IMG/VR virus record: IMGVR_UViG_3300023181_000382 | Coordinates: 1-48,322 of that record | DNA: 48,322 bases | DNA from: a virus | Reading direction: 5' to 3' (one strand) | In this document: positions 1 to 48,322 of the stretch, piece by piece | Numbering within the stretch: the stretch's first letter is position 1 | Layout of the letters: each line of letters starts with the position of its first letter | Notes under the pieces: generated by a model | What the model was told of the DNA's origin: nothing | The model's database searches: none | Seen by the model: only the letters and a program-made list of their open reading frames with translations | Translations under genes and position numbers: made by a program

Positions 1-279
1 ATGACAAAGATAAACAAAAACAAACAAAGCGAAAATGTGCAGATGCATAATGGTGTTGTCATCTTCGATCTGTTGGATAGATTTCTCCCGAAAAGCTATG
101 CATCGGAAGCCGTAAGGCGCCTTTCTCTAAAAGGTCTCGACATCTCAAAAGATGCAGTTCGAAATACGCGCCATGATCGCTACTCTACATTTAAGAACCA
201 AATTCTTGCTGTATTGCTTGAAATGGCGAATGAGGAAAAGGCCGCTATCGAAGCATTAAATTCAACAGTAACCAAATAA
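1..279 (+). CDS. Small basic protein, possibly DNA-binding
   Basis: A 92-residue protein rich in Lys and Arg. After a polar, Asn/Lys-rich first 12 residues the rest reads as alpha-helical. The stretch around residues 35-60 (Ser-Glu-Ala-Val-Arg-Arg, then Ile-Ser-Lys-Asp-Ala-Val-Arg) has the spacing of a helix-turn-helix, but no family is recognised. It lies 12 bases ahead of a LuxR-type regulator and shares its terminator, so a regulatory role is plausible by context. The window starts on its ATG, so the promoter is not visible. Confidence 0.6.
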   Translation: MTKINKNKQSENVQMHNGVVIFDLLDRFLPKSYASEAVRRLSLKGLDISKDAVRNTRHDRYSTFKNQILAVLLEMANEEKAAIEALNSTVTK

Positions 280-291
280 ATTTTTCAATCC

Positions 292-849
292 ATGACACCT
301 ACAAAAATTTATCAGGGAATGCTAAACAACAACGCCGAATTTTTTAAGGATGGCGATGAATTGATGGTAATATCTAACGGCTCGATCAAACCGTTTGAAC
401 AAATATCTTTTCCGCATTATCAATTATTCATCGAGGAAATAAATGCTAATCCCGAGCTGAAAAAAGAACTTCAAAAGATGCATCCGGATTCAGAGTTTAA
501 AAGAGTGAAGCAATTGGCTAATTGCAGATTCGGAGGTATTGATTACGATGCCGATATTAAAGACAACAAATTATCCCGGGGCGACTACTGGGATTGCCCG
601 TTACGTGGTTTCTGTTCCGGAGAAGGTATTGTTTGCAGCCATGTTAAGTACAATGGCAGCATCTTATCTAAGCGCCATATTGACCTCGTGAAATTGCTTG
701 TCACAAATGCCACAAATCAAACCATCGCTTTAACGCTTTCGATTCCCGAAGGAACTATGCATTTGCTTAAAAAAGAGTTGTACGCCATTTTTAACGTGCA
801 AACAAAACAAGAGCTCGCGCTGAAAGCGCAGCACATCAATCTGATATAG
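292..849 (+). CDS. Transcriptional regulator, LuxR-type HTH with Cys-rich centre
   Basis: A 185-residue protein in two parts. The middle has four cysteines (C78, C102, C108, C115) that could bind a metal or Fe-S cluster. The C-terminus, about residues 125-180, reads as a LuxR/GerE-type helix-turn-helix: Leu-Ser-Lys-Arg-His opening, a TNQTIALTLSI recognition region and a closing helix ending KQELALKA. Similar Cys-HTH proteins recur in Bacteroidetes phages and prophages. It is the last gene before a strong terminator. Targets and ligand are unknown. The HTH assignment is from sequence pattern; metal binding is inferred. Confidence 0.6.
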   Translation: MTPTKIYQGMLNNNAEFFKDGDELMVISNGSIKPFEQISFPHYQLFIEEINANPELKKELQKMHPDSEFKRVKQLANCRFGGIDYDADIKDNKLSRGDYWDCPLRGFCSGEGIVCSHVKYNGSILSKRHIDLVKLLVTNATNQTIALTLSIPEGTMHLLKKELYAIFNVQTKQELALKAQHINLI

Positions 850-931
850 CTGGAGTACATCTATATATAATACCACACGTTCTTACCTATTTTTTTCAAG
901 AAGCTATTGATTAGAGCTTTTAAAACCAGAG

Positions 932-958
932 CCGCTCCCACGACGGGAGCGGTTTTTT
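932..958 (+). terminator. Rho-independent terminator after the first operon
   Basis: Perfect 8-bp stem CCGCTCCC / GGGAGCGG around a 5-nt loop, followed by six T. It closes the two-gene unit at 1-849 and separates it from the replication block. Confidence 0.9.
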
Positions 959-970
959 AAACAAACAATT

Positions 971-1171
971 ATGAACAACAACGAAAACACAGAAAAATCT
1001 AAGAATACCGGAACGTTTAAGTTTAACGACGGAACCGAAAAACCGGCATCGCAGATAAATAAAAAAACGACCGTCATTTCCCATTATCAAGCGGGTGAAA
1101 TTGGCGAAGTCAAAGGGTTTAATCATTCAAAAATCAAAGAAGCTTGGGAAAACACGGGGCGTATTAAATAA
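971..1171 (+). CDS. Small polar hypothetical protein
   Basis: A 66-residue, very polar Asn/Lys/Glu-rich protein without Cys or membrane segments. No family recognised. It starts 12 bases after the terminator T-tract and precedes the primase gene by 43 bases, so it may be the first gene of the replication transcript. The Asn-Asn-Asn-Glu-Asn start suggests a disordered N-terminus. Confidence 0.55.
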   Translation: MNNNENTEKSKNTGTFKFNDGTEKPASQINKKTTVISHYQAGEIGEVKGFNHSKIKEAWENTGRIK

Positions 1172-1214
1172 CCAATAACAAACAGCAATAAAAATTTAGA
1201 CCCCGTAAAATTTT

Positions 1215-4200
1215 ATGTACAAGAGAGAATCAATAGAGCGCGTACTCGAAGTAGATCTTATAGAAATACTCGAAAAGTTAATTCCAGACCTAAAAAAGGC
1301 AGGTTCGAACTGGAAAGCGCTGTCACCATTTGGTGAAGAACGAACACCATCATTTGTTGCTTCCAAGGCAAAGCAGATCTGGAAAGATAATAGTTCTGGA
1401 ATCGGGGGCGTTGGGCCGGTCAATTTCGTGATGAAACACGAAAATCGAAGTTGGATCGAAGCCGTCGTCCGAGTTGCAGAACTCGCAAATATTACGCTTG
1501 AAAAGGTCGAAATGTCTGAGGAAGAACTTGACCGGTTAAAACTTTTGGATTATTACAAATCGATGCTCACATGGGCAAATACTAAGTTCTTACAACATTT
1601 TGACAAGTTACCTAAAACGCATTGGGCAAAGAAAAATCTTTCAGATCGTAATTATTCCGATGAAACCATTCAACAATTTTCCATTGGCTACGCGGATCCA
1701 AAATCGGATATCACAGCTCAGGTAAAAGAAACAGGAAAGCTTTCAGAAGCGATTACAATTGGTTTAGTGAAAAAGGAAAATGAAGGATCCGGAACGTATG
1801 ATTTCTATAATGACCGGTTGATGTTCCCGATTCACGATCCACAGGGCAGAATCGTATCATTTGGCGGCCGCGCGTCGAATGAGGCAGTCGAAAAGAAAAA
1901 GACTACTGCTAAATATTTGAACGGCCCGGATACGCCGCTTTATGCGAAGGAAAAAGTTTTATATGGTGTTTATCAGGCGCGAATGGCGATCATCAAAAAC
2001 AACCTGGTTTATTTAACTGAAGGCTACACAGATGTAATCGGGTTCCACGATAAGGAAGTAAATAACACAGTTGGATCCTGCGGAACGGCTTTGACTCTTG
2101 AACATTTGAAGTTGCTGAAAAAATTATGCAATCACATAGTAATTGTCAGGGACGGCGATGCAGCCGGTTTAAAAGCGGCAAATAGAGACATTGATCTTGC
2201 ATTGGGTTTCGGTTTTAAAGTATCGATTGTCGAATTAAAGAACGGAGACGATCCCGATACGCTTTCAAAAGCGCAGGGCGAAAAGCTTTATGCTTATTTG
2301 AAAGACAATACGCAGGACGCGTTGACTTGGAAGGCTACAAAATTAAGAAATGAAAGCAACGATCCGCATGCAGTTTCGGCAGCGGTAACGGTGATCGCTG
2401 AAACTCTGATCAAGATCAAAAATTCGGTATTAAGAAAAGAATACGTTAAAGAATGCGCTAAAAAACTAAAGGTAACCGCGAAAGAAGTTAACGAGCAAAT
2501 CGATCAGCTCGAGGCTTTTGAAACGACAAAGCGTAAAAGTGACAAATCACGTTACGACCAGGAGAAAGCGGAATTAATGAGTGTCGGATTTCCTGAAGAC
2601 GGCGATATGGTACAATACAAAAAGGACGGATACGTCATTTCTGAAGAGCAAAAATGCACATTCTTTCGCGGCGCCGGCGATACCTTTTTTAAAGGCACAA
2701 ATTTCATCGCGCAGCCATTATATATGATAAAATCAGGAAAGGGTGATGGGAAAAGGCTGATTGAATTTATCAATGATATCGGCGAGAAAGGGATTATAGA
2801 GTTGCACAACAAAGAGATCAACGGATTCACTTTGTTCCAGGATAAAATTGTCGATGGTTATAATTACACGTTTACGCCGGCCGCGTCCGCGTTTCATTTC
2901 AAACAATTTAAAAATAAGCTTTTGTACAACTTCAAACCAGCATGGGAACTTACGACGCTAGGACAGCAGCCCGAAGGCTTCTTTGCATTCGGAAATGGCG
3001 TTGTCATGGATGGCCAGTTCTTTGAAGTCGATCCCTATGGCATTATCGAAGTGAATATAGAAGCTGACGAAGAAAATAAAAAGCCGGAACGCAAAGAGTT
3101 TTTCTATTCTCCGGCATTTTCGAAATACCATACCGAATCCCGATCGGATGATGATTCACATGAAGGAGTACGAAATTTTGCTTATAAAGAATCCCCAATC
3201 AATTTTAATCAGTGGATGTCAATTTACCATGCAATTTACGGAGAAAAATCAATGGTCGGAATCGCGTTCGCAGTGTCAGCGCTATTCAGAGATATTATTT
3301 TAAATCAATTTTCTTCGTTTCCACACTTTTTTTTAAGTGGCCAGAAGCAGTCCGGAAAAACATCTTTCGCAGAATCGCTTACCTATTTGTTTACTCCTAA
3401 CCAGAAATCGTTCGATTTAAATACAGGTTCCATGGTCGGCTTCTTCCGGAGGTCATCGAAGATCAGAAATATTGTGGTGGGTTTTGAAGAGTTTAACGAT
3501 AATATCCATGAAGTAAAAAAGCAAACCCTGAAAGCTGCGTTTGACGATCGTGGACGTGAGACCGGGATGGCCACTGGCGGCAAAGAAACAAACCTTACAA
3601 AAATTAATTGCGCTTGTATTCTGTTGTCACAATACTTGTCTTCGTGGGATGATAACTCGCTAACGTCAAGATCAATTGTTTCGCATTTTGTTGAGCGTAA
3701 CTATACAGCCGATGAAAAGATTGCCTACTCGAAGCTGAAGGCATACGAAAAGAAAGGAATGACATCAATGCTTTTGGAAATTCTGAAGTATCGACCTTTA
3801 ATTCAAAGTGAACTTACTGTAGTGATCGAGGAATTAAACCGCGAATTGATTCACGATATCAAAGAAGAATACATGGAACGTATGCTCGAGAACTTTGTTA
3901 CGATCATGGCGCCGGTGAAAATCCTGTTTAACAAATTTGTTTTTCCATTTGAGTGGAAAGTTTTCTACAACCATTGCAAAGATTCGATTATTGAAATTTC
4001 AAGTATGATTTCTGAGACTGAAGGAACTGCAACATTTTGGCGAGCGCTTGAGTCGCTTCTTGATCAAAAACCGGCAAAGATACATGTGGGTGAAGATTTT
4101 TTAATCGAGCCGAAATCAATTTTTAAATACAATCATTCGAAGGATCCTGATAAGGTACAAGAATACATCAATAACAATGGTGACGAAATTCTCTTTCTAC

Positions 4201-4487
4201 GCTTAGGTAAAGTTCACCAGGATTATGTCAATGAAGTTTCACGGAGAAAAAATGAGGATCCAATTAATGAAGCGACTCTACGCGGATACTTCAAGTCAAA
4301 ACCATATTACATTGGTCCTGTCCGGGCGATGAATTTTACAACAGGTTCTGGATCCTGTTACGCATTTAATTATACGATGATGGTTAGAATGGGCGTGGTC
4401 AATTTAACGCGTATTCGTCCTGTCAAAAACTCTGAAGTGCCAACTGGGCCATTACCATGGGAAGAAGGCGAAGATGATGCAGCATGA
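1215..4487 (+). CDS. Primase-helicase fusion (DnaG-type primase plus P-loop NTPase)
   Basis: A 1090-residue replication protein. Residues 1-95 align by eye with the DnaG CHC2 zinc domain (SPFGEERTPSF where DnaG has CPFHxEKTPSF), but all zinc-binding Cys and His are gone. Residues 195-350 are the primase core with TOPRIM: TEGYTDV with E269, RDGDAAG with D313 and D315, and DDPDT near 345-349. The C-terminal half carries a Walker A, GQKQSGKT at 709-716, and a Walker B-like strand ending GFEEF at 756-760, as in superfamily 3 / primase-linked helicase domains. It should synthesise primers and unwind phage DNA. No polymerase follows, so host Pol III presumably extends. Its stop overlaps the next start (ATGA). 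Confidence 0.9.
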   Translation: MYKRESIERVLEVDLIEILEKLIPDLKKAGSNWKALSPFGEERTPSFVASKAKQIWKDNSSGIGGVGPVNFVMKHENRSWIEAVVRVAELANITLEKVEMSEEELDRLKLLDYYKSMLTWANTKFLQHFDKLPKTHWAKKNLSDRNYSDETIQQFSIGYADPKSDITAQVKETGKLSEAITIGLVKKENEGSGTYDFYNDRLMFPIHDPQGRIVSFGGRASNEAVEKKKTTAKYLNGPDTPLYAKEKVLYGVYQARMAIIKNNLVYLTEGYTDVIGFHDKEVNNTVGSCGTALTLEHLKLLKKLCNHIVIVRDGDAAGLKAANRDIDLALGFGFKVSIVELKNGDDPDTLSKAQGEKLYAYLKDNTQDALTWKATKLRNESNDPHAVSAAVTVIAETLIKIKNSVLRKEYVKECAKKLKVTAKEVNEQIDQLEAFETTKRKSDKSRYDQEKAELMSVGFPEDGDMVQYKKDGYVISEEQKCTFFRGAGDTFFKGTNFIAQPLYMIKSGKGDGKRLIEFINDIGEKGIIELHNKEINGFTLFQDKIVDGYNYTFTPAASAFHFKQFKNKLLYNFKPAWELTTLGQQPEGFFAFGNGVVMDGQFFEVDPYGIIEVNIEADEENKKPERKEFFYSPAFSKYHTESRSDDDSHEGVRNFAYKESPINFNQWMSIYHAIYGEKSMVGIAFAVSALFRDIILNQFSSFPHFFLSGQKQSGKTSFAESLTYLFTPNQKSFDLNTGSMVGFFRRSSKIRNIVVGFEEFNDNIHEVKKQTLKAAFDDRGRETGMATGGKETNLTKINCACILLSQYLSSWDDNSLTSRSIVSHFVERNYTADEKIAYSKLKAYEKKGMTSMLLEILKYRPLIQSELTVVIEELNRELIHDIKEEYMERMLENFVTIMAPVKILFNKFVFPFEWKVFYNHCKDSIIEISSMISETEGTATFWRALESLLDQKPAKIHVGEDFLIEPKSIFKYNHSKDPDKVQEYINNNGDEILFLRLGKVHQDYVNEVSRRKNEDPINEATLRGYFKSKPYYIGPVRAMNFTTGSGSCYAFNYTMMVRMGVVNLTRIRPVKNSEVPTGPLPWEEGEDDAA

Positions 4488-4666
4488 TGTATAACCAAGT
4501 TGAAATATTACAAATTTTGAATAGCTGTAAAACGGTCGATGAAGTAATGGCCGTAATTGAAGCGCTTGTGGAACGATCACACAAGTATGGTGAAATGTAT
4601 GACTTGTATTTTTTACAATATTTCTCTTTAACCAAAATCGATGAACTGTTATTATGGAAAAATTAG
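4484..4666 (+). CDS. Small helical hypothetical protein
   Basis: A 60-residue, mostly helical protein starting inside the primase stop codon (ATGATG, so residue 1 or 2 may be the true start). Its end overlaps the next gene by 13 bases. This coupling suggests co-translation with the primase. No domain recognised. Confidence 0.55.
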   Translation: MMYNQVEILQILNSCKTVDEVMAVIEALVERSHKYGEMYDLYFLQYFSLTKIDELLLWKN

Positions 4667-5121
4667 TGTACCTCAGACCAGCGAAAAAAGAAGATCTTTT
4701 TGACGACCAGGAATTGAAAGACAACGCAATTTTTTTCGAAAGGTCGAAGATCTCCGGAAACTTTTGCGGACCGCACGAGATTTGCCAGTCAAATTACATT
4801 GGCGAAATCATCACAAAGCTTTACATGGCCACTCCGATGATTTATGTTCTTACTCATGAGCCTGGCATTGATACGATTACTTTCTTTTTGAATTTACGGA
4901 CCGCCGTAGCTGAAGATTTTACTTTACCGCACAGTAAATTAAAATTGAATACTAGCTACTGGTTCCAGCATGAGAAAGAATTTATGGGGCCTTTTAAGCC
5001 TTATGAGGCAATGGACAAACATGAATTCCACCGAAATATAAAAGCCGGAAACATTTTCATTCTTACGCGATCTGAGAACCAACAATTCATTCCAATCAAC
5101 CCGGTTCGTCATGCAAGCTAA
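4654..5121 (+). CDS. Hypothetical protein in replication block
   Basis: A 155-residue soluble protein with mixed alpha/beta character, one FCGPHEIC motif near residues 38-45 and many aromatic residues. It overlaps both neighbours (13 and 11 bases), which argues for a real, translationally coupled gene. I do not recognise a family. Context suggests an accessory replication or early host-takeover role, which is inference only. Confidence 0.6.
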   Translation: MEKLVYLRPAKKEDLFDDQELKDNAIFFERSKISGNFCGPHEICQSNYIGEIITKLYMATPMIYVLTHEPGIDTITFFLNLRTAVAEDFTLPHSKLKLNTSYWFQHEKEFMGPFKPYEAMDKHEFHRNIKAGNIFILTRSENQQFIPINPVRHAS

Positions 5122-5398
5122 AAAAGTGACCTGGAGAAAATACTACTTGCAGAAACGGCTCGTAGGAATTGTAAATGTGGTTTCCACGAAGCGCACCATC
5201 TACGTGCTCGTTGAAGAAAACACACTCACAAAGCTTCAGGTAAAACATATCGAGGCGCTGCGCCAGGAATATGATTATGTGCTGCAGTTTGAAATGCCAT
5301 TGATAAAAGAAGTGCCGGCACTTCCAAAACCTAAAAATACAACGCGAAAGGCACCGCCTAAAAAATTGCCAAAACAACTCAATTTATTTAACCCTTAA
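5111..5398 (+). CDS. Small protein with C-terminal sliding-clamp-binding-like motif
   Basis: A 95-residue basic protein. Residues 1-70 look like a small alpha/beta domain. Residues 71-88 are a Pro/Lys-rich linker leading to QLNLF at 89-93, two residues from the end. QL[S/D]LF-like peptides on flexible tails are the known bacterial beta-clamp-binding motif. The gene sits four genes after a primase-helicase in a phage with no visible polymerase, so it may tether a replication factor to the host clamp, or titrate the clamp. The motif is seen; binding is inferred. Confidence 0.6.
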   Translation: MQAKKVTWRKYYLQKRLVGIVNVVSTKRTIYVLVEENTLTKLQVKHIEALRQEYDYVLQFEMPLIKEVPALPKPKNTTRKAPPKKLPKQLNLFNP

Positions 5399-5408
5399 AT
5401 TTTTTACC

Positions 5409-5774
5409 ATGACAAATTTAAAAGGAATTCCAACCAACATTTTGCCAAATCAGATCTTCCTTCAGGAAGAAGACGGCATCAAATTCAAAAGAATTTTACC
5501 GTTCGGCTTTCATCCGAGCGACTTCGATCAGGTCAACAACCTGATTGAAATTGAGAATATTTCCACCGGAGAAAAAACATGGCTGCCGGTCGTTAGAATT
5601 TTCAACCGGGAATTAAAAATCGGATCTGAATATGTCGTGCCGATAGGTGGCGATAAAGGTTACAAGCTTCGATTGAAAAGCTTTACTGAAGCCATTGAAA
5701 AAAATCGCCGCTACGTCGTGGCTGTCTTCGAGAAAGTCTCTGATCTGGAGAAATTATTTACCTGTTTAAATTAA
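5409..5774 (+). CDS. Hypothetical protein
   Basis: A 121-residue protein with a predicted beta-rich core and a central G-G-D-K-G turn near residue 80. No signal peptide, membrane segment or recognised domain. It lies 10 bases after the previous stop in the early block, with an A/T-rich leader (AAATTTTTTACC) typical of Shine-Dalgarno-less Bacteroidetes starts. Confidence 0.55.
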   Translation: MTNLKGIPTNILPNQIFLQEEDGIKFKRILPFGFHPSDFDQVNNLIEIENISTGEKTWLPVVRIFNRELKIGSEYVVPIGGDKGYKLRLKSFTEAIEKNRRYVVAVFEKVSDLEKLFTCLN

Positions 5775-5779
5775 AATTT

Positions 5780-6163
5780 ATGGACGTTAAAACATACACT
5801 GTCGAGCATGCGCCGACATCGGGGGAAATACGAGTTGAGATTAATTTTGACTACAAGTTTCAATATGGCGAATTACAAATGTCTATGAACGACATGATGA
5901 AAGAAATGGTTGATTTTTGGAGCGGATCTGAATACCGATTGACTGATAATAATGGAAATTATTTTGAAACTTTTTTGAAACAATTGTGCCATGAAGTGAT
6001 GATTTTAGGTGTCGACGATAAAAACGTGACCGGGATAATCAATGAATTTAACAATCGCGAAGGTTGGTGGAAAATTGACGGCAGCGAGGGAATTAAATTA
6101 TTGTCGGTTGAAAATATGTGTTTGCAAACCCAATCAGATTACGAAGTAAAATTAATTTTTTAA
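5780..6163 (+). CDS. Hypothetical protein resembling DUF2528
   Basis: A 127-residue protein beginning with a beta-rich segment (KTYTVEHAPTSGEIRVEI) and containing FWSGSEYRL near residues 46-54. That combination resembles the DUF2528 family of small phage/prophage proteins. Function unknown in the family. It starts 5 bases after the upstream stop. The family call is by eye and moderate. Confidence 0.55.
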   Translation: MDVKTYTVEHAPTSGEIRVEINFDYKFQYGELQMSMNDMMKEMVDFWSGSEYRLTDNNGNYFETFLKQLCHEVMILGVDDKNVTGIINEFNNREGWWKIDGSEGIKLLSVENMCLQTQSDYEVKLIF

Positions 6164-6173
6164 ATCCGTGACG

Positions 6174-6920
6174 ATGGATACCGGCAAAAGAGGCAAAATA
6201 ATTTTTAGCCCTAAAGACTACAAATTTATCCAGGATAATTGGCTTAAAATGACAAACCCCGAACTGGCCGCAGCACTTGGTCTAAAATTGACAAGGCTTC
6301 GCAATGAATTGCATTCAATGGGCTTGAAGCGAATGGAAATGGAATATTGGACCACCGAGCAAATTGAATATTTAAAGCAAAGTTTTGGCGACGTCGGCGA
6401 TGTGGAGCTCGCGGAATTTTTTCAATATACCTGGCCAAAAGGCAAATTATGGACATGTAAGCATATCAGAAAAAAGCGCGTGTATTTAGATCTTCATAGA
6501 ACTCCAGAGCAAATTGCGTCAATTCGCCGGAGGAATTCTGAAACTGGTAGATATGATAATGTGAAGAAACGTTGGGCTACAACCGGATCATACCCGATCG
6601 GGACATTAAGAGTTTGGAAGAAGCAACATGATGAAGGGCTTTTTGTGGTGATTAAAACTGAAAAGGAATATGTTCACTACAACCGGTGGCTTTGGGAACA
6701 AGCGCACGGCGAACTTCGAAGCGATCAGCTTGTAGTTCCAAAAGACGGAGTAAAATTATTCTGTGAATTGACAGATCTGGAAATTATAGATCGAAGTGAG
6801 CATGCTCGAAGAAATGCCATCCGGCGATCTAATATGCCGGAAGATTATAAAGAAAATAGAAAATTAATTAACAAGTTAAAGAAAATTATCCATGACAAAA
6901 ACAGTCGACCAACGGATTAA
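6174..6920 (+). CDS. HTH/Myb-like plus degenerate HNH-type protein
   Basis: A 248-residue protein. Residues 8-50 and about 58-105 are two Myb/homeodomain-like helix-turn-helix repeats (FSPKDYKFIQDNW; WTTEQIEYLKQSF). The C-terminal half follows the phage HNH layout: a VHYNRWLWE first element, a turn with PKDG, and a closing LTDLEIIDRSEHARRN. The second element reads LVVPKDG, not the usual HHKDGN, so catalysis is doubtful. An upstream GTG at 6168 in frame is possible; ATG 6174 is preferred. The last 29 bases overlap the next gene. It is probably a DNA-binding nuclease relative, such as a homing-type endonuclease or a regulator derived from one. Confidence 0.65.
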   Translation: MDTGKRGKIIFSPKDYKFIQDNWLKMTNPELAAALGLKLTRLRNELHSMGLKRMEMEYWTTEQIEYLKQSFGDVGDVELAEFFQYTWPKGKLWTCKHIRKKRVYLDLHRTPEQIASIRRRNSETGRYDNVKKRWATTGSYPIGTLRVWKKQHDEGLFVVIKTEKEYVHYNRWLWEQAHGELRSDQLVVPKDGVKLFCELTDLEIIDRSEHARRNAIRRSNMPEDYKENRKLINKLKKIIHDKNSRPTD

Positions 6921-7476
6921 GGACCTGTACGGGAAGTCAGTTCTTTATCAAAAGAAAATTATCAAAATTAAAACACACAGAATATTTCCTTCCGGTGCAG
7001 TTTCAATTATAGCTGATCCGGATAACATTAGTCTGGAAAAACATTTGGTTGAAACTTTCTTCAGTAATATTTCACTCGAAATTCCGGAAAAAATCCCTGG
7101 ACTTAATCCGAAAGATTTTGACGATGATCACGATATCAACCCACCAAAAAAGCAATTTCCAGAAATCACTGATAAGCAACTTAAAAAAAACGAATCCATG
7201 ACAACAGCAAACTCAACTTCAGAAGAACCTACAGAAACTCAAGAAAACGGCAAAAATTTGCCCGCTACAGGAACATTAGGTGATTTAGTAGGTTATCAGC
7301 CGTCAGCTGAAAGTATCGCAATCAAAAACGCTTTATCAGACATGCTTACCAAAGTCTCTCAGAGCGACAAGTATATTCCCCAAGCGAAAGCCATTTGCGA
7401 CATATCGAACACAATGATCAACATGCAAAAAAATGAAATTGCGATCGTCCAGTTGATGTCGCGCAAAAAAGGATAG
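6892..7476 (+). CDS. Hypothetical protein with disordered centre
   Basis: A 194-residue protein: a basic N-terminal 60 residues, an acidic and Thr/Glu-rich disordered middle (about 75-125), and a helical C-terminus rich in Met and Ile. It starts 29 bases inside the HNH-like gene and ends 3 bases before the next start. An internal ATG at 7198 could initiate a shorter product of about 92 residues. The C-terminal part recalls small phage proteins that precede replication genes, but no family is assigned. Confidence 0.55.
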   Translation: MTKTVDQRIKDLYGKSVLYQKKIIKIKTHRIFPSGAVSIIADPDNISLEKHLVETFFSNISLEIPEKIPGLNPKDFDDDHDINPPKKQFPEITDKQLKKNESMTTANSTSEEPTETQENGKNLPATGTLGDLVGYQPSAESIAIKNALSDMLTKVSQSDKYIPQAKAICDISNTMINMQKNEIAIVQLMSRKKG

Positions 7477-7479
7477 CCG

Positions 7480-7947
7480 ATGCCAACGATCAATCAAACC
7501 AACACAATTGATATTACTCCGGAAAGATTTTTAAACGCCTGTTCCGATAACGAGATTCGAGAACTGGGATTGCTGTTAAACTCAAAGCGGTTTGACAGCA
7601 GCTTTTCCGGAAATTCCGATAATTCCGATCCGATTCCGGAAATTCCGGCACTGAATTCCGGAAATTCCGATAATTCCGATATTCAAAAATTCATCGATAA
7701 ACTTGGAAAGGCCGGACATTACGGAGATTCTGTCGATAGCCGTGCCAGGGAAATTTATCAATGCATCAAAGGGACTTGCTTTGAGCATGATCCCGAAAAT
7801 GTATATAAAATTTTCACGGATATCTACAGACAATTTCCAATTATTCACATGGGCGATATCATAGCCATGCTGCCGTATTTCAATAAGCTCGAAACAGTCA
7901 GATTGAGCATTTTAGTAAAAAGTCCACAAATCAAAAATCAAGAATAA
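7480..7947 (+). CDS. Hypothetical protein with GNSDNSD repeats
   Basis: A 155-residue protein. Residues 44-66 contain two copies of a GNSDNSD peptide encoded by a near-perfect DNA repeat (see 7605-7680), likely a flexible linker. The N-terminal 40 residues and the C-terminal 85 look folded; the C-terminal part has two Cys in a CIKGTCF context. Its stop overlaps the next start (TAATG). No family recognised. Confidence 0.55.
   Translation: MPTINQTNTIDITPERFLNACSDNEIRELGLLLNSKRFDSSFSGNSDNSDPIPEIPALNSGNSDNSDIQKFIDKLGKAGHYGDSVDSRAREIYQCIKGTCFEHDPENVYKIFTDIYRQFPIIHMGDIIAMLPYFNKLETVRLSILVKSPQIKNQE
7605..7680 (+). repeat. 25-bp direct repeat inside a coding gene
   Basis: Positions 7605-7629 and 7656-7680 are identical 25-mers, 51 bases apart, and are themselves made of TTCCG(A/G) units at short spacing. 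Every unit stays in frame, so the array encodes a Ser/Asn/Asp linker. TTCCGGAA palindromes recur within it. Confidence 0.85.
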
Positions 7948-8201
7948 TGGAAGGATTTGAATTAAAAGAAGAGTTTGACGCCTACCTCGATCTTGTAGGT
8001 TATGATCTCGACGCAATGCCGGAAGATCAGCTGCGCGAATTAAAGCGTGCATTTTTCGGAGGCCTCGGTCGCATGCATCGACTGTTTGAGGAAGCCGGCA
8101 AAATCCCGGACGAAAAAGAAGCAGCTAAAGTACTTTTCGATATGGAAGATCAGATCACTATTTTCTGGATGGATGAATCAATTAACGGTTTCGGTATATG
8201 A
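7947..8201 (+). CDS. Small acidic hypothetical protein
   Basis: An 84-residue acidic helical protein with a GGLGRMHRLFEEA segment near 38-50. It starts on the A of the upstream stop (TAATG) and ends 4 bases into the next gene (ATGA type), so it is translated as part of the same chain. No domain recognised. Confidence 0.6.
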   Translation: MEGFELKEEFDAYLDLVGYDLDAMPEDQLRELKRAFFGGLGRMHRLFEEAGKIPDEKEAAKVLFDMEDQITIFWMDESINGFGI

Positions 8202-8578
8202 GAAGAGATCAATTACACATTTGCAAAACTTGCAAAACAGTTCACGAATCTGAAGAAGAGAAACAAAGAATGCCGGATCCATCATGGCCAGAAGCAGAAC
8301 TTCACACTTGTAAAAATTGCGGCTGCGATACCTTTTATTTAAAACTCAGGAAATTTTTCTCGAGGGAAAACGGTATTTCTTTTTCCCAAGTAAAAATTAA
8401 AAAAATCATCAAAAACAAAGCTTACGCCGGCGAATTTATTATGAAAATGAATCGCCATGATCAAGATTATTTTGCCGAAACCACTGTCGGAGGAAAATCT
8501 ATAGCTGACGTGATTGAAAAAACAGAGAATTTCCTGGAGACAAAACTTGGTAAGCGAGAATTTACGATAGTATCATAA
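8198..8578 (+). CDS. Small zinc-ribbon-like protein
   Basis: A 126-residue protein whose N-terminus has two CxxC knuckles: CKTC at 9-12 and CKNC at 38-41 (followed by GC), the spacing of a zinc ribbon. The C-terminal two thirds is basic, with a central KIKKIIKNK patch, then acidic. Zinc ribbons of this size often bind nucleic acid or RNA polymerase, but no target can be named. It overlaps the previous stop by 4 bases. Confidence 0.6.
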   Translation: MRRDQLHICKTCKTVHESEEEKQRMPDPSWPEAELHTCKNCGCDTFYLKLRKFFSRENGISFSQVKIKKIIKNKAYAGEFIMKMNRHDQDYFAETTVGGKSIADVIEKTENFLETKLGKREFTIVS

Positions 8579-8597
8579 CCAATTTAAACCCACAAAT

Positions 8598-8933
8598 ATG
8601 AATCAACCTTATTACGAAATTAGAAAAGGTCTTTCCGGAAGATTGCATTATGTGTTGACGGCTCCAAATGGCGAAATCATCGGGAGCTGCAGCGGAAAGA
8701 AAACACGAGAAGAGATCTACAGCATGATTGATCAGACGCGCGTGTGCAGTCAGGATTTAAAAAATTACGAGCGCAAGCTTGGCACAAATCAGCAACCGTA
8801 TTTTAATCTATGGAATCACGATCGCACTATTCTGCTGCTGAAGAGTGAACTGTATAAGCAAAACTCTGGTCGCGAAAACGGTATTGATGCGATGATCAAG
8901 TATGCGCCAACCACTCAAGTTTTCGTGCGATGA
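8598..8933 (+). CDS. YegP/DUF1508-like protein
   Basis: A 111-residue protein that reads as two tandem YegP-type units. The first, about residues 4-45, has GRLHYVLTAPNGEIIGS; the second, about 65-110, has PYFNLWNHDRTILLLKSELY, then RENGIDAMIKYAP. In DUF1508 each unit folds as a small beta-sheet plus helix with the pattern F-x-L-x-A-x-N-G. Biochemical function is unsettled in the family. Its end overlaps the next start by 4 bases. Confidence 0.65.
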   Translation: MNQPYYEIRKGLSGRLHYVLTAPNGEIIGSCSGKKTREEIYSMIDQTRVCSQDLKNYERKLGTNQQPYFNLWNHDRTILLLKSELYKQNSGRENGIDAMIKYAPTTQVFVR

Positions 8934-9151
8934 GTTTTTTTAGACAACCGCCACCGGCAAAACAGCCTGAGGCTTATCCGGCAATAATCTCAAAACATTT
9001 TGGGGAGGAATATCTCAAGACTGCCGGCAGAACCGATGAATCATTTTTAAAAATTATGAATACTTTTTTCAAAGTTATGGCAGCGGTTTGTATTGCTGCA
9101 ATAGTGGTGATTGTGATATTTTACGAAATAAAAAAAATACCAAGCGAATGA
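8930..9151 (+). CDS. Small single-pass membrane protein
   Basis: A 73-residue protein with a Pro-rich N-terminus and one strong transmembrane segment at about 46-66 (AAVCIAAIVVIVIFY), followed by a short basic tail. It overlaps both neighbours by 4 bases (ATGA). Likely inserted in the inner membrane; an early-expressed one-pass protein could act in superinfection exclusion or host modulation, which is inference from position only. Confidence 0.6.
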   Translation: MSFFRQPPPAKQPEAYPAIISKHFGEEYLKTAGRTDESFLKIMNTFFKVMAAVCIAAIVVIVIFYEIKKIPSE

Positions 9152-9582
9152 AAAACGAACGAATGCAAAGAGCTAAAAATATCGCCTCACAGCAGTATGG
9201 TTTCGGTTCGTGGGACGACATGTTCGAGAGGTTTGGGCATGAACAAATTTTTATGTTACCATATTCTCAAATTGAAAAAGTAATTGATCGCGCAATCGTG
9301 ATATATAGCTTGGAGTTTTCGGGCATAGCGAGTTACGATGGTAGCAACATACCGGCAGTCGCTTTTGACTCTTTTTACAAAGCTGCACAGAATTTATCAT
9401 TAATTGATGTGCAACTTCTTGCCGAAACAGCAGCAAAACTGAATTCTGTTTCAAGCATCCACATGCAGGCTGCTGCGTTTGAAAAATTGACGTCGGCCAT
9501 GAAGGGAATGAAAATTCTTTTGAAAGAACGTCCTCGATCAGTTGTTCCAGAAAAATATCAATCCACATATAAAAAGCGATAA
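9148..9582 (+). CDS. Hypothetical protein
   Basis: A 144-residue helical protein. The frame extends upstream to 9088, but the ATG at 9148 makes the usual 4-base overlap with the membrane-protein gene and avoids a long overlap, so that start is chosen. C-terminal 15 residues are basic. No domain recognised. Confidence 0.55.
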   Translation: MKNERMQRAKNIASQQYGFGSWDDMFERFGHEQIFMLPYSQIEKVIDRAIVIYSLEFSGIASYDGSNIPAVAFDSFYKAAQNLSLIDVQLLAETAAKLNSVSSIHMQAAAFEKLTSAMKGMKILLKERPRSVVPEKYQSTYKKR

Positions 9583-9585
9583 ACT

Positions 9586-10017
9586 ATGAAAATTTACATA
9601 GCCTCAAGCTGGAAAAATCAGCATGGCGTCGAAATGCTTACCGCTTTACTTCGCGAAAAAGGCCACGAAGTGATTTCGTGGGTCGAAAATAATTATGATG
9701 AAGGTTACGCATCAAATGATAATGCAGAATTTAACTTCGAAAAATGGGTTTGGACAGATAATGGAGCCCAAGCATTTGACTTCGACACAAAAGGAGCAAC
9801 AGAATGTGATCTGTTAATTTATTATGGTCCGGCAGGAAAAGACGCTTGTTGCGAACTGGGTGCTGCTTGGGCAAAAGATATTCCATGTATCGCGCTTTTT
9901 GCAAAAGGGGAAGATCTTGGATTGATGCGTAGAATGATCTCTAAATGGCATGATCGCGTTTACGATTTACTTTTGCATGTTGACTGGTGGGAAAATCAAA
10001 TTAAGCTTGCGATTTAA
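9586..10017 (+). CDS. Nucleoside 2-deoxyribosyltransferase-like protein
   Basis: A 143-residue Rossmann-like protein of the nucleoside 2-deoxyribosyltransferase / DUF4406 group. The N-terminus MKIYIASSWKNQ forms strand 1 and the nucleotide-binding turn. The central acidic patch precedes CDLLIYYGPAGKDACCELG, where the Glu of CELG matches the conserved catalytic/binding Glu, followed by AAWAKDIPCIALF. Such enzymes swap or hydrolyse bases of deoxynucleosides or monophosphates, so it may reshape the host nucleotide pool during replication. Substrate not readable from sequence. Confidence 0.75.
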   Translation: MKIYIASSWKNQHGVEMLTALLREKGHEVISWVENNYDEGYASNDNAEFNFEKWVWTDNGAQAFDFDTKGATECDLLIYYGPAGKDACCELGAAWAKDIPCIALFAKGEDLGLMRRMISKWHDRVYDLLLHVDWWENQIKLAI

Positions 10018-10018
10018 T

Positions 10019-10246
10019 ATGCCAACATTTGCAAAAATACCACAAAAAGAAAAAGCTAAAGGCGCGATCGCTTCCGGAAGCTTTGCTGTCTTCGGAAGCC
10101 TTTTGAGCGTCGGCGCTGCTATCACAAAATTACAGTCATTTACAAAAACAATCCCAGCGCACTGCTTTATTACAATCGATCAAAAGAGGTTTTACTACTG
10201 CAAATACGGGCTGCTAGAAGACCAAGCTGTTTACTCAAAAAAATAA
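10019..10246 (+). CDS. Small hypothetical protein
   Basis: A 75-residue protein starting 1 base after the previous stop. The frame is open upstream to 9950, but ATG 10019 avoids a 68-base overlap. Residues 14-34 are small and hydrophobic (Ala/Gly/Ser/Phe-rich), perhaps a weak membrane segment, and the C-terminus has two Cys in HCF and YYCKYG. No family recognised. Confidence 0.5.
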   Translation: MPTFAKIPQKEKAKGAIASGSFAVFGSLLSVGAAITKLQSFTKTIPAHCFITIDQKRFYYCKYGLLEDQAVYSKK

Positions 10247-10251
10247 ATAGT

Positions 10252-10599
10252 ATGACACAATTTATCAAAATTCAACCACACGTTGAAGTTTTAGTTCCGG
10301 AATATTTTGACAATGAAAGAGAAATTGATGTACAGATTAATTTCCGCGTTTCCGAAGATGGAAATATCTATTGGGGTCCGATGGATTGTCATGGGTCAAT
10401 TCACAAAAACAGAACCATGATGCAGCTGCAGCATGAATTCCGAGAACACTATGAAAAGACGTATGAGTTCGTAGAAGTTACCGAAGTTTTTATTGACCAG
10501 GAATTTTTGACCGAATACAAGGCCTACGCTAAAGTTGCCAATAAAGCCGAATCCGACAAGTTGATGAGCGTCGTACATCGAATACTCGGAATGACATGA
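10252..10599 (+). CDS. Hypothetical protein
   Basis: A 115-residue protein with a beta-rich N-terminal half and a helical, charged C-terminal half. It follows the previous gene by 5 bases. No recognised domain, signal or membrane segment. Confidence 0.55.
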   Translation: MTQFIKIQPHVEVLVPEYFDNEREIDVQINFRVSEDGNIYWGPMDCHGSIHKNRTMMQLQHEFREHYEKTYEFVEVTEVFIDQEFLTEYKAYAKVANKAESDKLMSVVHRILGMT

Positions 10600-10673
10600 A
10601 TGACGCTTCTGACAGTAATTAAACCCGTAAGTGTGGTTCGGGATTAAATCACACAAATCTAATTCATTTATAA

Positions 10674-10976
10674 ATGGAAAATTTTTTTATCGAATCAAAT
10701 TGCGATTTTGCATTGGTTCACATTCACCTCAATAATGAGGGTTTCGCACAACGTGAAGTTGTAAAGAACGACACAGTGATCACACTGTATAAAAATCGCT
10801 TGTACCAACAATGTTTGGGTACCGGAATTCGTTATCCCTATGTTCCAACGAATGCGGATCTACAGGCTACTGATTGGAAGTTGTTATTTTTTAAGGATAA
10901 AGCAAATGTCGCTACTGCAGCTATTCATCGAAACGCAATGAAAAATGATTTGTTGGAATATAAAAATCGATTTTAA
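10674..10976 (+). CDS. Hypothetical protein, weak DUF2829/Tad2-like ending
   Basis: A 100-residue protein, the last gene of the early plus-strand run, 74 bases after its neighbour. Residues 53-70 read GIRYPYVPTNADLQATDW; a W/Y-x-P-x-x-x-D-L-x-A-x-DW ending is the hallmark of DUF2829, a family that includes Thoeris anti-defence 2 (Tad2). The N-terminal half does not clearly match that family, so the relation is tentative. If true it would sequester a signalling nucleotide made by host defence. Otherwise a plain hypothetical protein. Confidence 0.5.
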   Translation: MENFFIESNCDFALVHIHLNNEGFAQREVVKNDTVITLYKNRLYQQCLGTGIRYPYVPTNADLQATDWKLLFFKDKANVATAAIHRNAMKNDLLEYKNRF

Positions 10977-11005
10977 CTTAATAGAATTGACGATACCTAT
11001 AACCC

Positions 11006-11029
11006 AAAAAGGCGCCGCAAGGCGCCTTT
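11006..11029. terminator. Bidirectional terminator between early genes and tRNA
   Basis: AAAGGCGCC / GGCGCCTTT stem with a GCAA tetraloop. On the minus strand it is followed by five T, a good terminator just 19 bases after the tRNA 3' end. On the plus strand only TTTA follows, so it is weaker there for the early operon. Confidence 0.8.
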
Positions 11030-11047
11030 ACTGATTTAAAAAATTAG

Positions 11048-11134
11048 CGGGGAGTACAGGATTCGAACCCGTGAACCAGTTGCCCGGTCGGTCGTTTAGA
11101 AAACGACTGCTTTCAGCCACTCAGCCAACTCCGG
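11048..11134 (-). tRNA. Type II (serine-like) tRNA with UCU anticodon and mismatched acceptor
   Basis: The 87-nt minus-strand sequence folds as a tRNA with long variable arm: D-arm GCT/AGC, anticodon stem GTCGT/ACGAC with loop TTTCTAA (anticodon TCT at 11098-11100), variable arm ACCGG/CTGGT with GCAA loop, and T-arm ACGGG-TTCGAAT-CCTGT. Long variable arm, D-arm sequence and a G at position 73 are serine-tRNA features, but UCU decodes Arg AGA/AGG. Acceptor pairs 3-7 are good (GGAGT/ACTCC); positions 1 and 2 are C opposite C. CCA is not encoded. A promoter lies just upstream and a terminator just downstream. It could be an altered functional tRNA or a decayed one. Confidence 0.8.
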
Positions 11135-11170
11135 AAAAATACCTTTGATACTTTCTCGGACCTGGTATTG

Positions 11171-11201
11171 CAAATATACACACAAATTACTCTGGTTGCA
11201 A
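11171..11201 (-). promoter_or_regulatory. Promoter for the tRNA
   Basis: On the minus strand TTG (11201-11199), 20 bases, then TATATTTG (11178-11171), an exact Bacteroidetes-type promoter. Transcription would start near 11165, about 30 bases before the tRNA 5' end. An imperfect palindrome (TTGGcAAAATT-AGT-AATTTTaCCAA, 11217-11241) lies further upstream, over the stop of the minus-strand gene. Confidence 0.75.
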
Positions 11202-11234
11202 GTGGTGTGTGTCAACTTGGCAAAATTAGTAATT

Positions 11235-11552
11235 TTACCAATTTGGTATAAATCGGATGGGATCACCAGTGCCCATGTCGTTTGCCCCAGGAAAATTTTT
11301 CACATGCTCGATGTAGGCTTTCAAAAACTTCTCAAGCTTTACATGTAAATCGTAATTCTCCTGTTGTCCACCTCGTGCCGACCAGGCATGAAACAAATTA
11401 TAATTTCCCTGAGTTACGGAAATCGTCTTTATTTGATTGTGCTCTTTACTTATCTGCAAGCCGAGATTTTTAACCGCTTGCTCGTTCCACGCCATTCTCA
11501 ACCGATGTTCGGTGATCTTTTTAGATGTGGGTTTATTATCTACTGGATGCAT
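11235..11552 (-). CDS. Hypothetical protein on the minus strand
   Basis: A 105-residue basic protein encoded opposite to its neighbours. It has normal composition, one run HAWSARGGQQENYDL and a helical C-terminal third. Opposite-strand frames in the same DNA read poorly, and a TAATTTTG -7 box (complement of 11557-11564) lies almost on its ATG, implying a leaderless or near-leaderless mRNA. No domain recognised. Its divergent placement against the gene at 11642 suggests a control function or an acquired cargo gene. Confidence 0.55.
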   Translation of the reverse strand: MHPVDNKPTSKKITEHRLRMAWNEQAVKNLGLQISKEHNQIKTISVTQGNYNLFHAWSARGGQQENYDLHVKLEKFLKAYIEHVKNFPGANDMGTGDPIRFIPNW

Positions 11553-11556
11553 TCAT

Positions 11557-11643
11557 CAAAATTAAAACGAAAGCCTGTTGTGAGTTACAACATTAACATC
11601 GTTGTTGAAAAATATTTTTTATCTTTAAATAAAAAAGATAAAT
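11557..11643. promoter_or_regulatory. Divergent promoter region
   Basis: Minus-strand -7 box TAATTTTG (11564-11557) with TTG at 11590-11588, spacing 23, somewhat long. Plus-strand -7 box TATCTTTA (11620-11627) with TTG at 11602-11604, spacing 15, somewhat short. A 9-bp inverted repeat TTTATCTTT (11618-11626) / AAAGATAAA (11634-11642) covers the plus -7 box and touches the start codon at 11642, so it could be an operator or an RNA hairpin over the start. Confidence 0.5.
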
Positions 11644-12040
11644 GAAAACTGGAATTCTACAATACAAATTCAATACCCCGATTAACGACTTCATGATCGG
11701 TGGCCACGATTATAATCACGAAAAGGTCGCGAATTGGATACATGAAAACATTCATACGGCCGATTTGCTCGATGCAGGCTTATACCAAGGAGAAATAGAT
11801 CATCCTGCCGAGGACGATACCCAATCTTCGGAGACATTTGTACTACTTGTGATCGCGTTCGAAAATCCTGATTTGCTGGAAAACTACAAAGCCCATCCGC
11901 AGGCAATTGCAGATTACGTGTTTGATGTTTTCGAGCCGTCGATTACAACGGTGCATCAACATTACATGAATGGTAACGACAATCATTTCGTTGTTGCACA
12001 TGGTGATGCCGTTGAAAACATTTTTGACGAAACAGCATGA
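11642..12040 (+). CDS. Hypothetical protein
   Basis: A 132-residue acidic protein rich in His (HDYNHEKVANWIHENIH). No signal peptide, membrane segment or recognised domain. It is first in a three-gene unit ending with the SRAP protein; its stop overlaps the next start (ATGA). Similar acidic fold size and gene order with the next protein suggest the two may be a pair. Confidence 0.6.
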   Translation: MKTGILQYKFNTPINDFMIGGHDYNHEKVANWIHENIHTADLLDAGLYQGEIDHPAEDDTQSSETFVLLVIAFENPDLLENYKAHPQAIADYVFDVFEPSITTVHQHYMNGNDNHFVVAHGDAVENIFDETA

Positions 12041-12405
12041 AAAAGCCAGTAGCAGTATTATGCCAATTTGGATCGCCCGTTGCAGCACATTACCTGAATG
12101 ACGACGCGATCGATGTTTATATGTCCACTTATTTAACTCAAGGATTGGAAGGATCTATTTTGTTAAACATTCAAGTATTTGATAGTGACGACCGAACTGT
12201 CGAATATATGCAACAAGTGCCAAGTAAGAGAAGCAGGGTTTTTGTTTTCTTAATGACGGAACTGGAAGAGACAACCATCGAAAACTATAAAGAAACAAAA
12301 CACCAAATTTTAAAAGAATTGCAACAATCTGTGAATTATGAGTTTGTTGGTGTAAGCAAGCATTGGCGAGAGTTACAAGATCATTATTTTATAGTCTCAA
12401 TTTAG
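12037..12405 (+). CDS. Hypothetical protein
   Basis: A 122-residue alpha/beta protein with alternating hydrophobic strands (AVLCQFGSPV; SILLNIQVF; RVFVFLM) and a helical TTIENYKETKHQIL segment. Overlaps the upstream gene by 4 bases and ends 2 bases before the SRAP start. No family recognised. Confidence 0.6.
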   Translation: MKKPVAVLCQFGSPVAAHYLNDDAIDVYMSTYLTQGLEGSILLNIQVFDSDDRTVEYMQQVPSKRSRVFVFLMTELEETTIENYKETKHQILKELQQSVNYEFVGVSKHWRELQDHYFIVSI

Positions 12406-12407
12406 AA

Positions 12408-13091
12408 ATGTGCAACAGGAAGAAATTAGAGTCCGACCTGGAAAAACTAGCAAAAAGATATGGTGCTGCGATAGACCAGTTACGTATTGAGGTGACGCAA
12501 CAACAGTATGCCTTTGACCACGACATATGCCCGATCATAAGATCAGAAACGCCTGATACCATCGACACAAATTTTCATTGGGGATTAGTGCCATCACATT
12601 GGAGCGGCCCGATAGAAAAGATATGGAACAGCACTTATAACGCGAAGCTCGAATATCTTCAGAAACGGAGTTCCTATAAAAATATCACGCACCAGCGTTG
12701 CCTGGTGCCAGCGACATCTTACTTTGAATACCATTGGAACGACCCCAAAGGGAAAACTAAAACGCTTTACGAGATCTGGCATCCGGACGCGAAAATATTT
12801 ACGCTTGCCGGATTGTATTCAACTTATCTTGATTACGACGGCTCGACGTACAATTCGTACACCGTTTTAACAACTGAGGCAAATGAACGGATGAAATTCG
12901 TGCACAATAAAGACGCCGATAAAGATTATCACAGAATGCCGTTGATGATCAATCCCGACGACGAACGGCAGTGGCTCGACACAAAAATTCCATATTTGGA
13001 TTTTGGATTTCCTAATTACAAACCAAAGTTGGTTGCAGAGCCCGTTCCAGGGCAGGACAGTCCGCCCGCACCACAATTATCACTTTTCTGA
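12408..13091 (+). CDS. SRAP (YedK/HMCES-like) abasic-site protein with clamp motif
   Basis: A 227-residue SOS-response-associated peptidase-like protein. SRAP proteins bond covalently to abasic sites in single-stranded DNA through Cys2 and shield forks. Start 12408 gives Met1-Cys2-Asn-Arg, as the chemistry requires; the longer frame from 12363 would bury the Cys. Other active-site residues are present: N78 (YNAKLE), E107 (SYFEY) and H175 (YHRMP). The last five residues are QLSLF, a consensus beta-clamp-binding peptide after a Pro-rich linker, suggesting delivery to replication forks. Third gene of a short unit. Family call is strong; clamp binding is inferred. Confidence 0.9.
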   Translation: MCNRKKLESDLEKLAKRYGAAIDQLRIEVTQQQYAFDHDICPIIRSETPDTIDTNFHWGLVPSHWSGPIEKIWNSTYNAKLEYLQKRSSYKNITHQRCLVPATSYFEYHWNDPKGKTKTLYEIWHPDAKIFTLAGLYSTYLDYDGSTYNSYTVLTTEANERMKFVHNKDADKDYHRMPLMINPDDERQWLDTKIPYLDFGFPNYKPKLVAEPVPGQDSPPAPQLSLF

Positions 13092-13144
13092 GCCATATCT
13101 GCAACGATTTGCGTAGTCAAAACTTCTCATTCTTTTTATTTACG

Positions 13145-13282
13145 ATGGATAATCATAGAGGATCCGTTGAGCCATATTCGATAGATTTCGAGTTTGCGGC
13201 CAGCGACGCTTCGTTATTCAAGAAGATTGTGCGGCCAAATTTATACGCGCGATTCTCAGCGAGCAGATCCGCGCCAGGATAA
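13145..13282 (+). CDS. Possible 45-residue protein
   Basis: ATG at 13145 opens a 45-residue frame beginning MDNHRGSVEPYSIDFEF and ending at TAA 13280-13282, with protein-like composition. A perfect 9-bp hairpin ATAATCCGC-GACA-GCGGATTAT (13279-13300) overlaps the stop. No homology recognised. Could be a small real gene or chance; the longer frame at 13194-13433 looks less protein-like. Confidence 0.35.
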   Translation: MDNHRGSVEPYSIDFEFAASDASLFKKIVRPNLYARFSASRSAPG

Positions 13283-13423
13283 TCCGCGACAGCGGATTAT
13301 GAAAAAAAAAGAGCGACCGCAGGGAGCGTTCCTTTGCCTTTCAATGATGTCGGCCATTCATGCTCCGGGATTTTTTTCAATTTGCCCCGCGCCCCATATA
13401 TCAAAAATAATAAATGAAATTGA

Positions 13424-13630
13424 AAAACACTAAAGATTCGGTTCAACAGTTCAATATTAGTAAAAAGTATTCTTCAAATTACTAATATTTAGTGTTTTAT
13501 TAGTGATTACCTCTTTCATTTCTTATGTTGAACTTATTGAACCAATTTTTTAAGGTTCATCAAAGTTCAGCGCGTTCAATTACTATAATTGATTAATCAA
13601 TTGAAAATCAATTAATTGTTATTATTGAAC
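13424..13630. repeat. GTTCAA repeats and nested inverted repeats
   Basis: GTTCAA occurs at 13441, 13449 and 13574, its complement TTGAAC at 13528, 13537 and 13625, and one-mismatch copies at 13555 and 13565. Two inverted repeats nest: AAAACACTAAA (13424-13434) with TTTAGTGTTTT (13488-13498), and AATATTAGTAA (13453-13463) with TTACTAATATT (13479-13489). A perfect palindrome AATTGATTAATCAATT lies at 13587-13602 and CAATTAATTG at 13609-13618. Iterons of a replication origin or a multi-operator region are both possible. Confidence 0.65.
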
Positions 13631-13708
13631 CAAATAGAGTAGTGTGTTATAAAGAATTTAAAAAATGTAAAATATTTATTATTTAAACTAAAAGGTATAT
13701 GTAATGTG

Positions 13709-13736
13709 TTGTTATTTAAACAATTTAGTATATTTG
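13709..13736 (+). promoter_or_regulatory. Promoter of the tail-fibre/lysis/head unit
   Basis: TTG at 13709-13711, 17 bases, TATATTTG at 13729-13736: a full Bacteroidetes-type promoter. Transcription should start near 13742, which makes ATG 13760 the first usable start and rules out the in-frame GTG at 13706. Confidence 0.75.
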
Positions 13737-13759
13737 ACCACCCTATCAAACCAAACACT

Positions 13760-14248
13760 ATGTTCGACCGACGTGCTAAAGCGCCCAACATTTGCGGCAT
13801 TCAGCTCGATTTTGGCGGTAATTTAATACCGTCGAACATCGTTGGTTTTCAGCCATTCTTTAATTCGGTCGCGCCGGATTCTCAATTTCAAAAAGTTTAC
13901 CACGGCAAATCGACTGTGAGTTTCCTTGAGGAAAGTTCCAAATCATCTGCCGGGGATTCCTGGAAACAAAAAGTAATTTTTCGTTTTCCGGCAACCGATG
14001 CTTTGCGGGCTACGACTTTGAATGAATTATTGAAAATAAAGTTTGTCAAAATCACATTGACGAATGGCTTGTTTTTAGTAATCGGCAGAAACGATTACTT
14101 CCAAAACAAACCTCCGGACGTTACAATAAATGTGAGTGAAAAAATGGCTACACTCGAAGTAAATTGTCTTTCAATATCGCCTGCTGGATTCATCCCGGAC
14201 ATCACCCAATATGAATTGCCTGCATTCATACCCATAACCCTGAATTAA
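13760..14248 (+). CDS. Putative virion-associated protein before the tail fibre
   Basis: A 162-residue protein, beta-rich, with no signal or membrane segment. It is the first gene after the 13729 promoter and ends 1 base before the large fibre gene, so a structural or fibre-attachment role is likely by position. The frame is open from 13706, but the promoter placement favours 13760. No family recognised. Confidence 0.65.
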   Translation: MFDRRAKAPNICGIQLDFGGNLIPSNIVGFQPFFNSVAPDSQFQKVYHGKSTVSFLEESSKSSAGDSWKQKVIFRFPATDALRATTLNELLKIKFVKITLTNGLFLVIGRNDYFQNKPPDVTINVSEKMATLEVNCLSISPAGFIPDITQYELPAFIPITLN

Positions 14249-14249
14249 A

Positions 14250-17200
14250 ATGCCTGAACAAAATCCGTTTCCTTTAGAGATCAGTTACAAAGTAGATTCT
14301 CCAGAATTGCTTGCATATATGCTACAATTCGGTGATACGCATTATGTATCAGCGACCGATTTAAATTTATACCGACAAGCGCTTACCTGGCTTTATGAAA
14401 ACAGGAACGGTGACGGAACTTTAACTGATACGAAATTCAAATCAAAAAGGTATCGCCAAACTGGGGCGCCGACACCGGCGAACATTGCAGCCAGAATAAA
14501 TTTGCTTCCGGCATGGACAATTCTTTCCGGAGAATTATATCTATATGCAATTTCTTTTTCAGACATGGGGCCGGAGACAATTCCCGCGGTTTACACAGTT
14601 GTTGTCGAGAATAAAGGATTCGGTAAGTATGGCGATTGGGGTGAAGATCCTTCAAAAATAGTTGTTGCTGAAGGCGATATCAGGATATTAAATATTGCTC
14701 CGTTAAATCCTGAATCCATTGAAAATGAAGAAACAACTCAAAAGATAGAATTTGGTGAAATAGGTTTCTTGCCGATTTCACAGGTTGTCGATCTCCAAAA
14801 TCCTGTTTTGCCGTTGCAGGATCAAGATGCAGGTTATGTATTGATCAAAACCCTGCGAGATGGCAATCCGTATAATTATTGGTTTGTCGGTCCCGGTCGT
14901 GACTATGGCGTTGGAACCAATCCGAGTTCTGAGGATGATTTCAAATTGCTTGGCTACTCTTTTACTCCAAGTCTTGGCCAAGTTCTAAAAGTGCGCGACC
15001 GGGAGATCAAATATTTGACTGAAGATGATTTTCCATATACTGCAAAATCAGAAGACAGGCACCTGTATGTTTACCACGATAATGAGTCGCCTATAACAAT
15101 AAATGTTGGCGAAATTCCTTCTTTTTCGGAATTGGTATATTTCGCTGGTTCGAAGCTAACGTTGGAAGGCGATCGTATTAAATTCCACAATTATGATGGA
15201 AAAACCCCTGTAATCCAAAAAGGACAAACCGTTCGTTTAAAAAAGCTTGCTGCCTGGAATCCTCCGGTAGTAGATGATTTTGGAGAATGGGACGAAATGT
15301 GGTCAGTTGATTGCTCAAGTTCTGCAAATGGAACCCGCCCTGAAAAAAAGGTATATGCAGAAGATGAGAACATTTATTTTATGCAACCGGGCGACGAAAC
15401 CGTATATCTTTTCTTTGTTTCAAATGGGTCTCATGCGAAAATTTATCTCGATCAACGTCTATTTAAAAAAGGATCAGAATTTAAAATTGCCCAAGGGTAT
15501 GATTCTTATGAGATTTGGATGTTTGATGGAAATGAAGATTTCTATTTGGCAAAAGAAGTGATTGATGATTCGATTTGCGAGATTAAACTTCTATCAAATA
15601 ATGAAGTTCGCTTTTCCATCAGCAAAGATCCAATGCAACTTTCTGTTAATAATATTCCTTTCGATAATAGCGGTAAAATTCAAATAGATATTCCGGAATT
15701 TCAAACTCCCAGTTTGGCCGATGTATTATCTACAGGTGACAGAACTCTTGTAATTAAGCCAGAAAGCGAAACCGAAATATTTATGATTTATGATTACACA
15801 GTCATAAGAATGCACATGGAGGGTGAAGGCGATACTACAATTTTATTTGCAACTGATGCAACATTTCAAAGAGGTGCAGAGTTTTATATATCCAATGAAA
15901 ACAGGAATATAACCTCGATTGATTTTACAGTAGATGAATACGAATTGATTGGATGGGATGGATATTTTCCCCCAAATTCGTTAGGGGTGTTCACGGTCTT
16001 AAAAGGGGATAATACTGGTAGCAACAAAATGTTAGTTACGTTCCGATTCTCCAATTTGGAAACTGTTGAGTTAACATCACAATTGACGAATGATGGCGAT
16101 GGGTCAAGTCCATTTGCCACTTCAGCCGATCTTGTTGCCGCGATCGTACAATTAATAAATGGAGCGCCGTCTGATGCAAATACACTGAAAGAATTAAGCG
16201 ACAAAATAAATGCGATAAATGCAATAATTGGAGGTACAACCGCTGACGGCGATACTTTGGTCAATACTGTTGCAGAATTGTTAGCAGTTTTTCAGACATA
16301 TCCGGAAGGTGCAAACATTGCAACGGTTTTGGCCGGTAAAATAAATTCGACTGACATTGTTAATAATCTTACTCAGCTCGTCGCCGGAAAAGTACTCGAT
16401 GCTACTCAAGGAAAGATACTATCAGATGCAATTGCAACCAAACAAACTGCTTTAACTGAGTCAGTTTTAGGCACATTAATGCATGGATATACTGCAAAGC
16501 CTGTTCCTGCTGATGCAGACGAATTGATATTATCAGATTCAGCGGATACTCAAAAAGTGAAGAGAATGACTTTCACGAATTTGAAAGCTTTCTTAAAAAC
16601 TTATTTTGATGGACTTTATCAAAATACTTTGACAGCGGTAAGCTTTGGTACTTTCATAATTGGACTAGCTTCGAAAGCTACTCCGATCGATGGAGATTCA
16701 ATAGTTCTTTCAGATTCAGCCGATTCTGACAAAACGAAAAAGGTATTGCTCAGTGCCTTTTTCGGATATGTGCAAGGTAAATTTGATTTGCTGTATTCTC
16801 CAAAAAAATCATTCATTGTCTTAAGCGCACCATACGTTTTAACGAACCAAACGGCGCAACAAAAAATGTTTCCTACAGCGAATTTTGCAGCAAAGGCAAA
16901 TTCACTTTATCATTTTAAGTTGGAAATATCAATGTCGAATTTCTCTGCTGCAGGAAACAATACATTGTTTCAATTCCTGGGTACCGCCGTCATCACCGAT
17001 CTGCAATATAATTCACTTGGACACAAAGCGGCTACATCGAGCGCCGCACAGATGTATAGCGTGAATAGCAACACGCCTACATCAATTGCGATTTCAACCA
17101 CATCACCAACTGCAAGGTATTTCATCGAGGGCATTTTCAGAACTGCCGCCGCAGGTAGCGTATTTGCAACGGTAGGTTTTGGGGTGAGTACAGGACCCAC

Positions 17201-17276
17201 TATTGATGCAGGAACTTTTATATTATTTGAACGATTAGGTTCAAACACTGACACTTACTCTAACGACATCTCATAA
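14250..17276 (+). CDS. Tail fibre / receptor-binding protein
   Basis: A 1008-residue modular protein. Residues 1-150 probably attach to the tail. The middle (about 160-600) is beta-rich. Residues 625-730 carry the fibre-stalk pattern GAPSDANTLKELSDKI, TVAELLAVF and GKVLDATQGKILSDAI common to phage fibres. Two related units follow near 750-795 and 808-850 (ADADELILSDSADTQK and IDGDSIVLSDSADSDK, each ending with an F-x-L-Y spacer). The last 150 residues, Ser/Thr/Ala-rich beta-sandwich-like, should be the receptor-binding tip. Next gene overlaps its stop by one base. Confidence 0.8.
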   Translation: MPEQNPFPLEISYKVDSPELLAYMLQFGDTHYVSATDLNLYRQALTWLYENRNGDGTLTDTKFKSKRYRQTGAPTPANIAARINLLPAWTILSGELYLYAISFSDMGPETIPAVYTVVVENKGFGKYGDWGEDPSKIVVAEGDIRILNIAPLNPESIENEETTQKIEFGEIGFLPISQVVDLQNPVLPLQDQDAGYVLIKTLRDGNPYNYWFVGPGRDYGVGTNPSSEDDFKLLGYSFTPSLGQVLKVRDREIKYLTEDDFPYTAKSEDRHLYVYHDNESPITINVGEIPSFSELVYFAGSKLTLEGDRIKFHNYDGKTPVIQKGQTVRLKKLAAWNPPVVDDFGEWDEMWSVDCSSSANGTRPEKKVYAEDENIYFMQPGDETVYLFFVSNGSHAKIYLDQRLFKKGSEFKIAQGYDSYEIWMFDGNEDFYLAKEVIDDSICEIKLLSNNEVRFSISKDPMQLSVNNIPFDNSGKIQIDIPEFQTPSLADVLSTGDRTLVIKPESETEIFMIYDYTVIRMHMEGEGDTTILFATDATFQRGAEFYISNENRNITSIDFTVDEYELIGWDGYFPPNSLGVFTVLKGDNTGSNKMLVTFRFSNLETVELTSQLTNDGDGSSPFATSADLVAAIVQLINGAPSDANTLKELSDKINAINAIIGGTTADGDTLVNTVAELLAVFQTYPEGANIATVLAGKINSTDIVNNLTQLVAGKVLDATQGKILSDAIATKQTALTESVLGTLMHGYTAKPVPADADELILSDSADTQKVKRMTFTNLKAFLKTYFDGLYQNTLTAVSFGTFIIGLASKATPIDGDSIVLSDSADSDKTKKVLLSAFFGYVQGKFDLLYSPKKSFIVLSAPYVLTNQTAQQKMFPTANFAAKANSLYHFKLEISMSNFSAAGNNTLFQFLGTAVITDLQYNSLGHKAATSSAAQMYSVNSNTPTSIAISTTSPTARYFIEGIFRTAAAGSVFATVGFGVSTGPTIDAGTFILFERLGSNTDTYSNDIS

Positions 17277-17893
17277 TGGCTCAGGAAAAACAATATTTTA
17301 CATACGATCCGATCACAGAAGAAGTGGTTGATTACAATTATTATGATGATCAGCCGGCAAACAGTACGGTAATTCCGCCAACAAAAACTTTTATCAAAAT
17401 GAAGTTTTCAGTTGCAAATCAGGAATATTATGAAGGCGCTTCAATTGAGGAAGTGTCATCGGTTAAAACTCCTGAATACATGAAAAAATTGCAGGATATC
17501 GTAGTTGATCTGATGTCGCGCGCAGAAAAAGCGGCAATAGATAAAACGGGGACTTCAGATTATATCAAAGTCCAGGTGGATTTATATAAAAATAAATACC
17601 TGGTTGCTCTCGGTGAAATCAGTAACCCGGTAATCGAAGCGTACATCACAAATGAGGCGCAGGAATTTGGTGTTGATTATGAAGCATTTTGCGAATTGAT
17701 TATTTGGATGTACGAAACATCATTGGGTTTGTTTCAGAATTTCCAGTATATGATTGAGCGTTGCAGGACGAAAATACAAACGTTGATTGAAAATATGTCA
17801 TGGTCCCAGGCAGATGATGCATTCGCTTTAGTGTCCACATTAAATAACGTCGATCAGGCTGAAGCATTAATGGATCAGATTTTAGCATTATAA
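17276..17893 (+). CDS. Hypothetical protein after the tail fibre (possible fibre chaperone)
   Basis: A 205-residue protein with a Tyr/Asp-rich N-terminus (QYFTYDPITEEVVDYNYYDD) and a helical remainder. The position immediately after the fibre gene (TAATG overlap) and its size suggest a fibre assembly or tip protein. It also overlaps the following gene by one base. No family recognised. Confidence 0.6.
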   Translation: MAQEKQYFTYDPITEEVVDYNYYDDQPANSTVIPPTKTFIKMKFSVANQEYYEGASIEEVSSVKTPEYMKKLQDIVVDLMSRAEKAAIDKTGTSDYIKVQVDLYKNKYLVALGEISNPVIEAYITNEAQEFGVDYEAFCELIIWMYETSLGLFQNFQYMIERCRTKIQTLIENMSWSQADDAFALVSTLNNVDQAEALMDQILAL

Positions 17894-18324
17894 TGCAGAG
17901 AAATTTAAAATTCACCGAGCTTTCAAAAATGCAACGAATGATTGCTGAAGCAAGTATGCTGGCCGAGCTCGTTGTCTTGCCAAATAAACATCCGATCAGG
18001 AGATTGTTTGCTGAAGCCTGGAATGATTTTAAAATAGAAAAGTTCGCGTTCGATGGCGCCACGTTCGTTAAAGAGCGCAATCGAAATACAATATTTGAAG
18101 TGGCTGCACTGATTCACGACTGGCGGAACTCATCCGGTTGTGTGGGGAAAAAGGCAGATCGTGAGATGTTCGATATCATGATCCGCCTGAATTACCCGTT
18201 ACCGTTAATTATTTCGCGGTGGTTTTTTTGCAGATTGACCTTTATCAACGTCTTCAGGCATAAATGTCTGAAATCGTATTGCCGGGAAATGCCGGCGGAT
18301 TTATATGTTCTCAGTAATCAATAA
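17893..18324 (+). CDS. DUF1353-like phage protein
   Basis: A 143-residue protein with the DUF1353 pattern: FAFDGATF near residues 52-59, then AALIHDW near 75-81 and KKADREMFDIM near 90-100, followed by a hydrophobic helical end. DUF1353 proteins occur in tail/lysis regions of many phages and may be zinc peptidase-like through the conserved HD; function is not established. It starts one base inside the previous gene. Confidence 0.65.
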   Translation: MQRNLKFTELSKMQRMIAEASMLAELVVLPNKHPIRRLFAEAWNDFKIEKFAFDGATFVKERNRNTIFEVAALIHDWRNSSGCVGKKADREMFDIMIRLNYPLPLIISRWFFCRLTFINVFRHKCLKSYCREMPADLYVLSNQ

Positions 18325-18338
18325 CCCCATATTGCATT

Positions 18339-18947
18339 ATGTCTACGGACAAGTACGTACCTGCGCAAATTCGGCCGCATCTCATTCCTTTTCTTTTTAA
18401 AGAACTGGAAGGAAGCGAAGCATGCTACATGGCCAGAACCACAAAGTCGATTAAAATTTATCCTTTTTCTTCGTTGGGCAAATTCTTCTATGCCCAAATG
18501 GCCGATTATGGAACCATCGGAAAAAAGGACCAATTTATAATCTATCTCACGATCGAGCGCAAATCATTAAACGTATATTCCGGCTTGCTTTACGCTTCCA
18601 TCAATTCCGTAAATGAGCAATTATATTTGCTTGAACCTCAAGTCAAAGAGATTAATAATTTACTTGAAGACCTTTTCCGAATCTCATACATTTATTATGT
18701 TGACGGTTATCTCGAGCATCATCCGTCTGGGGAAGTGCGCCAGGGAATAAACCGGTTTATGGAAAAGTACGATCTTGAAGAATTGGGATTTAATAATGAG
18801 AGCTTGCGCCAATTGTACTATCGGGAAAAAGACAAAGGCGCCAAAATTTCCCGTATGCAATATCAAAGCGCAACCAGGGTTTTGAATTTTGATATCGACC
18901 ATAATTTGGGTTTCGATCCAAAAACTATGTCACACACCAAGCGATAG
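18339..18947 (+). CDS. Hypothetical protein upstream of the lysis genes
   Basis: A 202-residue protein of mixed alpha/beta character, Tyr-rich, with no signal peptide or membrane segment. Starts 14 bases after the previous gene and precedes the holin by 39 bases. Similar proteins seem recurrent between tail fibre and lysis genes in Bacteroidetes phages; function unknown. Confidence 0.6.
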   Translation: MSTDKYVPAQIRPHLIPFLFKELEGSEACYMARTTKSIKIYPFSSLGKFFYAQMADYGTIGKKDQFIIYLTIERKSLNVYSGLLYASINSVNEQLYLLEPQVKEINNLLEDLFRISYIYYVDGYLEHHPSGEVRQGINRFMEKYDLEELGFNNESLRQLYYREKDKGAKISRMQYQSATRVLNFDIDHNLGFDPKTMSHTKR

Positions 18948-18986
18948 CAGCTGGTTAAGTTTGGGGACCCTTAAATCCCCATTATC

Positions 18987-19517
18987 ATGCATGAATTTCT
19001 TGTTTACAAAACCTACTTTTTAAAGCTTGCGATTTCAATCAAAGCTATTTTTACGAAACCTGTTGGCATTACCTTACTAATCCCTACAATTTCCATCGGG
19101 TTACTGACAACGTTTCAGCTTCTTTTAATTTTTCTTTTTGTCGTGTTTGTAATTGATTTCGGTACCGGAATACTTGCAAGTTATTGCGAGATGAAAGATC
19201 AAAAAATACCGGTGAAAGTTTTTCTCATTGAAAGTAAAAAACTACGCTCAAGCCTTGTGAAAGCAATTACCTACATGATGCTTATTGCATTCGTTTATGG
19301 ATTTGAAAAAATATTTTTCATTAAAGAATTCAATTTTGCTTCAATCTCAGACAAAGCATTTACAGTAACAACCATTGCCGTCGGCGCATGTAATGTAATC
19401 GAATTGATTTCCATTCTCGAAAACATGAAGCGCAGCGGTTATGATCTACTCGGTAAAATCAAAAGTTCTGCGAAAAAGATTTGGTCTCTCAAAAAAACGA
19501 TAGTTGGCAATGAGTAA
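18987..19517 (+). CDS. Putative holin (phage_holin_4 / toxin-secretion type)
   Basis: A 176-residue integral membrane protein. Hydrophobic segments lie at about 25-40, 41-60, 90-105 and 120-140. The motif FVIDFGTGILASYCEMKDQ after the second segment, the Ser-Lys-Lys loop and the closing NVIELISILENMKRSG match the phage_holin_4_1 family. It should form inner-membrane holes to release the muramidase encoded next (8-base overlap). The basic C-terminal tail is typical. Confidence 0.85.
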   Translation: MHEFLVYKTYFLKLAISIKAIFTKPVGITLLIPTISIGLLTTFQLLLIFLFVVFVIDFGTGILASYCEMKDQKIPVKVFLIESKKLRSSLVKAITYMMLIAFVYGFEKIFFIKEFNFASISDKAFTVTTIAVGACNVIELISILENMKRSGYDLLGKIKSSAKKIWSLKKTIVGNE

Positions 19518-20058
19518 GAAAATCACTGAAGCGGAATATAGCGCGCTTGCGAAAGAATTCGCAATAACTGTTGCGGATATCAAAACAGTGGTTGCAGTAG
19601 AATCCGGCGGTAAAGGTTTCGACGAGGCAACCGGAAAACTGATCATTCAGTTTGAGCCTTCCTGGTTCAAAAGAAATGCGCCATATACACCATCCGGAAA
19701 ATGGTCCCTGAACAAAGTTGAAAAACAGGCCCGCGAATGGGAATGCTTTAATGATGCATTTTCAAAAAATCCTGAAGCTGCAATGGAATCTACTTCGGTA
19801 GGTGTCATGCAGGTAATGGGTTTCCATTGGAAAAAACTAGGATTTAAATCCGTTGGCGCCATGTGGGATTATGCAAAAGAATCAGAATACAACCAGATCA
19901 GGTTGGGGCTTCTTTTTATCCGGGCTAATAAAAAAATGTTTCAGGCGCTTAAAGATCACGTGTGGTCAGTTTTCGCTTATTACTACAACGGCGAGAACTA
20001 CGAGCAATTTCAATACGATGTAAAACTGGCGAAAGCTTACAAATTTTTGACAAGATGA
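19510..20058 (+). CDS. Endolysin, N-acetylmuramidase family
   Basis: A 182-residue protein of the N-acetylmuramidase (DUF3380) family, which cuts the MurNAc-GlcNAc bond. The signature is present: AVESGGKGF with E31 as likely catalytic acid, then GKLIIQFEPSWF with E49, and a ESTSVGVMQVMGFHWKKLG segment typical of the fold. No signal peptide, so it needs the holin. An in-frame TTG at 19504 exists, but ATG 19510 overlaps the holin stop in the usual coupled way. Confidence 0.9.
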   Translation: MSKKITEAEYSALAKEFAITVADIKTVVAVESGGKGFDEATGKLIIQFEPSWFKRNAPYTPSGKWSLNKVEKQAREWECFNDAFSKNPEAAMESTSVGVMQVMGFHWKKLGFKSVGAMWDYAKESEYNQIRLGLLFIRANKKMFQALKDHVWSVFAYYYNGENYEQFQYDVKLAKAYKFLTR

Positions 20059-20675
20059 TGATCAATGAAATAATATCTACAATAAAGAAAATTGTGTTTG
20101 TCCTGGCGCTTATTGCGGCCGTTTGGTTTTATAAAGATTATGGTTTTCAGAAATCTGAAAAAGAGAGGCAAACGGAAAACAACAATCAGTTGCGCGCTGC
20201 CGACAGCTTAAAATTTACGTCACAGCTGCTTTCAAAAGATGAGATCAAAGATTATTTGCTTTATCAGAATAAAGCATTGGCAAAAAGGCTTCAGGAAAGC
20301 AATATTAATCCAAATAGGATTCAAAGCATTGTCTCTGGTCAGTTTCAATACCGCGACGATACGTTGCGCAGCTCTGACATCAGCAACATCATCTCGGCGG
20401 TCCGGAAAAACATTCCTGGCAAATCTCCTTTTATCGACAGCACCGGCTGTATGATAATCCGCGGGTTTGTGCGGTATGAAAATGATTCGATGAAAGTAGA
20501 TGTCGCCGGCCGGACCTTTAAAAATAAAAGCGACGCAGTTGCATACTGGGAACGTCGAGAGTGGAAATTCCTCGGTATTAAAACCAGGTTTTTCGGAAAA
20601 AAACAATTTACGTCAAAATCATTTGATGAATGCGGAGAAACAAAAATTTTAAAAATTGAAAAAAAACAACCATGA
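20055..20675 (+). CDS. Membrane-anchored lysis protein, possible i-spanin
   Basis: A 206-residue protein with an N-terminal transmembrane helix (about 9-25, KIVFVLALIAAVWFY), then a coiled, charged periplasmic region (30-85) and a small C-terminal domain. Position directly after the endolysin (ATGA overlap) and this topology fit an inner-membrane spanin that helps disrupt the outer membrane. No matching lipoprotein o-spanin is seen beside it, so the role remains inferred. Confidence 0.6.
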   Translation: MMINEIISTIKKIVFVLALIAAVWFYKDYGFQKSEKERQTENNNQLRAADSLKFTSQLLSKDEIKDYLLYQNKALAKRLQESNINPNRIQSIVSGQFQYRDDTLRSSDISNIISAVRKNIPGKSPFIDSTGCMIIRGFVRYENDSMKVDVAGRTFKNKSDAVAYWERREWKFLGIKTRFFGKKQFTSKSFDECGETKILKIEKKQP

Positions 20676-20890
20676 AAATCAACATGCAGTATTTGAACCA
20701 ATTGCAGCTGTTACGCGCGGGCCTCCTTTCGGATTTGGACGACAACCCGATGGACAAGGAATTATTGCTACAGCTGGGCAGAACAGAGCACGAATTATTT
20801 TGCGCACAAAAACAAATTCTCGCTCAGAATAAAGGAGACCTGACTATCGAAGATGGCAAAAACTATGTCACACATCAAATATTCAATTAA
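20672..20890 (+). CDS. Small helical hypothetical protein
   Basis: A 72-residue Leu/Gln-rich helical protein, no signal peptide, one Cys. Overlaps the spanin-like gene by 4 bases and ends 24 bases before the protease gene. Could be a minor head or lysis accessory protein; nothing in the sequence decides. Confidence 0.55.
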   Translation: MKINMQYLNQLQLLRAGLLSDLDDNPMDKELLLQLGRTEHELFCAQKQILAQNKGDLTIEDGKNYVTHQIFN

Positions 20891-20914
20891 TATCATTTTC
20901 GTAAAAAATTTCAC

Positions 20915-21793
20915 ATGAAGGTCAACGGCAATTTAAACGACATCGGAAAAGGACTTTGGGGCTTATCTCTCGAAGGCCTGGCATTTTTTGGGCCACTGGC
21001 TCATAAAATAATGAACGGTGAGTCGATCGACTTTACCGGCGGCACAAATGCAGTTATGGACGTTTATGACGATAAAGGCAGAAAACTTCAGGCAAACGAT
21101 AATGGAAGCTTCGATGCGCCTCCAGGCTCTGTGGCATTGATCAATGTAATTGGTGTACTGATGAAATATGGAGACTGGTGCTCCTATGGCGCTCAGGAGA
21201 TCGCTGCTGCATTGAAAGCCGCGGACAACAATCCCAACATCCTCGGAACTGTTGCGTATTTCGACGGTCCGGGAGGCGCCGTTTCCTCTATTCCTCCATT
21301 TGTAGATTTCGGATACACCAAAAAGAAGCCGGTGGTCGGGCTTTATGATCAGTGTTGCTCAGCACATGCGTACTCAATGTATTCTTTCTGCGACTACATC
21401 ATGGCCGACAATGACATTTCAGCGATGATCGGATCCTTCGGAGTTATTTTTTCTATGGTAGACAATCGCGAATATCTGAAGCAACAAGGAATTATCGTGC
21501 TCGATGTTTATCCGGATGAAAGCGAAAGCAAAAATGAAGCTTTCAGATTATTGCTCGAGGGAAAACCTGAAATGATCAAAAAGGAAATGCTTTCCCCACT
21601 GGCCATAAAATTTCAGGACCAGGTAAAAAAGGCCCGTCCGAATTTAATCGAGGAACCCGGAGTGTTGACCGGTAAAACTTTCTACACAGATCACGCCATC
21701 GATCTGAAGCTGATAGACGGAAAAGGAAATCTTTTCCAGGCTATCGAGATGGTCAAAATCATGAGTGAACACAAAACACTATACAAAAAGTAA
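20915..21793 (+). CDS. Head maturation protease, S49 (SppA-like)
   Basis: A 292-residue peptidase S49 protein placed directly before the capsid gene, the usual site of prohead proteases. The fold is visible: strand VALINVIGVL near 73-82, FDGPGG near 116-121, then CCSAHAYSMYSFCDYIMA with nucleophile Ser149, and IGSFGVIFSM near 172-181. A Lys about 57 residues later (K206 in ESKNEAF) would complete a Ser-Lys dyad as in single-domain SppA. It should trim capsid or scaffold during head assembly. Confidence 0.85.
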   Translation: MKVNGNLNDIGKGLWGLSLEGLAFFGPLAHKIMNGESIDFTGGTNAVMDVYDDKGRKLQANDNGSFDAPPGSVALINVIGVLMKYGDWCSYGAQEIAAALKAADNNPNILGTVAYFDGPGGAVSSIPPFVDFGYTKKKPVVGLYDQCCSAHAYSMYSFCDYIMADNDISAMIGSFGVIFSMVDNREYLKQQGIIVLDVYPDESESKNEAFRLLLEGKPEMIKKEMLSPLAIKFQDQVKKARPNLIEEPGVLTGKTFYTDHAIDLKLIDGKGNLFQAIEMVKIMSEHKTLYKK

Positions 21794-21816
21794 TTATTAA
21801 TTAAAAACCCCAAATC

Positions 21817-24000
21817 ATGTTCAAAAACTTTGGAAAAACTATTGCGATGATGATGGTTCTTTTTGGCTACAAAGCGGAAGCCGACATTCCGATTAATGCC
21901 GAAACAAAATCATTAGATCTGAGTGATGATCAGAAGGCCAAGCTGAAAGCCCATTTCGGCGAAGATTACACTAAAAAAATGCTTGACGGTATGAATACCG
22001 AGATTAAGGCATTTATGGAAAACAACATGGATATCAAAGCCATTCAGGATGAGATTGACGCGTTGATCCAGGAAAGCGAAGTTTTGGCCGAGGAAATTAA
22101 ACCTACTTCCGGAGACGCACCAAAAGATGATCTTTCTAAAAAGCTTGCAGCTATTTCCGCTAACCAAAAGACTTTGGAAGCGAAAAACAAAGAGTTGGAA
22201 GAAACTGTTACAAAATTAATGAACGCTGGCGTAGGCGATGTGCCTGAGGCCGTGATCACGCAAGGACAAGCAGCTATGAAAAAGCATTCTCAAACTCACC
22301 TTTTTGCCTCAAACAAAGAATGGGACAAGTTCGAAAAAAGAAGCTGGAACGCACGTTTACGTGACGGATCAATGAAAGCTACTGATTTCAGTTCTGATGC
22401 AAATATTCCATTGCTTCAGGATGATTTGGAACACTTCGTTCGTGAAAATCCAAATGGTTTAAATTCAATGTTTAATGATTTTGAAGATCTTCCGAAAGAA
22501 TGGGATCGCAGAACCGGTGTTCTCGACAGGATTGCAGATGGTTTTATTATTCCGGCAGAAATCGTTCAAGGCCGTTCGAAAGGTTGGAAACCAAAAGGAC
22601 AATTTAAAATTGCTGCTGAAGAAGGTCGCGTTTTCCGTAAGAAAATAGACATTACTTTCAATGGATTTGAATTACAGGAAATTGAAAACACCTGGATTAG
22701 ACAATACAATGCTGCCGACGGTTCTCATCCTTGGAAAATGTCTTTCATCGGATTCCTTTTAGGCGAGCTGATCAAACGTCAAAAACTTGACGATCGTTTT
22801 GCTCAGATCAATGGAATTTTCGCGGAAACTCCAGAAGGAGACGGAAATCCTGGCGCAGCGGTTAACTCTCAAGATGGTTTGCGATTTTTATTCTGGTACC
22901 ACAGGGATATTACAAAAAAATATCGTGCTGTAGATATCGGAGTTCCAACAGATACCAATATCGTTGACTACGTTCGAAAATTAATCTTGTCACTTCCGGA
23001 AATAGAAAGAGCTGAACAAGGCTTGGAATTAGGATTGTCTCAAGCTTGGCTTGATGCATATAGAGTTCGTGCCGGCTTGGTTTACCAAATGCACAAAAAC
23101 ACTGATTCTGGTACTGCGAGATACGATAAAGATTATCCTATCGACTACCCAAATATTTTGTTTCAACCGTTGAAAGACATGACCAAAACCGACTTCATGT
23201 ACATTACACAGTCGAAAAACATTCAGGTCATGGATTATAACGTGAACGAAAAAAGCAAATTCACAATTACCCATGAAAAACGTGACACAAACATCTTCGC
23301 GGATTACCGTTTAGGAATTCGTTTGAAACAAGTTGGAGTGAAGTTGGCCGCTGGAGATCCGGCAGAATTTGAAAGACAAAAAGTTTGGAGTAATTCCGTG
23401 CCGATTTTTGACAAAGATACCACTGTACCATTGTTCGACGATGAAACCGGTATCATTCAATTTCATTACAGCAACATGAAAGTTGATAAAACTTTTGCTA
23501 CGGATATCACAAGCGTTGAAAATGCACCTAAAGGCGCAATTTTAAGATTTGTTGGTAACACTGGTCTTGTGGCTGCGAAATATATCAAAGATGGGGCGAC
23601 ATTCGATCTTGCAGGAAACGCAGATTTCAATTTGAAACTAGGCGGAACGCTGATCGTAAAAGTTCAGGATGATGGTACATTGAAAGAAATCAAAAGGACC
23701 GCTGCGCCAGAAGTTGCTGCATCAACTGATGTGAATTTCGACGCTGCCATCATCGATGCAAATTCCGGAAACGTTTTCAGAAATGTCGCCGCAGGGAATT
23801 TGACAATCACAGAAATTCTTAATGGTGTAGAAGGAAAAGTAATTACCATTTATGGTAAAGCTGCCACCACTACAACAATCAATGACGTGGCCAACAACAT
23901 CGAAGTGGTGTCTGCGGTTTCGTTAACGACTGCCGCTCACTACCTCCAGTTGACTAAAATCGACGGTGTATGGTATGAAACCAAACGTTTAACAGCTTAA
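21817..24000 (+). CDS. Major capsid protein candidate with N-terminal coiled coil
   Basis: A 727-residue protein right after the S49 protease, the standard place for the major capsid protein. Residues 40-145 are Glu/Lys-rich coiled coil, suited to an internal scaffold (delta) domain that the protease removes. The central 160-560 region should hold the capsid fold. The last 160 residues are Ala/Thr/Val-rich and beta-like, perhaps a surface decoration domain. It has the largest, best-expressed-looking frame of the head module. HK97-fold identity is inferred from synteny. Confidence 0.75.
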   Translation: MFKNFGKTIAMMMVLFGYKAEADIPINAETKSLDLSDDQKAKLKAHFGEDYTKKMLDGMNTEIKAFMENNMDIKAIQDEIDALIQESEVLAEEIKPTSGDAPKDDLSKKLAAISANQKTLEAKNKELEETVTKLMNAGVGDVPEAVITQGQAAMKKHSQTHLFASNKEWDKFEKRSWNARLRDGSMKATDFSSDANIPLLQDDLEHFVRENPNGLNSMFNDFEDLPKEWDRRTGVLDRIADGFIIPAEIVQGRSKGWKPKGQFKIAAEEGRVFRKKIDITFNGFELQEIENTWIRQYNAADGSHPWKMSFIGFLLGELIKRQKLDDRFAQINGIFAETPEGDGNPGAAVNSQDGLRFLFWYHRDITKKYRAVDIGVPTDTNIVDYVRKLILSLPEIERAEQGLELGLSQAWLDAYRVRAGLVYQMHKNTDSGTARYDKDYPIDYPNILFQPLKDMTKTDFMYITQSKNIQVMDYNVNEKSKFTITHEKRDTNIFADYRLGIRLKQVGVKLAAGDPAEFERQKVWSNSVPIFDKDTTVPLFDDETGIIQFHYSNMKVDKTFATDITSVENAPKGAILRFVGNTGLVAAKYIKDGATFDLAGNADFNLKLGGTLIVKVQDDGTLKEIKRTAAPEVAASTDVNFDAAIIDANSGNVFRNVAAGNLTITEILNGVEGKVITIYGKAATTTTINDVANNIEVVSAVSLTTAAHYLQLTKIDGVWYETKRLTA

Positions 24001-24009
24001 TCCAGCAAA

Positions 24010-24834
24010 ATGTATCAAAAATTAAGTGTACTTAAGCCAGGAGGAATTTCTCCTGGTTCCGCTGCGGCGAAAGATCCAAACGTGACAATTGTCGACGTAG
24101 AAGATATCTTGTTTTTCCCGCCGCGTGATTCTAAAGGAATCAAAATGTTAGGGAGTTTCGCAATGAAACCGAATGCACGCATGATCCAATATTATGCGAC
24201 CAAGTCAAAAATCTCAGTGCCTTACGAAAGTGATGGCGATGAGGACAGCATTAATATTAAACAAAGTGCCGATACTCAGCATCCGGGAAACAAAGCGGAA
24301 ATTCGTGAATTGATCCAAAACTGGTTGGGCCGAAACGTTATTGTGATTTTCGGATCTTGTTCAGAACCGGAAAAAGAAGTTCTTGGAACTCCTTGCGCTC
24401 CTTTGCAATTGAAGCCGTCTAAACAAGATAATAATGATGGCCGTTTTCACATGTTAAAATGGGAAGCATTCGCGTCCTCTCAATATCTTCCAGGCTTATA
24501 CACTGGAGATTTAGTTCTTGCCGCTCCAACCGTTGTTGCGAGTGTAGCTGCTGTTGAAGTGACAAAAGCAAACGGTGCTCAATATCAGTTGCCTGCGCTT
24601 GCAGTTACCGATGCAATCGAAGTTGCCGAAATCGATCACGACCACGATCAAATAATTACATTACTTGGCGGCGGTGGCGCAGCTCCTGCAACGCTTCCTT
24701 CGGGAGTTGCAGGTGATGTAACTGTAATTTTGGCAAACGGCACAACATGGGTCAGCCTGTCAGGTTCGGTGATTAATCTTCAGGTGTTCAAAGCCGGTGC
24801 GACCACGTATCTCATCGAAGTATCTAGAAGTTAG
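24010..24834 (+). CDS. Head-associated structural protein
   Basis: A 274-residue protein 9 bases after the capsid gene and before a terminator, so in the same transcript. N-terminal 160 residues are compact alpha/beta with two close Cys (GSCSEPEKEVLGTPCAP). The C-terminal 110 residues resemble in style the Ala/Thr/Val-rich beta tail of the capsid protein, with an Asp-His patch (EIDHDHDQ). Candidate minor capsid, decoration or head-completion protein. No family recognised. Confidence 0.6.
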   Translation: MYQKLSVLKPGGISPGSAAAKDPNVTIVDVEDILFFPPRDSKGIKMLGSFAMKPNARMIQYYATKSKISVPYESDGDEDSINIKQSADTQHPGNKAEIRELIQNWLGRNVIVIFGSCSEPEKEVLGTPCAPLQLKPSKQDNNDGRFHMLKWEAFASSQYLPGLYTGDLVLAAPTVVASVAAVEVTKANGAQYQLPALAVTDAIEVAEIDHDHDQIITLLGGGGAAPATLPSGVAGDVTVILANGTTWVSLSGSVINLQVFKAGATTYLIEVSRS

Positions 24835-24862
24835 ATTAGTTTATTTTATAGATTTTGGACTT

Positions 24863-24888
24863 AAAGCCCTTCTTCGGAAGGGCTTTTT
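24863..24888 (+). terminator. Terminator after the capsid unit
   Basis: Ten-pair stem AAAGCCCTTC / GAAGGGCTTT with a TTCG tetraloop and trailing T, 28 bases after the stop. UUCG loops are especially stable, fitting a strong end to a highly expressed head transcript. Confidence 0.9.
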
Positions 24889-24961
24889 GTTTCATGTCAC
24901 ACGCATATAATGTCGAAGGCTGCATTTTTACAATCTTATTTAAAAATTAAATTCTGAAAGT

Positions 24962-25975
24962 ATGAAAAACACATTACGGGAAGCGGTCCTTGACTTTCTC
25001 AGGAACCTTCCCAAATCAAAAAGCGATCAATTCAATAAAGCATTTGAATTGTATCGCCAAACTCCGGATCGCGATCAGCATCAGGAACGCACTTACAATT
25101 CCGGATTCTCGGATTCTAGTTTAGCCAATTTGTTGTATGATCTGCAAAAGTTACACAAGATTTCAGACGTAGAAAAAAGAACACCGGTAGATGTTCCGGT
25201 TATCGAATTGCAGGAAGAGTTGACTCCGGAAGCGATTGAATTTATTAACAGTCATGGACGCGAAGAATACGACAAGCAGAAAGATCAACGATTTGGAACT
25301 GGTGATCCTGATGGCGATTCGGATTTGGGCGAAACTGAAGAAATTAAAAATGCTGAAGGCAATCTTGATTTACAGGCCGCTGCGGAATTAGAAGTAGTCG
25401 TGACACCGGAAGTCAGCACTGCGTCTGAAGAAAAAAAAGTAATTGATTTTACTCCGTCTCCGGAAACTGAAGAAAGAAAACGCCTTCGCGATGAATTTCC
25501 ATTTCTTGACGATGAAGATTGCCCGATCGAATTGCGCGCCCTGGTAACGGATAAAGTTTCGGCATACCGAAAATATTGCGTTGCACACAATCAATTGCAA
25601 GCACACCAGAACGGCACAGCCGTGATCACAGACGAAGCCGAGTTGCAAAATGTAACGAAGCTTGCCGTTGAGGAATTTGCGGCAAACAGAGCCATTTATG
25701 ACGAATTGAATTACTACAAAGCGCAAGGTAAAATTTTGGGCGTGCATCCAATCTTCCAATCACTGACTTTGCAGCGCGAAGTAAATTCAATGAACAAAGA
25801 ATTGCTCGAAAAATATGTCGCCGGCGCCAAGCAATTCATGACTACCAAAAAAGGCCAGTTGACCAGGGCGGTAAACGATCCTGAAAAAACTGCAGATCTG
25901 AATGCGGCCATCGATGGCTTCAATCAAAAACTTGTCCTGGTGAATAGAAAGCTCGAGACATTGCTCGGTGAGTAA
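24962..25975 (+). CDS. Hypothetical head-region protein
   Basis: A 337-residue protein. Residues 1-75 form a folded helical domain, 80-170 are acidic and disordered (many Glu, Pro, Asp), and 190-337 are long helices suited to a coiled structure. It opens a new gene run after the capsid terminator. Genes of this design are common near capsid genes of Bacteroidetes phages; a scaffold or minor structural role is possible but unproven. The end overlaps the next gene by 8 bases. Confidence 0.6.
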   Translation: MKNTLREAVLDFLRNLPKSKSDQFNKAFELYRQTPDRDQHQERTYNSGFSDSSLANLLYDLQKLHKISDVEKRTPVDVPVIELQEELTPEAIEFINSHGREEYDKQKDQRFGTGDPDGDSDLGETEEIKNAEGNLDLQAAAELEVVVTPEVSTASEEKKVIDFTPSPETEERKRLRDEFPFLDDEDCPIELRALVTDKVSAYRKYCVAHNQLQAHQNGTAVITDEAELQNVTKLAVEEFAANRAIYDELNYYKAQGKILGVHPIFQSLTLQREVNSMNKELLEKYVAGAKQFMTTKKGQLTRAVNDPEKTADLNAAIDGFNQKLVLVNRKLETLLGE

Positions 25976-26558
25976 ATATTTTGACATAAAAGACTTTAAA
26001 ACAGAAGAAAAGGAAGAAAAAATTTCTGAAATGTACGCGTCCAAATACCTGGTTTTTCATTTTGAAAAAGTAAAGTCTTTGGAAGAAAGCCTTAACCGGT
26101 TGCCTACAGCTGAAGAAATTTTCTTCCTTCAATCTGACAGTGCATTTAACGCATTTACGTTCATCCCATTTATTGCAAAAATATTTCCAATCAAGGAGTT
26201 ACACGCTTCCACTTACTCGATAAGTCGAAAAGTGATTGATGCGCTGATCGAGATGCACGATTGCGGAATGATCGAGAAAATCACACTGCTCGTTTCGGAC
26301 AGTATGATCAAACGAAATCCGGTTACGATCGACAACCTGATGGCAATGGCCAGCTCACGTCCAAACATGGAAGTTTTATTTGCCTGGTCACATGCGAAGG
26401 TGTGCCTGATGCGTACACACGATTTTTATTTTATAGTCGAAGGCTCCGGCAATTGGGCCGATAATGCGCATTATGAACAATATATTTTATTGAATAGTAA
26501 AAGTGCTTACGAATTTAGATTACAACTGTTTACCAATTCTAACTTAAAGAAATATTAA
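25968..26558 (+). CDS. PLD-like (single HKD) protein
   Basis: A 196-residue protein with one phospholipase D-type HKD half-site: WSHAKVCLM with H142 and K144, followed by FYFIVEGSGNW (G159-S160-G161-N162) and an acidic residue in AHYEQY. Single-HKD proteins such as Nuc or BfiI work as dimers and cleave nucleic acids, so a nuclease is more likely than a lipase. It lies between capsid and terminase genes, which suggests DNA packaging or host DNA attack. The usual Asp after the Lys is not clearly placed, so activity is uncertain. Confidence 0.7.
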   Translation: MSKYFDIKDFKTEEKEEKISEMYASKYLVFHFEKVKSLEESLNRLPTAEEIFFLQSDSAFNAFTFIPFIAKIFPIKELHASTYSISRKVIDALIEMHDCGMIEKITLLVSDSMIKRNPVTIDNLMAMASSRPNMEVLFAWSHAKVCLMRTHDFYFIVEGSGNWADNAHYEQYILLNSKSAYEFRLQLFTNSNLKKY

Positions 26559-26786
26559 ATGAAACTATTTGACAAATTTTTGATAATTGCAAACGTGTTG
26601 GGTATCCTACTTTTATTCATAGCCGCTGGCGCATCAATATTTTATGCCATCGTAGGAAATTGGCCTTGTTTTTACAGAACAATGCTTGTGGCTATATTTT
26701 TAAAATTGTCATGGGTACATGAAGATGTGAATTGTCTTTCGGAAGATGATTCAAAAGTAAGCTCATTCGATCCAGATGACCTGTAA
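26559..26786 (+). CDS. Small membrane protein
   Basis: A 75-residue protein with a strong N-terminal hydrophobic segment (about 8-32) and a second weaker one (about 38-50), then an acidic tail. It begins directly after the previous stop and overlaps the next small gene by 11 bases. Function unknown. Confidence 0.6.
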   Translation: MKLFDKFLIIANVLGILLLFIAAGASIFYAIVGNWPCFYRTMLVAIFLKLSWVHEDVNCLSEDDSKVSSFDPDDL

Positions 26787-26928
26787 AAAACTTATTGGAT
26801 CTGCAATGCTTTTCATTGCGATTGTAATCGGTGGTGCCGGTGACTACTTTGCTGCGGGCGATGAATTATTTGTCGCCGGTTCCTGGGCGTTATTTCTATT
26901 TGGAATCTATATCCTTTCAAAAAAATGA
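26776..26928 (+). CDS. Very small two-helix membrane protein
   Basis: ATG 26776 opens a 50-residue frame ending at TGA 26926-26928: a Lys-rich start, a hydrophobic helix (about 7-21), a Gly-Asp-Tyr turn and a second helix (about 33-48) ending Ser-Lys-Lys. It overlaps the membrane-protein gene before it and, with an ATGA, the gene after it. Perfect fit between two coupled genes argues that it is real. It may pair with its neighbour. Confidence 0.6.
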   Translation: MTCKKLIGSAMLFIAIVIGGAGDYFAAGDELFVAGSWALFLFGIYILSKK

Positions 26929-27248
26929 AACTTTTAGTAAATCCCCTGAAGCTTTCTGACGAACAGCTCGACGATGTGCAGAACCTCGCAGCAGCGAATT
27001 ATGCTCCGGAGAAGATTGCTTTGTATCTCGACGTCAATAAAACTGAATTTATGCAGGCTTGGTGTAACCCAGACGGCGAAATCAGGATTTATTACAATCG
27101 TGGCCAGCTGATGTCTGAATTTAAAATTAACGATAAGCAGCGCGAGCTTGCGGAATCCGGAAATATTACAGCTGCTCAAATTTTCCTGAAGGAAGCCGAA
27201 AAAACCAAACTTGAAAATTTACGCAATCAATTTTTTTTTAACGAATGA
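26925..27248 (+). CDS. Small HTH-type protein upstream of terminase
   Basis: A 107-residue protein with a helix-turn-helix-like region (about 10-45: LSDEQLDDVQNLAAANYAPE, then YLDVNKTEF). Terminase small subunits and their helpers commonly have such domains, and it lies two genes before the large subunit. Overlaps both neighbours by 4 bases. Likely DNA recognition during packaging, inferred. Confidence 0.6.
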   Translation: MKLLVNPLKLSDEQLDDVQNLAAANYAPEKIALYLDVNKTEFMQAWCNPDGEIRIYYNRGQLMSEFKINDKQRELAESGNITAAQIFLKEAEKTKLENLRNQFFFNE

Positions 27249-27871
27249 GCATTGACGACATCACATTAGATCAGCTTCAGGAATTCCTGAATCGTGGCAG
27301 CATGGAAAATGCGCCTCAAAAAATGGTAGACTATGTCGAAATGCTCGATAAGGTTCGCGGGATGCTTATCCGATTTGATATTTATGGCAGCGACGAAGGT
27401 GTAATTAAGCACTTGATATCGTTTGAAAAACTGTCCAAATATAAAGCCAGGCAAATTATCAGCGAAGCCCGCGAATTTTTCTACATCAGCAATACCGTTT
27501 CAAAAAACGCCTGGAAAAACATTTTAGCTGACAAAATGGAGCGGGCCGCAAATATGGCCTTGATGGTTGCGAAAGATACCTCTGACGTAAAAAAATACGT
27601 CGACATTTTAAAAGAAGTCGGCGCGATGCGGGAAGTTCACGTCGAAGACAAAGAGGAACTGCCGGAAGGATTTTTCGACAAACCGATCAACTTAATGACG
27701 CTCGATGCTTCAATCTTCGAATTTGGAAACGCAAATCGTGTTGGCCTGGAGAAATTCATCGACAGCCTTCCGGAACTTACCGAAAAAGAAAAAAACAGGA
27801 TCAAATCCGAAGCGATGATTTTACCTCTAAAAATATTTCCAAATGAGCAGGAAGACCCTCGTAAGGCATGA
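27245..27871 (+). CDS. Putative terminase small subunit
   Basis: A 208-residue helical protein immediately before, and overlapping by 29 bases, the large terminase gene. It has an HTH-like stretch (about 55-80: HLISFEKLSKYKARQIISEA), a central helical part suited to oligomer formation and an acidic-aromatic C-terminal tail. Size, position and layout fit a small terminase subunit that recognises the packaging site; no direct family match is claimed. Confidence 0.65.
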   Translation: MSIDDITLDQLQEFLNRGSMENAPQKMVDYVEMLDKVRGMLIRFDIYGSDEGVIKHLISFEKLSKYKARQIISEAREFFYISNTVSKNAWKNILADKMERAANMALMVAKDTSDVKKYVDILKEVGAMREVHVEDKEELPEGFFDKPINLMTLDASIFEFGNANRVGLEKFIDSLPELTEKEKNRIKSEAMILPLKIFPNEQEDPRKA

Positions 27872-29546
27872 TGATCCTTTTATAAATCCGCAATACGCAA
27901 ACTGGCTTTCCCTTACAATCGAATTGATCCAGCCGCAAAACTTGTTTCTGATTGGTGGCCGTGCAACGGCGAAGACCGCGGAGATCATTGCGCAGCGCTC
28001 GATGAATATCATGTATGATATGCCGCATAGCCAACAGGTTTTCGTTTCTGACACTTATGTGAACTGTCTCCGGAATATTATGCCAACACTTTTTGAGGGT
28101 TGGGAGCGAAAAGGCTGGAGGAATGGTCGTGACTATGTAACTGATCAGCGGCCGCCGGCGCATTTTAAAAACTGCTACAAACCGACTGATTCTTTCAAAC
28201 ATACAGTTTCGGTGAAAACCGGTGTGCGCCTGATTTTAGGAAGTTTAGATCAGCCGAGCGGTTTGGCAGGTAACTCCTTTCAACACGAATATGGCGACGA
28301 AGCCAGGCTTTTGAAATTCCAGAAATTAAAAAAACTGGATCCGGCAATTCGTGGCGAACATGCGCAGTTCGGTCATTCGGTTTTTTACCGCGGCCGAACC
28401 TTTACTTCAGATATGCCAAACATCCTTGATGGTGACGATGACTGGATAACACTCCAGGAAAAGCACATGGCGATCGATCAGGTGAAGGTAGCGCTGCAAG
28501 TTGGCGTTATTCTTAATGACATCAGAAAAGAACTTTATAACGCAGCTATAGATCGCGACTACCGAAAAAAAGATTTACTTATGAGAAATCTAGCTCGTTG
28601 GACAGAGAAGTGGGTACGGATTCGGAAAGACTTAACTTTTTACTATACGGTAAGTTCATTTGTTAATGCCGACATTCTTCAGGAAGGATTTTTCCGTGAT
28701 ACATTCAAAGCTCTGGGCCTCGAGGAATTTAAAAGCGCGATTTTATCCCTGAAGGTAAATATTACCAAGGGCGAAAAATTTTATGGTGGTCTGGGTGAAC
28801 ATCATTTTTATGATGATGGCGTTTTAAATTCCTATTACGATCGGTATAACCTCACCGATGAAATCGAAGAAAGCAGCCAGGGCTTGCGATATATTGATCA
28901 TCATGCAAAATTAGAGATAGGTGTCGATTTTGGCGACCAGTTGAGTATCGTCGCTGCGCAACCACGCGGGAATTATTTCTACGTCCTGAAGGATTTTCAC
29001 ACCTTGCCTCCGGAAAGCATCAAAGAAATCGGGGAGAAGCTCCGGACATTTTTTAAACACCACAAAAACAAGGTCATCGATATGTATTATGACCGGTCGA
29101 TGAATCAATACAAGCGAATTAAAGGCGACTGGGCCTCGCGGCTGAAGGAAGCAATTGAATTCAGAAATGGTGTGGCGACCGGTTGGACCGTTAACTTAAA
29201 ATCTGAAAATCAATCGAACATTCTTCAGGAGGAAGAATACAGCTTTGCAAAAGATTTTATGGGCGAGGCATCGCCGGAACTGCCGAAGCTAAAAATTGAC
29301 AAATTTCAGTGCAAGCACTTGAAAAGTTCGCTCGAGCTTACCAAAATTACGGTAAAAGTTGACAAAAATACTGGTTCAAAATCTATTCATAAAGACAAAT
29401 CTTCGGAGAAACTGCCGATGCATTTGCGGCCAATGTACTCTACGAACTTTTCTGATGCATTCAAATACCTTATTTACCGTCGCGAATTCGTTGAGCCGTT
29501 GACTAAAACGAACTATTATGGCAATATGGATCCAGGAATCTATTAA
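27843..29546 (+). CDS. terL: Terminase large subunit
   Basis: A 567-residue packaging motor. ATPase: Walker A GGRATAKT at 38-45, with the Lys-Thr pair, and Walker B-like HEYGDEA near 148-154. Nuclease (RNase H-like): D362 in GVDFGD, D417 in MYYDRS and D538 in NFSDAF, the three acids expected to bind metal. It cuts concatemers and pumps DNA into proheads through the portal encoded 3.4 kb downstream, an unusual separation caused by the accessory island between. Starts inside the small-subunit gene. Confidence 0.92.
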   Translation: MSRKTLVRHDDPFINPQYANWLSLTIELIQPQNLFLIGGRATAKTAEIIAQRSMNIMYDMPHSQQVFVSDTYVNCLRNIMPTLFEGWERKGWRNGRDYVTDQRPPAHFKNCYKPTDSFKHTVSVKTGVRLILGSLDQPSGLAGNSFQHEYGDEARLLKFQKLKKLDPAIRGEHAQFGHSVFYRGRTFTSDMPNILDGDDDWITLQEKHMAIDQVKVALQVGVILNDIRKELYNAAIDRDYRKKDLLMRNLARWTEKWVRIRKDLTFYYTVSSFVNADILQEGFFRDTFKALGLEEFKSAILSLKVNITKGEKFYGGLGEHHFYDDGVLNSYYDRYNLTDEIEESSQGLRYIDHHAKLEIGVDFGDQLSIVAAQPRGNYFYVLKDFHTLPPESIKEIGEKLRTFFKHHKNKVIDMYYDRSMNQYKRIKGDWASRLKEAIEFRNGVATGWTVNLKSENQSNILQEEEYSFAKDFMGEASPELPKLKIDKFQCKHLKSSLELTKITVKVDKNTGSKSIHKDKSSEKLPMHLRPMYSTNFSDAFKYLIYRREFVEPLTKTNYYGNMDPGIY

Positions 29547-29647
29547 AATACAACAATATCCGTTAGCGCTTAACGTTCGTACTTGCTACCGGTACAAAAT
29601 CGGAAGGTTTTGATTTCTTGGGGAAGTTTAAAAGTGGAAGAATTTGG

Positions 29648-29675
29648 ACCCGCAATTGTGTTGCGGGTTTTTTTT
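29648..29675 (+). terminator. Terminator after the terminase
   Basis: Stem ACCCGCAA / TTGCGGGT with a 5-nt loop and a run of eight T. It ends the head-packaging transcript and separates it from the accessory island. Confidence 0.9.
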
Positions 29676-29696
29676 ATTCTAAAAGAACAAAATTTC

Positions 29697-29704
29697 TATA
29701 TTTG
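29697..29704 (+). promoter_or_regulatory. -7 box of a single-gene promoter
   Basis: TATATTTG, identical to the boxes at 13729, 38424 and the tRNA promoter. No clear TTG upstream: the -33 region falls in the T-run of the terminator. Start of RNA near 29711 excludes the in-frame TTG at 29706 as start codon. Confidence 0.6.
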
Positions 29705-29723
29705 ATTGATAAATAAATTCAAA

Positions 29724-30248
29724 ATGAAAAACCAAACTGATAATGCGCACGCGCGTTTAAAAAGAAATAGTAAATTATTGAAACGACTTTTTAAAATTTT
29801 GCTTGTGTGCGGAATAGGTTACACTATGTTCATAATTTATAACGGAATGACGGATCAAAATTTAATTAAATTTTGCTATGCATTTTTTGCAGGAAATGCT
29901 GTCGCTGCGAATTGTCTGTTCTCTCTTGGCCGTACAAATCTTGTTATAAAACCTGATTATGAAAATCTAAGAAAAGATGATTTCCAAACCTTAATAAATT
30001 CCTCAGGTTTGTATTTCTTGGTCGCTGCGATTATTGGGTTGTTTGCTTCAGGCATTGCTTATGTTCAAAACAATGGCACCTTGCCGATATTTGTAAGTAC
30101 AACTCATACTGAAACTGTGTTTGTGATACTCTCTGTATTTTTAACCATCGGTGTTATATTTGCAAGTGCTGCCACATTAAATTTTTTAAAGTTTGCTATT
30201 CCAGAAATTGTTGATTTAATTTTTTCAGAAAAGAAAGATCTTGAATGA
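29724..30248 (+). CDS. Four-helix membrane protein, likely accessory (moron) gene
   Basis: A 174-residue protein with a basic N-terminus and four hydrophobic helices at about 22-41, 47-67, 92-113 and 130-155, ending in a charged tail. It stands alone between two terminators with its own promoter, the layout of a moron. Such lone membrane proteins in phages often mediate superinfection exclusion, but no family is recognised. Composition is more AT-rich than the terminase gene. Confidence 0.6.
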   Translation: MKNQTDNAHARLKRNSKLLKRLFKILLVCGIGYTMFIIYNGMTDQNLIKFCYAFFAGNAVAANCLFSLGRTNLVIKPDYENLRKDDFQTLINSSGLYFLVAAIIGLFASGIAYVQNNGTLPIFVSTTHTETVFVILSVFLTIGVIFASAATLNFLKFAIPEIVDLIFSEKKDLE

Positions 30249-30289
30249 GCTTTCGCAATCCGAGCGCGCAGCGCGAGAATTTCAAAAAG

Positions 30290-30315
30290 AAAAACGGCCT
30301 TAAATAAGCCGTTTT
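30290..30315. terminator. Bidirectional terminator between converging genes
   Basis: AAAACGGC / GCCGTTTT stem with a small internal bulge, A-run on one side and T-run on the other. It serves the membrane-protein gene on the plus strand and the methylase operon on the minus strand. Confidence 0.8.
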
Positions 30316-30964
30316 AAGCGTTCGGGTAAAACAAAATAGACTTGGTGTTGTTTTTCCAATATTCATAATTTACCGCCAAAGAAAACCGCGGTTTTTCGAT
30401 ACCTAACGAATTCATGCAGTGAATTTCCGCGCGGACTTCGTGAAAGCATAAATTTATCGCTGTCATTTTGCAGCAAATCGGGTCGAGATCCTGACAAATA
30501 AAATAATTTCCTTTTACGTGGTGATTGCTCGCCAAAATCATCCGACCACTACCGCAGCACGGATCATTTACGGTGATTCCCCAATTTTCAGGCTCTTGTA
30601 TCATCATCGCCATCATAGTGCAAAGCGCCGGCGGTGTAAAGAATTGCCCAAAGTTTGATTTTTTATAATTTCCTGCAAGGCATTCGTAATATTCGCCAAG
30701 CGGATCGCACCAATGATCGGGCGTGTGTCTGTCGTAAATTTTCACAAGCTCGGCAAATAATCTGCAAAGTGTGTCGAGTTCTTTCCTATCATATTTTTTT
30801 ATGGTTTCCAAATATAAATTTTCTTGCGTCTGGTGTCCCATTGCACAAACGATGACGGTTAGCAGATCATCAAAAACGCGGCTCAGGTCGTGCTTGTATT
30901 GAAATTCAAAAAATAAGGAGTTGAACGCGGTCAACTCCTTTGGAATATCTCTATTTTTTAGCAT
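30314..30964 (-). CDS. N6-adenine DNA methylase-like protein lacking motif IV
   Basis: A 216-residue protein of the type I/HsdM-like N-6 methylase group. GQFFTPPALCTMM near 105-117 and DPCCGSGRM near 133-141 are the X and I (SAM-binding) motifs, followed by CQDLDPICCKMTAINL. The (N/D)PP(Y/F) catalytic motif expected after the EIHCMNSL strand is absent: the sequence reads FSLAVNYEYW and ends. Short relatives of this form are common on plasmids and phages. It may bind SAM or DNA without methylating, or use another loop. It overlaps the ArdC-like gene by 14 bases. Confidence 0.8.
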   Translation of the reverse strand: MLKNRDIPKELTAFNSLFFEFQYKHDLSRVFDDLLTVIVCAMGHQTQENLYLETIKKYDRKELDTLCRLFAELVKIYDRHTPDHWCDPLGEYYECLAGNYKKSNFGQFFTPPALCTMMAMMIQEPENWGITVNDPCCGSGRMILASNHHVKGNYFICQDLDPICCKMTAINLCFHEVRAEIHCMNSLGIEKPRFSLAVNYEYWKNNTKSILFYPNA

Positions 30965-31313
30965 CGCGCGCTTTTACTTGGGCGTTACTGAATAAATAGC
31001 AAAGCGGAAAAAATTCGTTTTCGTCGTCCTCTTCGGCTTCGGGATTTTTCTCTTTATTTTGTACGGCTTTAGGTTTTCCCCAAATAACAAAAGAAGATTC
31101 GCCTTTATTGACAGTAAAACCTTTGCGATTCCATTCCATAAGCGTGTGAAATTCTGTGTGCTCTGCTGTTTTATAAAATTGCTCGATGATGATTTCATTA
31201 ATTTTCAAATCGGGAAATTCAGTTTCTTGCAATTCTTTAGCGTTTGCAGAGAGGGCCCGTAAGGCTTTGCGTTTTTCGTGGTAAGGCGTTAATTTTGCTG
31301 TTTCTGTTGTCAT
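30951..31313 (-). CDS. ArdC-like antirestriction protein (N-terminal domain type)
   Basis: A 120-residue protein resembling the N-terminal single-stranded-DNA-binding domain of ArdC antirestriction proteins: LMEWNRKGFTVNKGESSFVIWGKP (W-x-x-x-G-x-x-V-x-K-G-E) near 58-81, an acidic linker, then FFPLCYLFSNAQV near 101-113, matching the F-x-V-x-x-V-F-x-x-x-Q strand. The protease half of full ArdC is absent. Next to a methylase, it suggests protection of incoming DNA. The motif match is by eye and partial. Confidence 0.6.
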   Translation of the reverse strand: MTTETAKLTPYHEKRKALRALSANAKELQETEFPDLKINEIIIEQFYKTAEHTEFHTLMEWNRKGFTVNKGESSFVIWGKPKAVQNKEKNPEAEEDDENEFFPLCYLFSNAQVKARDAKK

Positions 31314-31506
31314 GGCATATAATTTTAGTAATGATTAATTTATTTTTTTGTACTTGTATTTCTACATTTTCCCCAATGTCAAAGCCTGCGCTTTGCATCC
31401 AGTCTCCGGAAAGAATTAATTTTGGTTTGATGCTGTTTGACCACTTCGCACGGATAAAATGTGAGGAAATTTTTAGCTTGCGGACTTCTTTAAAAAATGT
31501 ACTCAT
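31237..31506 (-). CDS. SymE-like small protein
   Basis: An 89-residue protein with the SymE pattern PKLILSGDWMQSAGFDIG then ENVEIQVQKNKLIIT, an AbrB-like swapped-hairpin fold. SymE of E. coli is an SOS-induced RNA-cutting or nucleoid-condensing toxin controlled by an antisense RNA; many relatives act as regulators. ATG 31506 is chosen (the frame opens at 31554) because the SymE pattern follows it. The C-terminal 26 residues overlap the ArdC-like gene by 77 bases, and the N-terminus overlaps the upstream gene by 17. Confidence 0.65.
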   Translation of the reverse strand: MSTFFKEVRKLKISSHFIRAKWSNSIKPKLILSGDWMQSAGFDIGENVEIQVQKNKLIITKIICHDNRNSKINALPRKTQSLTGPLCKR

Positions 31507-31714
31507 TGAAATCTGACTTTGTGCCTTCGTGATATTCGATGAATTTTTCTGCAATGGCTTGCGCTCTGTTGAACGCGCTTTTTATCTGACTTTTGAAGTA
31601 GTCAAAATCACGATCGTTAAAAATTTTTGAAAGTCCTTTTGAAGATAGGATTTCATTTACTTGGTGTGAAAGCTTAATTGATGTATTTTTGGCAGTGGAT
31701 TGTATATGTGTCAT
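31490..31714 (-). CDS. Small hypothetical protein
   Basis: A 74-residue helical protein, mildly basic, with an SKIFNDRDFDYFKSQIKSAF helix. Shares the ATACGCC-ATG leader type with two other genes of this operon. It might bind DNA or act as antitoxin partner of the SymE-like protein downstream, but only position supports that. Confidence 0.55.
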   Translation of the reverse strand: MTHIQSTAKNTSIKLSHQVNEILSSKGLSKIFNDRDFDYFKSQIKSAFNRAQAIAEKFIEYHEGTKSDFNEYIF

Positions 31715-31741
31715 GGCGTATATAGTTTTTAAAATTTACTG

Positions 31742-31774
31742 AAAAGAAACGCCCTATTTCCCGTAGGGCGTTTT
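31742..31774. terminator. Hairpin terminator or attenuator inside the minus operon
   Basis: AAACGCCCTA / TAGGGCGTTT stem, loop of 7, with T-rich tails on both strands. On the minus strand it lies after the gene 31785-32249 and before 31714, so it may stop or attenuate transcription into the SymE-ArdC-methylase genes. Confidence 0.75.
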
Positions 31775-31784
31775 GCTTTTTCTT

Positions 31785-32249
31785 TTAGATCTGAAAGTTC
31801 AAAACTTCGGCTTCCGTGTCTGTGAGTAGGGTTTGTAATTTTTCACCCATCACATTTAAAACCTCCGTAATCACTCCTGAATTTAAAACCTCGAAATCTG
31901 CACCCGATTGATTTTTCAAAATCAATTTGGTGTTTGTTCCGGCATTGTGCAGGTTGAAGCGGTTTAATTCTTCGGCTTTGTTTTTCAGGAACTCAAATCT
32001 GTTTGTGAGAATTTCAAAATTCTTTGCGTTTTTGATGCGATCTTCCGCGCTCGGTCTTGGAGCGTGTAAAATATCTTTTACCTGTTGATCAATCGAAACC
32101 GCTTCTTTCGGTTCTGTTGTCGCTTCGGGTTTGTCCTGGCTTGCATCAGGCGCATTTACATTTTGATTTTCATCTTTGGCAATTGACAAAACATTGGTTT
32201 TGTTGTTGTCGATTGCGTTTGCTGCATTTTTTTTGGCAACTGTTTTCAT
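31785..32249 (-). CDS. Hypothetical protein, first gene of the minus operon
   Basis: A 154-residue protein: an Ala/Asn/Lys-rich disordered N-terminus (1-50), then helical and Leu-rich (60-105), then a beta-like end (KLILKNQSGADFEVLNSG). First gene behind the operator-controlled minus promoter at 32277-32307, so probably the most expressed of the island. Family unknown; recurrent in Bacteroidetes phages by my recollection, not verifiable here. Confidence 0.6.
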   Translation of the reverse strand: MKTVAKKNAANAIDNNKTNVLSIAKDENQNVNAPDASQDKPEATTEPKEAVSIDQQVKDILHAPRPSAEDRIKNAKNFEILTNRFEFLKNKAEELNRFNLHNAGTNTKLILKNQSGADFEVLNSGVITEVLNVMGEKLQTLLTDTEAEVLNFQI

Positions 32250-32276
32250 GGCATATATATTTGAATTATTAATACT

Positions 32277-32307
32277 TAAAGATAAACAATTTCGTACATA
32301 TACGAAA
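32277..32307 (-). promoter_or_regulatory. Minus-strand promoter with palindromic operator
   Basis: -7 box TATCTTTA (complement of 32277-32284). The 18-bp perfect palindrome TTTCGTA-CATA-TACGAAA (32290-32307) fills the spacer and -33 area. The same half-sites recur at 37029-37046. A repressor bound here would block the minus operon. A second palindrome, ATCTAAA-A-TTTAGAT, lies at 32345-32359. Confidence 0.75.
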
Positions 32308-32403
32308 GTTTATTGATAAGAAAATCAACACTTTACACACGATTATCTAAAATTTAGATTCCGTATAAATAAGATGTTTTACACTTAAAAATGTCAGCAT
32401 TTC

Positions 32404-32476
32404 GGGTTAAAAAAAAATCCAAAATCCCCAAAAACACTGAAAACGACCATTTTAACCCAATCCAAAAGGGTTAAAA
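32404..32476. repeat. GGGTTAAAA repeats before the start at 32477
   Basis: GGGTTAAAA at 32404-32412 and 32468-32476, and its complement TTTTAACCC at 32450-32458. The last two form a 9-bp hairpin ending on the base before the ATG at 32477; ATCCAAAA occurs twice as well (32417, 32460). Probable operator or translation-control hairpin for the portal-region transcript. Confidence 0.6.
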
Positions 32477-32966
32477 ATGGGCTTGTTTGACGATAGAGAC
32501 CGCCCCGCTAAGTACTGGTGTACCTCAAATTTTGGCGTTTTTTTTTGAGAAATATGACAGGGCGATGCACCACCATGTCCGCAGCCCGCTGTTGGCGGGC
32601 GTTCCCACGGCATTAGCATACATCGATGCGTCATGTCACACGATCGATGACGGTGCCTGCCTATACTTGCATCAAATTCTTGCGATCGTGGACGTAATTG
32701 GTCTTTATGATGCCCTTAAGAAAATGCGACAGCTCACCGACTATGGTATACCATTCTCATTTGAGTTCTATTCGTACAATTCCACCAAAGGCATAAGCGA
32801 AGGTTACAAGATCGTACATAAGGGACTGCTCAGGCAGGGTATGCGCAAGAATCAAAGCGATAAGGCCGAGGTATTGATTGGCTATGTCAACCATACAGAA
32901 GGCGGGAACAGGTTCTTCAACTTACCATTACTCATGAAGTTTAATGGTATAAATATTAAGCCATAA
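32477..32966 (+). CDS. Pre-portal protein, apparently frameshifted at a T9 run
   Basis: A frame from ATG 32477 (MGLFDDRDRPAKYWCTSNFG) stops after 23 residues at TGA 32546. The frame open from 32487 to 32966 has no ATG before 32565 but continues the sense: removing one T from the nine at 32538-32546 joins ...GVFF to EKYDRAMHHH, giving one protein of about 163 residues. Its C-terminus (EVLIGYVNHTEGGNRFFNLPLLMKF) looks conserved and compact. It is a DUF-type head gene just before the portal (TAATG overlap). Sequencing error, real inactivation or programmed frameshift remain open; a shorter start at ATG 32565 is the fallback. Confidence 0.65.
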
Positions 32967-34327
32967 TGAACGTAGACTACACCGAAGGCGGTGCCATTGT
33001 GTCAACAGGACAGATTGCATTCACCTACAAAACAGAGGACAAGATCAGGGACTTTGAGAAGCATAGCCGCACTCAAGGTGACCTGAACTGGAACAATCAA
33101 AACAATTACATTGGTGACTATATATTGCATCCCTATGGTACCAACAATGATTTACCCAGTGTTATCAAAGATGTAGTACAGAATAACTATGCCGCTCCAG
33201 GTCTTCTCAAAAAGAAAACCGGCATGCTTTGGGGCATGGGCCCTATGTTGTACATCGAAGAGTTCAAAGATAATAAGCGCGTACGCACATGGGTAGATGA
33301 TGCAGAGATACTGGATTGGTTAGAGAGTACAGATTATATAGATAAGCTATTGCAATCCTGTGAGGACTACCAATATATCCAAGGGATATTCTCTAAATAC
33401 GAACTCAAAAGAAGTACGTATCTGGGGTCGAACTTTATTAAGGATATAGAGCTCATCTTACCCGACCGGGCACGCCAGGCTTCTTTACGTAACGCCACAA
33501 CGCGGAAGCCTACCCATATAATTACCAACGATTATTCGTTCGATTCTCCAAACTCCCATACGAATTATAAGGTATATCCTAAGTTCGACTTTAGGCAGCC
33601 ATTTGCAAAACCCAATTCAATATTATACAGCAATGTATATTCGTTCTGTTCGGATTATTATACTGTGCCGGAAATCTATGGTACGCTTGAATGGCTAAAA
33701 CGGTCGACGGCGGTTCCACTGATCTTTAAAGCCATGTCTAAACATTCGCTGAACTTGAAGTATCACATTACTTCCCCGCAATTTTTTTGGGATAAGAAAC
33801 GAAAAGAAATTCAGGACAGCCTCAAGCCAGGAGAAACTTACAAAGAAAAAATGTTGGTCGATTACGAGCGCGCTTTCCTTCTTAAAATTGGCGAAGTGCT
33901 CTCTGGAGATGAGAATACAGGAAAATTTTTACATACAAAACAAAGCATTCACGTTGATGGTCAGAACCTGACTGAATTCGGATGGAAGATTGAAGTCATT
34001 GACCAGAAAACTAAAGATTTAGTCGACTCACAAATTAAGATCTCAGAGCGTTCAGATATCGCAGCTTCGACAGGAATTGGCTTAAACGGCTCTCTGGGTA
34101 ATTTAGGGCAGCAATCAGGTAATAGTGGTTCCCAACATTATTATGCGCTTATCGAATACCTGAACACCGGTGTTGATATCCCTGAATTCGTCGTGTGCAA
34201 GGCTTACAATTATGCGATCAAAGCCAATTTCCCAAAGAAACGCATGAAGCTTGGATTCTATCGCAACGTTCCGGAAAGGCAAGAAGATATTTCACCAAAT
34301 GACAGACTCGCAAATCAAGGTAAATAA
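32966..34327 (+). CDS. Portal protein
   Basis: A 453-residue protein in the place and of the size of phage portals, forming the dodecameric DNA gate. Typical portal traits: an NNYIGDYILHPYGTNNDLP opening, a LLKKKTGMLWGMGP helix, a central beta domain, and a C-terminal TGIGLNGSLGNLGQQSGNSGSQHYYALIEYLN helix-loop that suits the crown. Codon choice differs between the first ~245 codons (many GAG, AAG, TAC) and the rest, hinting at a mosaic joint near 33690-33710. The stop overlaps the next gene by one base. Confidence 0.8.
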   Translation: MNVDYTEGGAIVSTGQIAFTYKTEDKIRDFEKHSRTQGDLNWNNQNNYIGDYILHPYGTNNDLPSVIKDVVQNNYAAPGLLKKKTGMLWGMGPMLYIEEFKDNKRVRTWVDDAEILDWLESTDYIDKLLQSCEDYQYIQGIFSKYELKRSTYLGSNFIKDIELILPDRARQASLRNATTRKPTHIITNDYSFDSPNSHTNYKVYPKFDFRQPFAKPNSILYSNVYSFCSDYYTVPEIYGTLEWLKRSTAVPLIFKAMSKHSLNLKYHITSPQFFWDKKRKEIQDSLKPGETYKEKMLVDYERAFLLKIGEVLSGDENTGKFLHTKQSIHVDGQNLTEFGWKIEVIDQKTKDLVDSQIKISERSDIAASTGIGLNGSLGNLGQQSGNSGSQHYYALIEYLNTGVDIPEFVVCKAYNYAIKANFPKKRMKLGFYRNVPERQEDISPNDRLANQGK

Positions 34328-35337
34328 TGAAAACACTATTTAATAAAGACGGAAACGGCACTAATGAATTGAAAGATCTGATGTCATATATCGATGCCGA
34401 TTTGGATTATAAATCTCTCGAGGCCGATCTGATTACTACTACGAATGATGTAATCGCACTCGTTGGGTATGAAATTTATCAGGCAGCTGAAGCAGTCTAC
34501 GAAGATGATTTTGACGATGAAAGTCTCGAGGGTAAGTTTTTGAGAGCCATGCGATATCCAATTGCGGTAAACGGTTATCGATTATATTCCCCCACAAATG
34601 ATCTTTCACACACGAACAACGGCCGAAAAATGCGCAGCGATGACTCCGAAAAAACGCCATTTGAATGGATGATCGACCGCGACAATGCAGCGCAGGAAAA
34701 GCGGTATTTCCGCGCTTTAGATGATTTGATTGTTTTCCTGGACAGAATGAAAAAGATTCCGGAGCCGGAAACTGCTGAAGCAATATTCGAAAACGCGCTC
34801 GCAACACTTTGGACAGGAAGCGAAGCGTATAAATTAACCCATAATTTACTGATCAGGACAGTCGCAGAATTCGACCGCGTGTTCCCGATCAGATCTCGAC
34901 TGCTGCTGAATAATCTTTCGCAAGGAATGGATGATTGCGAAGTTTATGAAATTGCATCGCGTGTTGGCCAGGCCGTGCTCGATGGTATAAAAGAAAAAGT
35001 AAAAAACAAAACGCCGCTTGATCCTAAAGAAGTACAGCTGGTCAAATTTATAAAACAGGCGATTGTTGGATATTCATTAGCCTGGGCTATGCAGCGCTTC
35101 TCCGTTAATTTATTCCCAGATGGTGTTCTTCAGCATTACACTTCTGATCGCGCAACCACCAGAGGCCAAAAACCAGCTCTTAATATCGAGCCGGAAATGG
35201 CCCGACTGGCATTTCAGTCAGACGCAGATAAAGCGCTGCTTAAAATCGAAGAGTTGATGTCGCCCGTACCGGAAATTAATGACTGTGCGCCAATTCATCC
35301 TCAGGGAGATTGTGACGATAAATTCTTCTCTGCATAA
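34327..35337 (+). CDS. DUF6712-like head-tail connector protein
   Basis: A 336-residue helical protein directly after the portal. The pattern NDVIALVGYEIYQAAEAVY, RRAMRYPIAVNGYRLYSPTNDLSHTNNGRKM-type segment and PFEWMIDRDNA match DUF6712, a family found after Bacteroidetes phage portals and presumed to be a head-tail adaptor. Starts on the last base of the portal stop. Function by synteny. Confidence 0.7.
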   Translation: MKTLFNKDGNGTNELKDLMSYIDADLDYKSLEADLITTTNDVIALVGYEIYQAAEAVYEDDFDDESLEGKFLRAMRYPIAVNGYRLYSPTNDLSHTNNGRKMRSDDSEKTPFEWMIDRDNAAQEKRYFRALDDLIVFLDRMKKIPEPETAEAIFENALATLWTGSEAYKLTHNLLIRTVAEFDRVFPIRSRLLLNNLSQGMDDCEVYEIASRVGQAVLDGIKEKVKNKTPLDPKEVQLVKFIKQAIVGYSLAWAMQRFSVNLFPDGVLQHYTSDRATTRGQKPALNIEPEMARLAFQSDADKALLKIEELMSPVPEINDCAPIHPQGDCDDKFFSA

Positions 35338-35354
35338 TATTTAAAACCAAAATA

Positions 35355-35678
35355 ATGAAAAACCTAACCTCAAAAAAGATGCTCCAAAACATCAAGTATT
35401 TTTTTTACTTCCTTCGCCGGTTCTGGACGATCGTAAAATTCCGCGATTTTCAAAATTCATTACGCCAGGCAATCGCAGATCAAAAAGTTGATCGCATAAT
35501 AGCAAAGGACATGATCGCAAAAGATATCCGCAAAGCGCTGCGCATTGACGCAAAATCGAAATTCATTCCGGACGATCATAAAAACAAAGAAGAAGTCAGA
35601 ATGATGATTCTTCTGCGTCATGGCGAGAAAATGAAATTTCTGAACATTACCGTCACCGATGATTTAAAATTGATCTGA
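35355..35678 (+). CDS. Hypothetical protein in the head-tail module
   Basis: A 107-residue basic protein with a hydrophobic aromatic N-terminal helix (NIKYFFYFLRRFWTIV) and an internal IIAKDMIAKDIRKAL repeat. It lies between the adaptor gene and the next structural gene (1-base overlap). May be membrane- or DNA-associated; no family recognised. Confidence 0.55.
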   Translation: MKNLTSKKMLQNIKYFFYFLRRFWTIVKFRDFQNSLRQAIADQKVDRIIAKDMIAKDIRKALRIDAKSKFIPDDHKNKEEVRMMILLRHGEKMKFLNITVTDDLKLI

Positions 35679-36589
35679 TGCGCCACGTCGTAATCCCAGA
35701 GGCCGGCCTTGAATGGAATATTCCATCAGACTTATCGGAGTGCAATAGCGAAGAGTATATCGCCATGTGCGGATTGATCTACGACCTTCACATTGGAAAA
35801 ATTGACTACTTCATGATGCGTCTTCAGGCAGTTTATCATCTTTTTGGTTTAAAAACATCAAAAAACGAACTCAATTCTGAAGAGGAGGAATGCAAGTGGT
35901 CGAATCTCGAGCGATTATCCACTCATATTGATCACTATTTCGAAGAAAATGAAAGCGGCCAAACCGTGATCAAGCAATATTACATTCATAATCCAGTACC
36001 ATCTATGGCGCTGTGGCGTAGATATCATGGACCGGCTGATCAGTTTCTCAACATGAAATTTGGCGAATACCTCGATGCGCTGCGCTTGTTCCATGAATTC
36101 CCTACAACCGGCGACACCAAAACGTTGTATCTGATTGCGGCGATCTTATACAGACCTGCCAAACTGTTTCATGGAATCCGCAGGCATTTTAATAATTACG
36201 ACGGAGACATCAGGGTGCCATACAACTCGAACCATATTGATGCCAGGGCAGAAACATTTAAAGTATTCCCAATGGGCTTTATTTATGGAACTTACCTTTT
36301 GTTCGCATCGTTTCAAAAATTTATTGCTACAGCTAAAATCCCTTGGGGTGGCCGTGAAATCGATCTGTCGATTTTATTTGATAGTTCAGGCGATGAAACC
36401 GAAGAAGATGTGCCGGGAATCGGAATGGACAGCCTAATGTTTTCAATAGCAGAAAGTGGTACGTTTGGCAGCGCTGAAGCTGTCAAGAATACAAGCCTCT
36501 GGGAAATACTGGTTAGATTATACGATTTAAGAAAAAAGAGTTTAGACGACGAAAAAAAAGCAGAAAATGATAGACGTACTGAGACTTAG
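35678..36589 (+). CDS. Hypothetical structural protein (head-tail/tail module)
   Basis: A 303-residue protein, alpha-rich and Tyr-rich, with a charged C-terminal helix (residues 283-303, RKKSLDDEKKAENDRR). It lies in the conserved gene run between adaptor and tail genes and overlaps the next gene by 23 bases. Likely a neck or tail protein by synteny only. Confidence 0.6.
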   Translation: MRHVVIPEAGLEWNIPSDLSECNSEEYIAMCGLIYDLHIGKIDYFMMRLQAVYHLFGLKTSKNELNSEEEECKWSNLERLSTHIDHYFEENESGQTVIKQYYIHNPVPSMALWRRYHGPADQFLNMKFGEYLDALRLFHEFPTTGDTKTLYLIAAILYRPAKLFHGIRRHFNNYDGDIRVPYNSNHIDARAETFKVFPMGFIYGTYLLFASFQKFIATAKIPWGGREIDLSILFDSSGDETEEDVPGIGMDSLMFSIAESGTFGSAEAVKNTSLWEILVRLYDLRKKSLDDEKKAENDRRTET

Positions 36590-37028
36590 AGAATTTTGCA
36601 ATGAAATGCAAGAAAGCATTGAAACCATCAATTTTAATAAAGTTGTTGTCGATGATTCGCAGCTCACCAACTTTCTGAAGTCGGTGAAAAACGATCAAAA
36701 TAATATGTTGTTCGGCATTATTCCGGAATATCCGCTTCAGGGTGACCAGGACCGGGCAAAATGGAACAACCAAATGATGTTTATGATTCTCCGGAAAACC
36801 AATTCCAAGAACAACACTCATGATGATTTCCTCGATATCATGCAGGAATCCTTAATTTCCGCTAAAGAATTTGTGGAAATACTGTTGTCTCAGAAAGCCG
36901 GTGATAATGGCGATTTCTGCGGTATTTCGAATGATCTATCAGAAAATTCCGTTCGCGTTTACCCAATTTGGAATAAGGCCGAATGTCATGGCTGGGGAAT
37001 CGATATTGATTTGCTGTCAAATGCATAG
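36567..37028 (+). CDS. Hypothetical protein, possible tail terminator
   Basis: A 153-residue alpha/beta protein. Size (about 150) and place after the head-tail genes match tail-completion or terminator proteins of long-tailed phages. The end is 26 bases before the next gene, and those bases contain the palindromic promoter. No direct motif. Confidence 0.55.
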   Translation: MIDVLRLREFCNEMQESIETINFNKVVVDDSQLTNFLKSVKNDQNNMLFGIIPEYPLQGDQDRAKWNNQMMFMILRKTNSKNNTHDDFLDIMQESLISAKEFVEILLSQKAGDNGDFCGISNDLSENSVRVYPIWNKAECHGWGIDIDLLSNA

Positions 37029-37046
37029 TTTCGTATCTTTACGAAA
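37011..37046 (+). promoter_or_regulatory. Promoter with the second TTTCGTA/TACGAAA operator
   Basis: TTG at 37011-37013, 20 bases, TATCTTTA at 37034-37041. The perfect palindrome TTTCGTA-TCTT-TACGAAA (37029-37046) covers the -7 box, so binding would block RNA polymerase. Half-sites are identical to those at 32290-32307; only the 4-nt centre differs. The TTG box lies inside the upstream coding gene. Confidence 0.8.
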
Positions 37047-37054
37047 AATCAAAC

Positions 37055-37321
37055 ATGACTAAGGAACAAATACAATCCCTGTTTTGGGAAACCATCGAAC
37101 GAAAGCAGCCTTACGGAAAAGCAATTTACAACGTCGTATCCGGCGTAACGAAAGATACGCTGTACAACTGGACAAAGAAACGCGGCCCTGAGCCCACAAT
37201 TGGTGATATGTTAGGGGTTCTCTTCGAAATGAATGTTATTGGAGTTTGGGATCAAACATCAGACTCGCCGGAACGGGATTTGCAAGTTGCGATACTTCAA
37301 AACAAAATTTTTAAAGAATGA
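37055..37321 (+). CDS. Small HTH regulator, likely ligand of the shared operator
   Basis: An 88-residue protein with an XRE/Cro-like HTH: KPYGKAIYNVVSGV-type first helices, TKDTLYNWTKKRGPEPTIGDML as recognition helix and following turn, then LFEMNVIGVW. It starts 8 bases after a palindrome that overlaps its own promoter, so autoregulation is likely, and the same palindrome controls the minus-strand island promoter. It overlaps the next gene by 4 bases. DNA binding and target are inferred. Confidence 0.65.
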   Translation: MTKEQIQSLFWETIERKQPYGKAIYNVVSGVTKDTLYNWTKKRGPEPTIGDMLGVLFEMNVIGVWDQTSDSPERDLQVAILQNKIFKE

Positions 37322-37701
37322 GACAAAACCTACTCGAGAACAGATCTGATTCAACAGATGATATTTTAAAAGGTCGATTTATTCGCCAAGTGCTTTCGGA
37401 GGAATCCAAAGAGATCGACAGCGCTCAGCGAAAATATATGACTTCTCGCGGTTTCCAAAATGAAAATTGGTATTCCGGTCGCGCATTCTCAGTTACGAAT
37501 AATCAGATGGATCTTGAACATCTAAAAAAACACCGGTTTGTAGACATGAAAACGCTTATGACTAAAATCGGCATCAAGCGTAAAAAGCCACACCAAATCC
37601 ACAACCGCATTCTTTGGGGCCATTACAACAATATAATTCGGGAAATGGCCTTTGGCTTTACTCAGGCAGTAAAAGAGCAGATGCGAACCATCGGCGATTA
37701 A
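37318..37701 (+). CDS. Hypothetical structural-region protein
   Basis: A 127-residue basic protein with a conserved-looking C-terminus (KPHQIHNRILWGHYNNIIREMAF). Starts 4 bases inside the HTH gene and ends within a terminator hairpin. Proteins of this length and ending occur in the neck/tail genes of Bacteroidetes phages; function unknown. Confidence 0.6.
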   Translation: MRQNLLENRSDSTDDILKGRFIRQVLSEESKEIDSAQRKYMTSRGFQNENWYSGRAFSVTNNQMDLEHLKKHRFVDMKTLMTKIGIKRKKPHQIHNRILWGHYNNIIREMAFGFTQAVKEQMRTIGD

Positions 37702-37726
37702 ATCCCTCTATTTGAGGGATTTTTTT
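37700..37726 (+). terminator. Terminator overlapping a stop codon
   Basis: AAATCCCTC / GAGGGATTT stem, 5-nt loop, then T-run to 37726. The hairpin begins in the TAA stop codon of the preceding gene. Confidence 0.9.
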
Positions 37727-37733
37727 ATATTTA
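37726..37733 (+). promoter_or_regulatory. -7 box for the lipoprotein gene
   Basis: TATATTTA lies directly on the end of the terminator T-run, 22 bases before the ATG. The TTG-type -33 box is not evident because the stem-loop occupies that position. Confidence 0.5.
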
Positions 37734-37754
37734 CAGTTCTAATCAACTCCTCTC

Positions 37755-38381
37755 ATGAAAAATTTATTTTTTATTGGTGCTGCACTGTGTATGATAACTT
37801 GCAAACAGCAATCCGCTAAATCTGAACTGCCCGTAGATATTTCTGTCTCTGATACAATTCTTGCAAAAGAAAAAGCAATTGTAATTGACAGCTCTAAAAT
37901 TAAACAACTAAGCAAATATTTTCATTTTAAAAAGGATGAATTTGACAAAGAAGATCTAACTTGGGTAATTCCGAAATCGGCTCCAAAATTTGTAAATCGA
38001 AACGGATTATACTGTTGTTTTACATTGAAAAATAATAAACCAGTACAATTTGTTTTTAGCGTGCAGTATTTGGCTGATGATTGGCTATTTATAAGAAATT
38101 GTGATCTTCTCATTGATGGTAAAAAATTTCATTTAGAGCCTTCAGAAGTTAAAAGAGATAATGGTGATGGTGAAATTTGGGAATGGTTTTCAGAAAGAAT
38201 TTTTCTAACAAATCATGACTTTGTTGACGCATTAGCAAGTGCGTCGAAGGCAAAAATAAAACTTAATGGGGATAAGTATTATGAATCTAAAGAGATTTCA
38301 AAATCTCAAATACTAAATATCAAAAGAACATTGGAACTTTATAAGGCAATGGGCGGGGATTTTACTTATTCCGAAATTTAA
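37755..38381 (+). CDS. Phage-encoded lipoprotein, likely accessory gene
   Basis: A 208-residue protein with a signal peptide (MKNLFFIGAALCMITC) and a Cys at 16 that fits lipid attachment, although the residue before it is Thr, less usual than Ala/Gly/Ser. The next residues KQQSAKSE lack the surface-export signal of Bacteroidetes clearly. The mature part is a mixed alpha/beta domain with WVIPKSAPKFVNRNGLYCCF and DWLFIRNCDLLIDGKKF. It stands alone with its own promoter and terminator. Phage lipoproteins of this kind often block superinfecting phage at the receptor. Confidence 0.65.
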   Translation: MKNLFFIGAALCMITCKQQSAKSELPVDISVSDTILAKEKAIVIDSSKIKQLSKYFHFKKDEFDKEDLTWVIPKSAPKFVNRNGLYCCFTLKNNKPVQFVFSVQYLADDWLFIRNCDLLIDGKKFHLEPSEVKRDNGDGEIWEWFSERIFLTNHDFVDALASASKAKIKLNGDKYYESKEISKSQILNIKRTLELYKAMGGDFTYSEI

Positions 38382-38383
38382 TG

Positions 38384-38411
38384 AGATGTGCAAATGCACA
38401 TCTTTTTTTTT
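38384..38411 (+). terminator. Terminator after the lipoprotein gene
   Basis: AGATGTGC / GCACATCT stem, AAAT loop, eight or more T. It starts 2 bases after the stop codon. Confidence 0.9.
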
Positions 38412-38423
38412 GCCCACTCAATA

Positions 38424-38431
38424 TATATTTG
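38424..38431 (+). promoter_or_regulatory. -7 box driving the structured RNA
   Basis: Exact TATATTTG. RNA would start near 38437, which is 6 bases before the first helix of the structured element. No clear TTG at the usual distance; the region upstream is a T-run. Confidence 0.6.
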
Positions 38432-38436
38432 TACGT

Positions 38437-38597
38437 TTGCTTTGCTAAAATACCTAAGGAGCAATCCTACAAAACTTTTTTTAAAGTAAACATAAGCGAA
38501 CCCTCGCCATGGTGCCCAACGGAAACAACGGGAATCTATCCTTACGGGTATTTTAGCACACCTAAAGCGAGGGTTTCGTGCGTAAATATTTTTCGAT
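38437..38597 (+). ncRNA. Candidate structured RNA with pseudoknot
   Basis: No gene fits this 161-base stretch, but it holds strong complementary segments. Helix A: TGCTAAAATACC (38443-38454) with GGTATTTTAGCA (38547-38558), 12 perfect pairs. Helix B: CGAACCCTCGC (38497-38507) with GCGAGGGTT-T-CG (38567-38578), 11 pairs with one bulge. The order A, B, A', B' makes a pseudoknot. Local hairpins AGGA-GCAA-TCCT (38457-38468) and ACTTT-TTTT-AAAGT (38474-38487) lie inside. A hairpin TTTAG-CACAC-CTAAA (38552-38566) would compete with helix A. It may be a regulatory leader of the gene at 38598 or a free RNA. No known class recognised. Confidence 0.6.
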
Positions 38598-38885
38598 ATG
38601 CTAAAAGAAAAAATTACACCACAACAGTCTGTCCAGTTCTGGGCAGAACTAAAAGTAGTGCTTGCCGATTTACTTAATTCCGGCAAACCAAAAGAACACA
38701 CTCACACCCTCGACATGATGTTTGAGGCATTCCTGATTACCGAATTTGGAAACGACCAGCAGGACCGCAATAAGTTCTATATGCTGAACTGCCATTTCAA
38801 AGCCTTATTTAAGGTTCTGAAGAAGCATAACATATTTCCCGGCGATATGCCGATGGTACCGGATGCTCAAACCATTGTGTCATGA
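38598..38885 (+). CDS. Small protein before the tape measure (possible tail chaperone)
   Basis: A 95-residue helical, soluble protein. With the next gene it occupies the place of tail-assembly chaperones before the tape measure, though the two are joined by an ATGA overlap and no obvious slippery frameshift site. Starts 20 bases after the structured RNA helix. Confidence 0.6.
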   Translation: MLKEKITPQQSVQFWAELKVVLADLLNSGKPKEHTHTLDMMFEAFLITEFGNDQQDRNKFYMLNCHFKALFKVLKKHNIFPGDMPMVPDAQTIVS

Positions 38886-39286
38886 GCCGCAATTATCCTA
38901 AAACCGTGCTTACCTTCCTTGATGGTAAGTCAATTTCCTATGATCGCTATTCGTTTAAGGAGGTTATGACTGAAATTTTTAGCAATCATTTATTTGATAA
39001 ACGCGAGCCGCTGAAAATTACTATTCCCGATAAAAATCTTACGCTGTATTGCAATATGCAGACGATCCATAATTTTATCTCTGGAGAAATTTCGCGACAG
39101 GAACTGGAAGCGTATCTTAAATGCGATGATTTGTACCGGAACACCCAGAACGTGAAAACTGATCTGCATCGCGAAGAAATAGACGAAGGATGCCTTTGGC
39201 GTCGGATCGGCGATGAAGTCATTTTGATTAACGACGATTTATATGTCCGCGCTCCATTTAAACCTGACCTTTTTGAAGTCATTTAA
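38882..39286 (+). CDS. Hypothetical protein before the tape measure (possible tail chaperone)
   Basis: A 134-residue alpha/beta protein, starting 4 bases inside the previous gene. Contains ENEKLTLYC-like hydrophobic strand (KNLTLYCNMQTIHNF) and an acidic C-terminal half. Position suggests a tail assembly role, perhaps the second chaperone. Ends 2 bases before a terminator. Confidence 0.6.
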   Translation: MSRNYPKTVLTFLDGKSISYDRYSFKEVMTEIFSNHLFDKREPLKITIPDKNLTLYCNMQTIHNFISGEISRQELEAYLKCDDLYRNTQNVKTDLHREEIDEGCLWRRIGDEVILINDDLYVRAPFKPDLFEVI

Positions 39287-39288
39287 TT

Positions 39289-39314
39289 AAAAGCCACTGA
39301 AAAGTGGCTTTTTT
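39289..39314 (+). terminator. Terminator before the tape measure gene
   Basis: Ten-pair stem AAAAGCCACT / AGTGGCTTTT with a GAAA tetraloop and trailing T. It lies 55 bases before the tape measure start, so tail genes may need their own promoter or readthrough. Confidence 0.9.
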
Positions 39315-39368
39315 CATGTCACACAGTAACCGGCCGTGTATTGCCAATTTTGAGCAAAATTTAAGGCA

Positions 39369-42300
39369 ATGGCTAAACTGATTTCTGACGAGAAAATGAA
39401 ATTCTCCTATGTGCTCGATGGTAATCAGGCGCAAAAGGATCTTAATGATCTGGAAAAATCTACACGTAAACTTACCGAAGAAAATAAAGGGCTGCTGCTT
39501 CAAAAAAAATTGCTTGAGAAGCAAAATAAGAAAGATTCGGACGAATACAAATTACTCACAAAAACCATTGCCGAAAATAATTTAGTCATCAAGGCAAACA
39601 AAGCCCAGATGTCTGAACTTCAAAAAGAAATTGGCATCACCGGTTTAACGATGAATCAACTTCAACGTCGGGTCAACGAGTTAAAAACTAATCTTCGAAA
39701 TCTTGTTCCCGGTACAGAACTTTACAATAAATATAAAAAAGAGTTAGGCGAAGTCAGCGACCGCATGAAAGAGTTATCCGGAAATGCAAAAGAAGCCAAA
39801 TCTTCTCTTGGCGCAATTGCTGACGGCTTCAATCGATACGCTGCACTTGCAGCAACGGTGATTGCTACGCTAACGGGTGTCGTTCTGTCAATCCAGAAAG
39901 TAATTGATTTCAACGGCAAGCTTGCCGACGCAACATCAGACGTTATGAAGACTACCGGCATGACCAAGCGAGAGGTTGACGAATTGTCGAAATCATTCGG
40001 ATTGCTTAAAACCAGGACGGATCGTATTCGCTTGCTGAAGATCGCGGAAGAAGGCGGAAGAATTGGCGTTGTTAAAGAAGAGATTGCCGACTTCGTAAAT
40101 GTTATGAATAAAGCTGCTGTCGCATTAAGTGACAGTTTCACCGGTGGTGTAAGCGAAGTCGCATCGAAGCTTGGTAAGCTCAAATTTTTGTTTAAAGAAA
40201 CAAAAGATATGTCTGTCGACGAGGCCTATAATAAAATTGGATCATCGATAAACGATTTGGGTGCTGCCGGTGTTGCTAGTGAAGTGAACATAGCAGAATT
40301 CGCAACTCGTGTTGGATCACTTCCTGATAAATTAAAACCATCAATTGCACAAACCTTAGCATTGGGTGCTGCATTCGAGGAAAGCGGGCTTGAAGCAGAG
40401 GTTTCATCCAGGGCCTATAATATCTTCCTGAAGCAAGCCTCGACCGAAAGTGGAAAGTTTGCAAAAGTGATGGGAATTACCCAAAAAGAGGTTGAGAAAA
40501 TGATCAACACGGATCCGTTGGAATTTTTCCTTCATTTCTCAGAAGGCCTTCGGGGAATGGATGCTACTGAAATTGCAAAAACGCTCGATTATTTAGGAGT
40601 AAATGCTGACGGCGCCAATAAAGCACTTGGAGCCGTTGCTAATAATTCGGAGCGCTTCAGGGAGCAGATGGATCTTTCAAATAATTCTTTCGCATTAGGG
40701 ACTTCTTTGATTAAAGAATATGATATCAAGAACAACAATTTTGCAGCTACGCTTGAGAAAGTTAAGAAATATGTTGTGGGTTGGTATTCTTCAGACACGT
40801 TTGTTTTGTGGCTCACTGATGCTGTAAATTGGATTGCAATATTCATTGGAGCTGTCGATGATACTGACGGATCAATGGCGAAATGGAAAGCCAATATGAT
40901 GGCTGTCGTTAAGATCATTGCTGTTTTGATTGCAACTACAGTTTCCTATACAGCCACAAACAAGCTTTTATGGCTGTGGACAAACAGAAATACGGAAGCG
41001 ACAGCATTATACAATCTCGTTCAAAAAGCCAAGGCAATTCAGTTGGGAATCACTCGATTCGCATTACTCGCATATGAAGTGGTTCTTGGTTTGGTAACCG
41101 GGAATCTTCAGCGCGTTACAGCGGCAACAATCGCTTTTAACGTTGCTACAAAATCGACGCCTTGGGGTCTGATCATTGGATTAATTACGGCCGCTGCCGG
41201 TGCATATTTTGCTTTTAGTGAAAGCGCTGAAAAGGCCGCGGAAAAACAAATAACATTTGCTTCTCAACTCAAGCAGTTGTCACGTGATACGTCAGCGGCG
41301 ACGGCTGAAACTAAAGCAAATGTCACTTCACTTATGACAGTTGTAAAAGACGAGGCTGTAACGTTTGGTTCCCGGAAAAAGGCTTATGAGGAATTGATCC
41401 GGATTTCACCGGTCTTTAACGGCTTCCTAAAAGATGAAAAATTCAATATCGAAGGATTGGTCATTGTGTATCAGGACTATTTAAAAGCTCTTGATCAGGT
41501 CGCTTATGCAAAATCATTTGCAAGTCTCAATGTCGGAAACATTAAAAAACAAATCGCGGCACAACAAGAGCTTTACCTTGCTGAGAAGCAAATGGCCGAA
41601 GCCAGTAAAGCTTACGATGACTATGCAAAGAAAACTTCCGGAGCGAATTTCGGCAATCGTGATCTGGAACTCTATCGAAAATTGATCGGAGACCGTGAAA
41701 CAGCAAAAGAAGCAGTAAAATTAGCCAAAGCCAATTTGCAGGATGCTAATAAATTGGTTGAAGACACAAATAAATTCCGGAATAATCAAATCAGTGTCCT
41801 TGAAACCAATATTAAACTTCGCGAAAAACAACTGCTGGATCTCGAAACGAAATATGGTGCCGATGTTGCGAAAAAAAGCTCAGGTTATAGGCAAATTGCT
41901 TTAAAGTTAGAAGCTGATAGACAGGCACTCGAAAAACTCATACCGAAAGGGACCACCGGTGATCCAAAGTCAAATTATAATGTTCCGGACGGAAAGACAG
42001 ATGTAGCCAAAAAAGATCCAAACAAAACACAAGCCGAAATTAACAAAGAGCGTCTCGACAATGAACGTAAGTTTCAGGATGAACTTTTAAAATTAAAACG
42101 CCAAGGTCAGGACGATGAAATCGCATTGATGAAAGACGGTTACGCCAAAGAGGAGTTACTGGAAGTTCGCCGTTACCAGCGCGAAATTGAAGAGTTGGAA
42201 AAGCAACGCGTGCATACTGATGAAATGGCAAAAATTGATGCAGATATTTCAAAGGCTAAAAAAAATGGTGATATCAAGTATTATGATTTTTTAGTTGGAC

Positions 42301-43895
42301 AAAAGCGAGTCTGGGCAAAAAGAAACGAGCAAATTGACGAGCAGATTAACTCTATTGAAGCCGGGAAATTATCTATCCATCAAATGCGTTTGGGCATTAT
42401 TCAAGAGAAAGGCGCGCAGCAGCAGCTGGAGAAAATTGACCAAAAATACAAACGTGAAAAAACAATACGGGAAACGGCCTTCAACTTGGAACTTGCGGAA
42501 GTTACTACACTTGTTCAGGCAAAAGAAAAATTAAAAACAACCCATCGTAAAGATGAATTGGATAATCTGAAGAATTTGGATGCAGCCAAAAAATTGCTTC
42601 AGGAGGATTTTAATAATAAAGAGCTAGAACAGGACAAAGAATTTCTAAACCGTCTCATCAAAAATCTTGAGACGATTATGAATGCCAAAACTTTTGAAGG
42701 AATTGATTTGGACTTGCTTACTCCTGAAATGAGAGAAAGATTTACAAAGCAAATTGAAGAAGCTGCAAATCTTCACAGCAAGTTAGTCGAAGCAACTTCC
42801 GGAAAAAATCAACCAAAAAACACCAAAGGTTTCACTGACCCTGAACTCGAAGCAAAAGATAATGCAGCTCGTGAATTATTCCAAAGCCAAAATGGTGTTG
42901 ATATTTTAGGCTACACACCTGAACAGTGGCAAACTGCTTATTCACACCTCGATACTTTCTGGGAACGAATGAATGCAGGTGTAATGGTAATTGGAGCGTT
43001 ACAAAATGCGTGGTCGCAATACGGGGCTTTGGTCGAAGCAAAAGAAAAAGTGCAGCTTCAAAATAATCAAACCGCAAACAATGTAAAGAAAGAGCGCCTG
43101 AAGAAGTTGCTCGACAGCGGATTCATGACTCAAAAAACATACAACAAAGCCGTTGAAGGCCTTGACCGGGAATATGACAAAAAGAAAGCCGAAATCGAAT
43201 TGAAGCAGGCCAAGCGAAATCGTACGATTGCTTTAATGGAAATCGTCGCCAATACAGCTAAAGGTGTCATGTCTGTAATGTCAACCGGTGGTGGAACCAA
43301 TTACGCTGACTTTGGTGTTTCGGCAGCGCTGCTTTCAGCGCTGGTCATTGCAACCGGAGCGATACAGGCTGCAACGGTTCTTAAAACACCGCTTCCGTCA
43401 GCAAAAGGTTATGAAAAAGGTTTGTACAATGACAGAACCATGCGCGAGCAGGACGGCAAAGTTTTCAAGACCACTTGGGGAGGAAAGGCGAGGAGTGGCG
43501 AAGTCAAAAAACCCACTGTTTTCATGGCCGGCGAAAAAGGAGTGGAAATGATCATTGACAATAAAGCCTGGTCACAAATGTCTTCGCCGGTTAAGGATGC
43601 ATTAATGCGCGAGCTGCGTGGAGTTCGTGGATTCGAGGAAGGATTATATAATGAAGCGACAAAGCGTTATGAAGTGCCGGTATCTTCGAAAACCGATTCA
43701 TCTTCCGGAAGTTCTGATACGTCCAGAATTTTAGAAATGGCGCTTAAAATCCTTTCAGAAAACACTCAGGTCATGCGCGAGATTAAAGAACAGGGAATCA
43801 TCGCTAAAGTCTCAAATAAAGATCTGCGCTCAATGAAAAACCTAAAAGATGGAATGAAGGAATATGAAAAATTAAATCAAAAATCAGCAAAATAA
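39369..43895 (+). CDS. Tape measure protein
   Basis: A 1508-residue tail-length protein. Residues 1-145 are coiled coil. Residues 155-480 match the tape-measure core (NKLADATSDVMKTTGMTKREVDELSKSFG-type). Hydrophobic segments lie near 155-175, 510-535 and 598-616; at least one should cross the host membrane. Long Lys/Glu/Gln coiled coil at about 880-1130 follows, then a hydrophobic stretch near 1315-1335, and a C-terminal part with two GxEEGLYN/GYEKGLYN motifs around FMAGEKGVEMIIDN. If the usual ~0.15 nm per residue holds, the tail is roughly 220 nm. The gene overlaps the next start by one base. Confidence 0.92.
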   Translation: MAKLISDEKMKFSYVLDGNQAQKDLNDLEKSTRKLTEENKGLLLQKKLLEKQNKKDSDEYKLLTKTIAENNLVIKANKAQMSELQKEIGITGLTMNQLQRRVNELKTNLRNLVPGTELYNKYKKELGEVSDRMKELSGNAKEAKSSLGAIADGFNRYAALAATVIATLTGVVLSIQKVIDFNGKLADATSDVMKTTGMTKREVDELSKSFGLLKTRTDRIRLLKIAEEGGRIGVVKEEIADFVNVMNKAAVALSDSFTGGVSEVASKLGKLKFLFKETKDMSVDEAYNKIGSSINDLGAAGVASEVNIAEFATRVGSLPDKLKPSIAQTLALGAAFEESGLEAEVSSRAYNIFLKQASTESGKFAKVMGITQKEVEKMINTDPLEFFLHFSEGLRGMDATEIAKTLDYLGVNADGANKALGAVANNSERFREQMDLSNNSFALGTSLIKEYDIKNNNFAATLEKVKKYVVGWYSSDTFVLWLTDAVNWIAIFIGAVDDTDGSMAKWKANMMAVVKIIAVLIATTVSYTATNKLLWLWTNRNTEATALYNLVQKAKAIQLGITRFALLAYEVVLGLVTGNLQRVTAATIAFNVATKSTPWGLIIGLITAAAGAYFAFSESAEKAAEKQITFASQLKQLSRDTSAATAETKANVTSLMTVVKDEAVTFGSRKKAYEELIRISPVFNGFLKDEKFNIEGLVIVYQDYLKALDQVAYAKSFASLNVGNIKKQIAAQQELYLAEKQMAEASKAYDDYAKKTSGANFGNRDLELYRKLIGDRETAKEAVKLAKANLQDANKLVEDTNKFRNNQISVLETNIKLREKQLLDLETKYGADVAKKSSGYRQIALKLEADRQALEKLIPKGTTGDPKSNYNVPDGKTDVAKKDPNKTQAEINKERLDNERKFQDELLKLKRQGQDDEIALMKDGYAKEELLEVRRYQREIEELEKQRVHTDEMAKIDADISKAKKNGDIKYYDFLVGQKRVWAKRNEQIDEQINSIEAGKLSIHQMRLGIIQEKGAQQQLEKIDQKYKREKTIRETAFNLELAEVTTLVQAKEKLKTTHRKDELDNLKNLDAAKKLLQEDFNNKELEQDKEFLNRLIKNLETIMNAKTFEGIDLDLLTPEMRERFTKQIEEAANLHSKLVEATSGKNQPKNTKGFTDPELEAKDNAARELFQSQNGVDILGYTPEQWQTAYSHLDTFWERMNAGVMVIGALQNAWSQYGALVEAKEKVQLQNNQTANNVKKERLKKLLDSGFMTQKTYNKAVEGLDREYDKKKAEIELKQAKRNRTIALMEIVANTAKGVMSVMSTGGGTNYADFGVSAALLSALVIATGAIQAATVLKTPLPSAKGYEKGLYNDRTMREQDGKVFKTTWGGKARSGEVKKPTVFMAGEKGVEMIIDNKAWSQMSSPVKDALMRELRGVRGFEEGLYNEATKRYEVPVSSKTDSSSGSSDTSRILEMALKILSENTQVMREIKEQGIIAKVSNKDLRSMKNLKDGMKEYEKLNQKSAK

Positions 43896-44302
43896 TGAGT
43901 TTCACATCTAAATCGATTTTTAAAGATCCCAGACTTAATGCTCAAATAGATTTTCTGTACGAAACCATGGCCAAAGAATTTACAACCGATGATCCGGATG
44001 AAGATTCCCAGAAGGTTCAAAAGCATTTTGTCCTATCGGGAAGAGCTGCAGCAATATTGCAGGGAGAACTTTCGCAGAATATTGACAACATTGTTTTTGA
44101 AACCAATCAACAGGATTATTTCAGGTGGCTCAAAGAGTTTTGCGATACCAACAAATTTAAATGGATAGGCTTCAAAAACAAAATACTATTTTATCCTAAC
44201 GGGTTCTACTTTGAGGTGTGGATGACAGATACCATCAGCCTTGTAACCCATGAGAATATATATTTACAATCATTGAACCTAATCCCTGAAGATACATTAT
44301 GA
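43895..44302 (+). CDS. Hypothetical tail-region protein
   Basis: A 135-residue protein. VLSGRAAAILQGELSQNIDNIVFETN near 46-71 faintly recalls nucleotidyltransferase-like proteins (G-G-x-A, then D-x-D), but the acidic pair is missing. Small proteins of this type occur between tape measure and tail tip genes in Bacteroidetes phages. Overlaps the tape measure by one base and the next gene by 4. Confidence 0.6.
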   Translation: MSFTSKSIFKDPRLNAQIDFLYETMAKEFTTDDPDEDSQKVQKHFVLSGRAAAILQGELSQNIDNIVFETNQQDYFRWLKEFCDTNKFKWIGFKNKILFYPNGFYFEVWMTDTISLVTHENIYLQSLNLIPEDTL

Positions 44303-46488
44303 ACCTTATAATTTCAAGCAATCCGATAAATAATAAAGGAGAAGCCACACCTGAATTTCAGGACTGGGGTCCGCTGCCTAATCCTTTTATAAACGAAATT
44401 TTCTATTTTCCAAATCTGGGACTTGTTCCGGTAATGGAAACAATCGTTTTTAAGATTAAAGATTTTTTCCCATTACCGACGATTTATCCAATACGGCTGT
44501 GGGCATATCAAAGTTATCACAGCGGTAATACTATTAACTGGGTAAACCCGACAAGTTATATGAATCTTGGTTATCCAAACGCGATGGGTTTTCCAATTGC
44601 GTTGGTTGAAAACAATAAGCAATTTAGTTTCACACCGGTACTTCAAAACTTAAATCTATTAACGCCTGGACAATATTCATTTTATCATTATTTCAAAGTG
44701 CAAGTCCTTCAGGACGGAAATTGGTTAGATTTGGGAAGCGCGTCTGATCGGATGTTTGAATATCGAATAAGATTAACGGTGAAAAATCAACCGGTATTTA
44801 TAAGTCCAAGCAATATTCTCATGCGCCATACCTATGGAAATCCATTACCTGCAAGAGGTATTACGATTAGCGGTGATAACTGGACGGTAGTCGGTGACCC
44901 TAAAATTATTTTGTCTAGTAGTTCGATGGGATCCGTAGTTACTCAAATTACAGATGCAACAGGAACGTACCAAAAAGTCACAAATACTTCGGGAATTTCC
45001 GCAAGTTTATCAATTCAACTAAGTGATTTTTACGATCAAATTGGCGTTTTTGATCCAACTGTTCTTCAGATACAACTCAAAGTAATTGCTGGAACTTCTA
45101 CCATTGTCGGATACATTAACATAAGCGTTGAAGTTCTGATGCCGGATACATTAATTCTCAGCCCCAACACATTGATGTTTAATGCAACAAAGGGGTTTTC
45201 TGAAGCACCGGCTCAGCAGATTAATTTTCTTTGTGCCGGCGACTACATTATTTCAGCCTCACCTTGGCTCATAACTGAAATTAGAGAAGTCACTGTTCAA
45301 GGCGTTACTTCAGAAAAACTCTTCGTCCATCCCATACCGACACTTAATATGTCTGCCGGAATATATACCGGATTTGTTTCGTTGACGTCGATCATTAATG
45401 GTGTCGAACAAACTTTGACAACCGACGTCATTTACAATCTGTCGGACTTTATACAATCTCCCTATCAACAGGATGAAATTGCTTTTACTCTTGACCAGAA
45501 ATTCTTTCAGTTGTCATCTTCGAACACCGATGTATATTTTCAGGTGACTTCGCTTATTACAACATTCGATTTTTTCACAAACAATCAAAAGCAATTTCCA
45601 ATTGCTGAAAAGTTTATTCCGTTCAATGGCAGTGCAAAATTTAATATTGGAACTGTGATCCACGCTTTGATGAATCGTTTTGACAATGTAAATTCTAATG
45701 ATTTTCAGTGCGCCCCCGCAAAATTAGAGCTCTCAGTTGCAGAAAAGAAAATTTCTGATAGTTCCGTTATACGAGAAATCAGTGCCTATCAAGTTTTATT
45801 TGTTGCCGGTTTGGGAAGAAATATGTCAGGGTCTGGTTTTTTAGAATTTAATCCAAAGGCAAAACGGGTGTTATCCACCTCATACGCATATCTGAACATT
45901 TTATTAGATGGCTCTTTTAAACTCGCTACTAAGAAAAATGGCGTTGAAATATCGAGCGTTGTTCTTTTTAGCCAAGGTCCAAGCATTGTTTGTAAAAAAT
46001 TCTCTTTTGCAAATAATGTTGAAGGCGATGTGATAGAATATCTTCTGCTGGATCAATCTGACGCCATAGTTTCTTCAAAAACATATATCGTATTTCCTGT
46101 ACAAAGAAAATCCAATTTAATTGTTTGGGAAAATGAATTTTTATTGCAGGATGTGGTTGATTGTACCGGTGGATTTTCGATTAAATCTGAATTTATTACC
46201 CAGTCCCAAAAATTATACACCAACCTGGTTGAAGCTTTAGAAATACTTGATACTACGAAAGACGTCAAACTAATTATAAATACCGGATGGTTACTAAATA
46301 CCGATATCGATTCAATTGAAAGCCTGATGATGGCAAAACGTGCTTGGCTCGACCATTCAAACGGGACAATAAATCTTCGACCGGTTGCAAAATCTATTGT
46401 CAACGTGGACAGCGATCGCGAGCTTATCGAATATGCGATAGAATTTGAAATAAATAAAAAATATGGCCAGGAAACTTATACACTCTAA
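44299..46488 (+). CDS. Tail protein, possible distal tail component
   Basis: A 729-residue beta-rich protein in the slot after the tape measure, where distal tail or tail-tip proteins lie. Residues 160-400 look like two or three Ig/BACON-type beta-sandwich domains (for example FVSLTSIINGVEQTLTTDV). No enzyme motif, no signal peptide. The end overlaps the next gene by 26 bases. Confidence 0.65.
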   Translation: MNLIISSNPINNKGEATPEFQDWGPLPNPFINEIFYFPNLGLVPVMETIVFKIKDFFPLPTIYPIRLWAYQSYHSGNTINWVNPTSYMNLGYPNAMGFPIALVENNKQFSFTPVLQNLNLLTPGQYSFYHYFKVQVLQDGNWLDLGSASDRMFEYRIRLTVKNQPVFISPSNILMRHTYGNPLPARGITISGDNWTVVGDPKIILSSSSMGSVVTQITDATGTYQKVTNTSGISASLSIQLSDFYDQIGVFDPTVLQIQLKVIAGTSTIVGYINISVEVLMPDTLILSPNTLMFNATKGFSEAPAQQINFLCAGDYIISASPWLITEIREVTVQGVTSEKLFVHPIPTLNMSAGIYTGFVSLTSIINGVEQTLTTDVIYNLSDFIQSPYQQDEIAFTLDQKFFQLSSSNTDVYFQVTSLITTFDFFTNNQKQFPIAEKFIPFNGSAKFNIGTVIHALMNRFDNVNSNDFQCAPAKLELSVAEKKISDSSVIREISAYQVLFVAGLGRNMSGSGFLEFNPKAKRVLSTSYAYLNILLDGSFKLATKKNGVEISSVVLFSQGPSIVCKKFSFANNVEGDVIEYLLLDQSDAIVSSKTYIVFPVQRKSNLIVWENEFLLQDVVDCTGGFSIKSEFITQSQKLYTNLVEALEILDTTKDVKLIINTGWLLNTDIDSIESLMMAKRAWLDHSNGTINLRPVAKSIVNVDSDRELIEYAIEFEINKKYGQETYTL

Positions 46489-48322
46489 ATTTGAAATTGA
46501 TCTTGGAAATTTCCAAATATCTGATGCTACCGAAAATAATTGGTTTTCAGATACATTTTTTTCCAGGTATTCTTTTCCATTCAATATTGACCTTGAAGAA
46601 GACCTCGACGTTGCTCTTGGATTTATTTCACGATATAATACTTTTCCGGAAACATTATACCCTTTGAAGTATGTTGAGGATAACGTAATTTCCGATGCTG
46701 AGTTTGAGGTTCAGGAAGTTAATGACAATGTATTGCAATGCGTTTATGAAACTGGATTGGACGAATTTCCGTCCTGGAATAAAAAGCTTTCAGAATTATC
46801 ACTTTTCAAAATTGTGTTGCCGCACGGCACGACGATCTATCAGTATGCGGCTGCGATGGTAAATAAAGTTTGGCCAGAAGTTAATTTTTGTTTTCCGGCT
46901 GTTCACATTGATTACATAGATACTGAAGATAATTATTGGCTCGATTTCGAAGGAACTGTAAATAATTACAAAGATGATGCATTCATAGAAAATGTTTTTG
47001 TAGGCAATAATTCGATAAACAAAAATATTATGCAGCCTGCAATTTTCGCATTATACATTCTTCAAAGAGGATTTGCTGATGAAGGTTTTGAATTAGCCGG
47101 CGATATTCTTGGCGATCCAACCATGCAAAAATTAGCTTTTTTTTCACCAACAGAATATTATAAAAAAAGAGAGCCAATTGAGATTCCAGTTTTTAATGAT
47201 TACACACATCCAATCGGTCAAGTTCTTGGGTCTTTAGGTTATATCCCTGTCCATCTAACAATCGTGGATGTTCCAATATGGGGTAGGTATCTCATTGTTG
47301 GAACAATTTCGACTTACGGAGTGTATGGATCCAATACGCCTCCGGAAAATGGACCGACCGCAGGTATTGCTTTTAACGATACGCTGATCTGGAGTGCGCC
47401 TGATCTCGTTTCTAATAATTCATGGAACATTGAAGTTGAATTCATTTCAACATCTTCACCCATCAACAATTTAAGTGTAAGGGCAAATTCTGTACATGGG
47501 TACACTAATGAAATTGGAACATTCTATAAGAGTATCGAATTAACAGTAGTACTGATAGAGGAATATGACGTAGACGGCCATGGCATCCCGTCAATCCAAA
47601 ATGAAGATAAAGTAGATTTAACCAAAGCCGTGGCAGATATGACATTTGGGGAATATGTTAAGGTCATTAAGAATTGGTTTAATTACGATTTCACACCGGT
47701 CGGAAATCAAATTGTTATGAATCGGATCCAGGACGAAATTAATTTTGTCGACGCTATGGATCTTTCACATTGGGAAGTTAAAAATCCTACCAGAAGATTT
47801 CAAAAAGGAATGTCATTTAATTTGAAATTTCGCGACGTTACAATTCCGAACGAAGCCACCTACAAATACACTTTTAAGCAGGTTTATCAATCGGCAGCGG
47901 GTTATGTGTATGAAAACTTCAAAACAGATACTAAAACTTCGATCATTGAAATTGATGCAATACCATTGCCCTTATTGGTCCGAAACGAAATCAAAACAGC
48001 CCATTGCTTCGAAGATGATCAGTCAAAGCTTTATGGGTTGTTGTACACCGGGATCGTTGCAGGGAAAAACATGTCACAGGATCCTGCGCCAATTGAAATC
48101 CCTGCCGTGCATTTAAAATATTGGTGGAAATGGTTTTCTTTCCGGATCAATTCAATTGGATTCAAATGGGTTTTTAAAGCTTTTGGATATCATATTTCAA
48201 ATTTACACGTAAAGCGGAAAGTGTTTGCTTATGGCAATTACCATCTAATCAAATCACTTATCCGGACTGAAATTAAGCCAGACATATTTGAAGTTGAAAT
48301 TGACACAGAATCACTCAAATAA
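46463..48322 (+). CDS. Tail protein, likely tail-tip or baseplate hub
   Basis: A 619-residue protein whose N-terminus (LIHSKFEIDLGNFQISDATENNWFSDTFFSRYSFPF) matches a recurrent Bacteroidetes phage tail protein style. N-terminal and C-terminal (520-619, Trp/Phe-rich with KWWWKWF-like WWKWFSFRI) domains flank a beta-rich centre. Its stop is the last base of the window, so the following gene is not seen. Role inferred from position after the distal tail gene. Confidence 0.7.
   Translation: MARKLIHSKFEIDLGNFQISDATENNWFSDTFFSRYSFPFNIDLEEDLDVALGFISRYNTFPETLYPLKYVEDNVISDAEFEVQEVNDNVLQCVYETGLDEFPSWNKKLSELSLFKIVLPHGTTIYQYAAAMVNKVWPEVNFCFPAVHIDYIDTEDNYWLDFEGTVNNYKDDAFIENVFVGNNSINKNIMQPAIFALYILQRGFADEGFELAGDILGDPTMQKLAFFSPTEYYKKREPIEIPVFNDYTHPIGQVLGSLGYIPVHLTIVDVPIWGRYLIVGTISTYGVYGSNTPPENGPTAGIAFNDTLIWSAPDLVSNNSWNIEVEFISTSSPINNLSVRANSVHGYTNEIGTFYKSIELTVVLIEEYDVDGHGIPSIQNEDKVDLTKAVADMTFGEYVKVIKNWFNYDFTPVGNQIVMNRIQDEINFVDAMDLSHWEVKNPTRRFQKGMSFNLKFRDVTIPNEATYKYTFKQVYQSAAGYVYENFKTDTKTSIIEIDAIPLPLLVRNEIKTAHCFEDDQSKLYGLLYTGIVAGKNMSQDPAPIEIPAVHLKYWWKWFSFRINSIGFKWVFKAFGYHISNLHVKRKVFAYGNYHLIKSLIRTEIKPDIFEVEIDTESLK

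What the first reader, a model, noticed from the sequence alone, without database searches (positions are those of the whole stretch)
11048..11201. Serine-type tRNA carrying a UCU (Arg) anticodon
The tRNA has serine identity features (long variable arm, G73, serine-like D-arm) yet the loop TTTCTAA places TCT as anticodon; the host serine isoacceptor with a related loop would be GCT. Seryl-tRNA synthetase ignores the anticodon, so a charged product could put Ser at AGA/AGG or read AGY by extended wobble. Acceptor pairs 1-2 are C-C mismatches, so it may instead be a decoy, a regulatory fragment or a decaying gene. A near-perfect promoter and a terminator flank it, implying real expression.
Basis: partly seen in the sequence, partly recalled or inferred. 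Interest (0 to 1): 0.72.

Follow-up and report, generated by a model that had tools for sequence, protein, structure and literature searches.

The report
Broken serine tRNA with arginine anticodon
A flavobacterial-type phage carries a serine-type transfer RNA gene whose anticodon has switched to an arginine one and whose amino-acid end has lost its first two base pairs, so it is most likely a disarmed or decaying gene and not a tool for rewriting the genetic code.

Summary
At 11048-11134 (-) lies a class II tRNA with anticodon UCU, discriminator G73 and C-C mismatches at pairs 1-72 and 2-71. It has a Bacteroidota-type promoter upstream and a strong terminator hairpin downstream. Its body is serine-type: 58 bits on a Ser profile against 14 on an Arg profile, and 51 with the anticodon masked. 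Serine at AGA is not supported: at 72 AGA positions of phage proteins, homologues have Arg (37%) or Lys (24%) and almost never Ser (1.5%). The damaged acceptor is exceptional: of 131 distinct Ser-type tRNAs collected here, 128 pair at all seven positions, two at six, and only this one at five. One two-base deletion in a GGGG run would explain both mismatches. A Ser-type UCU tRNA is rare but not unique: Inbricusvirus and three bacterial genomes hold versions with intact acceptors, and tRNASer(UCU) made in yeast is toxic (PMC6827378). Best reading: a former phage tRNASer(GCU) with a wobble-base change and a disabling acceptor lesion, probably transcribed but scarcely charged. An assembly error in the G run cannot be excluded.

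The parts
11048..11134 (-). class II (serine-type) tRNA gene with UCU anticodon, G73, 5-bp effective acceptor stem
11098..11100 (-). anticodon TCT (Ser relatives have GCT at this place)
11128..11134 (-). 5' acceptor strand CCGGAGT; positions 1-2 (CC) mismatch with C72, C71
11049..11055 (-). 3' acceptor strand ACTCCCC; its complement would be GGGGAGT
11171..11201 (-). Bacteroidota-type promoter-like site TTGC-N19-TATATTTG
   Evidence: consensus from PMC9723704
11006..11029 (-). intrinsic terminator hairpin AAAGGCGCC-TTGC-GGCGCCTTT with T run

Best explanation
This is a phage-borne tRNASer gene of the GCU (AGY-reading) kind. Its wobble base has become U (anticodon UCU), and its acceptor stem has lost the two outermost pairs, most simply through a 2-nt deletion in a GGGG run that drew two leader C residues into positions 1-2. 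Shown: serine-type body, UCU, the lesion, AGA read as Arg in this phage, promoter-like and terminator signals. Inferred: the gene is transcribed, but 5' processing, CCA addition and serylation are poor, so little or no Ser-tRNA(UCU) forms. The lesion therefore disarms what would be a toxic Arg-to-Ser mistranslating tRNA, or the gene was already inactive and is now drifting. Either way it is a recently disabled gene, not a working code-changing tRNA.
For: Ser profile 58.1 bits (51.3 with anticodon masked) against 14.3 for Arg; median of Ser members 56.8, best Arg member on the Ser profile 26.5. Seven published bacterial Ser determinants (PMC9976931 Table 1): G73, C72, R4-Y69, C11-G24, large variable arm and G30-C40 are met, G2-C71 is not. 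The Arg determinant A20 is absent (C20). Acceptor with 5 of 7 pairs is unique among 131 distinct Ser-type tRNAs. Complement of the 3' acceptor strand is GGGGAGT, and the gene reads ...TTTTTCC|GGAGT, as expected after loss of two of four G. AGA positions: R 37%, K 24%, S 1.5% of 337 aligned cells; Ser codons give S 27-46%. tRNASer(UCU) could not be transformed into yeast unless damped by a second mutation, and acceptor change C1:G72 also damps Ser mistranslation (PMC6827378). The related Duneviridae phages 1H, 2A, laban6-1 and FPSV-D15 carry no tRNA at all, so the gene is dispensable in this group.
Against: All other stems are perfectly paired, and the promoter-like site and terminator look intact, which is more than random decay predicts. 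Serine identity rests mainly on the variable arm and G73, both present, so weak charging remains possible. No second copy of this locus was found, so the lesion could be an assembly error. No RNA or charging data exist.
Confidence: 0.6

Rival explanations
1. The acceptor lesion is a sequencing or assembly error (under-called G run); the real gene is an intact, chargeable tRNASer(UCU) like those of Inbricusvirus, inserting some Ser at AGA/AGG.
For: Both mismatches disappear if one run of G is two bases longer; intact-acceptor Ser-type UCU tRNAs exist in Inbricusvirus and three MAGs.
Against: Losing two bases from a run of four is unusual for Illumina assemblies (general knowledge); the window is a single record with no replicate. 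Even then AGA must still be read mostly as Arg.
Confidence: 0.17
2. A deliberately weakened mistranslator: the lesion tunes charging down so that low-level Ser for Arg occurs during infection, to the phage's benefit.
For: Second-site acceptor changes damp, and do not always abolish, Ser mistranslation in yeast (PMC6827378); transcription signals look intact; a Ser-type UCU tRNA recurs in unrelated genomes as an extra gene beside normal Arg-UCU and Ser-GCU.
Against: No benefit is known; two C-C mismatches are harsher than a pair inversion; related phages lack the gene; nothing shows Ser at AGA.
Confidence: 0.1
3. A decoy or counter-defence RNA: uncharged UCU anticodon stem-loop that absorbs a host anticodon nuclease or a tRNA sensor.
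For: Anticodon arm, D, variable and T arms intact while only the charging end is damaged; phage tRNAs are proposed to counter tRNA-degrading defences (PMC10865867).
Against: No UCU-specific nuclease is known here; neighbours gave no defence or anti-defence family above cut-off; no conservation in relatives.
Confidence: 0.07
4. An AGY reader: unmodified U34 reads all four AGN codons, so the tRNA helps with AGU/AGC serine codons.
For: The nearest relatives are Ser-GCU tRNAs that read AGY; the phage uses AGY at about 16 per 1000 codons.
Against: Bacterial U34 in this split box is normally modified to favour A/G (general knowledge); reading AGA as Ser as well would damage conserved Arg sites.
Confidence: 0.04

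Closest known systems
Phage-encoded tRNASer(GCU), e.g. Escherichia phage TanjaMuster_Bas81, Klebsiella phage Carvaje
   Same: class II body, G73, same D and T arms; about 82% identity over the gene
   Different: anticodon GCU, seven acceptor pairs, CCA encoded, often beside a normal tRNA-Arg(UCU)
Ser-type UCU tRNA of Inbricusvirus inbricus (MG018928, MK962632)
   Same: class II, G73, UCU anticodon, best on the Ser profile (51.5 bits)
   Different: intact acceptor GGGAGCU/AGCUCCC and encoded CCA; unrelated podovirus
Ser-type UCU tRNAs in Pseudomonadales, Bdellovibrionales and Sungiibacteriota MAGs (L039, L038, L036)
   Same: class II, G73, UCU, Ser profile 52-55 bits
   Different: intact acceptors; cellular genomes; extra to normal Arg-UCU and Ser-GCU in two of three
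Engineered mistranslating tRNASer(UCU), yeast (PMC6827378, PMC8473984)
   Same: serine body with arginine anticodon, activity damped by a second mutation
   Different: engineered, eukaryotic; damping at position 9 or 26, not two C-C mismatches
Allo-tRNAs (review PMC7609411)
   Same: natural Ser-type tRNAs with non-Ser anticodons
   Different: 8/4 or 9/3 acceptor/T organisation; the window gene is an ordinary 7/5 layout with two broken pairs

Membership tests
bacterial tRNASer (class II) | long variable arm, 3-bp D stem, G73 | tested here: met
bacterial tRNASer (class II) | Ser-type sequence by isotype profile | tested here: met
   58.1 bits Ser, 18.3 next best; 51.3 with anticodon masked
bacterial tRNASer (class II) | C72, R4-Y69, C11-G24, G30-C40 (PMC9976931) | tested here: met
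   read from sequence
bacterial tRNASer (class II) | G1-C72 and G2-C71 pairs | tested here: not met
   C1-C72 and C2-C71
bacterial tRNASer (class II) | serine anticodon (GCU or NGA) | tested here: not met
   UCU
tRNA-Arg(UCU) | A20, class I variable loop | tested here: not met
   C20 and long arm; Arg profile 14.3 bits
tRNA-Arg(UCU) | C35, U36 | tested here: met
   anticodon UCU
codon-reassigning tRNA (AGA to Ser) | AGA codons fall at conserved Ser positions | tested here: not met
   S 1.5%, R 37%, K 24% of 337 cells
allo-tRNA | 12-bp acceptor branch as 8/4 or 9/3 | tested here: not met
   7/5 layout with two broken pairs
[quoted passage not shown]
   integrase and att site lie outside the record; a related phage seems to use tRNA-Arg(UCU) as attB and to restore its 3' end

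The most novel reading that the evidence does not exclude
A naturally attenuated serine-inserting tRNA for AGA/AGG, kept by a phage to cause low-level Arg-to-Ser mistranslation or to bait an Arg-tRNA-targeting defence during infection.
Probability: 0.12. Interest if true: 0.7.

Novelty: new member of a known kind. Interest (0 to 1): 0.3.

Why it matters
Ser-type tRNAs with an arginine anticodon are toxic when made in yeast, yet a few phages and bacteria carry them. This case is the only one found here with a broken acceptor, and it suggests how such a gene may be tolerated: by disabling the charging end. It also warns that anticodon-based annotation ('tRNA-Arg') can be wrong for phage tRNAs. 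If the gene were shown to be charged, it would be a natural mistranslating tRNA in a virus.

Tried and rejected
Wholesale AGA-to-Ser reassignment: rejected by the column test. Arg-accepting chimera: rejected on the isotype profile and lack of A20. Leu or Tyr class II origin: rejected; neither profile is among the best scores for the window, and G73 is not the A73 that Leu and Tyr use. Sister copies in IMG/VR: an exact 32-base search found none, and the neighbouring genes led only to L012, whose contig has no such tRNA. Counter-defence neighbourhood: the gene at 10674-10976 gave only a sub-threshold Tad2-like hit, PADLOC gave none, and an AlphaFold model was too poor to use (mean pLDDT 47.6), so this was dropped. 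Whether the Sungiibacteriota genome with a Ser-type UCU tRNA and no class I Arg-UCU found has recoded AGA: the one conserved AGA site checked (DnaX position 8) aligns with Arg, so no sign of it. The first isotype-profile runs failed on stray characters in the input and were redone. An acceptor-pair count with a one-base offset was discarded and redone.

Full report
Observation. The window holds one tRNA, 11048-11134 on the minus strand. ARAGORN names it tRNA-Arg from the UCU anticodon; Rfam gives 41.3 bits, above the cut-off of 29. Its parts, read directly: acceptor CCGGAGU with ACUCCCC, a 3-bp D stem, a fully paired anticodon stem around UUUCUAA, a long variable arm with a GCAA loop, a normal T arm, G73, no encoded CCA.

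Surroundings. The gene lies between genes on the other strand, with its own promoter-like site TTGC-N19-TATATTTG, of the kind described for flavobacteria (TAnnTTTG; PMC9723704), and a 9-bp terminator hairpin (z -3.15). Five promoter-like sites of this pattern occur in the window against 1.1 expected, so this is suggestive only. The window is a whole IMG/VR virus record that begins on a start codon and ends on a stop codon, so it was probably trimmed. Its tape-measure protein is 41-45% identical to those of Flavobacterium phages 1H, 2A, FPSV-D15 and laban6-1 (Duneviridae), none of which has a tRNA.

Isotype. Profiles built from some 1,000 tRNAs found in the loci fetched here give 58.1 bits for Ser, 18.3 for Cys, 17.6 for Ile and 14.3 for Arg; with the anticodon masked, Ser is still 51.3. 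Ser members have a median of 56.8, and no Arg member exceeds 26.5 on the Ser profile. About two thirds of the Ser set are GCU tRNAs chosen by pattern, a bias to keep in mind. Of the bacterial serine determinants listed in PMC9976931, all but G2-C71 are present. Arginine's A20 is absent.

Does AGA mean serine here? Proteins of the window were aligned by tblastn to Duneviridae and IMG/VR relatives. At 72 AGA positions (337 aligned cells) the relatives have Arg 37%, Lys 24%, Ser 1.5%. For comparison, CGN codons give Arg 38-51% and Ser 3-4%, and Ser codons give Ser 27-46%. AGA is read as arginine, and several AGA sites are Arg in every relative. General recoding is excluded; rare mistranslation would not be visible in this test.

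The acceptor lesion. Among 131 distinct Ser-type tRNAs with GCU or UCU, 128 have seven acceptor pairs, two have six, and the window alone has five. The complement of its 3' strand is GGGGAGT, while the gene reads TTTTTCC-GGAGT. Loss of two G from a run of four would create both mismatches in one step (inference). The same would result from an under-called run in the assembly. No replicate of the locus was found.

How rare is the combination? Real Ser-type UCU tRNAs with intact acceptors are those of Inbricusvirus (identical in two separate isolates) and of three MAGs. In two of these MAGs they are extra to normal Arg-UCU and Ser-GCU tRNAs. The UCU switch is thus real and recurrent, though rare.

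Mechanism. Serylation ignores the anticodon, so an intact tRNASer(UCU) would put Ser at AGR codons. In yeast no transformants were obtained with tRNASer(UCU) unless a second mutation weakened it (PMC6827378), and an Arg-to-Ser tRNA with such a mutation slows growth (PMC8473984). The window gene carries a lesion that removes G1-C72 and G2-C71. I conclude that it is a disarmed or decaying tRNASer, probably transcribed, scarcely processed or charged. Whether the anticodon change or the lesion came first is not known. A weak mistranslator, a decoy, and an AGY reader remain possible at lower probability, as does an assembly error.

Verdict. Observation confirmed. Interpretation partly supported: serine identity and decay, yes; Ser at AGA, no evidence and general recoding excluded. 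A new member of a known kind, of modest interest.

Noticed in passing
L024:53-237 and L026:8855-8981 (IMGVR_UViG_3300045971_000856): The related phage contig holds a 127-bp direct repeat that starts in the last 17 nt of a normal tRNA-Arg(UCU), with host-like tRNA genes before it: it probably integrates at the 3' end of host tRNA-Arg(UCU).
   Followed up: partly
window 10674-10976: Small gene convergent with the tRNA shows a sub-threshold match to Tad2-like (PF11195, E 0.0026, 18.7 bits against cut-off 25); 60% identical to a homologue in L012. The structure model was too poor to test it.
   Followed up: partly
L008:1500-1590 and MK962632.1:14261-14348: Inbricusvirus carries an intact Ser-type tRNA with UCU anticodon, annotated tRNA-Arg; identical in a Pseudomonas and an Achromobacter isolate.
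   Followed up: yes
L036:7623-7711: A Sungiibacteriota MAG has a Ser-type UCU tRNA near ftsZ, and no class I tRNA-Arg(UCU) was found among its 30 tRNA matches; AGA at DnaX position 8 still aligns with Arg.
   Followed up: partly
L033:429-525: A 135-kb phage contig with 11 tRNAs in the stretch held has a class II UCU tRNA with U73 that scores almost equally on Ser (31.6) and Arg (27.5) profiles.
   Followed up: no
window 1-279 and 46463-48322: The record begins exactly on an ATG and ends exactly on a stop codon, so it was probably cut at gene borders; by comparison with phage 1H the integrase would lie just outside.
   Followed up: no
window 12363-13091: SRAP (SOS response associated peptidase, PF02586, E 2.8e-35) encoded close to the tRNA.
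   Followed up: no

Follow-up and report, generated by a model that had tools for sequence, protein, structure and literature searches.

The c4 RNA is a classic antisense RNA, known mainly as the control that phage P1 exerts on its antirepressor. The P1 record has the elements in the order a1, b1, c4, a2, b2, icd, ant1; a1 and a2 both read TTGACAG, and the complementary CTGTCAA lies inside c4. One report (PMC5320573) describes the c4 RNA of P1 and P7 as processed by RNase P to an RNA of ~77 nt, and also describes the Group 1 C4-like sRNAs of Acinetobacter baumannii, which have variable a' segments and are apparently processed from longer RNAs. A parallel in function is the sar RNA of phage P22, another phage antisense RNA, which prevents a lytic-cycle gene from being translated by blocking initiation (PMC12197685).

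The locus described here lies in a viral record of 48,322 bases, called the window in its whole length, and takes the form of a structured stretch that precedes the tail genes. This stretch is very probably a divergent subgroup of c4-type antisense RNA, belonging to the Rfam c4-2 clan and located in the leader of a tail operon. New here are the target at a start codon, the tail-operon context and the solitary chromosomal relatives.

The leader of the tail operon and its fold

The features of the locus, by position in the window, are the following.

38385-38411, + strand: intrinsic terminator-like hairpin (GATGTGCAAATGCACATC and a T run) at the end of the upstream gene, seen in the sequence and also in aligned phages
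38409-38412, + strand: -33 element TTTG, 19 nt before the -7 box, seen in the sequence (TTTG at a spacing of 17-21 nt in 18 of 49 homologues)
38432-38439, + strand: -7 box TACGTTTG (TAnnTTTG) with a predicted start at G38444, from conservation and the published box position
38444-38460, + strand: a1, the 5'-terminal strand (GCUAAAAUACC and UAAGGA), a copy of the gene start that would pair with a' and the P3 region in the precursor, from complementarity and covariation
38474-38487, + strand: putative small A/T-rich leader hairpin, ACUUU/AAAGU, seen in the sequence
38497-38507, + strand: 5' strand of c4 stem P1 (helix B of the first-pass annotation), from the Rfam alignment and covariation
38511-38514, + strand: inner part of P1, GGUG, partner of 38559-38562, from covarying pair types in homologues
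38515-38532, + strand: hairpin P2, CCC/GGG around GGAAAC, in predicted folds and aligned with P2 of c4-2
38537-38550, + strand: hairpin P3 of the putative processed form, UAUCC/GGGUA, which excludes helix A, in predicted folds
38551-38558, + strand: a', the antisense 8-mer UUUUAGCA, predicted to be unpaired in the c4 fold and complementary to a1 and a2
38559-38562, + strand: CACC, partner of 38511-38514, from covariation
38567-38578, + strand: 3' strand of c4 stem P1, from the Rfam alignment and covariation
38599-38606, + strand: a2 (UGCUAAAA), a target that overlaps the next gene's AUG, from complementarity and covariation
38598-38885, + strand: 95-aa gene, the candidate regulated gene, its product predicted to be all-helical
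38882-39286, + strand: phrog_38077 gene, next after the 95-aa gene, with an ATGA overlap
39369-43895, + strand: tail tape measure gene (Pfam PhageMin_Tail), its protein 53.5% identical over 770 residues to that of Flavobacterium phage 1H

Two long interlocking helices had been noticed in the first-pass annotation; both are present at the positions given there, and both are supported by compensatory changes in 49 distinct homologues. In helix A, TGCTAAAATACC (38443-38454) is the exact complement of GGTATTTTAGCA (38547-38558), and beyond a 2-nt bulge the pairing is extended by TAAGGA (38455-38460) with TCCTTA (38539-38544). Helix B pairs CGAACCCTCGC (38497-38507) with GCGAGGGTTTCG (38567-38578), with one bulged U, and extends inward through GGUG (38511-38514) and CACC (38559-38562). 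The fold of 38432-38600, in which the RNA is structured as far as the start codon, lies 2.9 sd below dinucleotide shuffles, and the helix-B domain alone folds 3.2 sd below shuffles. Together with the covariation described below, the two helices and these fold statistics bear out the early description of a structured, pseudoknot-capable RNA before the tail genes.

The RNAalifold consensus consists of P1, P2 and P3, with a' left unpaired. Helix A and P3 share letters and are hence mutually exclusive. A switch-like hairpin in competition with helix A had thus been rightly suspected, and it is formed by 38537-38541 and 38546-38550; the hairpin then proposed, at 38552-38566, is absent from the predicted folds.

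The promoter was likewise right in kind and wrong in place. In the window, the box TACGTTTG (38432-38439) stands 4 nt before a1, and a TAnnTTTG box is found 4 nt before a1 in 39 of the 49 homologues, 5 nt before it in 7 and as a one-letter variant at 4 nt in 3. The originally named TATATTTG (38424) is matched in 20 of 49 only. In F. psychrophilum the promoter box is located at -12 to -5 (PMC9723704), and the RNA start is therefore predicted at G38444, the first letter of a1; by this analogy, a sigma-A promoter would start the RNA at a1.

Downstream, the ATGA overlap between the 95-aa gene and the phrog_38077 gene implies that the two are probably translationally coupled. The 95-aa protein is all-helical in an AlphaFold2 prediction (pLDDT 73.8) with the topology of a chromosomal relative, whose predicted structure reaches a pLDDT of 87.5; a fold search with this relative gave no match at E below 2. 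The structure work used alignment A6, which is alignment A4 minus four rows. Among the window ORFs that were scanned there was neither an integrase nor a repressor. A 208-aa ORF at 37755-38381, between tail genes and the c4-2 element, has a weak match to phrog_7678, and the phage records that were opened have other, unrelated small genes at its position. By its looks, this ORF is an accessory gene that has a terminator of its own.

Probable assignment to the c4-2 family

The first-pass annotation had matched the stretch to no known RNA class, a statement that does not hold. Rfam c4-2 (RF02944) matches 38500-38576 end to end with 38.7 bits (E 4e-7), 2.3 bits under the Rfam gathering cut-off of 41, and the layout is that of the annotated P1 c4 antisense RNA. 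The homologue in phage 6H is over the cut-off with 49.4 bits; some relatives score below the window, among them L009 with 30.9 bits. The c4 arrangement of stem P1 with its inner stem, P2 and P3 is present in the Rfam alignment, in the covariation and in the predicted folds.

No Rfam riboswitch or ribozyme family was matched, and at gathering cut-offs the window gave tRNA only; a tRNA-Arg gene with anticodon TCT is located at 11047-11134 on the minus strand. When 38400-38640 was searched at E up to 10, the only Rfam matches were c4-2 and, on the opposite strand, mir-320 by chance. The Rfam output gives the best family per clan only, so that with c4-2 reported the score of RF01695 is not displayed. 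The 5'-terminal strand and a UAAGCG motif had prompted the consideration of a group I intron P1/P10 pairing and of HDV-like and twister-like ribozymes, and these were rejected, as there was no Rfam ribozyme match.

Copies of RF02944 over the cut-off number 4-5 in each of the five Flavobacterium genomes tested, with scores up to 74.5 bits, and there are none in 14 control genomes; in the phylum at large, at least 9 of 296 genomes have the family. Most of the high-scoring copies inspected lie before a gene of ~77 codons, with the target just before the ATG and the mimic upstream. At the loci L064-L080, Flavobacterium chromosomes have several high-scoring copies, mostly before this ~77-aa gene (MSTKTLSKETE...), for which no match was found in Pfam, NCBIfam or PHROGs.

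Homologues and a covarying set of three strands

A protein-based search of viral contigs gave no relatives of the 95-aa gene, and DNA patterns of the most conserved letters were for this reason used to find homologues. These patterns located the element in ten viral contigs, partly from the same phages, and at 38 loci in genomes of Flavobacterium or of Flavobacteriaceae/Flavobacteriales; no plasmid in the collection had it. Similar DNA is also present in 12 Flavobacterium phage records, and the four records that were opened (Duneviridae, Unahavirus) all have it before their tail genes. The set of homologues consisted of 49 distinct sequences, taken from phages and chromosomes of Flavobacterium. 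The second viral pattern scan gave mostly false positives (L016, L017 and L019-L023), and L013 and L090 were false positives too; all of these were dropped. Filters were stricter in the whole-genome scans over 40 genomes, and the counts from these scans are lower bounds.

In the phages, the first gene usually encodes a small protein and is followed by a phrog_38077-like gene and then the tape measure gene. In the phage 6H record (L004:4217 onward), the ORF from the regulated ATG is 34 codons long, and a long tail ORF opens in another frame; a frameshift in this copy, or an error in its sequencing, may be the reason. Solitary copies are many in the genomes, and several lie between metG-like and transporter-like genes in different species. 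At L036, L047, L058 and similar loci, a solitary c4-2 element with a ~91-aa gene occupies this place in several Flavobacterium species, and phage genes are absent from the 8-kb loci.

Across the 49 homologues in alignment A3, pairing holds in 98.7% of the cells of helix A, helix B and the inner stem, and 13 of the 26 pairs have changed on both sides. Covariation scores 0.360; shuffling gives 0.133 ± 0.008, and slid partners give at most 0.057. The inner stem comes as GGUG:CACC in 18 sequences, GUUG:CAAC in 17 and GAUG:CAUC in 14, and mismatched combinations do not occur. Covariation among homologues, the lack of which the first-pass annotation had named as a refutation, is thus present.

The first-pass annotation missed a third strand, the target at the next gene's start codon. 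The GCUAAAA at 38444, in the 5' strand of helix A, recurs in the AU-GCUAAAA at 38598 where the next gene starts, and a' is complementary to both. The existence of helix A is explained by this relation, since its 5' strand copies the start-codon target. Over seven letters, a' is the perfect complement of a1 in 49 of 49 homologues, and it is complementary to a2 in 48 of 49 when G-U is allowed (permuting a' among the sequences gives a mean of 12.8 and a maximum of 24). The covariation score with the start-codon pairing substituted for helix A is 0.330, against 0.125 shuffled. Many of the homologues are closely related, so the sequence counts are not independent events, and it is safer to go by the nine seven-letter types and the pair types. 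Eight of these nine types match their own target, and 1 of 72 cross-combinations does. Type GACUAAA differs from GACAAAA solely at a silent codon position and is still matched by its own a'. Covariation thus links all three strands, a1, a' and a2.

A covariance model built on the c4 domain up to the AUG alone added three members, L095, L097 and L098. By eye, their a1:a' match is 7 of 7 and their start-codon match 6, 7 and 6 of 7, respectively; the model contains neither a1 nor a2 beyond the AUG, which makes these matches out-of-sample. L097 adds a tenth seven-letter type.

It is worth asking whether the repeats could be read at the level of DNA, as a mobile element or recombination site with a1 and a2 as direct repeats flanking about 145 bp and an inverted copy between them, or as what is left of a gene in decay. 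At the positions that differ between a1 and a2, however, a G in a2 replaces an A so that a G-U pair with a' is kept (the single exception is L054), which argues for pairing in RNA, and in every homologue a2 lies at an ORF's AUG. A decayed gene, which the first-pass annotation had itself held out as a way to be wrong, would not be expected to have a conserved promoter 4-5 nt before a1 together with compensatory changes. We consider a DNA-level element scarcely credible. A mobile element with target duplication was rejected on the same G-U evidence. Ribosome bypassing between the two UGCUAAAA copies was also considered and set aside, as the transcript is predicted to begin at the first copy and no conserved ORF precedes it.

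An autoregulatory leader is another reading of a structured RNA in this position: the small protein, or another tail protein, would bind the pseudoknot and control its own translation. Most copies do precede small protein genes with related N-termini, and yet the RNA is unchanged before unrelated proteins, among them Bro-N (L037), phrog_38077-like proteins (L007/L010) and others (L097/L098), which leaves this reading very improbable.

The L037 locus also has a match to RT-17 RNA at 144-226 (40.6 bits, cut-off 40.4), ~100 bases upstream of its Bro-N-targeting c4-2 element. In the window itself, a gene with an N6_Mtase domain on the minus strand (30314-30964) starts with ATGCTAAAAAAT (30957-30964), which includes the UGCUAAAA target of the regulated gene; the c4-2 RNA may have another target in trans here, or the match may be due to chance.

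A putative off-switch and its relation to known systems

The c4-like RNA is probably an off-switch for the phage tail operon. The order of its parts is seen directly in the letters as promoter, a1, c4-2 fold with a', a2 at the start codon, and a small gene that overlaps the next. By analogy with the c4 RNA of P1/P7, processing and repression may proceed as follows. Transcription would begin at a1, as in P1/P7 c4, and the transcript would have two fates, being either read through as tail-gene mRNA or processed to c4-2 RNA. In the full-length mRNA, the a1:a' pairing (about 17 bp, in a pseudoknot with stem P1) would shield a', so that the message does not silence itself and the start codon is free. 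Removal of the 5' leader, presumably by RNase P as in P1 and Acinetobacter (PMC5320573), would let the c4-2 domain refold, with P3 forming and UUUUAGCA becoming exposed. The exposed segment could then pair in trans with the UGCUAAAA that overlaps the AUG in other copies of the tail-operon mRNA and block initiation on the small gene; since the next gene overlaps it by 4 nt, translational coupling would bring that gene under the same block. The c4-2 RNA would in this way keep the tail operon off in a lysogen or early in infection. Initiation in the Flavobacterium group takes place without Shine-Dalgarno pairing (PMC9723704), and for this reason the AUG itself is a fitting target.

The same strands could in principle act purely in cis, as a translational switch of the riboswitch or thermosensor type in which a ligand or the folding kinetics decides between a':a1 and a':a2. 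Within a single molecule, a1 and a2 do compete for one strand; a1, the first of the two to be transcribed, forms by far the stronger pairing, and structure in the leader reaches to the start codon. The a1:a' pairing is the stronger one in 49 of 49 homologues; in the window it amounts to -26.7 kcal/mol, against -7.9 kcal/mol for a2:a', which is limited to 7-8 pairs. So strong a helix, however, would keep the gene on permanently for as long as a1 is in place. Moreover, the RNA folds like a known antisense RNA that acts in trans, no conserved unpaired core resembling a pocket was found beyond the c4 fold, and the targets include unrelated proteins. A cis switch is therefore unlikely, and we favor the off-switch acting in trans.

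Under the trans-acting reading, about 50 natural sets reveal their antisense, decoy and target in the sequence itself, and these sets provide predicted orthogonal RNA repressors and a directly testable immunity hypothesis. The hypothesis, which we put forward as a doubtful speculation, is that the seven-mers of a' form a code of heteroimmunity: each of at least nine types would silence only tail operons with the same start, and the solitary chromosomal copies in Flavobacterium would provide RNA-based immunity by shutting down the tail genes of matching incoming phages.

The closest relatives in fold are the members of RF02944 (clan CL00128), with which the window shares P1 with an inner part of the GGUG:CACC type, a CCUAAA strand, the GGAAAC of P2, and P3; in the high-scoring Flavobacterium copies, too, a mimic lies upstream and a target ahead of the gene that follows. 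They differ in that their target is just before the ATG of the ~77-aa gene, whereas in the window subgroup it comprises the AUG and first codons of other genes. The subgroup also has a longer a1:a' helix and, where measured, scores of 30-52 bits.

The closest relative in layout is c4 of P1/P7 (RF01695). Both systems have a promoter, a1, c4, a2 and a small gene in this order, with an upstream copy a1 of the target and an antisense segment complementary to a target at the translation start. The small gene overlaps the next one by 4 nt in both, icd (73 aa) overlapping ant1 in P1, against 95 aa for the small protein of the window. P1, in contrast, has two antisense segments, a' and b', with b2 upstream of icd, and the window has one, over the AUG; by inspection, no b'/b2 pair as in P1 was recognized in the window subgroup, which has a longer a1:a' helix instead. 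The P1 operon encodes the antirepressor ant1, whereas the window operon leads into tail genes, with no antirepressor gene between the c4 element and the tape measure gene. Antirepressor-type genes are nevertheless carried in the operons of some relatives, with Bro-N (L037, the direct target), P22_AR_N (L046) and KilA-N (L012), and by eye KilA-N-like sequences in L009 and L050. The Group 1 C4-like sRNAs of A. baumannii, as presented in the report cited above (PMC5320573), resemble the Flavobacterium set as chromosomal c4 relatives with a variable a'; in the Flavobacterium set, by comparison, the cis-linked target is visible by covariation. The c4 architecture is thus found at phage tail genes and as solitary chromosomal modules, with the start codon as its apparent target, in a group that does not rely on Shine-Dalgarno pairing.
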